Source: Desarmillaria ectypa (Eukaryota > Basidiomycota > Agaricomycetes > Agaricales > Physalacriaceae). From it: a stretch of DNA of 64,000 nt. Both the position numbers and the translations under genes were made by a program. The stretch spans positions 1 to 64,000 of the forward strand of contig JAUDYN010000009.1 in NCBI GenBank assembly GCA_030407005.1. Reading direction: 5' to 3'. This document shows positions 1 to 64,000 of the stretch, piece after piece. Each line of letters starts with the position of its first letter. The stretch's first letter is position 1. Under the pieces are notes generated by a model. That model was not told the DNA's origin. It saw nothing but the letters and a program-made list of their open reading frames with translations, and did no database searches.

Positions 1-2
1 TA

Positions 3-1052
3 CACATATCTTCGAGCGCCGACGGTGTCCTTCCCGTACTAAGGATTCTCCAATCGTGTTCGCCAAAGCTGAATGGTCTCTCGCTGCATGTTCCCGATGG
101 GCTGTTCGAGCTAAGCACCCTCACTTTGAACCATATCGCCAACTTTGCATATCACGGTGGTGGTAGCGGCAACGGAGGAGCACAGAACCCCCATGCTTTC
201 CTTGCCCAGCATCGCTCGACGTTACGGACGCTCTCCCTGGAGAATCCAGCCTGGACATTCCCCATCGACGCTCTTTCGCTCCGGAACCTCACCCACATCC
301 ATTTCCTTGGACAATTCCCCCTCAACAATCAGGCCATTGGTACGATCCTCAGTCACGGCAGACAACTGGAATCTCTCTCCCTCACCTGCCTCCTCGACTG
401 CGCTCCGTCTTCCCAATTTCGTGTCGCACAAGGAGAGCTTCCCTTCCTCCGGCATTTCGCCTTTTCAGTCCAAGCGATGAACCGACGACTGACAGACCGC
501 GACCTCTTCCCAGCCATCGCAGAATTCCTACGAGGCCGCGTCGACCTACGTACGCTGTCGCTTCTCGTTCCTGCAGAGCCTATCCAGAAGGCTGTAGGCT
601 TCGATGCATCTGTGTGGGGTGTGCTACCCAGTCTGACGGGTCTCAAGGGACTGGGGATCACCTACCCGAGGGATCTAGCCCCTGGTTTGGCAGCGTGGCT
701 AATCCCTCGAAGCGTCGTGAGCCTCACGCTCAACGGGCTAGTGGCTGGGATGCGGGATCTCCGTCTCGGGGTGCCCCCGGGTTTGAGGTTCGTTGGCCTC
801 GATACGAACGGGATGGGAACTGGCGAGGTTGCTGGTATCATCGAGCAAGGCTTCCCGATGGTGAAGGTCGTGAGGGTCGGGCCGTCATATTGGACCGTGC
901 ATAGGAAGAAGAAAAGTGGTAGGAAAGGTGAAGAGGGGGGTTTCGAGCTGGAGAGGTGGCCTGTGAGGAGAGCGAAGTATCATGTTAGTGAGTGGCTCGA
1001 GTGGTTTGGCTGCGAGGATGCATTGGGCGTTGAGGATATTTATGGTATCTGA
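3..1052 (+). CDS. F-box/leucine-rich-repeat type protein, 3' part only
   Basis: The frame is open from the first bases of the window to a TGA at 1050-1052, so this is the C-terminal part (about 349 residues) of a protein that begins upstream. Leucines recur at spacings typical of the irregular LRR tails of basidiomycete F-box proteins (for example LSLENPAW, LSLTCLLD, LRTLSLLVP), and no catalytic motif is visible. The F-box itself would lie outside the window, so substrate-adaptor function in an SCF ubiquitin ligase is inferred from the tail. The tail turns basic near residues 260-275 (KKKSGRK) and ends in a Trp-rich segment. No intron is needed in the visible part. It could also be a plain LRR-like hypothetical protein without an F-box. 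Confidence 0.6.
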   Translation, partial: HISSSADGVLPVLRILQSCSPKLNGLSLHVPDGLFELSTLTLNHIANFAYHGGGSGNGGAQNPHAFLAQHRSTLRTLSLENPAWTFPIDALSLRNLTHIHFLGQFPLNNQAIGTILSHGRQLESLSLTCLLDCAPSSQFRVAQGELPFLRHFAFSVQAMNRRLTDRDLFPAIAEFLRGRVDLRTLSLLVPAEPIQKAVGFDASVWGVLPSLTGLKGLGITYPRDLAPGLAAWLIPRSVVSLTLNGLVAGMRDLRLGVPPGLRFVGLDTNGMGTGEVAGIIEQGFPMVKVVRVGPSYWTVHRKKKSGRKGEEGGFELERWPVRRAKYHVSEWLEWFGCEDALGVEDIYGI

Positions 1053-1685
1053 ATTTTACTCTGGATTGGGTCTACTCTACTTGCTGTATCATTGGGACTG
1101 GACCTATGTCCGTTAATCGTAATCTATGTGTGGAACTGGAGCTTGTATGAGTCCGTCCATTGTCTTCAACAGAAGTCTCACGGCCATATAGTGTATATCA
1201 GGGACAGAATGGGGGAGTAGATGGAGTGTAAGAAATGTGCACACGGCATCGTGTACTGGCCGCAGGCAACAATGTGTCGCACCCCCTGATGGTGCATTTT
1301 TAAGGACCTTGCGTACAAACCTATCACTGATGACTGTCCTGGAGGAGAACTGATCATGGAATATCGCGACCCCGAAAATGACCTGCTCGAGCACACATGA
1401 CTTTTTATCTTCAAGGTGACTTGTTAGGGTACAGAATTACCGATACGTAGAAGAAGGCAGCGTGTTGTAAATGTGTTTGTACTTGGAGACGGCTCCTGTG
1501 GTTCAAACTCATGCCAGTCATGAGAGAAACATAATCTAAAGTATGTAGATGGCGACCACACATTCGACAAGCTGCTTTGCTTTGTCCAGCGAGAGAATTA
1601 TGATCCAAGTAACGGTACTTCGAAATAAAGAGATACAGTGTCGGTACTGTTGCACTATAGACGATGTATACTTCAACCCAATCAT
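1053..1685. other. Intergenic, no supported gene
   Basis: This follows the F-box-like gene and precedes the tRNA. The minus-strand open frames here lack splice context and family resemblance. I see no repeat or motif that I can name. Confidence 0.5.
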
Positions 1686-1778
1686 GCATCAGTGGTGTAA
1701 TGGTTAACATGTGGTCTTCCCATACGACCTGTTCACTGTAGTATGGCCGCGTTCGGGGTTCGATTCCCCGCTGATGCA
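1686..1778 (+). tRNA. tRNA-Gly (anticodon CCC) with a 21-nt intron
   Basis: The acceptor strands GCATCAG (1686-1692) and CTGATGC (1771-1777) pair perfectly, and the T stem CGGGG/CCCCG is perfect. Box A (TGGTGTAATGG) and box B (GGTTCGATTCC) both match the Pol III consensus. The anticodon stem TGGTC/GGCCG includes two G-U pairs. The loop reads TTCCCA, then about 21 nt (1723-1743), then T. This places the insert one base 3' of anticodon CCC (1719-1721), the canonical site for a nuclear tRNA intron. A discriminator A follows at 1778. It should decode GGG glycine codons. Confidence 0.9.
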
Positions 1779-2304
1779 TATAACTTGTAGATTTGCTTTT
1801 TCATTTTTGTGCTCAGTACATCACATCGATGAACGTTCAACAAGCACATATTCAATTTCGACTTCATTCGAACCGAGGGTCATCTATTACTTTCAGCTGT
1901 GACCTGAAAGCCGTCCAGAGTTTTGGGTACAAATCTATTCAATAACTCTGTAAGATGTCGACCCGAGGACTGCGGGATTCGCCCGATGTGGGTCGTTTCC
2001 TCCCGCCGGTAGCGGAGACACTGTACGTCAATGCGGCGGTGGCGACAGACTCAGGTATTACGAAACGCTTGTCGATGGACAATGTGTTCCCCACAGCGCA
2101 GCAAGAAAATCACGTCGATCATGCATTCTGGTTTTGAAATGCGCTTGTAATAGAATCCTAGTACATTAGGCCCGAGAAATAAATATAAAGTAGGTATAAC
2201 GGGGGGAGGTCCATCCAACAATTATTTATTTTCCTTCAATTGCGACGCGACACATCGAACGGAAACCCGGCGATTCTAGGCGAAAATAAAACCAAAGAAA
2301 TAGA
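1779..2304. other. Intergenic between tRNA-Gly and the Kre9-like gene
   Basis: It contains a 60-codon open frame (1955-2137, +) starting MSTRGLRDSPDVG. That frame has no splice signals, no family resemblance and no recognisable secretion signal, so I do not call it a gene. The last part is probably the 3' region of the minus-strand gene that ends at 2305. Confidence 0.4.
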
Positions 2305-2980
2305 CTAGAAGAGTACGCATAGGGCACCACCAAGGCCGGCGACCAGCGCTGCGCCTATACCCACGAGAGCTGTCCACTCCACCAACGTCGGCAACGCACT
2401 CGACACAGCCGCAAACGTCGTAACAAAACCCTGGGTTGGATTCGGCGATCCGCTTACCGTGACAGTAGGAGCGGCACTGTCTGGCGTAGGATTCGAACCA
2501 GACGTGGAGGTAGGGGTGCTGGAAGAATTGAGGATGCTAAATCGAGGAGAAGTGTTATACATGACCCCGTGTGTAGAGTTGAGGAAGAGTAAAAAGTAGT
2601 CGTCGCCTGCTGGGATGTCTGTGATATACACGTTTAATGACGAAGGCGAGGTTTTGTCGGCAGGGACTAGTAAACATGATCAGGGTTAGGGTTCGGAAAA
2701 TGAACATGTGCACGGACCTGTACTAGCGATGTAAGTCAGCCCGTCCTCGCTGAGTCTCGTCATCTCCACATCAAATGAATCGACACCGTCCAGTACGCCT
2801 TTTTCCCAGGATATCACATTCACTTCGCCGTTCCGCCATTGTCCACCTTCCGTGGGCTCCGTTACGAAAAAATAAGCTATTACCACGTATCAGAAAATCC
2901 ATAAAGGCGGGTGATACATGCTCACCGGAGGCAGCGGTAGCGACGAGGAGGGGTATGGACAAGACATTTAATAGCAGCAT
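2305..2980 (-). CDS. Secreted GPI-anchored Kre9/Knh1-like Ser/Thr-rich protein
   Basis: Three exons, minus strand: 2980-2926, 2876-2718 and 2666-2305. They total 576 nt, giving 191 residues with consistent phases. The introns are GTGAGC...TAATAG (49 nt) and GTCCGT...ACTAG (51 nt, with a CTAAC branch). The ATG at 2978-2980 gives a short signal peptide (MLLLNVLSIPLLVATAAS). Residues ~20-110 resemble the Kre9/Knh1 N-terminal domain of fungal Ser/Thr-rich GPI-anchored proteins (GGQWRNGEVNVISWEKG; VYITDIPAGDDYFLLF). A Ser/Thr/Pro-rich stalk follows, then a hydrophobic C-terminus (LVGIGAALVAGLGGALCVLF) that fits a GPI-attachment signal. The likely role is in the cell wall or at the cell surface. 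The family's biochemical activity is not established. It has no functional link to its neighbours that I can see. Confidence 0.85.
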
Positions 2981-3713
2981 CTTCGTTCTTTTACGTGGCG
3001 TCGTATATGGGTATGAGGTAAAAGATCCCGGACGATTTGATGCAGAAGATAAAAGGAAATCGTGAATGAAGGAGCGACCAACGGCGATTTGAGATGGGAC
3101 GGGCGGGCGCAGCAGCAGCGTAGGCGGGAGTAAGGAAGGAGAAAAAGAGGAGAAACGTGACGGATTGATTAAGCTTATTTGGCTATGTTTTCGTTTCAGG
3201 GGGTTAGCTCCTAATGGAAATGCCAAGCCCATGACGTCAATATTGATTGGTAAACTAGCACAAGATAAAAATCTGCGCTCGACGTCGACGTCGAATTCTC
3301 TACGAGAATTGGAATATTTTTTTCTCAAGTTTTAATTTTAATTTTTTACTCATCTGGTCGGAATGTATCCGCGGAGAGCTGAGACCGGTTAAAGCTTGCG
3401 GTTGCCGTCGGCCAATCAATGACGGCGCTAATCCTTGATGCCGGTACGACTTCCGGTCATGTTTTTACCTTTTCATGTGGCCGAGCATATGATCAACTCA
3501 TTCATGATAACCATCGATAAGCACTGAATTACTGGCAATCACCTCAGGCGCCGATTTTGCATGTATTTACTGTTTCTGCTCCAGTTTCGCCCTGGACGCC
3601 GTTTTTACTACAACTTTAGTCTAAAGCATATGGCCTTCAGCGCTAGTTTCTCTATGTAACCAGGAAATTGTGCAGATGTTCAGTTGATAATTTCTTTGAA
3701 GCAGGTCATCCTT

Positions 3714-3998
3714 ATAGCATCAGCAGCGGTACCAGACCTTACTCTTTCTAGAATGAGGACCGCTACACTTCTTTGCAATGAGCTCCCTAAAGTGAGAACT
3801 TTATGCTACAAGCCGAGGTCTCGGATGCTTTCCCCAGAGGAATGCTTCAGCCGAATGGACAATGAAATAGTTCGTCTCCCCTCTTTCCTTTCGCGTCTTT
3901 ATTTGGTTAATTAGACCCTAGATTCTGAATACGACGCGCTTGAAAAACTGTATCTGAAATTGACGTACGAAACAGACAAAACATAAAGACACGGAGCT
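3714..3998. repeat. Diverged duplicated block, copy 1
   Basis: It shares long, gapped similarity in the same orientation with 5508-5744. Matching stretches include cagcagcgg..cag near the start, ggacaatNNaat followed by CTCTTTCCTTT, ctttattt..ttaattagac, and tagattctg. The order of the blocks is kept. Probably the remains of two copies of one mobile element or a local duplication. No coding content is recognised. Confidence 0.5.
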
Positions 3999-5507
3999 CG
4001 ACACATGTAATGGTCAAGTGCACGATCCAGTTGCAGGGTGTTCACTATCCCGCTTGTATCAATCTCATCCTGTGGACAGATCGTCGACGCTTTTGTCTTT
4101 GAGCTCTGCAAGAAAGTCTCTTCTGGTGGCAAAAGTATCAATGACAGAAATAAAATCGGCAGTCTGACACTCACTAAAGAAGAGCGGACACGCTTGGAGG
4201 CTCTCCACCAAGATCATTTGAAGGTATGCGCAGCTCCACGCCAGTATCGTCCATGAATCTGATTAGCTTCTAGTATGCAGATGGTGCCAAACAGGAATTT
4301 CCATCTAAAAGAGCGTCGACACTGCACAACGCTCCCACCCTCGAAGACCTGTATGCCAATCGAAGACTTCCGTGTTGCACTCGAAGCATGTACAAGCAAG
4401 ACCGATAGAATCAGATGCGCATATGCTCCCAATGAGTACGTCATGCCCCGAATCAGTTTTTTTTTGTCATAAAGTTGCTGAATATACCAACAGTCCTTCA
4501 ACCTGAAAAAAATATGCTTCATTTCGAGAAGAACCGAACACCAGCACTAAAAGACAAAGTTCTCACTGAACTTTAGAGAATTGTTTGTTCCATATTTTCT
4601 TCATAAATATCTTACTCATTTTTGATAGTTCAAGGAGCAACTAAAAACAGTCTTACAGACTTCACTTTAGCTCCTTCCCGCAAACATCGCTATCATGACT
4701 CATCAAGCAGTGCAAATATCCCAAATCCTAGATCAGCGACTAGCTCATCCGTTGACCCCACCTGCCCGTGGAAGGCGTTACCTGCAAACACATGAGGCTG
4801 TTCTAGATTGTAGTACAGTGGTGGGTGGTATGTATCTCCATTGGATCACAGTCAATGTCCGATACATTTCTTTTAGGAAAGCGCTCATCGATATCCAGCA
4901 TCGGCGTCGCAGGGGTTCGGCCATTATGGCATCATCCGTGTCGAATGAGCGAGCACTCTCTCGTCTGCAGGTCTATCTCTATGTAAATTTACACAGTCTG
5001 CTGAAGGGACAGGCTCCGTAGTGTCTCAAATGCCTGTACCATAAGGATCTGATCCTGGTCGCTTTTGATGAAGGGGAGGTGGATATGGAAAATGAAAATG
5101 AACAGGGTCCATCGTCACCCACCATTGCGGCAGCATCGCGGGACGAAATGCTCATAGATGTAGATTATCTCTCAATGCTGATGTATAGCTATTTAATGTG
5201 CCCCTACTTTATTTCACTATGATAACTCCGAAAGCCCTGAGCAAGCTTTCCTCTAGGGCTGCATTTTCAACAAGCCCAAGCTCTTGCAAACTGAGCCCAA
5301 GACCAGCTAGGCTCGCGACATTTGATCCGGTAAATATGAATGTTGCTTACTCCCTACTTTGAATTCGAGCTGAGGCTCTTGAGCCTTGGATCCTCACTTT
5401 TACCAGAACAAGGTATCTTACCATGACCTTCAATGAATGTCTTTTAATGTCAAGACTCTCGGTACAACCAGGTTTTTGCACTGAAGTTTGGTCTTGGACA
5501 CTAGTCG

Positions 5508-5744
5508 TTCTTCTGGAATCAGCAGCGGCACAGTTCCCAGAATGAGTACAGCGATACTTCTTATCGCTGGCATCTCTCTCAGGGAATAATACAGCAGAAC
5601 GGACAATATAATGGTGCATCTCCTCTCTTTCCTTTGACGCCTTTATTTTTTTAATTAGACTCTAGATTCTGTAAATTATGTGGGTGAAACGTTGTGCCCG
5701 AAATGATATACGAATCAGACAAAGTACACAGATACCACGTTTCA
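5508..5744. repeat. Diverged duplicated block, copy 2
   Basis: Collinear with 3714-3998; see that entry for the shared motifs. This copy is shorter by about 50 bases, mainly through a gap in its first half. Confidence 0.5.
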
Positions 5745-7223
5745 GTGCGTCAAGCTTGAAGTCCTACGATGTCCTTCGCTCGGGGGTCTCGGAAGTAGAA
5801 AGGTATCTTCTATGATTTCTTGTACGTCGTCTGGTTCTATCTTGCCTCTATTGTCAATCGGCCTTCGCAGGAAGGCTTTTACTAGTTTTCTTCGGTGGTG
5901 ACTGTCGTTATGAGCCCGTATTCTCGCCCCATATCATCAGAAATATCTAAGCCTTTCTGTGCCTTCTCGGTATCTCATCATAGGCCATAAGACTCTTATG
6001 AGGCTAGACTGGGCTCTGTGTCGCACTAGAAGCGCTTCGCGTGGCGCGTATCCTGGATTCGCCTTCAGGATAGGTGTGGTTCTTCCTTTTCTTCTCTTCA
6101 ATTTCATTACCTCGCTCTAACCTACTGTTAATGAGCAGCAAGCACACCATGCGTCTCATCTCGTAGTACCCCTCTCCCCACCAAAAAAAAAACCTTATAT
6201 GGAAGCATCACAAATACACCATTCATGGGATCCTTTATTGTTTTTTGAATGCAAAGAAGACGAATCGCAGATATTATTTGGATTCCGCACGGGCGCCACA
6301 TCCAGATGATGGTCAATCCGCAAAGTACTTCTGACCATTTATATTATTTCGCATTTGAACATCGCTCGAATATGGGTTGATTTCGAAACATAATGAAAAC
6401 CTCTCGAATAGTCTCTCTCCATGGGACTAGCTAACGATTGATGATGTAGGGAGACCACGCGACAAGATTTCCTCACCAGTCCCGGATCCCGGCTGATAAG
6501 GTTTGTTTTCCGCACAGGCACCACAGCAACCACAAATCTTCCTGAGTCGATGACGCTCGCTTCTCCGCACTACTTCTGACAGGTGACTAACTCGCACTGG
6601 TCAAAATGCAAAGGGCAAGCACGGAAAACAATTGGGATAGATATAAAAATTTGAACCAAGCTTTTTATCACAGCAAAATCCACAGGCTCTACCTTCAAAG
6701 GGAATCCAGACTTATTTGCTGTGGTTAAAAGTCTAGGTCAAATTTTCATATGCTATCCACCCATTTCCACCTGTTTTCTCCTGATCCGAAATAGCTACTC
6801 ACCAGGAGTGGATCTGTCCTCTTCTTAGGTTCAGCCGCCCCCTCGGTGCCTGATCATAATCATGATCATCAGCCCGCTGTAGGATAATAACAAGCGAAGT
6901 TTCCCCGTCTCCCACCCACAACGAATTTCCGAATTTCCGAATCTACTGGTTGAGGACAGGAAGCTCATTTAAGTTGACTTGCTCAAATTGAAGAACACGA
7001 CGACGAAGTGAGCAATCACAATCCTTTCGTCTTTCATTATCATTTGATTGGTCGTAAAATAGGGCTGGCTAGACCTGATAGGCATGCCATCGAGGACCCA
7101 TCAAAGCACAGCGAAGCCGTACTCCGTCGACCACTCGCAGTAATAATATCTCATATTTCTCATGTCCTGCGCTCGTCTTATAAAGACGAACCCACATCGT
7201 ACGAGCTCTGGTACTGCGTCTAA

Positions 7224-9122
7224 ATGTCCTCCCTCCTTCCGTCACTCGGAAAGACCCTCGGAGCAGTTTACATCGGCGCAACGCTTTCTTCCATGTGAGT
7301 GTCTGGTGAACCGGCTACATCGGCTAACGCTCTCATCGGTAGCTTACTCGGAGTAACTGCTCTCCAGGCTGTCATATATTACAAGAAGTTTCCCAATGAC
7401 ACGTGGTATTACAGATATTCCGTAGGCAGTCCTTCTTCCATTAAAACGTTTGATTGACGCTTATTAGGTAGCTGCACTTTGGTCTGTTCCCGTGGCTGTA
7501 TCTTTGATGATCCTTGGATTGATTTTCTCTTATTCAGGATCCTCGATGTGCTCCATGTAGCTCTGAACACGCACGCAATATATTTCTACCTCATCGATTC
7601 GTTCGGCAATTACCTGTCTCTTGATCGCGTCGTTTGGTATGTCTTGAACACTTTTGCTCATACTACACCCATTTCGACTGTGTTGTAGGAGCTTCAAGGC
7701 ACTATCCTTTGTCTGTCTTATTCAAGGGCGACCTCTAATTGTGTTTTATCACCACAGCTCCAGATTTTAATCAATGTACGTCCTTCCATATAAGTTCCCA
7801 CTTTTATGACCTTGTTTCCTTCACAACCAAGGTTATAATTGTCGTTGGTGTCCAAGCGTAGGTACCGAAGTGACTACCGTGCTGAATATAATGCAAATTC
7901 TTCCTTATTATAGACTGTACGCGGTGCGATTGTGGAAAAGTTCGTCCGTGATTTCTCCCCGCGATAGCACTAAACAGATGGCGTCGCCTTTAGTCGGGCA
8001 CCATTTTCACCGTTTCGTACCTTGGTTTGTTGTAAGCATATCTATATGATACTCAGAGGCTCGTCCTGATCACTTCGGGGCACAGGTGTTGGTAATTGCT
8101 GGTGGTTGTGGTAATATTCTTTCTTAAATTCGTCCTGGCCGCCTTGGTTAATGTGTTCTTCAAGCTACAGGGATAGGCAAGTCGAATTATTCTACTACAG
8201 TTTGGTGTCACAGTCTTATGAAAATATGACAGTTATGACGTATGATGCGTGAGCCAAAAACTTTTGATGCAGTCTGCCTCGAATAACACGACACTAGGTA
8301 TACATTATCACATGTCTCCCGTCTTCCCAGCATTTCTGTGAGCGCACACAGATAATATAGTACTTCATGCACTCTGACTCCTACCAGAAGACAGTCGAGG
8401 GGACCTTCGCAACGACAACATCTGTGGATTTCATTATCTCCGGAGCCATGTTCTATTACCTGCACAGGAGCACAACAATAACCAAGTTCAAGAGGTTAGT
8501 CTCTTCTGTTGAACTTCATAAAACCTCATTTTCAATATCACAGTACGATAACACTCATCCTCTCCTTGATGCGGGTCGTTGTGATATCAGGATTAGCTAC
8601 CAGGTAAGACTCCTTTACTACTTTTTAGATAGAAGTTTGACGAAACCGAAGTACCTGTTCGCTCTTGGCCCTGATTACGGTACTGTCGAGGCTTCTCCTC
8701 TTATAACCCTAGGCTCATCTGTATCAAGTTCGTCGCATTTCCAAACACTCTAATATTCTTTGCAATCGGATTCATCCTACCCAAACGTAGGCGGTCATCC
8801 ACTTTCCCCTCATCCTAGCTAATAATTTCCGCAGTGTATATAAACTCGTTACTGGCAATGTATGGTTTTCATTGAGGCAAGAATGCATGCTAATCAACTC
8901 ACGCAGGCTCAACGCGCGGGAGAAAAACATCAAAGGATCCGAAAGCCATGGTACCCCGCAGGTCCTTAGACTTGCCTCTGAGAACTATTCCGATATCGGA
9001 ATAATGGAAAGTGTAAGTAAATATCCTCCCGTACAGTTTTATTAAGCTGATATATGTTTACTCAGAGCATTGGAATGTCGCTTTCGGAGACACCTGGAGT
9101 AACAGCACTTGATAAAATTTAA
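7224..9122 (+). CDS. DUF6534 multi-pass membrane protein
   Basis: Many small exons. Those I can place are 7224-7294, 7343-7421, 7468-7481, 7538-7636, 7689-7710, 7758-7775, 7832-7857, 7914-8031, 8086-8110, 8361-8494, 8544-8603, 8713-8786, 8835-8859, 8907-9012 and 9066-9122. The exon starting at 8171 cannot be joined cleanly to 8361; one or two short exons, or a lesion, lie between. Family landmarks of DUF6534 are clear: the N-terminal MSSLLPSLGKTLGAVYIG, then IYYKKFPNDTWYYRYS, the LDVLHVALNTHAIYFYLI helix, FVPWFV, SVDFIISGAMFYYL, and the C-terminal LYINSLLAMLNARE. The protein is predicted to have about seven membrane helices. Its function is unknown. A decayed relative lies at 14.2-15.8 kb on the other strand. 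Confidence 0.8.
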
Positions 9123-9595
9123 GTAAGTAGTGGATAGCACCAGAGACTTTCATGCAATAACGATCGTCATGAAACTAAAACATTTATGGTCTTAGCTACC
9201 AACTAGAAAGAGAAATTGTCCGCAAGATGCCTGTATCATTAGCGATTCCTCGGCATTATAAGTTTCCGTTACGGTTTTATTAACATAAAAAAGGTGTCGA
9301 AGCGATGATTTACACTTTAATACAGGTATTCGTAAACCCTACTTCGATATAATCGCCGTCGAGTCATGTAGACCACATCCTGGGTGAATTTATCGGCATC
9401 GAGCTTGAGCGTATGCGCCGAGTCGCAATTTGTACGATCTACTCATGCGTCAGTCACTAACAGTTTGAATCATCCTGAGGCCTACCAGGGGGGTGATATC
9501 GTGACCATAAAAATTCACCTGTGTATCCAGAGGCGGGCGCAATCAAATGAATCCCAATAACTGTGGAATAAAGACATGATGAAATATAGCAATAT
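9123..9595. other. Intergenic, tail-to-tail with the next gene
   Basis: It lies between two convergent genes, the DUF6534 gene (+) and the unknown gene (-). I see no exon or repeat in it. It presumably holds both 3' ends. Confidence 0.45.
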
Positions 9596-11009
9596 TTAGC
9601 CTTCCATCCTCCGTAGTTTGCGCAAGGACTTTACTGGCGCCGACCTAATGTCTTCTTTCATGCTCGACAAAGTCCCGACCTGCATTTCAGGATCCGGTTC
9701 GGTCTTAGCAACTGGCCCGGCCTCCTTTTCTACGTCCATTTCCAAGAACTTCTCCAACGGATTTCTCCAAAATCCCGTCATATAGTCCGGGTCTGAGATT
9801 TCTGGGAAGTTCTGGGTGGGGACAGAGATCGGTGTAGATTCTGGAACCACTACAGGCGTTTTGACTGCCTGCAAAGTGGTGAGCATAGATATTTCCTCCT
9901 CCAGTAGAGCAATACGCCGGTCCTGGGCCTCAAACTTTTCACAGAGAAGTTTGAGGAGTTCAGGTGATGGGGAAGATACAGTAGTAGCGACAGAATCCCA
10001 GTTGAGATCGAGGACAGCCGGTGCATTTGCCGGATCACATCTCTCCAACTGACATTGCGGCTTCATTGGAACAGCTTCAAGATTGGTGGAGGATATGGGA
10101 GGCGGTGGCAACTTCCCCCAGACCTTCGTACGCTTCCAAGACTGCAGATACTCGAAGGCATTCCTCCCACAAAGTGGATCGGAGCTCATATCCCATACCC
10201 AATCGCCACGGAGTTCCTTCAGCCCGCGCATCCATTCGGTCGCCGTAATTCCGCCCTCGATCTGCTCCTCATCGAGCTTGAATCCCTTGATTCCTTTCAA
10301 TGCAAGTCGTTTCCAATCTGCACATATCAGCGTTCTGTTTCAGAGATTTCAGAGAAAAAAGCTTACCAAATTTGACGGCATCCTTCTGATACTCCTCATC
10401 GCCATACATCTGCCAGAACTCCTTCAAATGTTTCGGCTCAGATAAGAACCATCCCATGCGATACCTAATCAGTGTCATGTCAAACATGGCACACCTCCAG
10501 CTCCTGCCTATACCCTTCTCACTCATCGCTCGCCTCACCTCGCCCAAAAATGCCTCGCATAACCTCGCCACATGGAGGATCCTCGTCTTGAACTCATCCC
10601 ACTCCTTGTTATCGCCAAGGACAAGCCGTAGCGAGCTCCACATGAAGTGTCCTACGAACATCAACGGTATCCGGTATACGTTTGGAACTACGATCGTCGA
10701 GCCGTCTGCCGAGGTGATGGTAGCCCATTTCGAGCGGTGCGTACGACCAGGGACAGAAAAAGAGTTGGTGATGAGGTATTTAATAATTTCGTCCTTGGAC
10801 CAAGATGATGCATCTAAATAATCTAGCTCTTTCCATCCAAACTCCCGTGGAGGTGAAGCGGGAATAGAGAGTATGATGTCGTCGAGTCGTTCCTCCTTTA
10901 GCTCCGATTTCACGACAAGAGCTGTTTGGTATTTACGGAATTTGTTCTGCCGGATCGTATGGCTAGGATGCGAGTACGAACTGACAGATTCGCTTGTGAT
11001 GCGTGTCAT
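9596..11009 (-). CDS. Uncharacterised two-exon protein with a coiled coil
   Basis: Exons 11009-10367 and 10317-9596 are joined by a 49-nt GTAAGC...GTGCAG intron. Together they total 1365 nt, or 454 residues. I do not recognise the family. The first half is rich in Trp and aromatic residues and looks globular (for example GHFMWSSLRLVLGDNKEW and FDMTLIRYRMGWFLSE). Around residue 340 there is a short leucine-heptad stretch (LLKLLCEKFEAQDRRIALLE) that should form a coiled coil. The C-terminal quarter is Pro/Glu-rich and probably disordered. No signal peptide or membrane segment is present. The ATG at 11009 follows a possible AG acceptor (CTCGCAG), so an upstream 5' exon cannot be excluded. Confidence 0.7.
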
Positions 11010-14000
11010 GATAGACCTGCGAGACGGAAACAGGAGTCAGGACCATTCTAAGCAAGATAAAGGTTAGGAGATACTTGCGACTGTGGAGACAAAATTAAAG
11101 ATAACAGTATAACCGCAACAGTTGTGGATTAAAAAGGAGCCGAAGTGTCGTGACAAAGTTGTTCGATATGCGGTGTCATGGATGTGGTGAAGCACCTTGC
11201 CGAAAACGGCAATTCTGGTTTCAGCACAAAAAATGACGCGACGGTCAGTACCATGGTTACGTCCTACTGGGTATATCCTAATCTCATTGCTTCAGCACAG
11301 TTCAGCATGTGAATCGAACTCTAAAATGAAGCGGGTAGCAGTCGAATTTGGGACTGGGGCAAGTAGTTAAGAAACTCCCGGCATACAACTTCTGACCAGT
11401 AATTTCTCGATTTAAAACAGACAATCCATAACAAGGCGACGGGTGGAAGTAGAAGACCCGTCAAAATCTAACTCGAGGGCATACTTTCCCGCTTCCAAGT
11501 CAAACGGCAAGGAATAGATGTTACGAAAAAGAGTTCGACGACCTTTCAGACGTATGCTTTCAAGGAATCGAATCACAAAATGGTAGCAGGTAGCCCACCA
11601 CTCTATGAGCGCCAGCGCCTCCGTATATGAGTACCGCATCCTCTAGATCAGGGGCAAACTACTGTGGTCCGTGACGACCCAGGCTCCGAGTTTTTACATC
11701 GACAACATGTCGTCACATGTTTGAATGTCTGCTAAAGTACTAGCTTGTAGTATGCGGAATGTAATTTGAAGGTAAAGGTATGATGGTCCACGCTCTTCCA
11801 CCCCATCTCGTGCCTTTTTTCCTCTGCAGACATATCACAATCCCGTATCGTGGAGTGCGTTCTTCACGTTTTCACACACACGAATGACATGCTCGACGGT
11901 TAGAACTCTCCTCGCTGGAGAAGTCCTGATTTGGTCGGCTAGAGTGTTCAAAGATGGAAAACATTCCTTATAAAATTAGGGTTTGCCGAAGAGGTCTTGT
12001 AAACGGAGAGGGGATGGAGATTTTCACAAGATAGGCGCAAAAAGAGGGTCAATAAATACCGAGATGAAGTCAACTTTAGCGGGTCTTCTGATTATATTTT
12101 CTGGGAGTCGGAGAACTCGTCATTTTCAGGTGAGATCTTGTCCCTTACCTGGGAGATGAACGGCCTTCTCCTATCCGAAAGGCAAGTATAAGAGGCTTAA
12201 TTAAGTATTTCTCAACATTTCTCCGCTTTGAACTACCACATTCACTATCCCAAGCTCCGTCTTTTCCATATCGGTGACAACCGAAGTGTGTTCCCTCACT
12301 TCAACCCGGTAAACCTTCGTTGTCTAACTACTTTTCTTTCCAGAACTTATATCAACAGATATCAAACAATTCAATGTAAACATGTGGCAGAACTATTCAC
12401 CAGCTGCACATCGTCTTTGCTTTGAAAGCAAAGATAGAGAAGGAGGAAACCTCAATGTTCGCATTTTTGGACTAGATCGCCATGGCGGTCGTACAGAATA
12501 CGCAAGGCCATAGTTTCTCTATCGCTTTATGCATCGCTGATTATTTAATTATCCTACATATCACCAGCAGTCGATCTACCCCAGATGCCTCACAGTCGGA
12601 TTATATTCAGAAATTCGTCGAGACCGCTAATGAAATCGTCGTCTGCCAGAATGACTTCATCGAGTGGAATAAAAGCATCGAAAAATCGGGGTATATTTTT
12701 CACAAAGTCAAAGCCTTCGCTGACTACCTAGGTTCCCCTCCCGGCCAAGGAATCTGATACTTGGACTCGCACACTTTTTCTTCTTGTTCTCAAGTTCTCA
12801 TGGTGCCTCCCTATCTGGGACTGAACATGTCCGCCTGAAAAAATCATGACTTTTTGCTACTGTTCGCATCCTCTTTCTCGGTATATCAGTCAGCCTCTTC
12901 CTGTTTCAGTTTGAAACCGGCTAAGATCTCATTAGTTTCTTTACCTGCATAAGATAACCACATCGTCTGCTCTATCCATATCTGTTCTGAATCTCAAAAA
13001 TTATGTCAATGTCATGTCTGGATTAGCTAATGAATGCAAATCTCTCACTTGTCATCAATTGGAAGTCTAACATGGCCCCTGGTACTGAAGAAAGTATCAC
13101 CAGAGCTGCTTTCCTTAGTATTCGATTTATGTTTAACTTCCGGGACAAACACCTAACTACTTGACAGTCTAGGTTTGGAAGTTTACAGTGATAGCGCCTT
13201 CTTAACGTACCGGGTAGTACATTGATACCAAGGTTCAAATCCCGTTCGAAGAATGTTGATGTTTTCCAATGCTTTTTTTAATTCTCCTCTCTCTTGCAAT
13301 CAATCAAACAACGTTTTAGCACCTGAAGAGTCTAGATTTTACCATTCTGGTTATGAATTATAAATTCGGGAAAAGGGGGGGAACAGCAGGGTTTCGACAG
13401 GGTGCGAGGTTTCGCATTACGGCTAACCACTTGAAAGCAACCGGTCAAGTATGATATTAATTGCGTGGTAGCGAATGTACGAATATTGAAGGATGAGGTT
13501 GGGATATCAGAGCCATACCTATGTCCTGTGTATACTCCACAGGGGAGCGCGAGAAAATGATATATAACAAAGACAGAACGAAAAGATACCCACACTCGGT
13601 CTTCCATCCCCCTCAGCCCGCGCAACCTCCAAAATCAACAGAGGCTTAGCCCTGAGCCCGAAACTCCACATAAGGAATCAATTTTACCAAATGATACATC
13701 CCACCCCCCATCCATGTCCGCATCTAATAATTTCTCTAAAAAAAACCAGGACAGCGGCTCGGCAGAACAGAGTCTCGTAGACATGCCAACGTTTCATCCT
13801 GATTCCTATAGCATCAACATCACCAAATTTACTGACACGTAAATCACTCAACACTAGAACCGTATCGCTGCGTCCAAGAGAGAGAATGCCGGATGGCTAG
13901 TGATAGTCGCGGGTGTAGCTACGAACGACGGAGAAGTACGGACATCCTGCCCGAATGTACACGTGATCACGGAGGATCCGCACCGTGCCCAAGCTCCTAA

Positions 14001-14169
14001 CGCCATAAAAGTTCAGTAACTTGGTGTGATGCATGGTGTATTGAAGGGGCTGTTATTTAGCGATCAATGAGTCGGAACAGGCATTAACCAATATCGTCTC
14101 ATTTCAACAAAATAGCTACATTTTTTCGTGCTCGAAGTACAAACAAGTGAAAGAAATTTAGTCACAAGA
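11010..14169. other. Intergenic with no supported gene
   Basis: The longest candidate is an ATG frame at 12482-12757 (+, 91 codons, MAVVQNTQGHSF...). It has no recognised family and no upstream promoter or splice evidence. The minus frame at 13332-13625 is equally unsupported. A tRNA-like element at 13195-13253 is listed separately. Confidence 0.4.
13195..13253 (+). repeat. tRNA-like element (possible SINE head or tRNA relic)
   Basis: It has an intact box B (GGTTCAAATCC) and complementary ends (CTTCTT near the start, AAGAAT at the end). At about 59 nt it is too short for a full cloverleaf. It aligns loosely over its whole length with the element at 19083-19144. A T-rich stretch follows, as expected for a Pol III terminator. 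Confidence 0.4.
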
Positions 14170-15837
14170 CTATACAAATTTCCCGCCTGACGCCGACGCC
14201 GACATGGAGCCATGAAACTTTAGCTCCGATTTTGACTGATCGTTAATGGGTTCGTCCAACGTCAGAGTTGTTTGGGAAATAGGACAAAGTGGGATCGTGT
14301 TGGTGATCTGTACAGTATATTCATGTTCAGTTTTGGTGCGGGTCGCAGTCAAGTACATACCCTTTCTTCATCGTGGAACTTGAACATTCTATGAAGCAGT
14401 GAGCCGGAACTTTAACCTCCTTACTGCTTTTTGTGTCGCGTGCATTGAACCTAAATACGGAGGGCGTCAGTAAGAAAGTCAAATCTACACGACTTCATTG
14501 CTGCTCACATTGCTATTAAGGAAATGATATACACTATCGATAATATTCCAAAGTCAGGCACATTTTGAAAGAAAAAGTCGAGGACAGACTTTTCGATATA
14601 ATGAATGAGATCCCTGCAAAAATTAGGGTATCTGGTAAAACAAGGAACTGGTATGGTGTTAGAGCAGGTAAATATGGACCTGTATAAAGAATATGCGTAC
14701 TATTATAAGGTTTATCAAGAAGCATACAATACATGGTTGTGTTAGCAAATTATTATTACAAAGGAAACTAGAATTCACGTACGTCGTTGCAATTCCAGAA
14801 ATCAGTATAAACCGCATAATAATCGCGATCATTGCAGTGGTACTAAAGACTCTTATTGAAAACTGTTATGGATATTGAGTATTCGTAAACTCGGTGCATG
14901 AGTCAACGCATGCCTACACTCGGCCTTCTCGGTCCTAGCAGTCACTCACACATAATTTTCTCTTACTTTCTCTATTCTTCTTGCTGATACTAGAATATAA
15001 TAGAACATTGCAGAATATTCATGACTCAAGCCCTTTAGTATATAAATACTGTCTGTAACATTGTAAAAAAAATCAACCAACTCATCTTCAATTCCACTTC
15101 ATTGTGTGAACTAAGCATCTGATCGATTACACCTAGCGCTTGCTGAACAACTCGTTGGATACGCCAAGCGCTTTCCGACACGAATAATCAGGTTCTGTGA
15201 ACGGTCAGGAAGATACTGGGAAATAAGATCATACACGGACATTGAACAAGACATCAAGCTATTTAAGCATGGACATTAGCTGGACATTAGAGACATTTAA
15301 TTCCACTATACCTTGAGGCTCCTGCATGCTCACTGTCAGTTAAATCCAATATAAAGACTGAATAGAGGAACGAACCGCACAATTTTTAGATGTCTCAAAT
15401 AGTTGCCGAATGATTCAATTAAACAAAAAATAGAGGGCATGAATACTGAGAGCGACGTGCAGCGTATCAAAGACCCTAGAAAATATGCCAACTCCGGAAC
15501 TTTCAGGTTACATAAGATGGAATCCACCAAAGAACTGCGAACTATCGTGATTCGCCAGCGAGATTTGGCATGACCTTTTGGTGAAATAGTAAGGCTTATG
15601 AACCGAATAGCGATAGAACCATCAGTCGTCGGGATATCGCTTGTAATAGATAAATGTTTGGAGACTCATTATCCCATATAGACTACATTCGATACCGTTG
15701 ACTATAAGCCGACATCACTGAAAATAACTGTAGCTATGAATTACCCACACCAATGCAACACTTGATCCCAAATAAATGACTCCTAGCGTTGAGGGTAAGG
15801 ACGGAATTGCGACCGATAGATTTGAGAAGGACATCAT
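14170..15837 (-). pseudogene. Decayed DUF6534 gene
   Basis: This is a minus-strand relative of the gene at 7224-9122. It starts at ATG 15837 (MMSFSNLS..PSLPSTLGVIYLG) and continues with SLQTFIYYKRYPDD. A TGA stop then replaces one codon just before WFYRYS (near 15,620). The next helix (DTLHVALSIHALYF) is separated from LIESFGNYL by a frameshift near 15,425. Further on, the exon for AMIAIIMRFILISGIATT (near 14,800) and the last helix LPDTLIFAGISFIIS (near 14,620) are still visible. The 3' limit at 14170 is a guess. The segment 14,880-15,330 matches nothing in the family. It contains a TATATAAAT box and pyrimidine-rich tracts like those in the solo LTRs of this window, so it may be an insertion. 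At least two lesions make this a pseudogene. Confidence 0.8.
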
Positions 15838-17681
15838 GGTGAATGAAGAAAAGGGTCTGCACCAGAAGGCCAACATCTTACAAATAGTGTTGGTGACATC
15901 AAGAATCAGAGTCTAGGAATGCAGAGTGCTCCTTTCAAGGCTGTGTTAAACGCGATCCCTATCAACGATCAACTGCATGAGAGAATTTACCTGGGAACGA
16001 TGGACTCTCTCACCTTCCTCCTGACAGCACTGGTAGGTGGCAGTGCCTTTCTTCCATAGCAAGAGAGCTCAACCGTGCCTTCACGTAAATTCTTGCCATA
16101 TCACAGGGACCCTATGCAGTACGGCACAACAGTCTGTGATCAGCATCGGCATGGTGATGCAGGAGATACGAAGCCTTTTCTAATCTAATGAAATCAATCA
16201 ATTATCGTGCACCGCTGCGCATGATGATCAATGAACCGATGACACACATATCTAGGGGTGACCCCGATTTGAGAAGACCTGAATGCCATATGGCGTACTG
16301 CATAGCCGAGTCCTGGGAGTGAGTAAAATCAAAATATAGGCGAGAAGAGAAAAGGACGACGTCTAATGGCTAACGGAGGCCTCGTCACGTTGGAGGTTCG
16401 ATTCTCTATGGACGTCTACGGCTACGAACTTTTCCCATGACACCTACACCGCCGGCCGGGTGCTTTCTGGCTTTTGTCATCCTACATTGAGCATCCGTAG
16501 TTAACTGATGTCACCTAATTCTTATTGGATCCAAACGTTGTGTAACAATTCCTTTATCCCAAGATGGAACACTGTATTTTCGCTGACTGATTATGTGATA
16601 TGTATATCACTAGTGCCGGAAGGTCACTCGGCGATACATTGATGAAGCGCAAACTTTGTGTACGAGCACATCCTACTAGGTAGGGAGACTAGACTGCGGG
16701 AGTGAGGTAAGGAAGAGGATGAAGGACCTAGAGGTGACGAGAACCTACTCAAATACTCAATAGATGTGGCTTGGTAGCACAGTTGTACATTCCATCCTTC
16801 GCCTACGAGCACAAGGGTGGTGCACGCATTGTTCGTGGGGATACTTGACCCGGATGGTAATGATCCCCTAGACATCAGTTCCCGTACCATCCCTAGTGTG
16901 ATTGCCTCCCGACCAGAGGTAACGTCCGAGCCACAGCGAAAAATTTTTGGGACCTCGAGGTCTCTGTATCGTCGCTCCTGATTGAATTTTTAATCTATAA
17001 TGGAAGGATGAGACAAAAAGAAGGGATGAAAATTTGTTCTTTTGACTTAGCCATGTAGCACGGGGAATAAAAAAAAATAAAGCATTTGTAGCCAGCTCTT
17101 ACGATGTCACAGATAATAACCAAGCGATCGAAGTATATAGCGCGAAGTTCAGAGGGAAATAGCACATAAGAATACGAAACTTATTGTACCGGGGATATGA
17201 GCAAATGGAGAGACCGTATCGGATACATCGTCTAGACACGCTATGCAAACCTCAGAAATCGTGTTTGCGGATGACGCAGTGCCTTCTTTCCTGTGCAAAG
17301 GTTCTTGAAGAAATCTCCCCGTGAATGTTCTGAGTTACTATTTGTGTACGACTCTGTTAGTCGAGCTGATTATTGAAAGAAGGGAGCAAGTACTTTCATT
17401 CGTTTTGTGTAATCTGCCGCAGAGCATATCCTATGACCTTTCATACCAGTGCGCATGAGATTTAACTGTAGAATTTATTTAGGCACAGGAACATCTCTTT
17501 TGAGCCGACCGGTCGGTCGTCAAAGCTGCCGTGGTTTGAGTTTACCTAGGAGTTAGTTTGGCAACGATTCTGTTGTGAGACGCGGCATGCTATATCAGGA
17601 ATAATAATCGGAGGGGAATGCTGTGGGAGCCTCATAATCTGAATCTGAATCGGCCCGTAACGATCTTAGACTTGAACGTCC
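15838..17681. other. Intergenic, no supported gene
   Basis: No exon chain is recognised. A tRNA-like element at 16355-16416 is listed separately. The minus-strand frames near 16.6-16.9 kb are Ser-rich low-complexity translations without family support. Confidence 0.4.
16355..16416 (+). repeat. tRNA-like element, 62 nt
   Basis: It contains a perfect box B (GGTTCGATTCT), a near-match to box A (GTCTAATGGCT), and GACGTC at both ends. The T stem and acceptor stem do not pair well in a standard cloverleaf, and the total length is about 10 nt too short. It is a tRNA relic or a SINE head rather than a working tRNA. Confidence 0.4.
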
Positions 17682-19070
17682 ATGAACAGCCATCTCTACA
17701 ACATGCCTGACGATATCTTGATTCACACCATCTCATTTCTCTCTGTACCAGATATTCTGCTTCTACTTTCCCAACTGTACAGTGCTGGTTACTGAGATCA
17801 CAAACATGTGAACTGTTCCACACGCTCACAAGGCTACACATCGTATGGAAAAACGCATTCAAACTCGACATCCTCTCCAATAACTACCCGTATTCCCTTG
17901 ATTACGAAGATCTCGAGCAGCGCACGCGTCACACTTACCGACTCGCATCTCGATGGCTTGCAGATACTCCTCTGATCCCTGCGAGTGAGACAAGCTTTAC
18001 TGGTTTGCCTGTATCTAAAATTAAATTCATCCCGGGGCGGCAACACAAGTGGCTGCTGACCATATGCAAGGTGATCTGGTCGGTGTTGACGATCTGGGAT
18101 ATCGCGCATGCGCACAAGTGCTCAGAGTGGTCACCAAAAGGCGAGCAACTCCATAGAGTTATGCTTAACGTGGATCCAGAGTCTGAAGTGAGCATGGCAG
18201 TGTCGTTTTACATGTGAGCGCTCGTTCCTCTGATGAACGATCGCTAACCTATGTAGGTCGAAGAAAATTGTGCTCCTGAATTTGGATGACTTGGGGACCT
18301 TGCATGAAATTCACTCTATCGACATTGACATTCACCCAGTCAACCTCACTGGCGACATATTAGCACTCAGCGACTTCTTCTCCAAGACGATCATCTACAA
18401 CTGGAAGACTGAGGAGCGTGCCTACCTCGAAGAAGGTCATATGCAGGTAACCATCCTCCGACCATAAAATTTAAACCTCCTTATTCATCTGCTACGCTCA
18501 CAGTTCAATTACTGTATCCAAGTAAACTTCACCTCGACCACCATCCAAGTCTTGCGTGCCCACTCCATCAACTTCTACGCCTTTCCGAACCCCCTTGTCG
18601 GACAAACCCACACCCCCATCGCTGCTCACTCCTTCGGCTGGGTTGGCGGCATCAGCGTACCCTCCCCAGAACCCAATAGCCTGCTCTCCATCTTCGTCCG
18701 CTCCAACAGTAGCAGCCCCTGGGCATCAGAACTAGATGAGCTCGAACTCTACTCGCTCTCCTCCTTTCCCCCAACCCTCGTCTCCAAAGTATCATCTCGC
18801 AGTGGCCCACTCCACTGCACGGATATCATCCTCGGAAAGCATGCCACTGCCGTATGGATCCACCTACATAAGCATATCATAGGCCCCCACTGGGAGAAAA
18901 TGCTCATCGCAGCCATATTCCCCGGCCCGCTTAACCCCACTGCACAAGTTCGCGTTCGCGAGGTCTGCTTAAACACTGTCAATAACCGTACCGTGTTGGA
19001 TTATGATGAAGAGCTTGGGAGGATCGCGCTTGAGTCGGCATGTGGGGAAGCTACCATTATTCAACTGTAG
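17682..19070 (+). CDS. F-box domain protein
   Basis: Exon ends consistent in phase are 17783-18213, 18257-18446 and 18504-19070, joined by 43-nt and 57-nt GT-AG introns. The first exon is less certain. From ATG 17682 the frame reads MPDDILIHTISFLS, a clear F-box start, and a 38-nt intron (17745-17782) keeps the frame into QTCELFHTLTRLHIVW. That intron would remove part of the usual F-box (VPDILLLL), so a small lesion at the 5' end is the alternative. On this model the protein has 416 residues. Apart from the F-box the body has no recognised domain and may be beta-rich. The likely role is as a substrate receptor in an SCF ubiquitin ligase. Confidence 0.7.
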
Positions 19071-19082
19071 TCGAAATACATG

Positions 19083-19144
19083 CCCTTCGTGGCGTATTGG
19101 GTACATTAAGTCAATTACCCCAGGGTTCGAATCCTACTCGAGGG
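19083..19144 (+). repeat. tRNA-like element, 62 nt
   Basis: It begins 13 nt after the F-box gene. The near box A is TGGCGTATTGG and box B is GGTTCGAATCC. The ends CCCTTCG/TCGAGGG pair with one mismatch. The anticodon region is too short for a standard tRNA. A T-rich tract (tagttttttc) follows. It resembles 13195-13253. Confidence 0.45.
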
Positions 19145-19629
19145 ATAAAAATCTTGTAATAGTTTTTTCTTTCTCATAATTAGTCAATGCATTCCCTGCA
19201 GTCTTTGACAATTCTCGCCATGCTTGAGCGTGGGAGTCTGACCTATTTGGTAACCCTCCGGCGACTCAGTACTTCGTTCGGTCCCTTGCCCACGCCCGGT
19301 CTCAAGACAATGATTTTCCGCTTATTCATTATTTCATTATCACTCTAGTTTTTTAATAAAGGTATTATTTGGATATTCTGCATGTTTTCGTCGTGTCCGT
19401 CGGCTCTGCTAATCTCTGTTACACCATTGCCATGTCCTTAAAATGAAGCCACATTTCATACGTTCTTTGCCACCCTGCAGACTCCTGATCCTATCAGTCG
19501 CACTCATGCCGTCCATCAGTCACCCTCAAACTCGAATCCGACAGACCCTTGCATGTTCCCGAAGAGCCGAGTGCTAAAACTGGGAGTCCTCACAAGCTGT
19601 CGCATCGTCGCGGAACTGTACATGACTTT

Positions 19630-19877
19630 TGTTGGAATTTGAGAGTTAAGCCAAGATGATGGCAATCCGGCATCATGCCGAACTTGCTGATTAAGAGAGA
19701 AATATTAGGAAACTTGTAGAAGATTCTAGTACATTAGCATTTAGTATATAAGTAGGTACAGTAGTGTACATCTGCATGCGTTTGCAGAGCTCAGCCAAGC
19801 GCAATACTATTGGCCTGACACCGCGCATGTACTAACTGGGAACGAACTGATCTTCTCATCCCCTGTTTTTCACAACA
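19630..19877 (+). mobile_element. Solo LTR, family A, copy 1
   Basis: It is 248 bp, beginning TGTTGG and ending CAACA, and is flanked on both sides by the 5-bp direct repeat acttt. An internal TATATAAG gives a plausible promoter. TG...CA ends and a 5-bp duplication are typical of LTR retrotransposons, here most like Ty1/copia. No internal domain remains, so this is a solo LTR formed by recombination between the two LTRs of an element. It differs from the two copies near 54-56 kb at roughly ten positions. Confidence 0.9.
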
Positions 19878-20078
19878 ACTTTGAATTAACAAATCTGTTA
19901 ATGGCTTCAATTTGCATATAAATTCAATGTATTTTTAATCAACGATAGTATACACAGCAATATACAGAATGTTAGCTTACCAAGAATAAATTGCTGAACA
20001 ATCACAAGAAACAGAGGCATGAATGGGGGAGGTGTTGAAATAAGCGGCAATTCTCCAGCCGCTCACCCGGATAAAGCA

Positions 20079-20108
20079 GGGAACCCTCGCAAACATGCGA
20101 GGGTTCTC
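20079..20108. repeat. Perfect hairpin
   Basis: GAACCCTCGC (20081-20090) and GCGAGGGTTC (20097-20106) form a 10-bp perfect stem over a 6-nt loop, extendable by two pairs at the base. It lies in non-coding DNA. There is no U tract as in a bacterial terminator and its role is unknown. Confidence 0.6.
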
Positions 20109-20717
20109 CTTGCTCGTCTAGCTATTTATCTACACTGTACACCTAATAGAAGTAACACTACGTAGTAAACAAGGTCGAGGAGAAGAACAAGCTTCCTTCC
20201 CTGACAACCGAAGATCCCGACGCCAACTGCGCTGCGATGCGCGACACTTGATACTCCAACAGGAGGAACCTCAAGGATGGATCGCCAGTGGCTTTTAATG
20301 AATAGTAATGAATATTAAATAAAGAATTATACAAAGACGGTGAAGAAATGGGCGTTCGGCGCATGTACGGAATGGCACCTGGAGTAGCCAAGGACGATGT
20401 AAACATGGCACACAAACTGCTATTTCGGGTAGTTGTTTGGAATCCCACGCTCGAGAGCATGGAGGAGAGTAAGTTCCCAACTATTCCCTGCACATCAAAA
20501 AATGAAAGGGCCACAAGTCGCTTAGTTTTGATTTCCTTGCAAAGCGCGGTTAGACCTGCCCTCATGATATCACATGACCCCGACTTTATTGGACGAGGCC
20601 ACCCTGAAATGTTCCCTCTTTTTCTGCGACATACAAATTTACTTCTTTCTTCTCGCAGGATATTCAAATTCTATCTCGCCCATCTGACTTTTTTTTCCTT
20701 CTTTCAGCGCGGCTGTG

Positions 20718-20924
20718 TGTTGGGATTTGCAACTTCAAGCATGTGCCAGAAGATTCCCGAACCTTCGGTACCATCAATTTGGCACGATACTAGGATATAA
20801 TTAGGTACTTTAGTAGAACATTCTAGATACATTCTGTAGTATTTAAGGAGCTCGTCTTGAGCTCTAGTAGCTAATAATTTAGTATTTTCTACTCAGCAAG
20901 CCTCCCACTGCAATAGTTACAACA
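20718..20924 (+). mobile_element. Solo LTR, family B
   Basis: It is 207 bp, begins TGTTGGGATTTG and ends TTACAACA. It is flanked on both sides by the 5-bp direct repeat ctgtg (20713-20717 and 20925-20929). Its ends resemble family A but its middle differs. No internal retrotransposon sequence is present. Confidence 0.9.
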
Positions 20925-21394
20925 CTGTGCAGTGTCAAGTCTTCGGTAATCATGCCTCGCAATGATTCCCCTTGTTTGGACGATCATTCCTATCTTCAAG
21001 CCGGGTCTGATATCTTTTTCCCGATTTCAATAATACGCTTTCTCAGTTATATTGAGTGCCACGGTTAGTAGTATGCCCACTTGACAAAAGAGTCTCCCCC
21101 CAAAATCGACATCTCCCGTTCCATGCTGTCACCTTTTGTTAGCAGATTTAGTGCTTCCATACAGGCAGGCAGGCTTATCAGGGTACATCTGTGAGTATTT
21201 CGGAAGCGAATGATACGTTGCTGCCATCTTTAGCTCACGATCCCTCTCTGACAAAGAGCTCTTCCGATTTTTCAGGTATGGCAAGGCACGTAGGGCCAAG
21301 TTGAACGCTGATAAACTCGCGCATGGATGATAATCTCGAAACTCATCATCATCCTTTCAGCCAAGAAATAAATAGATGCATAAGGTATTGGTAT

Positions 21395-21500
21395 GCCCTA
21401 TCGTCGTACCTGAGATTGAGTGCACTCAAACACGTAAAGTTACTGTCATCTACGTTGACTATAAAGTGCAAGTAATCCGCCGCTCAATGGCCATCCCGGC
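21395..21500 (+). pseudogene. Fragment of the receptor-like gene found at 26.9-28 kb
   Basis: About 100 bp match, in opposite orientation, the intron 2/exon 3 region of the minus-strand gene at 26936-28033. The shared order is cctgagat.gagtg.act, then tacgt, then ACTG.CATCTACGT.GACT, then aagtaatccgccgctca.tggcc. The similarity stops abruptly on the 3' side. No neighbouring exons follow. Confidence 0.6.
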
Positions 21501-23953
21501 ACGAACGAAAAGGAAACCTCCAAGACCTTCGGATTCTCTGGCACCTGTTCGGATTTCGTGCTCATGTTCGAATCGCTGGCTACCCACACAAGATCAAGAT
21601 ACTTAGTCGTCGTTTAGCAATTGTGGTGATTTCTCTGACCTTTCCAGGAGAATCGTGACGATGGGCAAAAATCACGACGAGGAAGGATGTTTTTGCGTTC
21701 ACTTGATAATACTGGAACCTGATCAGTACATGCTTCATATGACTGTATGACGACGTACCGTTTTACGAGAGTGGTCCTGAGTTTGTAACCCACGAGTATT
21801 TTCATCGAAACCACAAACTCTGATATGCGATACCCAAGCTCTCTGATAACACGTCCCTAAGCAGGAAATCAACGAAGGACCCTGAAGAGAAAAACGTACT
21901 TGTAGCCTTTCACAGTATCAAACATATTAATACCATTCTCAAATACGATGTTGATATTTTCGTATCTTCGGTGAGGCTGCTGCATATGAGTGAGCAACCT
22001 ACCTTGAGTGGGTCGTCACCTTCGTACGTCAGCCCTACAACTATAGTTAGCACAACAGCCGAAACTAAGAACGCCATCACGAACATCCACCAATTAAGAA
22101 CAATTGCACTTTCAGCCAGCTAGGGCGCAGCCTCCGAAATTTCATGTACTTTGGTCCAAATTCTGATGTGGGCCGATGATACTGCGAAATTAACAAGTCA
22201 GCTTGGGCTTGGTATACAGTGGCGAAAAGCGTACATACATATCGTCGAGATAAAGCGGAAAGCTTCGACAGCGATGGCATCTCGGCTAAGGACGACCCTG
22301 ACCATTATAGATAGCGAGGGTTCTTACGCGTTCACGTTTATCACGCCGTCTCAAAAGAGAAGATAATGCGTGCATTGGTTTCGCCATATACGGGGTGCGG
22401 GGTTGTATGCCGCTATAGTAGCAGCTTCTCGTCATTCGTCATACAACTGCACACATATTGAGAAGCGATCATGGTGATACCGGATCATACTAGGCAATAT
22501 GCATCTCGTCTCGTGCACAGGCTAGAACGGAGGAGGCTCCGTATCGTAAATAGTCTTCGACGGCGTAACAAAGCGAAGACAGCCTGCTTTCACGACCGTT
22601 GGCCCTGGAAGCATTTTATTTAACACTGCTCCAGCAAAGCCTGTAGCCGTGGAAGGTACTGTGCATAGGTAGAGTAGAATGCTGGGCACCAAAAGATGCG
22701 GAGGTAATGATGTCGAGGCCGATGGTTACGCTGCGGCACTTGCTGAAACTCCCGATATTTGAGCGAATGGCACGTCTGCTCAGCCAATTCGAGATTGAGG
22801 AGGGATTCATGCATCGAGCCCCCCTTCCCTCTCAGAATATACCTAGACGAGATTGTGAGAAGGCTCATCTGAAACTAACGGATAGAAAATAGACGTACCG
22901 TAACTAAATTGTTTACTGAAGCAGTGCTCGTTGAGTCGCGGCACCATCGTCGTCCTCAGCTAACCAAGTCGACGGGACCACCTGCATGCGGGATCAGAAA
23001 CAAAAGCTGAACGACGAGAAGCAGGAATTGTTGCTGAACCATAAGAACTCGTTGCGCAAAAGCAGTTTGGATAGACCTCAGCAGTCTTCGAGGGCCATGA
23101 CTTTGAACCCTTTATTAGCCATCAGGGGATGCAGCCGGCGTGAACAAAGGGATAACGAACCATCCTGTACCAGGAAAGCTGCATTGTCCATAAGGCCACA
23201 TGAAGGTCGGTTTGTCCCGATACAAGAACAGCTGCGACCCGCTATTGTGCGATAAACATAGCGGATGATCTCGGCTATGGATATTGTATGGTTTGAAGCC
23301 AAGGAACACCAGACACATGACGGACCTCAGTTTGGTCATACTGGAGAGACAAACGGTATTTGTTTGCGTTCAATCAAGCTGGCGGGATCATAATATCAAC
23401 ATTTTCTTACTACCGTGACGTTAGGTGGAAGGCATGCAACGTACTTTTTCGAACACTTCCTTCTAGATAGTTGGTTTTATGTTCGTCAGCAAGGGGTTTT
23501 TGGTGCATGTACGACCTGCGAGAGGGAACATGGCCTACTGAGGTCACTCTTGATGGATGCATTTATGCGTCTCCACAGCTTAATTCCCTTATGACGTTCC
23601 GTTAGTAATCAATGTGCCGGGTAGCAAACAGGTTCGAGAGATAGGAAGGGCGCGTGCCTTGGAGAGGGGTCCGCAGTGTGAAGATGATCCTCCCGCATAG
23701 GCTAGCAGCTGAGGAGCTTGATATCGCGAGTCATGACCTTGCTTCTGTTGGTACAGAGAGTGCACAGTCTAACGAATCGGAGGACCGTTCTGCACGACAT
23801 ACCTAGAGAATCAAGCCGTGAAACATTAACCAAGGATACCAAATAAGTGCAAATGCAACCGGATCGAGCTCCCGAATTATTTTGCCTTTCACCGCCATCG
23901 CTGCGCTTGCTGTCGTGACCTTGCCGTGCTTTCCTCCCTTCTTCTCGCCCTCT

Positions 23954-24766
23954 ATGTCTCTGAGATTCTTCAATTCCATCCCTTTCTCGCTGCTCTGTCT
24001 TCTCATAGCGGTCGTCCGAGGGCAGTCATCAACAATGGCAAGCATCACGGGCAGCGTTACTGGAACTGCGATCAGCGAGCCTTCGAGCTTCGCATCAAGC
24101 TCATCAGTGAGCGGGAGTGCAAGCTCAAGTCTCAGTGGGAGTCTAAGCGCCAGCTCGACGCTCTCTGCAGAGCTACCGAGTCTCAGCGGGTACTCTACAT
24201 GCGGTGCGTCGCTATTCTTTTCCGTTTTTCCTTGAACTCTAAGCCTGTCTCCGCAGTGACGAACTGTCTGCAGCTTTCCATAGCAGACGCCAACTGTACC
24301 AGCGTAGCCCAAGTTAACTGTTACTGCGGAAGGTACATCTTTCGTCACCGTTCGCTCCCTAACCCCGACTGACAGTCGGAATAGTACCGACTTTACCTCA
24401 AGCTTAACCGACTGCGTCACGTCTCAATGCTCTAGTGAGCTCTCCACAGCTGAGACCCTTGCGCGGAGATTCTGCGGTTTGGCTTCGACGAGCACGTCCC
24501 TGTCATTCAGTGTCACGTCCGTCTCTTCTTCAAGCACGACCTCATCAGCGTTGAGCAGTAGTACGAGCAGGGGCTCAACCACAGCTACGAGCCCCAGTTC
24601 TACCAGCACCAGGACGGTATCGAGTACCATCAGCGAGCCAGCGAGCTCGTCAGCCTCATCGAACGCGGCTCTAGGCAGGAAGGTGGTGGCGATTGGTGGG
24701 TCGGCCGTTTGGAGCATCTTCGCTGTCGTTCTGGGTGTCTTCATCGGCGGCGCGACTGTATGTTGA
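23954..24766 (+). CDS. CFEM-domain GPI-anchored surface protein
   Basis: Three exons, 23954-24203, 24257-24332 and 24376-24766, total 717 nt or 238 residues; the introns are 53 and 43 nt. A signal peptide (SIPFSLLCLLIAVVRG) starts the protein. A Ser-rich linker follows, then a CFEM domain spanning all three exons at roughly residues 80-135. Its eight cysteines are in the order STC, TNC, ANC, VNC, CYC, TDC, SQC and RFC. A long Ser/Thr-rich stalk and a hydrophobic C-terminus (VWSIFAVVLGVFIGGATVC) fit GPI anchoring. CFEM proteins are fungal surface proteins, some of which bind haem; I do not see whether the haem-ligating Asp is present. An earlier in-frame ATG at 23882 is possible, but the one at 23954 gives the better signal peptide. 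Confidence 0.88.
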
Positions 24767-25539
24767 TTGATTCTCACTCCTTTTTATCTCCCATTGGACC
24801 CATTTATCGTACCTACTGGCGGCGCCCCCCCGCATATATATTCGTTCGAACTTGTTGCATTGGGCCTTTTTTCTAATCATCGCCGGAACCATCACCATAG
24901 TGTACCATACCCATACCCAACCTCATATTACCTTCCTCGTTCGTACCTTATACTATTACGGGACAGCGAATGTGGAATGTCGTGATGCCCTCCCAGTCCA
25001 TTACCGCTGTATGGAGCTGCCAGAACGTGAGAGGGAAAGGCAGTCATAGCGCATAATGAAGGCACCAAACTGCAAGTCGCCAAGTTTCCAATGCTATTCG
25101 TATTCAGATACAGCTTATCAGGCAGAGGTCGAGGTAAACGGTGGAGCGATGCACAAAGTAGGCTGGGAATAACCGCTTGCAAGATACTTCAAATACAGGT
25201 CGCCTTGGTTCACATTTTACGACCAGCAACGACGTTCCAGGATATTCCAGGCATCTGTTGTACTGATACTAATCTCGCCCTAGCTCGGAGAAGAAACGCT
25301 CAAACTCGGCCTTTCGAATGGCGCTCCCGGCGAGATCCGAAACCGGGCTGAACACCTTCACGAACGGTTGTCTCAGCAAGGCTTGTCCCAGATCATACTC
25401 TCTCGACTCTTCGAACCCGACGTCAATGGAGGGAAGCCTTCCCCTGGACTCGAAAAACTCAGGCTAGCACCTGTGAGGTTACTGGCACCAGTAGAAATGG
25501 ACACCGACGTGGAAAGAGCGATCTCACATCACATTTACG
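24767..25539. other. Intergenic
   Basis: This is the 3' flank of the CFEM gene, followed by sequence leading into the degraded helicase copy. No gene is supported. Confidence 0.4.
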
Positions 25540-26345
25540 ACATAGAGAGGCGCGTATTTCCCCCTAGCATCTAGAAGTTTCGCCCGCTGTTCTGCACTTC
25601 GTCCAGTTTAAATGGTACCGATACCTACCCGCCAGCTGAAACCAGACTTTTCCTCAAAACATGAGATACACATCAAAGCAAACACATTCAGGAAATCTGA
25701 CGCTCACCAAAGAAGCAGACTCCGTTGATCACATTATTAAATTTGACGACCATATGCTGCAATAAGCCCGCGATTCATGTTACAAGGCAAATGGTCGCTG
25801 GCCATAGATTCGAGAAGCTTCGTCAACCACAAGATTCCTCGGTGGTACTAGGTCAAATATCCCGTTTTGATCGAATGCTGGATTCGAGACCATGCTCAGC
25901 GTTCATAGGATAATGCTCGATACGCCGATAGTCCTTCGAATTGTTCAGAATCTCGTCCCCACGAAACAATCTCTCCTTAATGTTGATGTTCATGCCTGTT
26001 TAACGGGAAATCAGCCGCCACTGGCTTTTTCGGGATTCGTTGCCTTCTTTCTACCCATGACTTTAACACTGGTCCCCGTTCCGTAGAAGGGACCAGAGAG
26101 TTCGCTTCCCGTAAACATTTGTTGGTGATCTTTCGGATTCGCGACCATCAGAGGTAGTCAAAACGACCGCAAGCTTTCACTATCATGTTAATAAGTGGAA
26201 CTTGAAAGTGCGTACATGTCTACTTGCACGGACTCCTGTCTTGAAACGGGAATTGTATAGCTGCAGTTGGCCGTTGCTATTCATATTGACTTTGGTGAAG
26301 TCATGTATTCATGGGAGTACGACGGTAAGAAAGGAAGCGAAATAC
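25540..26345 (-). pseudogene. Degraded, internally deleted copy of the 34-37 kb helicase
   Basis: Several blocks match the helicase gene at 34121-37379 in the same orientation and order. 25540-25590 matches about 34575-34630 (tttccccct.gcatc). 25625-25660 matches about 35110-35145 (cctacccgcca.ct.aaaccaga). 25680-25990 matches about 35450-35780 (agaagcttcgtcaaccacaa, cgaaacaatctctcc). 26050-26100 matches about 36330-36380. 26220-26310 matches about 36530-36620 (gccg.tgctattcat). Between blocks large parts of the gene are missing, and the frame is broken throughout. No functional product is possible. Confidence 0.85.
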
Positions 26346-26935
26346 CTCCATGCATGTCAAACCAGGTCGGGCGCCAACCCCCCTTCATGGGAAAACATGT
26401 AGACTTCAATGTCGTATTGTGTTACTATACATAGTCAGTATTGACGATTCAGGTTAAGGATAATATAATACGGTATTTATCATGAAGTTTTAATTAATGC
26501 AGAAAGCAATCGATATGGGGGAAGAGATGGAGCAGTAATTATCGCGATAAGGCTGAAGTAACCGAAAGGGGATTTTAGGTTACCGGTGGTTGTGTCTGAT
26601 TATTTGCGCCCACAATGACCCACATCCTCAGCATCATATTATCTCTACAGTTGGACCACTTATGTTCGAGCCTTTATGGATGTCCAGTAGTCGCATGGTC
26701 ATCTTGATCGTATAGAAGAACCCTCCCGGTTCCAACGCGGTTCTACCCATGTTTGAATGATCCATTATATTCTGTTATGATCTATTTGTAGTTTCGGCTG
26801 ACATACAATAAAGGTCTCAGGGAGACTGTAAACTCAAATTTGCGATATCCTGACATTGACATGACTATGAATTCCAGAGATTAAATGGGAGCGATCGAAC
26901 ACAGAGTCGAAGGGCCGTATCTCAAGGTGACGGCT
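26346..26935. other. Intergenic
   Basis: No exon or repeat is recognised. The end near 26.9 kb is the 3' flank of the minus-strand receptor-like gene. Confidence 0.4.
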
Positions 26936-28033
26936 TTATCTTCCATCTGCTTCGAGGACAACTGTTCCCCGGACGTAAGCCTCGTATGCAGGAGGTGCTG
27001 GACCTCGATTAGAACCGAGCTCGATCGTCGACGATACCAGTCGAGTCGGAGGGTAAGAGGTAGTCGACGCGTACGTCGGCTGATCCCAGGTACTCGGCCC
27101 GTATTCACCAATAAAAGAATGACGACGGCGTCTGCGGCGCCGAAGGCATAGAGCCAATGCAAAGATCGATGCTACAAGAACGAAGGGTACAACAACGACG
27201 GGAGCCACGATGGAAGCGATATTCGAAGATTCGGAGGAGACAGCGTCTTCTGGGTCCGGGGTACTAGTCTCAGATATAACCAGGCTTTCCGTCGCCGTGG
27301 AATAGACAGTAACAGAACCATCTGGCTCTCCATCATCAAATCTTTCGATAAGTCAGGCGCTAATCAGGCGTGATAAATTCAGTGAATCGCTTACGAGTAC
27401 GTGATCGCATCAAGAAGCACCAGCGACTGCTGCGTACTATTCGTATGACCGTTCTGTAACCGGAACGTATGCAGCCCAGCAGGAATAGACGTGTTGGCGT
27501 AGACCGTATCTCCGTACGAGTACGTCCAAGTCGAGTCATTGGATATATCTCGTCCAAACCGACCGACGAGCGCGCCATCGATGAAGAACCTCATGTCAGA
27601 ATGGCCAATGAGCGGCGGATTACTTGTACTTTTGGCCAGTATACAGTCGACGTAGATGGCAGTACCTTGACGTATTATATCAGTACACTCCATCTCAGGC
27701 ATGATGCACGATGCCCATAGAACGTACCATTGAAGGATACTGATACTCTATGCGGCTCTTTATCTCCGGGTTGGAACTGATGAAAGATGATTAATTCGAG
27801 ATTATCATACATTCAAGGCGCAAACTTACCGTAGAGTCGTGCCATGTCCCATGTACGAGCTTATCAGTGTCCAACTTGGCCGTACATGCCTCGCAATTCG
27901 TACCATCTGCCCACGCATCGGATGGTGTGTACGTTACTGCTGCATTTCGGTCATCCACAGTAACATTTACGAGCTTCGCTTGGACAGTAGCAAAGGCCAG
28001 GAAAAGGATGTGGACACGACGCGCCCAAAACAT
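26936..28033 (-). CDS. Secreted-domain, single-pass membrane protein (receptor-like)
   Basis: Four exons, 28033-27830, 27776-27728, 27665-27395 and 27341-26936, total 930 nt or 309 residues with matching phases. A signal peptide (HILFLAFATVQA) is followed by a luminal domain of a type common in agaricomycete genomes. It has YTPSDAWADGTNCEACTA, a WHDST motif and IYVDCILAK..SDMRFFIDG, and ends ANTSIPAGLHTFRLQNG; its fold may be galactose-binding-like. A Ser/Thr stalk leads to one membrane helix (VAPVVVVPFVLVASIFALAL, ~220-240) and a basic stop-transfer RRRRRRR. A cytoplasmic tail of about 65 residues follows, with PPAY. It probably sits in the plasma membrane; ligand and role are unknown. The last acceptor (CGAAAG) is unusual but keeps the frame. 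A 100-bp fragment of it occurs near 21.4 kb. Confidence 0.85.
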
Positions 28034-29229
28034 TATCTACGCAAGTATCAATCATAGCCAGACCGAAAGACGACACACACACCTGGAAAGGCGGAAGAGC
28101 CATTTGTCAGAGAGAGGTCTTGGGCTAAGAGGGCAACATAGTTCGCTTGATGGAAGCCACACGCAATGACCTTGGGAAACTTATATATATAGCCCGAAAA
28201 CCCCGAGCCTGGTCCCTGCCCGCGTGGAGAACGTAAGAAAAGATGACAGCATGGCGCGGGATATGACTATCTTTCAGTAGGGTTTTTTCCCGTCAAGCGT
28301 GTGGTCGTATATTTCAGTAGCTGTAAGATCCAAACAACACACACGACTTGATGATGATTGTGTGGACAAGGGATATGGATATACGGGCTAGAGTTCCCAT
28401 GAACTCGTGTTACGAGAGAATCGTCTCGGACGGTGTTTGATCGGCTATGCCAAGAGAAAAATCCACAGTAGGTCGGCATTCTTCCATGGGGGATTCAATA
28501 GCATACGGCTTCACTCCTGTCATGCCTGAGTTTCTGCACGATAGAAATGTATAGTTGCACTGAAAGAAATTCCTTATAAAGTCAGAAACCGCCAAAATCT
28601 GATGTCCAACAGAAGGAAGCGTGTCTCAAGAACCTTTTTTTTAGCTCCGCGAACCATCTCCGCCAAATTTCCGTTAGGCTGACATTATTAGAGTTCAGGA
28701 GTACTTGGAGCTTAAAAATTGACAACTGCATTATAATATGATGCCAAGGCCTCGATGTCCGTAGATGTCGTGGTAAATTTGAGAAAGACAAAAAAGCTGA
28801 AAAGGTCTCGGCAAAATCGTCGTCTGGTGATGTCATGAGGGAATATTTAATCGCGCTTTTCTGAGCCAAGAGCACGACATAGAAGTCAATAACCATTAGC
28901 GGGGCCACGTAACATTCATTGCTATACAATGATAACACGTGTATGCTTCCAATTTGTACAAGAGCTGTTTCTAATCTCTGTTTTAGCCAGGTGTCATCTC
29001 AGATCCAAAGCTGATGCACGTCCTTTGCACATCTTCCCGGCTGATACTGATAGCAGCCCGCCTCATTGAGTCTATGCAGAATTTGTGAACACCCGATTTG
29101 ATAGTATACATTTCTTCCCGGCCTAGTCCTACTACTCGGCAAGTGAATACCCAATGACGTTCTTCCCGTGACATTACTTTCAAGTCTAATTGCGTCGCTC
29201 GCTTAGTACTGCAATAGTAGCCAAAAGCC
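28034..29229. other. Intergenic
   Basis: The first part is the promoter side of the receptor-like gene, with a TATATATAG at about 28,180. The remainder has only unsupported minus-strand frames. Confidence 0.4.
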
Positions 29230-29255
29230 GCCCCCTGGAGACGTCTCCAGGGGGC
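29230..29255. repeat. 26-bp perfect palindrome
   Basis: The sequence is its own reverse complement over 26 bases, centred on ACGT at 29241-29244. The arms read gCCCCCTGGAG and its complement. No gene or transposon end is evident at it. Confidence 0.85.
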
Positions 29256-29541
29256 CCTAAAAATCGATTTCGGCGCCTCGTGTGTCTGAGCCGATAGATA
29301 CATTACATGAGTGCAGGAAACAAAGGGGAAAATGCGTCTGAAGGTTTGTACTAGTAGATAGAGAATAGAAAAGTTCCGAGGGAAAGTCAGGTGAATATGA
29401 AAAGGTCCGATAAACAAGTCCGCCGTGACTAGGGAAGAGAGGGAGGGTAACCAAAAAACTACGACATTGAGTCTGGTAGGACAGTGAGAGCGTGTGAGAG
29501 AGAGCGATACGCTGCACTGTCTTACCAGGAACTGATCGAGA
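29256..29541. other. Intergenic
   Basis: No supported gene; overlapping minus-strand frames only. Confidence 0.35.
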
Positions 29542-29601
29542 GACACTTGCGAGAACCCGGTCTTCGAGCAAGTGTCGGGTTGGAATCACCACGAGGTTCT
29601 C
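29542..29601. repeat. Interleaved inverted repeats (pseudoknot topology)
   Basis: Arm a, GACACTTGC (29542-29550), is complementary to a', GCAAGTGTC (29568-29576). Arm b, GAGAACC (29551-29557), is complementary to b', GGTTCTC (29595-29601). The order a-b-a'-b' is that of an H-type pseudoknot. It could form in RNA from either strand. No transcript is known. Confidence 0.5.
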
Positions 29602-29765
29602 GGTCCTTCGAACGGCACTGTGAGGATTCCGGCGGTCCCCTGGATAAGTTGATTTGTTTGGCATCCTGGTGCCAATCTCCGTTCTGCCCTTGCCGCAATT
29701 AGACTTGCGTAAAGCAAGCTTTAAACCCATTTAAAACAATGTAACCCGTGTCTAGTATCACTGTA

Positions 29766-30399
29766 CTATTACGATCGCATATTCACCTAAAACATAACAC
29801 GGACTCGTAATGTGAAGATCTGCGAATATTCCAACACGTAACACGGCAGTGAAGATGGTAGGCTCTCGTCATAGAGTCCATGTATGGTTTTCGGATCCGG
29901 AACTGGAAGGCGCTGAAGTTGAGAGATGGACAGTGATCCGAGAAGATGAGGTGCTTTGGAGTCAAAGAAATACATTATCTGGATGGCACGTATTCTTAGC
30001 GCGAGCTTCGACTTGAAATGCAGGCATACGGAAGTCGATGAGACTACGGAGTGAAAAGTCCGGGAAAACCTCTGACCTAGGCCTTCTTAGCAGCGCGTTG
30101 GACCGTTGGAGGTGCCGTGCTCCACGTTTTCTTTGTTTGATCTGTTCTTCGGCTTTGAAATGCTCATTGTGTCTGTTAGATGCCAGGAGGAATGGGCGGC
30201 CAGTTGGGCCCAGTTGGACTCGCATTTCATCTTTTTTGCATTTCATATTTGACTCGGGTTGGATTTATCTACTCATCTGATGCATGCTGACAAAATGAAG
30301 GTCTACTTACACCGTAACACGTAAGACCAGCTTGTAAAGATCCGTCCTAGTAAATATGCGCATAACGCGTAACACGGTGTAAATATACGGTCGTAATAG
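29766..30399. mobile_element. 634-bp element with terminal inverted repeats (MITE-like)
   Basis: The left end CTATTACGATCGCATATTC and the reverse complement of the right end (CTATTACGACCGTATATTT) match at 18 of the first 21 bases. Both are followed inward by AT-rich and taacacg-type sequence. TA dinucleotides flank both ends (29764-29765 and 30400-30401), which fits TA target duplication as in Tc1/mariner elements. There is no transposase frame inside, so it would be non-autonomous. Confidence 0.6.
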
Positions 30400-30401
30400 T
30401 A

Positions 30402-33400
30402 AAGTATTATTGCCTTGTCCAGACTCTGCATAACCCCTGCTACTTATATTACATGGTGACGTTATTCGAACCCCGTCTTTTCTTGCTGGCTCGTCTCATC
30501 TTTCGCTCGTCTTTCCTGTTCGCTTCCAAGACATTGATCCCGCTAAATGCTGCCTGTCCTTCTCAGGCGATAACGTTCTTTATAGCGCTGAGTGCTGTCA
30601 TTACCTCACACCGTCTATTTCCTGGAGAGTTAGCGGCCCTTCTCTGGCTGATAACGACATATGCTAATACAAAAACAACACCAAAGTCACAGTGTCCAAG
30701 GACCGCCGCATTACCGTTGCGAGTGCTGCTCTCGAGAAAGCGGTTAGCGTGCTCCGGTCTAATGGGCAATTCACTAGTGCATTTCACTGCGGGCCTATTT
30801 CCACACCGTGCTTCCATTTCATAGCCCCAAATGAGACCTTAAATGGTTTCCTTTTCAGTCTATGTTTTTATGCCCTCGATTTTAAGTTCTGTAAAACGAA
30901 AAGATATCGTAATTCTATTGTTCCATAAGGGAAAGGTTTTTAATCCTATTTTACTGATGGCCTTTTCAGTACCGAGAAGAGTTTGCTAAAACGAAACCTT
31001 TTCATTTTTCATTTTTTACGAGCTAAAATGCACTGACCTTGACTGCTATTTATAATAAGTTCAGAAACCACATAATTTGAATATGGCTGCATCTGTTAGA
31101 ATCATGGGCCGTACTCAAACGAAGTGAGTGGCAAAATTGTTTACATCTGTGGCAAACGCGACATGGGGACTAACTACGAAATATACAGCCTTATATAATA
31201 CGGAATCCCCGCGGGAATGAGCAAACACGTAAGTAAATTCGTATCAGAACCAAACGGCGACTGACTGCCAGTGCCATGAGAAGCTCGAAATATTACAGCA
31301 TCAAGATGAGATATCGCAAGCAAACGAACGCGACACTACTTTGATGCCAACATCCACCGTCTACGACGATAAATACGTGAGAATTTTCACAGATAGACAA
31401 CCCGAGAGTGGGGCGCTTATATAGGATTAGACCCAGCAGCAAGTGTCCTTGACTGTATGTCATGAATACCGATCTTACTTGTAATTTTCACAAGAAAAAA
31501 GTTGATGATATCCCACAAATCTGTTCGTCATCACAAATTTATTGCCCTCAGTCGAAGGATGGCGGTTAGAAAATCTCTCTCTCTATTTTTCGTATCCCTC
31601 ACTGTGTTCTGCATGATTAATGCACGGATTCAACCCCAAGCAAAGGATGGTGAATCGGTGCCGAGTGATGACTGCAGCCTCGAACTAGATGGGACTGACC
31701 CTACCTGATATGAACTCTGGTTCTAGGCTGTTCTTGAATTCTCAACAATACCTACAACGAGGTCTCCTGGACCTTTCACTGTCCACTTCTTATTGCTGCC
31801 TTTAAGATCTCCGTGTGTTCGGAAATACCCTACCTCGTGAACGTGAAATGCACCCTCTCATCCCAAGGTCGTCCAGCTTAATGTAGGGGTGGGATCTATG
31901 CTCTATCACATCGATGTCACAGTTGTGATTGTGCCGGTGTATTGAAAACGATACATATGACATCTTCTCGTTGTCTCATTCCCTGGCAAACATTTAGCCT
32001 GTCCTTCCACTCCTTGCATTTACTGATACCATCCTACATTTTTATACCCAAAGGTGTGGCGCATATGTCACAATTCATCGAAAAAATACTTCCCAAGAAG
32101 TGACTGCATTCGGGTAGACAAGGCGGAACTGCTTGCCGATATCTGTACTAACTTCGGATTGGAATTCAAATGTTTCGATAGATGCTCCGATATATTTGTT
32201 CACGCCAGCCAACTTCCAAGCTTGTCGCCAACTCTATTTAAACGTATTTATCCTATCACAAGTATTCTATATATGGTACAATGATGTCATGATTACGACA
32301 CATGGTTGGTTGAGCGTCGAGGGCCGTTGAATTATTTTTTTCGACGTTGTGTACCAAAACCTAAAATTGGTGACCGGTGACGCCTTTAAATTACATCCTT
32401 ATGGAATGTTAAAACTGAAAAGTTTAGTCTTTGATGTCGTGTATTGGAATTTTGCCAGACTACGCCCTGAGCGGCATATTACTAATGATCAACGACTTGT
32501 CGAGGATTGAAGAAAGCGCCACGTTGCACCAATCCCTTGCATTGGTACTCCGTATGCCACCAACCGGCTCTTCAGGCTGCAATATTGACTGGACTCTTCT
32601 TGGTTTAGCTTCGAAGGGCATTACATCCACGCATGATACTAACACTATTTTGCTGAACCTAGCTGAAGTTGCCAAGTCAAAAGCCTGATTTTCCGGGTCT
32701 GGGTCTTCCTCCCTGCTTCAAACTGAAACGTAGATGACAGTGACTGTAATCTCCGACATGGAACCCATTCTCCGAGTCAGTATTTCTGGTAATTATGATT
32801 GCGAGAATGTTATTATTAAAGTTGTTCCGGCTTACAGCCTTCGTTTAGGTCATACTAGTACATGCACCGGCACAGAAACGATCTGATAATCCCACCATGT
32901 TTGATCTCTTCTTGATTAATGTTACTGCGGTGAGAAAGAATAAGATGAATTGTCAGCGAACGGAAAGGTAACGTGTACATCGTATAATTTCTGTGGGAAT
33001 CTGCGCTATTCCGCACTGACCCTGTCCGGCTCTTGGGTATGTTTTTCCATATTATTTAAGGTTAATATTTACGTCCGTTTTATGCTCTCAGGATTCACAA
33101 TTGGGGAATGCGAGGGAACTCGTTCCAAGTTCTTTAAATACGGGTACTAGTATGCAGAATTGCACTCAGTTCAATCTTACCCCTAACAAATTACTTTGTC
33201 TATGAACACGTTTACAGTTCGTTTCTCAATACCGTTTCATGGCCTACTCGCTGTATGTCTCGTTTATCTAGGTCGGCTCTCCCGTTTTTTTCTACAATAC
33301 CACAGGTCGAGTGGTTAGAGGCGTTGTTGAACACACGAGTCGGACGGCGGATGTGAGTAAGGGACTGTTATTTAGACTACATCGACTGACATACTACAGG

Positions 33401-34120
33401 GTATGCAAACGGTAGTAATCAGATGCGACAATGGAAAGATCACTACCTTGCCGTAATTAATTTGCCCGTGTAAGACACGGTACTGATGATTTTATTGTGA
33501 TTATAGATCAGCGAGCGTATGTATAACTTGGTCACCTGGCATGTGACAGTGATTGGTACAGTCGTTCAATGATGACGTCCCGTAGCAATGTACATACCAT
33601 TTCGCCGATAATAATAGGCGCAGTCTTTGCCATCACAGCACCACACTTACCTCAACACGTCATTTTATTGAAATAACTCGCAGCTACGGTCCTCTGGAGT
33701 TTTCCAGAGATAGCTTAGATTAGTGGAATGCCTCGACACACCTGCATAAGCGTTTCTGGAGTTTTCCGCACGTGCTTTCCAGGGTATATATCTTTCGAAC
33801 AACAATCAAGCTCAGCTGAGAATAATTTTCCTCTACGTCTATCGCTGACATCAAGTTCTACCCATGGTCTTGCTTGCCATTTGTAGGTGGTCAGCGGCGC
33901 AACATAATTTTCAATGAACAATTTATAAGCCCCTACTAATCAATGATGTAACTTGAAGTGCTACTTTTCACAAGGCTGCTGTCATTCGCTGTTACAGTGA
34001 CAGTCGTCGTACTGTTTCAAAAATCTACTAGATGACACAATGGTAACACGACCTATAAGTGAAGCGATTGAGAGTATAGAGCGACCGTGCGTTAGTAGCC
34101 ACATATTCCAACCTCATTTA
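30402..34120. other. Gene-poor stretch
   Basis: There are short frames only. One at 31502-31708 (+) contains a secretion-like hydrophobic start (LSLFFVSLTVFCMINA), but no further exon could be attached. Others (32054-32330, 32431-32688, 33715-33921) match no family I recognise. The stretch is probably decayed sequence. Confidence 0.4.
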
Positions 34121-37100
34121 TCACTTTTCCCGCGACGCTAGAAGCACAAATCTATTTACAGGTGTCTTACGCATGATCATGCCACCACCAGTCTGGACCT
34201 TTCTTTTCCGACCTACGGCAACGGTCCAGTCTCCTTCAGGTTTTTGAACTGATGACGTTTTCATTCCTTTTGGTACTCGTACTCGCGGCGAGCCTGAAAG
34301 GCTCGATGGTGCAGAACTCGGTGGAATCGTCGTAGTCACCATACGAGCTGGTATAAGAGCAGCGTCTCGATAATTTCGCGTTCTTGCACTCCCTATATTG
34401 CTCGGAGCCAACGTCAACACTGAAAACTTTTGTGATAGACCCGGGCCAACGGCTGAGAAAGTGCTAGTTCCTGAAGTAGTCCCAACACCAACACTTCGAT
34501 GTTGACTCGGAAAAAGTGCTTTGACGTCAAAAGTAGGATATCTCCCATCCAGTTGAAGCGATGCGGGAGAGGTATGAAGAGGTGCGTGTTTCCCCCTGGC
34601 ATCAGGAAGGTTTACCCTCTGTTCTGCAACAGCCGTCCATTCTATCCAGTGTCTACCACGAGCCAGTTTACCAACGAGAGTCGATTGGCCGGGGCCCGAG
34701 ACGAAACTGCGGCTCGCGACGATAACGAGGCCTCGTCGGCACCGCGTAAGCATGACGTTCATTCGCTGGTCGGAGCGTAGGAATCCGGGTTCCCGGCATC
34801 GCACAACAGAAACTAAGACGACGTCTGCTTCATTTCCTGTACACATACCATAAGTTTAGAGTTCGTACACCACTTTAACGGCCGATTACCTTGAAAGCTG
34901 TCAACATTGAACACACGCTCCCACGGAAGGTTATTGTTCTTGAGTTCTCTCTCTATGGCGGCCCTTTGCGCGTCGTATGGCGTGATAATGCAAAAGTTAC
35001 GGTCTTTGTAATATAGCTTGACCAGATGGACAATTGTGCGGACCTCAGAGTCGTTCTAAAACCAGATATTGATGAATTGCGACCCCGTGAGATGACTGGA
35101 CAAAAAACCTACCCGCCAACTAAAACCAGAATTTTCCTCCGTTCCTGTTTTAGTGTCAATAAATGCGACACAGGATGGGTCTTTTATCTCGTGCTCTGAA
35201 CGAAGTCGATTATTGTAGACTTCTCGTGAAATGAACTCTCCAAGTGGATGCGGCATGCGATCTGCAGAGATGAGCTACCTACTACCGGTGCCATTGCTAA
35301 TAGACTCACACTGAATGTTTAAAAAGTGCGACTCATCCTTCAGGTGGTCAATGTCAAAGATACATTGCATCGACGGAGCCTTGTCTTTCCCGTATGGCGG
35401 TACTAAGCAATAAAAAGTGAGCTATGTATTGACACAAAGTTATTCAGGAACACTGACACTGTTTCGGATCTCCAAAGAAGCAAACTTTTGTCATCACGGT
35501 CCGAAATTTGAAGAATATATGCTGCGATGAAGTCCAGCCATGTTTGGATCTCAAAGTGAATTGTCACTGACCATATACTCGAAGACATTGATCTGAGAAG
35601 CTTCGTCAACCACAAGATTCCTCGGCGGTACAAAGTCAAACATCCCGTTTTGGTCCAGCGCCGGGTTTGAAAGCATGCTTAGTGTTGATAGGATAATGCT
35701 CGATGTGCCGATGGTAATTCCTAGGTCCTTCGGATTGTCCGGAAGCTCATCGCCACGAAACAATCTGTCCTCAATTTTGGTGTAGAGATGTTCATGCCTA
35801 TACAATGGGAAATCAACGAGAATGAATAGCAAAATGAGGCCTTCACCCACCATTCGACGTAGAATTCCTTAGATACAATGATCTTGAAATCGACGTTGGA
35901 AGATGCCAGTTTCTCTGCAATATTCTTCACAGCGACGTTCGAATGAGCGACAATCCACGTTGGCGATTTGATCGGATCCCAGATGGCAGCCGCTGCGGAA
36001 ATGGTCGATGTTTTACCGGTTCCAGGTGGACCTGGTAAGATGTCTATATCAACATCCTATGCAGCCTCGCATGTCATTAATAGCTCCTCACCATGGACTA
36101 TGACAAGAGGTCGGTTAGACACCATGGCTGATACTACTCTTTTCTGCGAATCGTTCAGCTTCCCAGCCAGAAAGGGTACTATCGGATCTACAACGATGCG
36201 ATCTTCCTCGTCTTTCTCGTTTGGAAACCAGAGCATCCTCACGAATTTTGAATGCCTAAGATGACAATCGCCCTGTAACGCATGAAGTAAAAGTTCATCA
36301 CGGGCCTTCTCGGTATTCGTTCCTCCTTCCCTGCCTATGACCTTGACACTCGCCACAGTTCCGTGGAAGTGACCAGAGACCTTGATCTCGGTTTTTTTCC
36401 CCTGAGATTTTTTCGGCGATCCTTTAATCTGGTAGCCGTCCGACGTGGTCAATATTACTGCCAGCTTTTGCTATAATATTAGACACAATTTGAACTCAGA
36501 GCACTGCTACTTACCTGTGAACTCGGGCGTATGCGTGTATTGAAACGAGAATTGTGCACTTCAAGTCGGCCGCTGCTATTCATGTTCGCTTTGGAGAAGT
36601 CGTTGGAGATCTCCGTAGGTTTGGCACGCTGTAGAGTATCGGCCTCGGATAACAGGCGACCTAAGCATTCGAGAACCTTTGAGATTATTTTAATCACTAC
36701 AATATGAACTATTCAAGGGAAAGCATAATTTACCTCCCGCTTCATCCATCGAGTCTCGATCGGCCTGATAAGGGGAAGAACGTTCATATTCCTTCTGAGA
36801 ATACTACGTCTTATACGTGAGAGTAAGCGGCATGAAGAGGTATGGCAAGCCTCACGTAACAGAAATCCATGCCCGAAGGCAAACTTTCCGGATACTTTCA
36901 TCTACCGCCTCGTTCAACTTGTCGTTCCACAGACTGTCCACCGCGAAACCATCTATTTTGGTTGCCATCGTTTCAGAGAGGAGCATCGACGGATAATAGG
37001 GATTGCTGGGAGATTTCGAACGAAAGGTAGACAGGTCGATAGCCCGAACGTGATAGTTCAAATGACAAAACAGGCGGATTGAAAGTCGTGGCATATTGAA

Positions 37101-37379
37101 CCCAGCGAGTACAGGCTGCTTTGCGGACAGTAAGGTACGAAGAGCTTCGTCCTTGGGGAAAGTTCTGTGATTATCGGAGAGTGAGATGACGGCGACCTCC
37201 GCGGGAGACGCAATGGCAAGGTACTCCATATCACTGCCTGCAGTTTGGACGATGGATATACCCAGATATTTTTCGCCTAGCAGGACTTCAGCTGCGCTCG
37301 CTGCTTGTCGGCGGGAGTGATGCCGAATTCGTATTTCTGCGTGCTCCTGGGGAAGGAGAGACTGCTTGAGGGTGTTCAT
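34121..37379 (-). CDS. UPF1-like SF1 helicase with exonuclease-like N-terminus
   Basis: Ten exons on the minus strand: 37379-36734, 36676-36515, 36470-36092, 36031-35851, 35797-35572, 35521-35458, 35402-35310, 35261-35113, 35055-34890 and 34836-34121. All junctions after the first exon keep phase. Helicase motifs are intact: Walker A GPPGTGKT across the 36,031 junction, motif II VVDEAS, motif III GDPKQLPP, QYRMPHPLG, GNEADVVLVS, and motif VI NVMLTRCRRG. The N-terminus resembles a 3'-5' exonuclease fold (LAGFNMPRLSIRLF). The C-terminal ~150 residues are low complexity. The first exon has a problem near 36,900. The frame switches between VDESIRK and FAFGHGFLLREACHTSSC, which needs either a 1-nt indel or a 56-nt intron (GTAGAT...GTGAG). 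The start is taken at 37379; the frame is open upstream without ATG. It acts on RNA or DNA; the pathway is unknown. A degraded copy lies at 25.5-26.3 kb. Confidence 0.78.
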
Positions 37380-38670
37380 GAGAGTATGAAGCAAGAAAGG
37401 CTGTAATGGTGCTGTGGGCACGAAGAGTCAGACTGGGCGCCAATTATCCTACAGGGTGTCCTCTCTCTCATCCAGTAGCGGCTGTTACCGGTCCGCAATT
37501 CTTTCTTTTTGTATGGACAAACTGGGCTGTGTCTGTACTGTATCTGCTTGTTAACTTAGTGGCTTTGGACAACTGCTCATTCAAGAAGATTTAAATAAGA
37601 TTCGCCTTGATCCAATGTGGGAAAGCACTTAGCGGTGCAAAAAGCTCGCATTTTGGACAATATATATCTCAGAGTGGTATATACTCTTCATTCGAACTGC
37701 TTGCCCCTGCATATATGCATTAGGTCTCGAACAAGAAAATATTGTCTACTACGTACCGTATAGTGTGTGCCGACCGATAGGGAGACATCGGGATGGAAGT
37801 ATGTTCAGCCACAAGCGGCATTGACAATGCCGTGAAGCCGTTGGGGAAAAACATGAACTTTGATACCTTGATCCAACTTATGATTGACACTGAGCAGATT
37901 TAATTTTGACAGTCCGTGGTAGAGAACAAGCCAGTTTTTTTTGGGTTTGATACAACATTTCAGATTCTTGAAAGGAAAGGAAAGGAAACCCAAACGGATG
38001 GCAGTATATATCTGTGAGTTCTCGACGCGGGTCAAAACAGTTGCACTGCGATGTTTCAAATTTGGAGTCCCCGAAGCATGCACGTGTGGCTTTAGAAAGT
38101 GAATCAATCACGCTTTAGAAACTTTGATGGCAATGTCTAGACTGCGCGAAAAGCTGCAGGAGATTTCTCGGAGAGGATAATGTATTAAATGTCAAGCCAC
38201 TGATGGATTACACTCCCCCGTTCTCTTCGGGAGCCATTGTGATTTGAATGGTTGCACTCCAGCTCTTAGTCTGTTAGTCACTAGGTAGACAAACTCACGA
38301 GGAGCTTCCTCTGCCTATGCCTTGTATTTATACTATTTACTACTAAATTTAGTACTTTCTGCCCATTTCCTCCGGATTCCTTTCTTACTAAGCATGCTGG
38401 AATGCCGGATTGCTCGAACTTTCTCGCATATTCCAACAGAAGCAAGGCAAATCATGCAGAAAGGTGCAGTAAGCAAGAAAGAAGCATCCGGACCTGGCGC
38501 TACGAGCAGCGTCGGATCATAAAAAATACATTACGAAAAGGCTTCAAAATTTATGTGACGGAACCGAAGCCGAAGATTAGAATTCCAAAGCAACACCATA
38601 TTATATGGCATTCAATTGCATGGTAATGGGACCCAGCCCACCAGGCTGGAACAGTCGAACTGAAAGTGAT
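37380..38670. other. Intergenic upstream of the helicase
   Basis: The helicase promoter should be in the first few hundred bases. No other gene is supported. Confidence 0.4.
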
Positions 38671-38745
38671 TGGATGCATTGGGAATTGAACCCAACCCCT
38701 CCCGCATGCTAAGCGGGCGTGATAAACCAACTACACCATGCGCCT
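38671..38745 (-). tRNA. tRNA-Ala (anticodon AGC), possibly a pseudogene
   Basis: On the minus strand the anticodon arm CCCGC-TTAGCAT-GCGGG is perfect, with AGC at 38710-38708. The T stem TTGGG/CCCAA is perfect around TTCAATT, and box A TGGTGTAGTTG matches. The acceptor stem (AGGCGCA/TGCATCC) has an A-C pair at the end and a C-A mismatch in the middle, and the D loop carries one extra T. These changes suggest reduced or lost function. Without them it would be an ordinary intron-less alanine tRNA. Confidence 0.75.
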
Positions 38746-39888
38746 ACCTCACGTGCGGTCAATACAAATTTTCCCAGTCACAAGACTTGCTTCGTCTGCT
38801 TATCAATCAGAACAAAAATAGAGTTTTGAAGTGCGAGTCGCCTCCCTGGCCGGACTACGTTATTGCATAGCTGCTGTTCCGTAACCCCTTTTTTCTCTAT
38901 TGTTATGATGCCATTTTTTCGATCCTGCCAACTACTTGAAGGTGCATCAGTGAACCAAAAAATTTGCCAAAAAATCTATATTACTTGTCATTTGTCACAG
39001 ATTGCATGCGTGCGGAAAGGTTGTGCTTTTACTGACTGATGGCCTTTTAGCTCCCTTAATTGCCGGTGATCGCTAACACTGAAATTCTCCAATTTATTAG
39101 GTCCTCGTGAACTCCATGCCCGACGACCATTCTGACGACAGGCAAGGCCAGGCAAGTTAAGGCCTCGTGAACTCCGAGCCCGACGGACAAAAGGAGTATT
39201 TCTCTAAAGCGAGGAGCTTCATAAAAGAATCCCCCTCACTGTGACGTGATAATGCTTCGAGAATCGACACTGCGCCGCAACTAAAATATTTTAAATAACA
39301 CAAGTTCTCCGTGCTAAAGGAGCCGTGAATTGCTCGCGAGGATTGTTACGTGTAAGGAGGGAAGGAAAGAGCACAAAATGGTACGGAAAAAGACTAAAGC
39401 CTCGTGCTTCAGTCATGCGGCCCTCGCCATTGTCTGCTGTTGGGTACGTACTACATTACTATCACACATCCTCCCCGCATTGCTACATCTCCGTTGTATA
39501 AATAGATGATGATGATCTGGATGTTCCGATCTTCAACCTTACGGCTCTGTACAGTACGAGCTACACTATCTACTAAACGACACCAGAGAATATGATGTCG
39601 GCTTTATTGTATGAAGCACCAAAGAGGCCTGATGGATATAAAGCTCATTGGACCAAGTCGCAAGATTCTAAAAATCTGCTCCATCTGCTGTTGTTCTATT
39701 TATACCTGCACTATACCGCTCACACCTACTATCGGTGGAACGATAACGAACGTCCACATGCACTTTGAGCCCCTATAATCCATCACAAAGCGCAGCAATC
39801 TTCTATTCCCTCTTTCTGACCGCTTCATAAGCCGGGTTTCTCATGAGTTTGTCCGCATTCTCAAAGTCAGCAATGTCGCGTACGGTCC
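38746..39888. other. Intergenic with a short duplicated motif
   Basis: Near 39,104-39,185 the motif CCTCGTGAACTCC..GCCCGACG occurs twice about 60 bases apart. No gene is supported. Confidence 0.4.
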
Positions 39889-40350
39889 ATGGTTCATGGT
39901 CCATACCAGAGGATGGGATTCGTCTTTCCTCAAATATCTCGCCCAGGCTTTGAGGACAAATTGGCCACTGAAGAACCTCAAAATCTTCAAGTGAATGCCT
40001 TTCGACTGATGAATTTCTACAGTCGTCAATGGTGCCGATTCATCACAGCCTTCAGGTACGTTATTTTTAGAACGGACCGTCGTCGGATTTCTGATTAAAT
40101 TATGATGACTTCTGACTTGCCCTTTGATAGGCAAACACCGTTGTCCGATCTGTTGAGCATTGAAAACGCTCATCTTTACTCCGCCCAATTCTTCCCTGCG
40201 GAGTCTCCCCCCCAGTACCCTTCCATGGGTGCTTTCCTTCGTCTGGATCCCCTTTCCCCCTCGTCGTCACCGGACCAAAAAATTACATCTTTTCTCCACA
40301 TTTCTCCTTCCGAAGCGACTCACCGCATGTCTTGGTCCTTGAAACGGTAG
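39889..40350 (+). CDS. Small hypothetical protein, two exons
   Basis: Exons 39889-40055 and 40131-40350 are joined by a 75-nt GTACGT...GATAG intron and give 128 residues. No family is recognised. The second half is Pro/Ser-rich (FFPAESPPQYPSMGAFLRL; SPSSSPDQK). A competing plus frame through 39,830-39,995 (SRVSHEFVRILKVSNVAYG) looks equally protein-like, and a 115-codon antisense frame overlaps. The model is therefore weak, and this may be the remains of a larger gene. Confidence 0.35.
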
Positions 40351-40585
40351 TCAATATGGACACGATAACTTCATTTTATTCGAAGGCCATATGTCTGTAA
40401 CCATTTTAACGCGTAATTATCTGCCTAATAGTTCCATACAGGCTTAACTTGCATCCGAACAAATACTCCCATGGACAGCATTCGCGTTAGCCAAGCCAAT
40501 GTAGAGGCATTTAAGATCTCCAGCTAAAGTTTGGAGTCTTATCTCGAGGTCCAACCCCGTTCGAGTTCCTCTACACGGTGCTCCA

Positions 40586-42839
40586 ATGTTCAAAACTTCC
40601 CCCTTCGTTTTGCTCCTGGTGCTCGTCAAGCTCGTCACTTGCGCCCCCACATCGGTGAGCGGTACAGTTGCTAGTAACGCAACTGTAGCCGCGAGCTCCA
40701 CCGTGTCTGCAGCTGCGTCTACTGCAACAGTCGAATACGTCGACACGGACCCCAACGAGGTGCTTTGGAGCGAGGACAGTGACACATCTGTTGTCAAGCC
40801 CCAACGCGGCACTCTGGGAGCCTCCGTCATGGGCCCCGATAATATGGTCATCGACCTGGAGAATCCTGATCTCATGGCACCTCCTACCACCGATTCCGGC
40901 TCTGTGTAAGCCTTCCTATGATTCTCATCGTTTAATTCATTCTTCTCTTGGACCTAGTATGAATGCGAAATGGCCTATGTCGCTTAGTCACAACCGGCTG
41001 CAGACGGGTGGTTGGGCACGTCAGGAGAATAGCAAGTTGTTTTATGAACACGTCTCCCCTTGTTGACTGACCCAATACATGACAGTCGGTGTGATGCCGC
41101 TTGCCACAGGTATTGTGCGTTCTAATGTATTGCACTGCCATCTTATGCTCTTTCTTAGAAATGGCTGGCGTCAACATGCGGCTGGAACCTGGAGCTATCC
41201 GGTGAGTGATTATTCGTCGACGCGGCGGGAACCTAATATTGACGGATAACGCTTAGCGAATTGCATTGGCATAAGACCGCCGAGGTACGTGTTTGCTTCT
41301 ATGATGGCCGGTCTACTTCATGTTTTCGGTATACCACAGTGGGCCTATGTTCTGAAGGTATGTAGTTTTGGTGTGTTTGCGATTAGATTTCTGACCTCGG
41401 TGAAGGGTTACACTCAAGTATCTGCAGTTGATACCCAAGGCCGCAACTATCTAGCCACTGTCGTAAGTCGCACGGAGAAAAAGGCCCTTATACTTCTATT
41501 GATTCCACACCAGGGCCCTGGCGACCTGTGGTTTTTCCCAGCTGGTATTCCTCACTCCTTACAAGCAACGGACCAAGACCCAGACGGTTCAGAATTTCTT
41601 TTGGTGTGTTTCTTTATTCGAATTCTTTGACTTAGAGGCCCATCCAGGGTTTAGGTGTTTGATAACGGAGATTTCAGTGAAGATTCTACGTTCCTGGTTC
41701 GTGTGATATCTTCCATCAGATCACGCATTGGCTGAGCAACCTATAGTTGACGGATTGGCTTGCCCATGTTCCTATGGAAGGTGGATTATTCCTACTGCTT
41801 TAATATGTATTGTGCGGCTGAACCCGCCTTCTAGTCATCGAGAGGAACTTCCAGGTCGATAGTTCCGCATTCGCGCATATTCCTAAAGAAGAGCTGTACA
41901 TTTTCCCGAGCAGTTCGTATCACTATCATTAATTGAACCGCGGTCTCTCGGATCACTGATCTTCTTCCTATAGCGCTCCCCGGCTCTGATGACTCCGGTC
42001 CGGTCAGCCCTCAAGGAACAGTGCCCAACCCTTTTTCGTTCGCTCTGTCCTCGGCCAATGCTACTGTGACCTCCGGCGGCTCCGTGAAAATTGTGGATTC
42101 TACAACCTTCGCGGTATCGACTACGATCGCTATGGCTGAAGTTACTGTTGAGCCTGGTGCGATTAGGTGCGATTAGTTTTGTTCGTCATGGCACATCTGC
42201 TTGCCTAACACCGTATGCAACTTTAGGGAACTTCATTGGCACCCGACTCAGGATGAATGGAGTTTCTTCCTGTCAGTAGCGATCTGCTTTTTTTTAGGCA
42301 TCGATTCTGATGTCTTCTTTTGTTTAGCGAGGGAGAAGCCAGAGTTACGATCTTTGCTTCCCAAGGCACCGCCAGAACGTTCAACTATCAGCCTGGTGAC
42401 GTTGGTACGTGACATATGAATGGGTTATCCGTTTGTTCCCGCTAAATGGAAGCCTTTCTTAGGCTATGTTCCTACTGCTATGGGTACGCTAGTCAGCTTA
42501 ATATCCAATCACTTCCTAATGAAATCCTTTACCAGGTCACTATGTCGAGAATATTGGCAACTCTACGTTGAAGTTCCTCGAAATATTCAAGTCAGGTAAG
42601 AAGGTTGTCTTAAACCAGCTTGTCCTAGTCTCATGCCATGCTCTACCTAGATCGTTTCGAAGATATCAGTCTTAATCAGGTGAGTTCCATGCGATCCCTT
42701 TCTTACCTCATGTCATAATATTTCTTATTAGTGGCTGGCTTTGACACCTCCGGACGTCGTGAAGGCTCATCTCGGCTTATCTGACGATACAATTTCGAAG
42801 CTCCAAAAGGTGAAGCCCATTATTATGGGGGCTTCTTAA
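40586..42839 (+). CDS. Oxalate decarboxylase, bicupin
   Basis: Eighteen exons give 1341 nt, or 446 residues, with every phase matching: 40586-40905, 40958-41031, 41086-41109, 41159-41201, 41257-41284, 41340-41357, 41406-41462, 41514-41603, 41655-41696, 41747-41780, 41835-41912, 41974-42166, 42227-42271, 42328-42404, 42463-42483, 42536-42595, 42651-42679 and 42732-42839. It has a signal peptide (VLLLVLVKLVTCAP) and two cupin domains. Mn-binding motifs are ELHWHKTAEW (~155-164, with GIPHS) and ELHWHPTQDEW (~335-345, with MGHYVEN). In the known family it converts oxalate to formate and CO2 outside the cell or in vesicles. Intron 2 is GC-AG (GCAAGT). Exon 6 is only 18 nt. The donor at 42167 sits exactly on the joint of a tandem 10-bp repeat. 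Confidence 0.95.
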
Positions 42840-43241
42840 ATATTAGCGAGTAATGCGTAGATATATATGATTATTTGAGAATCGGGTCCTTGTAATATTT
42901 ATGCTGTCAGTACATATCAAACAAGACTATTCTGCACGAATTGAAGAAATAGATCCTTTGGATTATGAATAGTACATGTTACGGCTACTTAAAAGGTCAA
43001 ATGAGAGATACTAGCACGTAATCGTACTGACAATAAACATACTTCCGGCTGTGCGTACATTCCAAACTCCAATTGTAGTACGTAACCGAGAACTAAAAAA
43101 GAAAGTATGGCCCGGTACTTCGGGCCGAGATGCGCTTACCCTTCATTGGATTTCGCCGCCTCGTTCCCTTTCTATTTACGATCATCCCTGGGAAATTTTC
43201 ACACCTCCTTTCTTTGCTGTTGACAGCCAGGCTACTTCACC

Positions 43242-44836
43242 ATGTCGACTACTCGTCCCCGCTCCTTACCAGAACTTATGGGTACCCTTGCGAACGAAAA
43301 TTTCATTCATATCTTCCAGCAACTCGACGATCCCAAGGATCTCTTTCATATAGTGCAGACATGCACTTTGTTCAGAAACCTGGCTATTCGAGAGTTATAC
43401 AAACACATTCGCTACACGGATACCATCTCTTTCAAATCCAATATACCATTCTGGCGGGGAAGGGAAGACAACATGCACGAGATGCCAATCTCAGTAACCC
43501 TCGACGGAACGCTGCCACTCGACAAAATACGTCCTCAAAGCGCGTACCATATCAGCATCTGGGCCAGACTATTATCTTTTACCTCACTCGATACTCTTTG
43601 TTTTGCAAACTGCGCCCTCCCAGAATCTGAATCAGTATGCTATCTGCTTGGAGGTATGCCAAACCTCCGGACACTGTCTTTCAAGCAGTGCGTCTTTGTT
43701 GAGACCACAATTCCCTTATGCAAAAGCTACGGTCGCTTTTCTGGACTTCCAATTACAGACTTAACCCTCCTGTATAACCGCACGTACCACACAATTCCAG
43801 CACTCGAAAACCACATGTTTCCGGCAGCAGGTACCATACCGCACCTCCAATTTTCCACTGCTGCCTCCATTCGGTCGCTGACCATTAGCTGGGATCATAC
43901 CGTCTCACCCTTCTTTGCGAATTGTCCCCGAGACCATGTCTCTTCGGCTGCCTTCGACAAGGTGAACATACACTTCTCGGATCCTCTCCCAGGTGGCGGG
44001 CATCCACTCTTAGACGTCAACGAGATGATGAAGCAACACCTTGGAAAGTTCCTCCGCGACGAATGTGGAAGGATCACTGAGCTGGGGCTGCACGGTTCAA
44101 CGGAGGAGTTCGTCATCAGTGATGTTTACTGCGGCGACTTCTCTCACTTGGAGAGATACACAGGGCCTGCGGCTTTAATAGGGAGTATCACTGGTCCGTT
44201 GCAGGAACTGGTGGTGAGTGACTTGGACCTCGACGTCGGCAAAGTCACCCCCGCTCTGGAAGTCGTGGCAGCGAGAAGTCCCAACCTCGTCAAGCTAGAC
44301 GTCACAATTATTGCATGGGATAGGGAGATCCTCTATGCGGTTTCGCAGCTGTTTAGTGATCTTAGGGAGCTCAGGATCAAGTACCATGATGGGTACCCGG
44401 ACGAAGTAAGTTCAAGTTCGCCCTTCTGCACCTTCCGCCGCTTAATAGCTCGTAGGCCACCATTCTGAGCATGTCCTCTATGTTCTTCCACGGGTTCGTC
44501 AACATGGCAAGGCTGCACGTCTACAACCCACAGATGCCCGTTGGAAGGTATAAATGCGATTATGGAGACAGGCGGATCCATCTTCCTTCCTTGACGCCTC
44601 CAGAGAATCAGATGGTGTATGAACTCGGGCCCTCTGCCTCGGAGGATGTGTTGGATCTTATGATGGGGTGGATAAAGACGTGTCCGAATTTAACAGAGAT
44701 GAAGTGGGAGAGGGATAGGACATTGATGAGGACGTCGACGAGCAGCGAGGATAGGTGGTATTTCAAGGATGACCCCCAGCCGACGGCTGATAAATCTGTG
44801 TCGGGCTCAATGATATGGTACTCCAGGGGCCTTTAG
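43242..44836 (+). CDS. F-box/LRR-type protein
   Basis: Two exons, 43242-44405 and 44456-44836 (50-nt intron, GTAAGT...CGTAG), total 515 codons or 514 residues. The F-box-like segment is at residues ~8-50 (LANENFIHIFQQLDDPKDLF, then VQTCTLFRNLAIREL). A long irregular leucine-rich region follows (for example LDTLCFANC, LRTLSFKQC, LTDLTLL-like repeats, LQELVVSDLDL). A substrate-adaptor role in an SCF ubiquitin ligase is inferred from this layout, which is common and expanded in agaricomycetes. No transmembrane or secretion signal is present. The first gene of the window is of the same general kind but is not a close copy by eye. Confidence 0.85.
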
Positions 44837-45210
44837 AATCATTACCTCTGTACGCTAAAGAGAATGTGTACATACAAGTTCACCAATGTAAGCAGAACAG
44901 CTTGTTGATTCAACAACCCTGAATTCAACACTCGAAAGGCCAACGGATTGGGGAGCTGCATAGTAAAATGACATCAACACACCTGCAGTACGAAGTGCAA
45001 GGGTGACTCAGCACATCATGAAAGATAAACATAGGGAAAGCCAGAGACATAACTAGTTCATTCCCTGCCGAAGATAATGTTCAATTCTTGATATTCTGTT
45101 TTGAAGTGCTGCTGCGAGTAAATAGTACAAAATTGCACAGAATATACATAAGGATCATGACTGCTACATAGACTTACTTTTAATTGACAATATTAGATGC
45201 AAACCACCGT
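44837..45210. other. Intergenic between convergent genes
   Basis: It holds the 3' ends of the F-box gene (+) and the La gene (-). Nothing else is recognised. Confidence 0.5.
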
Positions 45211-46976
45211 TCATAGCGCAGGATCTGCCTCCGCACCATCGATCTTGACCTTTTTGGCGCTCTGGATGGCGGGCGGGCCGCCGACTCCACGCACGCCGAC
45301 ATCCGGTCCGCCGTCAGGTTCTACAGCACGTTTTCGTTTTTCTCCCGCTTGCTCTGGGGCGCCTTCCCCATCTACATCTTTCCTGTCACTCTCCCGTTTG
45401 CCGCGGCCACCACGACCACCCCGTCCGCCACGTCCTCGACCACGTCCTCGACCACCCCGACCACCACCTCGTCCTCTACCTCGGATCGGTCCGCCTTCCT
45501 CCGTGTTCCGAAGGATCGCACGAGCAGCCGATTGAGCACGTTCGATTTGGAATGCTTTTTCTTCTTCCTCTGAAATAAGAAGTGAGAGAAGACAGGGGAA
45601 GACGGAGGAGCAAAGCGTACCACCAATGGTGGACCAGGTAAGTTCCTTGTCCTCCAGCTTTTTGACGCCGTCTTTTACCTTGGTGATATCTTCGTCGGTC
45701 AGAGATTTGCTGAATCCGACAAGACCGTGATTGTCGCCGCGCTGGTACTTAATGAACGGGGTCTGGCCTTCGAAAAGGTCTCGAATCGGTTGCTACCATG
45801 ACCATTAGCGAAGAAGCCAATATCAACAATATTGCGGCGAACCTTGAGCGCATTAAAGGACACGTTGTCAAAGCCGCCTTCAAACTTCAACGTGGCACCC
45901 TTGACGAAGGGGATATCCTCCTCTTTCACGGTTCCGACACCCTTACTGTCGGGGGTGATAAGCAATTTGCTGCCGAGATACTCGAGATAGACATCCTTCT
46001 TCTCCACCTCCTTCTTTCCCTCGTTCGCCTTCTTCTCGTTATCCATATTTTTGAATGCGTCGAATTTCCTGCGCGTGATGAGGTCCTTGCGGAACTGAGC
46101 GGCTTTTCCCGTGAGGCCTTTTTCTTTCACCTTCATCTGGCAATAATCCTCCCTGTGATTTTCCGTCAGGATGAATGAACGTGGTAAAGGAGGGAGATTA
46201 GGCGCACTTGGACATGATCACCAGTTCCTTCCCCTCCCACGTCGGCTTGGGGTCAGCATTGAGGAACGTTTCAACGCCGCTCATCTCGGTGAACTCGACG
46301 AATACAGATCCTTTGAATTTCTTCTCCTCGTCCCGGCGCATACGCACTTCGTTCGTGTTTCCGTATAACTGGAAGAAATCCTCCAGGCGCGATTGGAGTT
46401 TCGAGTTTTCGTCCTCTGGGCTAAATCCTTTCTGCGGTAGCGAACATGTCAGAAGAAAGAGAGTAAAGGTAATACTGAACGTACTGCATACACACTACGC
46501 TCGAACTGCCCGACCGGTTCCTTCGGCTCTGTCCTCCGTCGAACTTGCTTTCCCGACACATCTACCTCAACAAGTTCACTTGCCCGGAGGGCATCTGGTA
46601 TATTAGCGAGGAGAGGAGCGTATTCGCGCATCCGTTTGAAAGACGTGACGATGTCGAGAGGTATCCAGTGTTCGGCATCCTTGGCGTGTAGCGTCCACAT
46701 GAACCTGTTTCCAATTTTTGTCGGCTGTATAAACAGAAAGAGAAGCAGGTTATTCACCTGTCATAAGGCAGGTTGGAGTCAGCAAAGTAAAACTCGACTG
46801 CAAAGAAGGGTCAGACGGAAGGGGGGAAAGGAGGTATTAGGCTCACTCTGCCGGACGGCTTTGTCGAGTTTTATCTTTTCTTCCTCCTCATTCATGACGA
46901 CGTCAGTCGCAACAGTCGCGGAAGAATTAGCATCTGCAATTGTAGCTGGTGCTTCGATCATTGTCTCATCAGCCAT
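45211..46976 (-). CDS. La (Lhp1/Sla1-like) RNA-binding protein
   Basis: Seven exons, 46976-46847, 46797-46758, 46704-46485, 46431-46208, 46152-45843, 45792-45621 and 45569-45211, total 1455 nt or 484 residues with consistent phases. The La motif spans residues ~35-125 (EFYFADSNLPYDRFMW, then WIPLDIVTSFKRM). An RRM follows at ~130-215 (EVRMRRDEEKKFKGSVFVEF), then a linker and a second RRM-like domain (~255-385; FEGQTPFIKY...GLVGF). The C-terminus is an RGG/RGR-rich tract followed by KRKR, which fits nuclear localisation. La binds the 3' oligo-U end of new Pol III transcripts such as pre-tRNAs and protects them. It is a housekeeping gene and looks intact. Confidence 0.93.
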
Positions 46977-47345
46977 CGTCGTAGTAAGAGAAGAGGAGGA
47001 AGAAAAAAATTATTGAAGTCAGATCTAATCAGTCTGTATCACGTGATCGACGAGATTGTCAATAATTTTAAGTTTAAATATTTTGGAACGGTTTTTTTTC
47101 CACACATTCGTTAGAAGTTAATATCCTAGCATCCTTTACCAGCTATGTACTGGAAGAAAATTTGCCCTTTATCTTCCCCTCTTCCCCACAGCACTCCAAC
47201 AGGTATCTTGACGGCGAGCGGCCTATCAAGGCGAACTGAGGTATGTATTTCTATCCTGACCCTATATATCACCACCGAGCTGAGATTTTTTTCAGTACTA
47301 TTAATGCGGCATACTAATCATACAATGTACTTAGATCCAGTGTAG
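46977..47345. other. Intergenic upstream of the La gene
   Basis: This is the probable La promoter and 5' leader. A frame from ATG 47145 (MYWKKICPLSS) might be a first exon of the fragment listed next, but I could not join them in phase. Confidence 0.4.
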
Positions 47346-47669
47346 TTGACACTACCTCACATCAAGTCATCTTTGTCGATAGCGAGTATCGCCATCGTTT
47401 CTTCCATACCACGCGACAGTCCTTGGCAAATTCCGCTTCGTCGCATAAACCGATAACGGTCAACGGCGTCCCGGGTGCCCAGCCAAGACTACACATCGAA
47501 AACGGAATTAAACATATGCCGGCTCGTTCACGCGGCAAAGAGGAAGAGTATCGTGTGTACGGTGAACGATTTCGAGACCGGTGAGTGGTTACTTTATTAC
47601 GGGTAGGGCAGTCCTTATTCTCATACAAGGCATTCGATGACGGAATACATAGCCAATATTTTTGTGTGA
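47346..47669 (+). CDS. Unplaced exons of a hypothetical protein
   Basis: An open segment 47346-47580 ends in a good donor (GTGAGT). It joins in frame, across a 49-nt intron ending ATACAAG, to 47630-47669 with a TGA stop. The translation (for example HQVIFVDSEYRHRFFHTTRQ, then EEEYRVYGERF) matches no family I know. The 5' end is not defined, so this could be a truncated gene. The 88-codon antisense frame over the same bases is probably chance. Confidence 0.3.
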
Positions 47670-48407
47670 GTGACGCGGGGGTCCCAGCAAAGAAATTGAC
47701 CTTATTAGCGCCAGATAGGATCTTTATATGATACAGTCAGTGGCCTTCAAACTCGTCGAACTAGCACATACGGCGGATTCAAACCCTTAGCTCGTTCTAA
47801 TCCTCCAGATGTTCTGAAGGCGGTCTGCTGGTGAGTATTGCTGTCTCCAGATAATCTACCATGTAGCTGAACTCTCTTCCAGACTAACATTTACGGATCC
47901 GCGGTAAAATTGCGGAAACGGCAAACTATGACCTAGAAAAAAATGGGCGTCCTGCATCCGCCCTATTTTCCGTCTGCTACGCGGAGGAGAAGGGGATATG
48001 TCTTTCCTCCTGTGTGACCTGGCGCCAGATGTGGTGGGTGCTTCTTGCTTTAAACGCTGCAATACAATATGCTGACCGCTCTCTCCAGCCAACTCCAGTC
48101 GGAATGCCAACATTCGACGATATCCGCAATCCTCATGCAGATGGCCTTGAGGCAGTGCCGCTCCGTTCAGTTTCAGGGCCAACAAGGTCTCCGACCGGAT
48201 GGGCACGATACTAGGTCTCTGAATCTCGCTCTCTGGACTCTTCCAATTACTGCTAGCGGCAATACCTGCCCGGTATGTAAAAATAGATCCCGCATAAATT
48301 TGAAGCTCATTCCCAAATTCTAGATCCCCCACCGAAATACCCTCTAGTGAGCTATCACTCTATACCCACCGCTGGCTTGCAAGCGCAGCATCCCATCCCC
48401 GCGAAAC
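47670..48407. other. Intergenic upstream of the GH79 gene
   Basis: No supported gene. The long minus frame 47856-48332 has no family resemblance. Confidence 0.4.
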
Positions 48408-50794
48408 ATGGGGCGCCCTACATCCTTAATGAGCCTGTTCTTGTTCTTTTTTGGGATGGCGTCAGCGCGAATTACTGTGTACTACCAGCACACATTTCAG
48501 CACACTCAAGTGACGTCTACCGTTTCCGCTTCTGCAGATTCAGCTTCGTATACTGGAGCGGCTGCATATGACCCAACGATTCTCGAAGCACCTCCGATAC
48601 CCGACCCATTACCTCCGATGCAATTCGATATCGAGCTCCAGAGCGGTAACACGTCAGGGATATCGATACCACAGACCGGTGCCTTTGTCGGATTCTCTAT
48701 TGAAATGTCCGTGACCAACCAGCTCCGTGAGTGAGTCCGTTGTCACTAGTTCGTTCGTCGAACTGATGTATTGTTTCGTAGTGGGAAAGAATTCGTCGTA
48801 TATACAAGTGCCGTTCCTCAACCTGATGGCAAACCTTGAGAAGAGGGGAGGGAAAGTGAATGTTCGTATTGGTGGGAACACACAGGAGACAGCAGTTCTC
48901 GTCGATAGTTTGGATGGTGGAAGGATGATTCATAAGGATATCGAGAACGTTTCCAGCCCTGTATGTCAACCCTCTGTCGCGCTATGAAAAGCACTGACGC
49001 GCCGTCCATAGACGGAAACACCGCCTTTAGACTATACGACAGATTTATTTTACATCATGAGAAATATCTCCGACCTTGTTAATGTCTACTGGTATCTTGG
49101 TGCATCTCCTCTATTATTGCTTCGCGTCGAGAATGCTTACACCCTCATCGATTTCAGGCATCCCCTTTTATAATACTTCCGACTTCCAGCTTGCCATCGC
49201 TGAACAAGGACAGGCTATTTTGGGTGACTATCTTCTTGGTCTTCAAGCTGGCAATGAGCCCGACCTTTATGAGCGCCACGGACATCGCTCCGATGTACGT
49301 CAACAAAAGTCCACTTGAAACACCCATTCCCCTTACATTGTTTGCAGGGATACGAGCCGTCAGACTATGTGTCAGAAGTTGGCCAGCTCATCTACGCCAT
49401 GACCAGTGATGCTAACATCAAGAACCGGAATAACCTTATTGGCCCGAGTGTCGCAACAGGCGACTGGACACCAGAGATGGTGTGGGACACCGGTTTTGTT
49501 GACACATACAACGACAATCTAGCATACCTCTCCGTGGAACAGTACGTTTTCTTTCTTCTTTTGTCTACCAGATAAAGCTTCACCTGATTGTAGCTACCCT
49601 TCAGACAATTGTGCAGCTCAATACGGCTCAGGCTATGGGGAGGCTCGCGACCCGCAGATGATGTTTCCACAATACCTTAACCATACGGCCGGACAAGCCC
49701 TCGCGAAGCCGTACTTGAACTCAAGCAGCTACGCGCAGAGCAAGGGGAAGCCCCTGGTGATGTTCGAGACCAACACGGCTTCGTGTGGTGGGTTCCCAGG
49801 AGTTAGTGACTCCTTCGGTGCAGCGCTGTGGGGGCTGGATTATGCGATGCAGTTGGCATATTCGAATTTTTCGGGCGCGTTGATGCATGTCGGAGGACAG
49901 GGTGTCTATTATAATGTATGTCCTTCTTGGTACCCCTTGGCTGTGATGACACTGATTTAATGGAATAGCCATTTACGCGTGTGTTGCCGTAGACGATTAC
50001 CCTCTGAGGATATTGATACTAATTCTATGTACAGCACCCCCGACGAATCAATCGACCTTCCACCAATGGACGATTGGGCCCATATACTATTCAGCGCTAG
50101 TTATGGCTGAAGCGCTTGGATCTTCAAAGAGTGGTTCACAGATTACAGACCTTAACGCCAACGACGAGAACATCTACACCCCTGCGTATGCGATATACGA
50201 GAGCGGTAATCCGGTTCGTGTGGCACTGTTTAACTACATCACGGATCCATCGGGGGCTAGTAACTATACAACATCGATATACACTGGCAAGGATGTTCGG
50301 CAGGTTCGAGTCAAGTGAGTGGCCTGCAAACATTACCAGTTCCCATCTGATGATAATGATAAAGATACCTCAGCGCAGACTCCGTATCCCAGAAAGGATC
50401 CTTCAAGTGGGCCGGGCAGACATTTGGGGACCACTTTGCTTCCGACGGGCGGTTGATGGGTGACGAGGACGTGCAGACTGTTCTTTGTGGTATATCGTGT
50501 GACGTCAATGTGCCTGCTCCGGGGTTCGCTTTGGTGTTTCTTGGCGATGATGAGGTGGTGGACGTAGAGACGCAGACTTTCCCGACCACCGTGCAGACGA
50601 GGACGGCGAATACGGTGACAGTGGCTGCCGGTGTTTTGGCGACGAGTAATGGGCACCATTTGGCGGCGATGGGAGCATATGCAAGTACGAGTAAGGGATC
50701 GTTGAGGAAGAACAGCGCTGAGAGTGGGAAGGTGGAGATGGGTAGGCTGGGCGCTGTAGTGATGCTGAGTATTTTAATGGAAACGATTCTATGA
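48408..50794 (+). CDS. GH79-family glycosidase with GPI-type C-terminus
   Basis: Nine exons, 48408-48726, 48782-48960, 49012-49099, 49158-49294, 49348-49541, 49594-49915, 49969-49978, 50035-50314 and 50365-50794, total 1959 nt or 652 residues. A signal peptide (LFLFFFGMASA) starts the protein. The (beta/alpha)8 catalytic domain has the general acid/base Glu in LQAGNEPD (~228) and the nucleophile Glu in VMFETNTASCGG (~365). A C-terminal beta domain typical of GH79 (VFLGDDEV and surroundings) is followed by a Ser/Thr stretch and a hydrophobic tail (LGAVVMLSILMETIL) that may direct GPI anchoring. Family members include beta-glucuronidases acting on arabinogalactan side chains. Exon 7 is only 10 nt. 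The gene appears intact. Confidence 0.92.
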
Positions 50795-51887
50795 TGGATT
50801 GATCCATTTGTTGCGCATGAACCTTGGACATTGGTTGTATATCGATAATATCGGGACATGCATCTCTACACTAGAGCTACTGTACGCGGGTTTCTTTATA
50901 TTTCGGGTATATAGTTGGAATTAATTGTGGCTATTAGGAAGACAATGAAACGTAATGTTGAGATCCACGACCTTACTGGGAATGAAAATATGTCGCAACG
51001 ATTTGGGAAACCGTCTGTCCATTGCGGACTACTCCTGTATTCAGCGTCAAGATTATTCTGTTCACTTGTCTACATCCATTGAACGACTTATCTTCATACG
51101 GATCGTTGAGTCTGGTTTACGAAACTAGTTCACTGCAGATATTAAAGTACGTGCATGCTGCGTAGTCAAGTTCGGCTACTCGAGCCCTTGTAATGCCGGG
51201 ATCGGAGCCGAGTCGGGGACTTATTCGGGCCATTCGGGCCATTGTGGAGTATATTCCGTCTTAGGTAGCTAGGATTCCAGATGACGCATCGCCATTCATG
51301 GAATGGGAAATGCGAGTGGTATTCTAAGTCTCTGGACATAGTTGTGTTCAATTACAGTTTTATGCATCCTCCCACGCAGTTACTAGGTAGTGATACGTAA
51401 TCGGGCAGAACTAGTACTAAATTCGCGAACCAATCGCGTCGACAATAATACATATCTGGATTCTGAGCATATGCGTAAACCAGACCATTCAGCGAATTTG
51501 TAGCTGGATATCACCCTCAGATGAATACAGGCCATATTCCTGAGAGGATACTTGCGTTTCTCCGTAACTCCAAGCAGCCATATTGGCGGGAAAGTGATTG
51601 TTGGAATGAATCTTCGGTCCTACAATAATGGACTGAGAATCCTGATCGCGAAGTTTTATGGTAATGCATGCAATCAGGATATCAGTGAGCCTGTCATATT
51701 TAATAAGTGAACTGTCGAAACTGATGGGTTTTAATCAAGGGATACGTACACTGTACTCATGCTTTTATGCACATTTATTATTAGTTTCCAGGAAACAAGG
51801 CCGTTCAGAATCCGACGACTTACAAAGCCCAGACATTCTTCAGATCTGACTGGGTTAATCCGTCAGCGTATTGTCATATCTGATCGG
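50795..51887. other. Intergenic
   Basis: No exon is recognised. A short repeat ATTCGGGCC.TTCGGGCC occurs near 51,230. The region lies between the convergent GH79 (+) and DUF6533 (-) genes. Confidence 0.4.
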
Positions 51888-52877
51888 CTAGATCGTACGC
51901 ACAGCGAGCACCAGGCCAGTGACAGTCCACAATGTATTTGAAGCGACGACCGCCACAAAATACAGAACACCATCTCGAACAATAACCTTCAGAATCGAAA
52001 GACTATGCCGTCTTGAGCGACGCCAGACCCCAGCCACAAGCAAAAGGAAAGTAGAGGAGTCGAAGACGAGACTTGGAATGGTCCACATGATCAACAGGCT
52101 CCCTCTTCCAAATAGACGGTACCTCGGTCAAGGGCTCGAAGTTTGACTGACGGAGCTGAACGCTTACATGCTGGGATCGGCAACTAAGACGCATCCAAAG
52201 GTGATCGAACTGCTCGGGATGAGTACGGCTGGGGAAGGATATTAGCTTGTTATATTACATGTGTCCGGACATTGTTATTACTTACGACCTGAGTGCGCGA
52301 GCGTAAATGCCATTAAGCACGTCTGGACTATCCAAAGGGACATGTGCAGCGCCAGTATTGTTTTGTTTTGATCATGGAGTGCGTATACTCTGCATTCACC
52401 AGGTCAGTTTCATTACCAGATATCCTGCTCATCGAATGGCGTCACCGTATTATCAACATAGCCTCCGCAACCAGGGTAAAAATTCCCTCAAACGGAGCGA
52501 AGCGACGGCATCTGAAGGAAGATTTATCAGTTTGTTCCAGAGCACAGAGTTACGCCCTACTTACGACTCCTCAGAGATAGACCTGTCGAAAAGAGCGATC
52601 ATACACACCATTATTGCTGCTGGACCAAAGTACCGATTGAGAATGTACAGCATACTGACTGGAGAGGAAGCTGGTATGAATTCCGCGCTGTTCTCTTGGA
52701 ATCGACGTTCTCACCAATGGATTTTGGTTTTCGCCACACGAAATCGATCTGAGGAGATTAGATCAGACGGACGTTGTACTAACATAACATAAGAATATTC
52801 AGGGTAACCTCGTCAGCAAAGGTAATCAAATATTCAAAGAGCAGAAGTGAGACAGACGCCAATGCTAGACTCTGCAT
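51888..52877 (-). CDS. DUF6533 multi-pass membrane protein
   Basis: Seven exons in phase, 52877-52809, 52748-52715, 52670-52565, 52511-52446, 52389-52286, 52228-52168 and 52122-51888, give 224 residues. DUF6533 hallmarks are present: LFEYLITFADEIDFVWRKP at the N-terminus, MLYILNRYFG, CRRFAPFEG, the RVYALHDQNKTILAL segment, and late helices (VFDSSTFLLLVAGVW; VIVRDGVLYFVAVVASNTLW). Several membrane helices are expected. Function is unknown for the family. It is shorter than usual, so an upstream exon may be missing from this model. The last acceptor (ACCGAG) is weak. Confidence 0.75.
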
Positions 52878-53509
52878 TATAAACTTGTTAGGGCAATGTA
52901 TTCAATATTAGCATGGACCTACATCTTCCCAGCGCCTACAAAACGGAGATTAGGACAGTGCTTCGCCTTTCAGTATGATCTACGTACAGGTGCTCTCCCG
53001 CAGGAATCGCAGCTTGAATTGGGTCAGCGGTAGGAAGGATAGCTGACATCTTCAATGGTTTGGAGTATAAAGCTTGCAATAGATGCCAGGATAGTTATAT
53101 GGTTCTTGGACTCGATGATGATGGCGATATGTCCGAGAGTCACGAACGACTCGACAATGTTTCGATCATGATCAGAGAAACCATATGAAGCCATGATTCT
53201 CTAGGGCGATGAATAAAGAGGTACAAGGATTCTGATGCACGCTGTGGGCGTGTGGGAAGCTTGGCTCTAAATCAATTGATAGGTCACCACTCCACTCCAA
53301 GGGCCTGCGAGGCAGGTTCTCTAAAGCGGTATAGATCCTTATCAATAGGCCAAAGTGCTTGATACGGGCGCTTTTTTCTCTTCAAAACATCCAATGATGT
53401 ATGTCTGGGCTAAGAGCAATTCAATTACAGAACAGAAGAGTTCTGATGACCGGTATCAGCCTAAGGCACTCCGGCGACACACCGTTGATGTGTCGACTCT
53501 CAGATCTCA
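52878..53509. other. Intergenic
   Basis: It lies between the DUF6533 start and the 3' end of the broken prenyltransferase. No exon is recognised. Confidence 0.4.
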
Positions 53510-54326
53510 TCACAGCCTTGATATATATTCCATCAAGATGCCGGACCACACAAGGAAACCGAGGGAGAACCCGTTAGAATGGAACTGAAGTACGGTTAGC
53601 ACGGGGCGCGGAGATCCGATCAAACACTGACATTTTCCCAGCAGATCGCAGGATTATTTGGATCTGTACGATTTAACTGCCACATCAAATGCATCGAGGA
53701 ACCGCAAACACTGAGAAGGAAATACGGAAGACCGAAACCGAGATACCTGCCGCATTGGATAAGAGAAAGGACGAAGAAACATCCAAAGCATGCAAGCAGA
53801 GTCTTCAGGTGGTGTCGGAATAGGAGAGCTGTAGACTTTACGCCAGCTTTAACATCGTCGGTCATATCCTGACATCTATAGATAGTGTCTAAAGCAATAA
53901 TTCAGTTGCTGCGAACTCTCTCAGGGAGTCACACATACCAAACCAAATCGTCCACCTGTCAGCTTGATATGAATCCCTGGAAGGCATGTCAAAGAAGCTA
54001 CTTACGACCAAGATCCCGCAAAAAGAACAGTGCAAGCACCGGGAAAAGAGTTCGCCGTCGTGCCCAAGCAATGGGGACACCGATAGCCGTGATAGTCACT
54101 ATACCAATATAATTGGCACATAGAGTACGATAATATCACGAGAGCGTACCAAGACAAGCTTGAGGCCAGTATGTGATACGTTTCAATAAGGGATAGATTC
54201 CTAGTAGCGGAAATAAGTCCAACAAAGCAAGCCAATATCTATATACACGTCACTTGGGTATTCATTGGATAAGAAACAGCACAAGAAAAACAGCTTACGC
54301 CTATTTTTGAAGCCTAGATATGAAAA
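53510..54326 (-). pseudogene. UbiA-type prenyltransferase, C-terminal half
   Basis: Read on the minus strand from 54326 to a TGA at 53512-53510. It carries YPLLKRITYWPQACLG, the second aspartate-rich motif (DTIYRCQDMTDDVKAGVKST), LPYFLLSVCGSSMHLMWQL, and a last exon with HSNGFSLGFLVWSGILM. UbiA enzymes transfer a prenyl chain to an aromatic acceptor inside a membrane. Lesions: the 5' half is missing from this strand; a TAG (54303-54301) lies in frame just after the LTR; and a frameshift near 54,020 separates two family-like frames. The other half is at 55209-55748 on the plus strand, beyond an LTR. Confidence 0.88.
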
Positions 54327-54574
54327 TGTTGGGATTTGAGAGTTGAGCTGAGATGATGGCAATCCGGCATCATGCCGAACTTGCTGATTAAGAGAGAAAT
54401 ATTAGGAAAGTTGTAGAAGATTCTAGTAAATTAGTATTTAGTATATAAGTAGGTACAGTAGTGTACATCTGCATGCGTTTGCAGAGCTCAGCCAAGCGCA
54501 ATACTATTGGCCTGACACCGCGCATGTACTAACTGGGAACGAACTGATTTATTCATCCCCCGTTTTTCACAACA
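54327..54574 (+). mobile_element. Solo LTR, family A, copy 2
   Basis: It is 248 bp with TGTTGG...CAACA ends. The left flank is gaaaa and the right flank ttaag, so it lacks its own target duplication. It is identical to the reverse complement of 55749-55996 except at one position (247/248). See the findings for the exchanged flanks. Confidence 0.93.
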
Positions 54575-55208
54575 TTAAGATCGGTGACGGTTCATGTTGA
54601 GGAGTAATTAATTATATATCCCGAGTACTAGGCAGAGATTCGTGACCTTGCAGTGGGCCAGCCAAGGATCCTTTTCGGAGAAATTGCCAAGGAAACACCA
54701 GATATTTGGGGCATTCGACCTCCTACTGGGAATTACAGGATACTGTTTTTCCATTCATATGAAGACCTAGAAGGCAGAAGTCTAATTAATGCCATAATTA
54801 TCATCACACGACAAGATACCTAGTCCTGGTGATGTGAGTCTATTATCTTCGATGTGTGACGATTCGGAATTAAGCCAAAACTTGGCTATAGTTGGCAATG
54901 CCTTTCTGTTTCTTCCATTGGCCGTCGCTTTTTCTCTCCCACTGTACTGGCACAGTGACCTCTTTAGCGAGATATCAGCTGAAATCTTCTGCATCTCGTG
55001 ACCCAAGGACTTACGTATGCTTCGTACTAACCGCAACATTCCTCCGGGACCTTCTAAACATGCCAGTGGTTCATGAGTGGATCCTTAGAGTCAAATTCCA
55101 TTGGTCGATAATACCTTATAACGCGAGCTACACAAGATGTTCTGAGTCAAGTTCATTAATGCTCCTCACTACTTCGACCAAGTTCTTACGCGACTCGTAA
55201 TATTCGTC
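54575..55208. other. Inverted segment, 5' flank of the prenyltransferase
   Basis: Non-coding as far as I can tell. It is the upstream part of the prenyltransferase gene, carried inside the flipped 1.17-kb segment. Before inversion it would have lain next to the P450. Confidence 0.5.
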
Positions 55209-55748
55209 ATGTTCACTAAGTTTGACCTTGCTCCTTGGGTAAGAATTCTTGTATAGTATAACTATCTCGACTGATGAGGTTGGTAGATTGCACTGACGAG
55301 AGTTGAAAATTTTGCGGGAACTATGCTGGTTTTTTGGCCATTCGCATGGGCCCTTACCATGGCTTCTTGCGTTACTCTTCCATCGATTTCGACTTACAGT
55401 ACCAGCTTCGCTTTTGCCTTTGTGGGAATTTGCGTGTCACATAGGTGAATATCTCGATGTTCCTTTGTGCTGTCGTCTTGCTGACTCTGGCAGTAATTTT
55501 TCTATCCACGATCTGATCGCTTGTTGACTTTCACTTGTCTAGGTGGAGGATGCATCTGGAATGATATACCCGATAAAGAAATCGACCTGAAAGTTGGTTA
55601 GTCTATCCGGTAGCATTTACGGGTAGTGATATCCATTGCTAAGAATTCTTTAGAGAGAACAAAAAATAGGCCCATTGCCAGCGGGGCCACATCCGTACCA
55701 AGCGCGTTGGTCTTTCTAGGATTTCATATAGTTGTTCTACTCCTTTTC
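55209..55748 (+). pseudogene. UbiA-type prenyltransferase, N-terminal half
   Basis: Exons at 55209-55238, 55287-55444, 55543-55596 and 55654-55748. The landmarks are VENFAGTMLVFWPFAWALTM, the first aspartate-rich motif GGCIWNDIPDKEID, and ERTKNRPIASG...ALVFLGFHIVVLLLF, where the LTR begins. The 55444/55543 junction does not keep frame with the obvious splice sites, so there may be an indel. The reading direction is opposite to the C-terminal half at 53510-54326. The two aspartate motifs needed for catalysis are thus on separate fragments, and no intact enzyme can be made from them. Confidence 0.88.
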
Positions 55749-55996
55749 TGTTGTGAAAAACGGGGGATGAATAAATCAGTTCGTTCCCAGTTAGTACATG
55801 CGCGGTGTCAGGCCAATAGTATTGCGCTTGGCTGAGCTCTGCAAACGCATGCAGATGTACACTACTGTACCTACTTATATACTAAATACTAATTTACTAG
55901 AATCTTCTACAACTTTCCTAATATTTCTCTCTTAATCAGCAAGTTCGGCATGATGCCGGATTGCCATCATCTCAGCTTAACTCTCAAATCCCAACA
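55749..55996 (-). mobile_element. Solo LTR, family A, copy 3 (inverted)
   Basis: It is 248 bp in inverted orientation relative to copy 2. The left flank is ttttc and the right flank cttaa. It ends 15 bp before the ATG of the P450 gene and so sits in that gene's promoter. Confidence 0.93.
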
Positions 55997-56011
55997 CTTA
56001 ACTCGACTGGA

Positions 56012-58004
56012 ATGCTTGTTATCGAAATCGCTGCGGGTATTACTTCTGCTTTGACTTTAACGGTCCTGAGTTTTGTCCTGCTTCGGAAGCCAGTATCGGC
56101 CGTTAAGTTCCCTCCGGGGCCAACCGGTTTCCCAATAGCAGGATGCGCTTTTTTGATGCCTACTCAGAATGAGCACAAGACTTTCTGTCGATGGGCTGAA
56201 GATTTCGGACGTATAGTTGGGCTCAGGATCTTTGGAAAAAAAATTGTCCTTCTGAATACGTCTGAGGTTGCTAGCAAGCTGCTGAACATGAGGGGCTCAG
56301 TATACTCAAACAGGCCTAGGTTTCCAATGCTCGAAATGTATGTTACGGCCCAATTCCACTTAAAATCAAGCTGAGAAACCGGCGTTACAGGATGGCATTC
56401 CCGAAATGGAATATCGGTATCATGAATACGGGAGACACCCATCGTTTAGCGCGGCAAATGTTGGGACAGTCATTGAACCCCAAGTCCATTCAGATCTACC
56501 ATGACATCATGGCCGACGAAATACAACGTCTCCTGAAATATCTTCGTGACACGCCTTCTCAATACTCAAGACACTTGCGCCGGTAGGTTTTAGACATCAG
56601 TTTGCGCAGTGGAATGGCTAATGGTCATATATATATCAGCTCAAATGCGAACACCATCCTTAGGATGTTTTATGGTGTGCAACCAGACCATGTCGATACC
56701 GAGGACCTCGTAACTCTCAACAACCAGCTTTTGGATGCTATGTCTTTAGCTGGTGCCCCTCTCGCATATCTTGTCAATACATTCCCCATACGTTTGTTCA
56801 ACACAATATGTCAGCATTGCTGTATCTCTGATAGATCTCCAGTGAAATACTGGCCACAGGTCTTACCAGGTGACGGATTCAAAGCAGATGTTGAGGTTGG
56901 CTCAAACTTGTTGAAGACTTGTTTACGATACCAATTGTCTCAGCAGATGGAAAGAAGGTAAGTTCTCTGCACTCGAATCCTATCATTTGCTACACATACA
57001 TAGTATTTCTAACTCCTTTCTTAGAACATGCCATTTCTTTCCATGCACGATAGCGACCGGGCTCAATGTGATCTCACTAGATCTGTCGCAGCGACAGCTT
57101 TTTCTGGTACGTCACTTTCACTATGCCTGGATTCCAGATGTTTGACATATATCATAGCGGGTGTAGAGACATCCACGTCGATTTTATTATCATTTGTCCT
57201 CGCCATGGTTCTTTTCCCGGATGTACAACATAGCGCTCAGTCTGAAATTGATATGAAGCTTGGTGGTAGATCTCCGACCATCAAAGATCGCTTCAAGACT
57301 CTGCCTTACGTAGATGCTATCCTTTCCGAGTGCTATCGATGGGCCCCTCCTGGTCACTTAGGTGAGTTCAAGGCGACTTTGTACTCTCTTTTATGAAACC
57401 TTTCCATATTTATCCGTAGGACTCCACCATTGTCCTTCCCGGGATGACATATTCGACGGTTATCTCTTGCCTGGGAGCGCAGTGGTTCTGCCAAATATCT
57501 GGTAGATTGTTAACATCCCAAAAACGAAGCCATAGTATCTCAAGGTGTCTCTAGGAATATTCTTCATGACCCGAGCCTCTACAGAGACTCGATGGACTTT
57601 GTACCCGAACGTTTCTTAGGCCCAAACCCTGAACCTGATCCCCGAGAACACGTATATGGATACGGGCGCCGGTCGGTCGATTTGTATTCCTCCAAATGAT
57701 GCTTTGTTCACACTTGAATAATTGCAAGCATTTGCCCCGGTCGCTACCTGGCTGAAGATAATTTATGGCTAGGAATGGCTAACATGCTTGCCATATTCCA
57801 ATTCAAGATGGCTGTTGATGCTGACGGTCATCCTATCAGCCCAGTTATCGAATTTACATCGGGTGTAATGAAGTTTGTTTCATTCCTTTGTTACTCTTCG
57901 ATATTTCCTAATTCTGAGCCCTTCAAAGTAGACCTAGGGATTTCCAATGTCTGATCGAGCCTCACTCTCCAGAGGTAGTCACATTCAATTCTGATCTATC
58001 TTGA
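56012..58004 (+). pseudogene. Cytochrome P450, probably non-functional
   Basis: ATG 56012 begins an N-terminal membrane anchor (ITSALTLTVLSFVLL) and the hinge FPPGPTGFPIAGC. Exons 56012-56337 and 56391-56582 join cleanly. Later landmarks are LKYWPQVLPGDGFK, the I-helix AATAFSAGVETSTS, the K-helix ExxR (ECYRW), PERF, and the haem motif YGYGRRICPGRYL. The haem motif has Tyr where Phe is usual; its Cys is present. The C-terminus ends at a TGA at 58002-58004. Two junctions cannot be read without a frameshift: near 56,895 (FKADVE against GWLKLVEDL) and at about 57,505-57,560 (VLPNIW against VSRNILHD). P450s add oxygen to substrates; a tailoring role with the prenyltransferase is inferred from position. 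Unrecognised splicing is the alternative to decay. Confidence 0.75.
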
Positions 58005-58642
58005 TTCATTTGTGTTGTAAGGCTCTGTGCCGTTCCGAATGATATCGCAATATGAGATCCCTTATGTTGATATATCAACTTCACAGCTTCTGTTACTCCT
58101 AGAATGACACGAAATCAGCGGATCATCTTCGATGCAAGTTGGTAAGTCTATGAGAACAGTTTTCTGAACTCAGAATTGCCCTGATCAAATGGCCCGAATA
58201 CCTACTGGATGATGTTCAACTCCTGATGTCTTCGCCCCAAAACCCAGGCCAGTCCAGTGCCGACTTGTTTGTGTGGGTAGAAAAGAAGAAACAGGACTAT
58301 AAGATGAAGAAAGGACATGTTGTAAATGCTACGTGTGATGTAACCTAGAGCGATATCACTCTGCTTAGTACCGTTAAGAGCGTAGACAAGATTTGGTCAC
58401 GGGACTGCTTAGGGCAGGACCGGGGAGGGGAAGGGGGGGGGGGGGGGTGAATCTATTTTTCAAAATCGCAACCTGTGTTCTATATACAGAGATGTAGCAG
58501 CGCTTGCTTGTGGCTAGCTCCAGTAAGCTACGGCAGGTATGCAGAGGGATTTTCAGTCCTTCAATGGTATATTTTTCTCGTGACTTCGTGTATTGGGGCT
58601 ACGAGGCACAAGTTTGTGCTCATGGAGCGAGTTCCTTTGGTG
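58005..58642. other. Intergenic with a poly-G run
   Basis: A run of 15 G (58433-58447) is preceded by GGGGAGGGGAA, making a G-quadruplex-prone tract. No exon is recognised. Confidence 0.5.
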
Positions 58643-59041
58643 TTAGTCCATCAGCATTGCAGTTTTTCTTTTGTCACCTTTCAATCTCCCAGTTCTAGTG
58701 CGAGCGAGCTCTTCTTCATCCAGTGTAGGTCGCGTGGGTGGCCGTTTTGGGCTTCCAGTCTTCGTGGATGCACCCGACTTCTCTAGGAAGGATGCCAAGG
58801 CTTCTACGCCATCTTTTGTCCCTAGGATGCCTGGAAAGTATGTGTCTCTATGGTCCTTGCGCAGCCTGTCACGGTGTCCATCACAGCGGGGGCATTCACA
58901 TATGACATGATCTTCGGTTTGAATGGGCTCCATAGAGGTATTGAATACCTTGATGTGAGACTGTAGTATTCGTCTGAGAAGTAATACTTGGTTCAATACT
59001 GGACAAGGGGACCGAAGACTTGGCGTTTCCCAGAAGTTCAC
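58643..59041 (-). mobile_element. LINE-type retrotransposon remnant, C-terminal end of ORF2
   Basis: The minus-strand frame includes TEDHVICECPRCDGHRDRLR followed by FPGILGTKDGVEALASFLEK. This resembles the Cys/His-containing tail found after reverse transcriptase/RNase H in fungal and other non-LTR elements. No RT core is present, so it is a short 3' fragment. The exact clade is not clear. Confidence 0.6.
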
Positions 59042-59719
59042 AGAATTGTTCCGTGGGTTTTAGAGATGGCGTGTACGGGCAGGTGGGTCCGTTTTTCCGA
59101 TCATCGTAGCTAGCTTTCCCTCAGGGTACCACCGTTGGAAGGAGGTGCCTAATCAATACAGCTCTGCATCCTTGACTTGGCCCTGTTAAATCCTTGGCAA
59201 GGCACATTGATGACTGAAACATCCAATGCCGAGGCCCGCAGCATGATCCAGGTATTTACTCACTTCCCTCTGTGATACCCAGATTTTCATTGGTCGGGGT
59301 TGTAACACGTCGCACGTTCTCATCTGCCACAAAGTCCGATATATCATGAACTGATATTATATTGCGATCCAGAACTTCTCCCATGCTGAAACGCAGTTTT
59401 CACCTTCCCATCCCATTCTAACGACGAAGGCCAGAGGCACTTCTGTCTCACGTTGGGTATCCAGTGGTCATATTTTTAGAATGCACCGACTCGCACACTC
59501 ATGTATCTGACCAAGATGAGGAATATTATCCCAAGATCGGCGCCTCACTTCTCCTACGACACGGCATCTTGATCACGGCCTTGATGCATATTGATTTCTA
59601 TTCTCATAGGCTGTCGCACCGAAAATGTGCGTTGATCTTTCAGCTTCCTACCTTGAGCGCTGTCATTCAAAATGAGCCCCTTCAAGCTACATCGCCCACT
59701 GTTCGGCTCTTCGCAAAAA
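59042..59719. other. Intergenic upstream of the methyltransferase
   Basis: No exon is recognised. It is the probable promoter side of the broken methyltransferase gene. Confidence 0.4.
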
Positions 59720-61675
59720 ATGTCGCCTCCTTCCCCCCTCAAGCAACTTGTAAATCTCATAGCTTCATCGGTAGACCATATCGAGTCGCACTTCAAGGCG
59801 AATGGAACCCTTCAATACCCGAGCCTGGGTACTCCCTTCGACCCGACCTCCCCAGCCGAGGCGCTATCTACGGATCCCGCTGTGATTCCGACGGCAATAA
59901 TCATTGTCTCTGCATGTGCCCAACTGAGTGCGACAGTCAATGTGCCTGCCTTGACGATGTATGATGCCATCAGTGGCGTAATTTTCTGTTTTCTTCTCGA
60001 TATAAATTACAGTCGCCACGACAAATGTTGTAGTTTCACTTCTCATCCGCACTACATGTAGCACTCGAGGCTAATGTCGTTGAAATTCTGCGGGGAAATC
60101 CTCAAGGCCTCCATGCTCGCGGTATCGCTGCCAAGAATGGAATGGAACCCGTTAAACTTGGAACGATGACATTTCTTCCTCCAAATGTAAATACCTAATA
60201 TCCGTACAGCCCGAGTCATCCGTCTACTTGCTACACACCACATCTTCAACGAGACGGCACCTGACACATTCAGTAACAACAGAATTTCGTCGATGATGGA
60301 TACTCTCAAATCCGTGGAGGATATTCAAACCAGGTTCGCGTATTTTTCTCCTAGAACTCACGAAGCCTACTGAAAATCTCAGCCCGGAGAACAAGCACGT
60401 AGGATCTACCGGAGTAGCTGCTTTACTGGAGCACAGGTATCCATTTCTGCTACTTCGTTACTGTTTATCCCTGAAGTCGTACCCTGATAGTGCCGACGAG
60501 GTTTTCAAGAGTTCGGCGTACTTAACCGAGGTATTGCTCGACAAGAAGCTAGGCTACTCGGATGATCATAAGGACTGCCCCTTCTCCGTTAGTCTATCTC
60601 TATCTCTTCTCTAGTTGTTTATTAAAATCCTCATTAGTACGCGTACAAGACGGAGAAGCATATGTTCGAGTGGTACGATGATCCAGGAAATGAATTCAGA
60701 CTCAAGAGGTTTGCTTCTGCAATGGAGGGAGCGGCGAAGCTAGACCCACCAAATGCGATTTTGTCCGGCAAGTGCTATTCGAACTATCACGACTCTATCA
60801 TCTCACTGACGTGCATTAGGATTTCAATGGGGGAGCTTGCCAAGCGGATCCGTCGTGGTCGACGTCGGCGGCGGTATGGGACATGCCATGCTCAAAGTTC
60901 ACAAGGATTTCCATCTCTAAAGATCGTGGTTCAAGATAGGCCGAAGGCCATTGACCAAGCAAAGCAGGTATGTTCTTTCCGTTCAACTCTTTCCTCTTCT
61001 CTGACGCTCTATTTCGTTCAAGTTTTGGAGTACAAATGTGGCTGATGCTGTACCTGGCGGCGCTGTTACACTGCAAGGTAAATTTACCGCTTTGCTCGGA
61101 TTTCATCTCATTGAAATTTCAATCTAGCTCACGACTTTTTCACGCCTCAGCCAATTAAATCACCGGCTATCTTTATGTGTCAGATGGTTTTCCATGATTA
61201 CGGAAAGTCTGTCGCAACTAAGATACTAAAGCAACTCCGTTCTGCTGCGTCTTCGGACACGAAGCTTCTTGTAATTGATCAGGTAAAGCCTTTTCCCCTT
61301 TCCCTAGCAATCCTTGGTTTTATTCGTCCCCCGCGAGATCGTTCCATATGCATGCCCCAGCGAGACGACTCGATCTCTGACCAACAGTGTTAAAGGTGCA
61401 GGTCAGCTTCCACCCCTCTTCCTCTGCTTGCCAACCTAGGAAGGGCCAATGCCATTACCATCATCGGGGATCTCCAGGTGAGAACGGCTTTACGTCCTTA
61501 TACCTTTTTAATACCCATATTCGACCCAACCTTTCAGATGTACACATCCCAAGGGGGCGAAGAACGCATACTTGGATCATTTATTGACATTTTGGGGGGC
61601 GAAGGATGGAAGATAGAGGAAGTTTTCACGATTCCCGGCACAATTCACAAACGGATTCCAGCGGTTCCCGTCTAG
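59720..61675 (+). pseudogene. O-methyltransferase (family 2, COMT-like), broken
   Basis: Recognisable exons are 59720-59977, 60034-60160, 60210-60333, 60383-60436, 60491-60587, 60638-60767, 60820-60967, then FWSTNVADAVPGGAVTL, and onward to the C-terminus at 61675. Features are an N-terminal dimerisation region (FHFSSALHVALEANVVEIL), the SAM-binding motif VVVDVGGGMGH, and QMVFHDYGK with the likely catalytic His. Lesions: the donor after 60160 reads GAACGA instead of GT; one base is missing near 60,911, so GDFPSLKIVVQ is out of frame with VVVDVGGG; and a TAA follows the LLVIDQ exon at about 61,390. The intron at 60768-60819 is GC-AG. In intact form it would use SAM to methylate a hydroxyl of a small aromatic molecule. 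The start could also be 59672. Confidence 0.85.
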
Positions 61676-62251
61676 AGTTAGTAGTTGGTTGAACGATCGG
61701 ATGACTGAATGATAATTTGGCTACGCATTGTACATAATTAGTGATTCCTACAGAAGCCATTGATCAGTGGTATTTTAGTTGTTCCTTTGAATCACTGCCT
61801 GCAGTGTAGCCTATTGGCATGGTGTTTCGCGCCGCTTTTTGGGAGTGTGTATTTTATGTTCCGAAAATAATGGAAATACGAGTGGAACAAGCTCAATGAC
61901 ACTGCACTAGATTTTCAGTATTTTCACCCTCTTTTCAGTATTTCTATAGAAAAAGCTGGATAAATATTTTTAGTACCTCTTTTTAGTAAAAAAAAACTAT
62001 GCGTATTTTCTATGTATTCATAGGTAAAAATACATCGTCTTTCATCCAGTGTAAGATCAAGTAAAAACATGATAGAAGCGATGAAGGACTCAGAACATGA
62101 GTTAAAGAACCACCATTTATGACCGTTACGGTCGTAGTCATAATTATTAAACAAAGCAGGAGAAAGGATGAAAGAAATAGAAATAGAAATAGAAATAAGA
62201 TAGAAATCCAAATTCGCGTGGCCCAATAGTAAATGATTTACCCCTGCTCAG
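61676..62251. other. Intergenic between convergent genes
   Basis: It holds the 3' ends on both sides. A purine repeat (GAAATA repeated about four times) occurs near 62,174-62,200. Confidence 0.5.
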
Positions 62252-63554
62252 TCAGATGCATTTACACTTTCCAGCGTAAACACAATCCCTCCAAGCAGCG
62301 TACATGAGAACCACAAAACACTGTCCTTCTGGGCTTCCAGCGGTCCATGGCTTAGTATCACCCCACCCCAGTGGATTAACGGCAGGTGTGACCGTCCCAT
62401 TCGTAATAATATGTGGATTTCCCTCGGTGTCATTCCCCGCAAGAGTTGCGCGAACTTGGTCAGCCCACAAGACATAGGTCTGATTAAAAAGATTAGGCTG
62501 CAAGACAGCCATACGATAGATAACGGAAGCAATCATCGATGTACCACTGATCTCGCCGAACCCGTGGCCGTCTTCCCATACGTCGTCAAGATAATTCCGG
62601 GCCAGTCCGCCAATTATTGGTGATCCAATAACTCCGTCGACTATTTCTTTGATCCATTCCGTCAAGTTATCAATTGCTTCTTGGCGCCACGAAGCAAGTG
62701 TGGCCACTGGTGCTTTCATGATAGTCGCTAACACACGAGCCATTCCTCCAGCCGCCCAGCCATTCCCGGTGCTCCACAATCCAACATCCTGGCTCTGCGG
62801 ACCGATGATGTGCATCCATACACCATCGTAGGACTCAGAAGAAATATTAGTAGCTTGCAGCACTTCGCGATAAAGTCCACATTGTTTGTATGACTCGTGA
62901 AGAAGAGATACGTTTGACGTGTCAGCAGCGTAGTATGCGATGAATGGAGGTGCCATGTATAAGAAATCGTTCCTACGAGCTTTATCAGCCTGGCTGAAAT
63001 AATAAGAATGAAAAAGAAACACCAACCAGAGTTCAGCGACTGCCGCCCTCTGACTAATAGCACCATTCTCCCATCTCGGTGCCAGCTCCAGCATATATTC
63101 TATTTCCTCCCGAGCTCCATCCGCATATGTCTCGTTCGTCTTGCCAAGCAACCAAGCGAACACACCTAAGCTCGCCGGATCCCCAACCGCTCCGTCGCCG
63201 TTACTCAATCCGTTAGCCCCAACACCTAATGCAATCTTCTCTTTGGCATACGAGAGCGCTTTAACGGATGAAGGCAAGTACGACTCGGCCGGTAAAGGAA
63301 TTTGGCCGTAGACGGATATATTTGGGTTGTAGAGTTCGAGAAGCGCTTCAGAGGCGGTCCCGAATTCCCAGGAGTGTGAGGGAAGAGACTCTGCAAGAGC
63401 TGCAACCGAAGCGATGTCAAAGCCTGGAGAAAGGGCAAAAGGGTCTGTAGCAAATATCATCGGTGTGACCTGTAAGCAGACATGATGAGCAACGGCGTTT
63501 AGCATCTAACGGAAGAAGACCGACCGCCAAGAAAAATAACAGGCCTTCAAACAT
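62252..63554 (-). CDS. Secreted six-hairpin glycosidase-like protein (GH88/GH105-like)
   Basis: Three exons, 63554-63525, 63469-63027 and 62972-62252, total 1194 nt or 397 residues. The first exon encodes only ten residues of a signal peptide (MFEGLLFFLA). The second intron is exactly 54 nt without a stop, so the frame stays open if it is retained. Splicing restores AELWNDFLYMAPP. The sequence resembles unsaturated glucuronyl/rhamnogalacturonyl hydrolases: NGDGAVGDPASLGVFAWLLGK, YDGVWMHIIGP, STGNGWAAGGMARVL, then GTSMIASVIYRM and a C-terminal WGDTKPWTAGSPEGQ. The substrate class is inferred from the family and is uncertain. It seems intact, unlike its neighbours at 53-61 kb. Confidence 0.82.
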
Positions 63555-64000
63555 ATTTCGAAGATTTAGATATAGAACGATGTGGATTCGTCTACGGGTT
63601 GGACTGGAAGAGCCTCACTGGGATGTAGGCAGGTCTTGAAAGCGTGTTAGGTGGTACTTTTAACCTGCAAGAATGGACCGGGCTCGCGCAAGAAAAGTGA
63701 AACCATATGAGGATAATATCACGAACATTTTCCAGGCATCACCGAAAAACGCTGACCATGTAACCGAATTGCCGTATGAGGCGCACCTCCATCGCAATAA
63801 TGCATATCGCCGCCATCTTGGCACGCTCTCGTACCTCCTCAGCATTGCCCAGTAAACGTCATTAATTATGTAACATGGCCGAGATACCTTGGGGTGTATG
63901 ATTTCTAAGTCATTTCAATAGAATTGTGATAAATCACCTACAAATTAACTTTGGAAGTGTGTGCATGGCTGTTACCTATGACGTAAATTGTTAATGTTCT
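63555..64000. other. Intergenic, window end
   Basis: The 5' flank of the glycosidase-like gene. Small frames near 63.67-63.86 kb lack support. Confidence 0.4.

What the first reader, a model, noticed from the sequence alone, without database searches (positions are those of the whole stretch)
54322..56001. Inversion between two solo LTRs, proven by exchanged target-site duplications, cuts a prenyltransferase gene in two
Two 248-bp LTRs lie 1174 bp apart in inverted orientation and differ at one position. Around the left copy the flanks are gaaaa and ttaag; around the right copy they are ttttc and cttaa. Each LTR should have matching flanks. If the middle segment is flipped back, the left LTR is flanked by gaaaa/gaaaa and the right by cttaa/cttaa. 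The same flip places the UbiA N-terminal half (now + at 55209-55748) on the minus strand, directly upstream of the C-terminal half (- at 53510-54326). Two independent lines, flanks and gene order, thus give the same event.
Basis: partly seen in the sequence, partly recalled or inferred. Interest (0 to 1): 0.9.

Follow-up and report, generated by a model that had tools for sequence, protein, structure and literature searches.

The report
Repeat-mediated inversion splits fungal gene
In a mushroom genome, two copies of a short mobile repeat facing opposite ways appear to have recombined and flipped the 1.2 kb between them, leaving the halves of an already interrupted prenyltransferase gene on opposite strands; the event is very well marked but of a known kind.

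Summary
Confirmed. Two 248-bp repeats (54327-54574 +, 55749-55996 -) are inverted, 1174 bp apart, and differ at one base. Their 5-bp target-site duplications (TSDs) are exchanged: each copy matches its own opposite flank at 2 of 5 bases and the other copy's at 5 of 5. Of 143 usable copies in the same genome, 133 keep their own TSD (at least 4 of 5). Leaving out pairs in which both keep their own, 2 of 10,153 pairs show a reciprocal exchange: this one and an inverted pair 1.8 kb apart on another contig. For the second, a paralogous region holds the unflipped order over the part that can be compared. The two UbiA pieces match residues 1-112 and 121-296 of one intact relative. This supports a crossover between inverted copies.

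Corrections: the repeat insertion, not the inversion, interrupted the UbiA coding sequence; the inversion separated the halves. 'Solo LTR' is inferred, since no copy was shown to adjoin an internal region.

Host: probably Desarmillaria ectypa. Exchanged TSDs at transposon-made inversions are already described (Galileo), so this is a new member of a known kind.

The parts
54327..54574 (+). left 248-bp repeat copy (solo-LTR type, TGTTG...CAACA)
55749..55996 (-). right 248-bp repeat copy, inverted, 1 difference from the left copy
54322..54326 (+). gaaaa: one half of the TSD of the insertion inside UbiA; its partner is ttttc at 55744-55748
54575..54579 (+). ttaag: one half of the TSD of the insertion upstream of P450; its partner is cttaa at 55997-56001
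55744..55748 (+). ttttc: reverse complement of gaaaa, exchanged TSD half
55997..56001 (+). cttaa: reverse complement of ttaag, exchanged TSD half
54575..55748 (.). inverted segment (1174 bp), found once in the genome
   Evidence: that it is flipped is inferred from the TSDs and UbiA order
55209..55748 (+). N-terminal half of a UbiA prenyltransferase gene, with introns; BLASTP to P0001 residues 1-106 (76 of 107 columns identical), reaching residue 112 in the multiple alignment
53510..54326 (-). C-terminal half of the same UbiA gene, with introns; P0001 residues 121-296 (126 of 176 columns identical)
54301..54303 (-). TAG stop in the frame continued from the N-half, before the first intron of the C-half, where P0001 has a sense codon
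   Evidence: frame reasoning by eye
54575..55208 (+). 5' region of UbiA carried inside the inverted segment; probably once the divergent intergenic region towards P450
   Evidence: inference and the flip
56012..57951 (+). cytochrome P450 gene (approximate extent, exons by eye); its likely ATG lies 15 bp from the right repeat copy
   Evidence: (PF00067 in two open stretches)
19630..19877 (+). third copy (11 and 10 differences from the left and right copy) with its own TSD ACTTT; not part of the inversion

Best explanation
Two copies of one repeat family inserted in opposite orientation: one in a coding exon of a UbiA prenyltransferase gene (TSD gaaaa/ttttc), the other 15 bp before the start of the divergent P450 gene (TSD ttaag/cttaa). 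A later crossover between the two copies, 1174 bp apart, reversed the segment between them. Shown: the inverted copies, the exact TSD exchange, the two UbiA pieces on opposite strands that together match one intact relative, and the rarity of such exchange in the family (one other pair). Inferred: that the flip was one homologous crossover, that the unflipped order is ancestral, and the consequences. The insertion had already broken UbiA; the inversion put the UbiA 5' region and N-half upstream of P450 on the same strand and left the C-half without that 5' region.
For: Exchanged TSDs at 5 of 5 on both sides. Control: 133 of 143 usable copies keep an own TSD of at least 4 of 5; 2 of 10,153 pairs are reciprocally exchanged (pairs in which both keep own TSDs left out), and both are inverted nearest neighbours under 2 kb apart. 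The second event, C1:32296-34600, has a paralogous unflipped stretch with its own TSD at C2:363816-364063: the first 597 of 1809 bases of its inner segment match in reverse at 87.8%, and the outer right flank at 79.6% over 323 columns. The UbiA pieces cover complementary parts of PF01040 (1-81 and 93-244) and of P0001 (1-112 and 121-296). Middle and both flanks were each found once, on megabase contigs.
Against: No uninverted allele, sister-species locus or reads could be examined for this locus. The two copies are too alike (1 difference) to show that each is a chimera. Six other copies of the 143 also have non-matching flanks without any exchange partner, so lost TSDs arise in other ways too. 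For the C1 event the remaining two thirds of the inner segment and the left flank have no match in the comparator apart from one 20-base hit, and the comparator's repeat differs from the C1 copies at 10 and 7 positions without a clear chimeric pattern. Other lesions in UbiA mean that the time order of insertion, stop codon and inversion is not fixed.
Confidence: 0.91

Rival explanations
1. Assembly artefact: the assembler placed the 1174-bp middle segment the wrong way round between two near-identical inverted repeats, so the true genome has the unflipped order.
For: The repeats are 248 bp and differ at one base, the classic setting for such an error.
Against: The genome is in 32 contigs, with pieces of up to 4.57 Mb among those seen, which suggests long reads (inference), and the whole structure is only 1.67 kb. 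The C1 pair differs at 7 positions, which makes a mix-up less likely there. The 4 informative inverted pairs 3.0-7.3 kb apart and one at 1.5 kb show no exchange.
Confidence: 0.05
2. Aberrant transposition: ends of two different element copies acted together and made the inversion during a transposition event, rather than a later crossover.
For: Such events are discussed for transposons (PMC2775673, passages).
Against: As described there, a hybrid element moves to a new site, rather than two existing TSDs being exchanged. Ends and TSDs here are LTR-like, and that such elements do not move by cut and paste is recalled.
Confidence: 0.03
3. The two UbiA pieces are separate genes or an independent duplication, and the flank match is coincidence.
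For: Other UbiA matches exist in the genome (15 matches, counting exons, 2 of them the window's).
Against: The pieces are complementary, equally similar (71% and 72%) to one protein, and abut at the repeats. A 10-base exchange has a chance of about 1 in a million per pair at equal base frequencies (arithmetic), and two of 10,153 pairs show 9 or 10 of 10.
Confidence: 0.01

Closest known systems
Inversion 2z3 of Drosophila buzzatii made by Galileo (PMC2775673; abstract and passages seen)
   Same: Two element copies in opposite orientation at the breakpoints with exchanged TSDs, explained by ectopic recombination.
   Different: There a transposon with 7-bp TSDs, non-inverted chromosomes with single target sites, and chimeric copies. 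Here a solo-LTR-type repeat with 5-bp TSDs, a 1.2-kb segment in a fungus, chimerism not decidable and no uninverted allele seen.
Second inverted pair in the same genome, C1:32296-32543(+) / C1:34353-34600(-)
   Same: Same family, inverted, 1809 bp apart, reciprocally exchanged TSDs (5 of 5 and 4 of 5).
   Different: A partly matching unflipped paralog exists (C2:363816-364063), the copies differ at 7 positions, and no clear gene was seen in it (open frames only, no family search).
UbiA prenyltransferase claS of Ampulloclitocybe clavipes (P0177)
   Same: Both pieces align (N-piece 54%, C-piece 46%); best named match of P0001.
   Different: claS is one continuous protein; the window's gene is in two pieces with a stop.

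Membership tests
Transposable-element-mediated inversion by ectopic recombination | two copies of one family at the breakpoints in opposite orientation | tested here: met
Transposable-element-mediated inversion by ectopic recombination | TSDs exchanged between the copies | tested here: met
   (5 of 5 both ways), control
Transposable-element-mediated inversion by ectopic recombination | copies are chimeric (halves exchanged) | tested here: inconclusive
   only one difference between the copies; both share T at positions 23 and 223
Transposable-element-mediated inversion by ectopic recombination | uninverted arrangement exists elsewhere | not testable with these tools
   the window locus is found once in G000 and no sister fungal DNA could be searched; for the C1 event a paralog shows it in part
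Solo LTR of an LTR retrotransposon | TG...CA ends and constant short TSD | tested here: met
   TGTTG...CAACA; 5-bp own TSD in 120 of 143 usable copies, 4 of 5 in 13 more
Solo LTR of an LTR retrotransposon | full-length relatives with an internal region between two copies | tested here: inconclusive
   none shown: 133 of 143 copies lie between own TSDs, and flanks shared at 19 of 25 bases or more occur only in four duplicated or paralogous stretches and one overlapping pair. Five integrase regions lacked the repeat, but no terminal repeats were found in them at all, so this says little. Copies with a changed 3' end were not surveyed
UbiA prenyltransferase (PF01040) | profile match above the curated cut-off | tested here: met
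   57.5 (N-piece) and 66.2 bits (C-piece) against a cut-off of 34.2
UbiA prenyltransferase (PF01040) | one continuous gene | tested here: not met
   halves on opposite strands with repeats at their inner ends, and a further in-frame stop

The most novel reading that the evidence does not exclude
Close inverted copies of this repeat family flip repeatedly in this fungus, so that the segment is a reversible switch: the UbiA 5' region alternately faces the broken UbiA gene and the P450 gene. Two of the three neighbouring inverted pairs less than 2 kb apart are in the exchanged state, and none of the four informative pairs 3.0-7.3 kb apart is, as frequent short-range flipping would give. The numbers are small.
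Probability: 0.05. Interest if true: 0.75.

Novelty: new member of a known kind. Interest (0 to 1): 0.4.

Why it matters
It is an unusually clean case in which sequence alone fixes the breakpoints and, through the TSDs, the likely ancestral order of a very small repeat-mediated inversion. A census of one repeat family's TSDs then found a second such event in the same genome, which suggests that exchanged TSDs can be used to count past crossovers between dispersed repeats in a single fungal assembly without a relative for comparison. For the UbiA/P450 pair it explains the odd gene arrangement. The principle itself is known.

Tried and rejected
Looked for an uninverted copy of the locus in the own genome: middle, left and right flanks were each found once. 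Looked for a full-length element of the family: five direct-oriented neighbouring pairs within 10 kb other than the window's right copy with C32:65586 are listed; the copies in them have own TSDs, or one is truncated (C27:596275), or one belongs to the exchanged C1 pair (C1:32296). An integrase family search scored 150 of 630 candidates; I then looked at 5 of the regions. None held the repeat (three had only a 14-base match), but my self-comparison found no terminal repeats in any of the five, so this negative is weak. 'LTR' stays an inference.

Considered a translocation record in the other copies without own TSD: of the 10 mismatching copies, 4 belong to the two exchanged pairs, one (C3:707062) looks like an own TSD with an extra base, and five (C1:714753, C1:4515474, C2:1416015, C12:1090055, C32:646346) stay unexplained, with no partner in the set.

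Rejected as evidence: the pair C2:1917745/1922056, which lies in a 563-bp inverted duplication (99.8%) with identical flanks, so an exchange there cannot be seen; L026/L039, which share the same TSD word; and two overlapping inverted pairs (C4:50/178, C29:3604710/3604901), each with a truncated or unclear copy. Rfam found nothing at gathering threshold in 50-60 kb.

Literature, nine searches, seen as listings except the Galileo paper (abstract and passages): solo LTR + inversion + target site duplication + ectopic recombination, 10 papers; 'exchanged target site duplications', 1; Desarmillaria ectypa, 7; solo LTRs + inverted orientation + inversion + TSD + fung, 0; Desarmillaria + Armillaria + transposable elements + genome assembly + LTR, 0; mismatched TSDs in endogenous retroviruses, 10 of 1,731 listed; clavilactone + prenyltransferase + cytochrome P450, 0; solo LTR without full-length in fungi, 5; clavilactone, 8 of 15 listed. 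These do not show that such fungal cases are unpublished.

Full report
What is there. The window is the first 64 kb of a 2,546,963-bp contig (C32) of a 40.6-Mb assembly in 32 contigs. A GH88-like protein encoded at 62255-63505 has as best match (96% identity over 96% of the query) a protein named from Desarmillaria ectypa whose contig has exactly the same length, 2,546,963, so the host is very probably D. ectypa (Agaricales, Physalacriaceae).

The two repeats. Copies of 248 bp lie at 54327-54574 (+) and 55749-55996 (-), separated by 1174 bp, with one difference at repeat position 19. A third copy at 19630-19877 differs at 11 and 10 positions from them and has its own intact TSD. Ends are TGTTG...CAACA. 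In the direction of the repeat the flanks are GAAAA|left copy|TTAAG and TTAAG|right copy|GAAAA. Each copy matches its own opposite flank at 2 of 5 bases and the other copy's at 5 of 5, both ways.

Control. A search with the 13-base 3' end of the repeat found 149 exact places in the genome, against 2 for the control pattern (split into 67 and 82). The set is biased to copies with an intact 3' end; the first DNA search had 297 candidates, of which 40 were scored. All 149 were examined with flanks (window, and regions fetched; analysis): 120 have a perfect own 5-bp TSD, 13 have 4 of 5, 10 do not match, and 6 are truncated or unclear and were left out of pair counts. Among the 143 usable copies (10,153 pairs), with pairs left out in which both copies have own TSDs of at least 4 of 5, two pairs reach 9 or 10 of 10 exchanged bases: the window pair (10) and C1:32296-32543(+)/C1:34353-34600(-) (9). 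Both are inverted nearest neighbours. Six further copies have non-matching flanks and no exchange partner; one of them looks like an own TSD with an extra base.

The second event. The C1 copies are 1809 bp apart. Elsewhere, at C2:363816-364063, a single copy with its own TSD (ctgta) sits in a paralogous stretch. The sequence on one side of it matches the first 597 bases of the C1 inner segment in reverse orientation (87.8%, 599 columns), and the sequence on its other side matches the outer right flank on C1 (79.6%, 323 columns). So the C1 inner segment is flipped relative to an arrangement that still exists, as far as it can be compared. The rest of the inner segment gave only one 20-base hit and the left flank none. 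The comparator's repeat differs from the C1 copies at 10 and 7 positions, and the two C1 copies from each other at 7, with no clear chimeric pattern. This supports the reading of exchanged TSDs as inversion independently of the TSD argument. It is not evidence about the window locus itself.

Distance. One search lists ten neighbouring inverted pairs within 10 kb. Two overlap and involve truncated or unclear copies, and one is an inverted duplication with identical flanks. Of the other seven, two are exchanged, both among the three pairs under 2 kb; the four at 3.0-7.3 kb are not (the C5 pair has similar TSD words, own 5 and 4 against exchanged 4 and 4). The numbers are too small for a claim.

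The gene. PF01040 (UbiA) is found on the + strand within 55209-55748 and on the - strand within 53510-54237 (P0001 by tblastn). BLASTP aligns the N-piece to residues 1-106 of P0001 (76 of 107 columns identical) and the C-piece to residues 121-296 (126 of 176). In the multiple alignment the N-piece reaches residue 112. P0001 is one continuous 296-aa protein of unnamed source. The few residues between the pieces are accounted for by the short exon end next to the left repeat. In the frame continued from the N-piece, this stretch has a TAG stop (54301-54303, - strand) where P0001 has a sense codon, before an intron starting at 54298; intact relatives exist. At one junction in each piece I found no canonical splice pair that keeps the frame, so the gene is probably decayed in more than one way; this rests on reading by eye. 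The best named match of P0001 is claS of Ampulloclitocybe clavipes; the window pieces are 54% (N) and 46% (C) identical to it.

What broke the gene. The insertion lies inside a coding exon, between codons matching P0001 residues 112 and 113. From the N-half the frame runs into the repeat for 28 codons to a stop (the open stretch ends at 55832). Because both copies present the same end, this was the same before the flip. So the insertion interrupted the gene and the inversion separated the halves. The other breakpoint repeat lies 15 bp before the likely ATG (56012) of a P450 gene (PF00067 in two open stretches). Flipping the middle back makes UbiA and P450 divergent genes with 54575-55208 between them. 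Now the UbiA 5' region and N-half read towards P450. An effect on P450 is inference.

The copies. The two window copies are each other's nearest relatives among the 143 (1 difference; next 2 for the left, 3 for the right). Both carry T at positions 23 and 223, a combination seen in 3 of 143 copies. Gene conversion or a common source copy could explain this, so the inversion cannot be dated from them.

Is it an LTR? The ends and the TSD fit. 133 of 143 usable copies lie between own TSDs. Shared flanks (19 of 25 bases or more) were found only in four duplicated or paralogous stretches and one overlapping pair. Five integrase-bearing regions lacked the repeat, but no terminal repeats were detected in them, so that test is weak. 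A short stand-alone element cannot be excluded; the inversion argument does not depend on this.

Known or new. Exchanged TSDs at inverted element copies are the stated signature of ectopic recombination for the Galileo inversion of Drosophila buzzatii (PMC2775673; abstract and passages seen). The present case meets the orientation and TSD criteria; chimerism cannot be judged and an uninverted allele was not available. It is a new member of a known kind.

Noticed in passing
G000 C1:32296-34600 (L063:7297-9601): Second inversion of the same kind in the same genome, with a partly matching unflipped paralog at C2:363816-364063 (L064).
   Followed up: yes
genome-wide, 149 repeat copies: On the 11 copy-bearing contigs over 1.9 Mb, 73 of 134 copies start within 400 kb of a contig end, which is 22.9% of their bases: enrichment near contig ends.
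   Followed up: partly
L082 (C2:1917625-1922423): A 563-bp inverted duplication (99.8%) whose arms each contain one repeat copy, about 4 kb apart.
   Followed up: partly
C1:714753, C1:4515474, C2:1416015, C12:1090055, C32:646346: Five copies with non-matching flanks and no exchange partner in the set; possibly products of recombination with unsurveyed copies.
   Followed up: partly
genome-wide: A 248-bp family with well over a hundred copies (median 97% to the query among copies with own TSD) and no full-length member found, although the genome has many integrase matches, some in long open frames.
   Followed up: partly
window 25803-25989 and 35586-35783: Diverged direct repeat pieces of 135 and 59 bp (82-83%) about 9.8 kb apart.
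   Followed up: no
window 62255-63505 (-): GH88-like gene; a second D. ectypa protein 80% identical lies on a contig of the same length (P0061).
   Followed up: no
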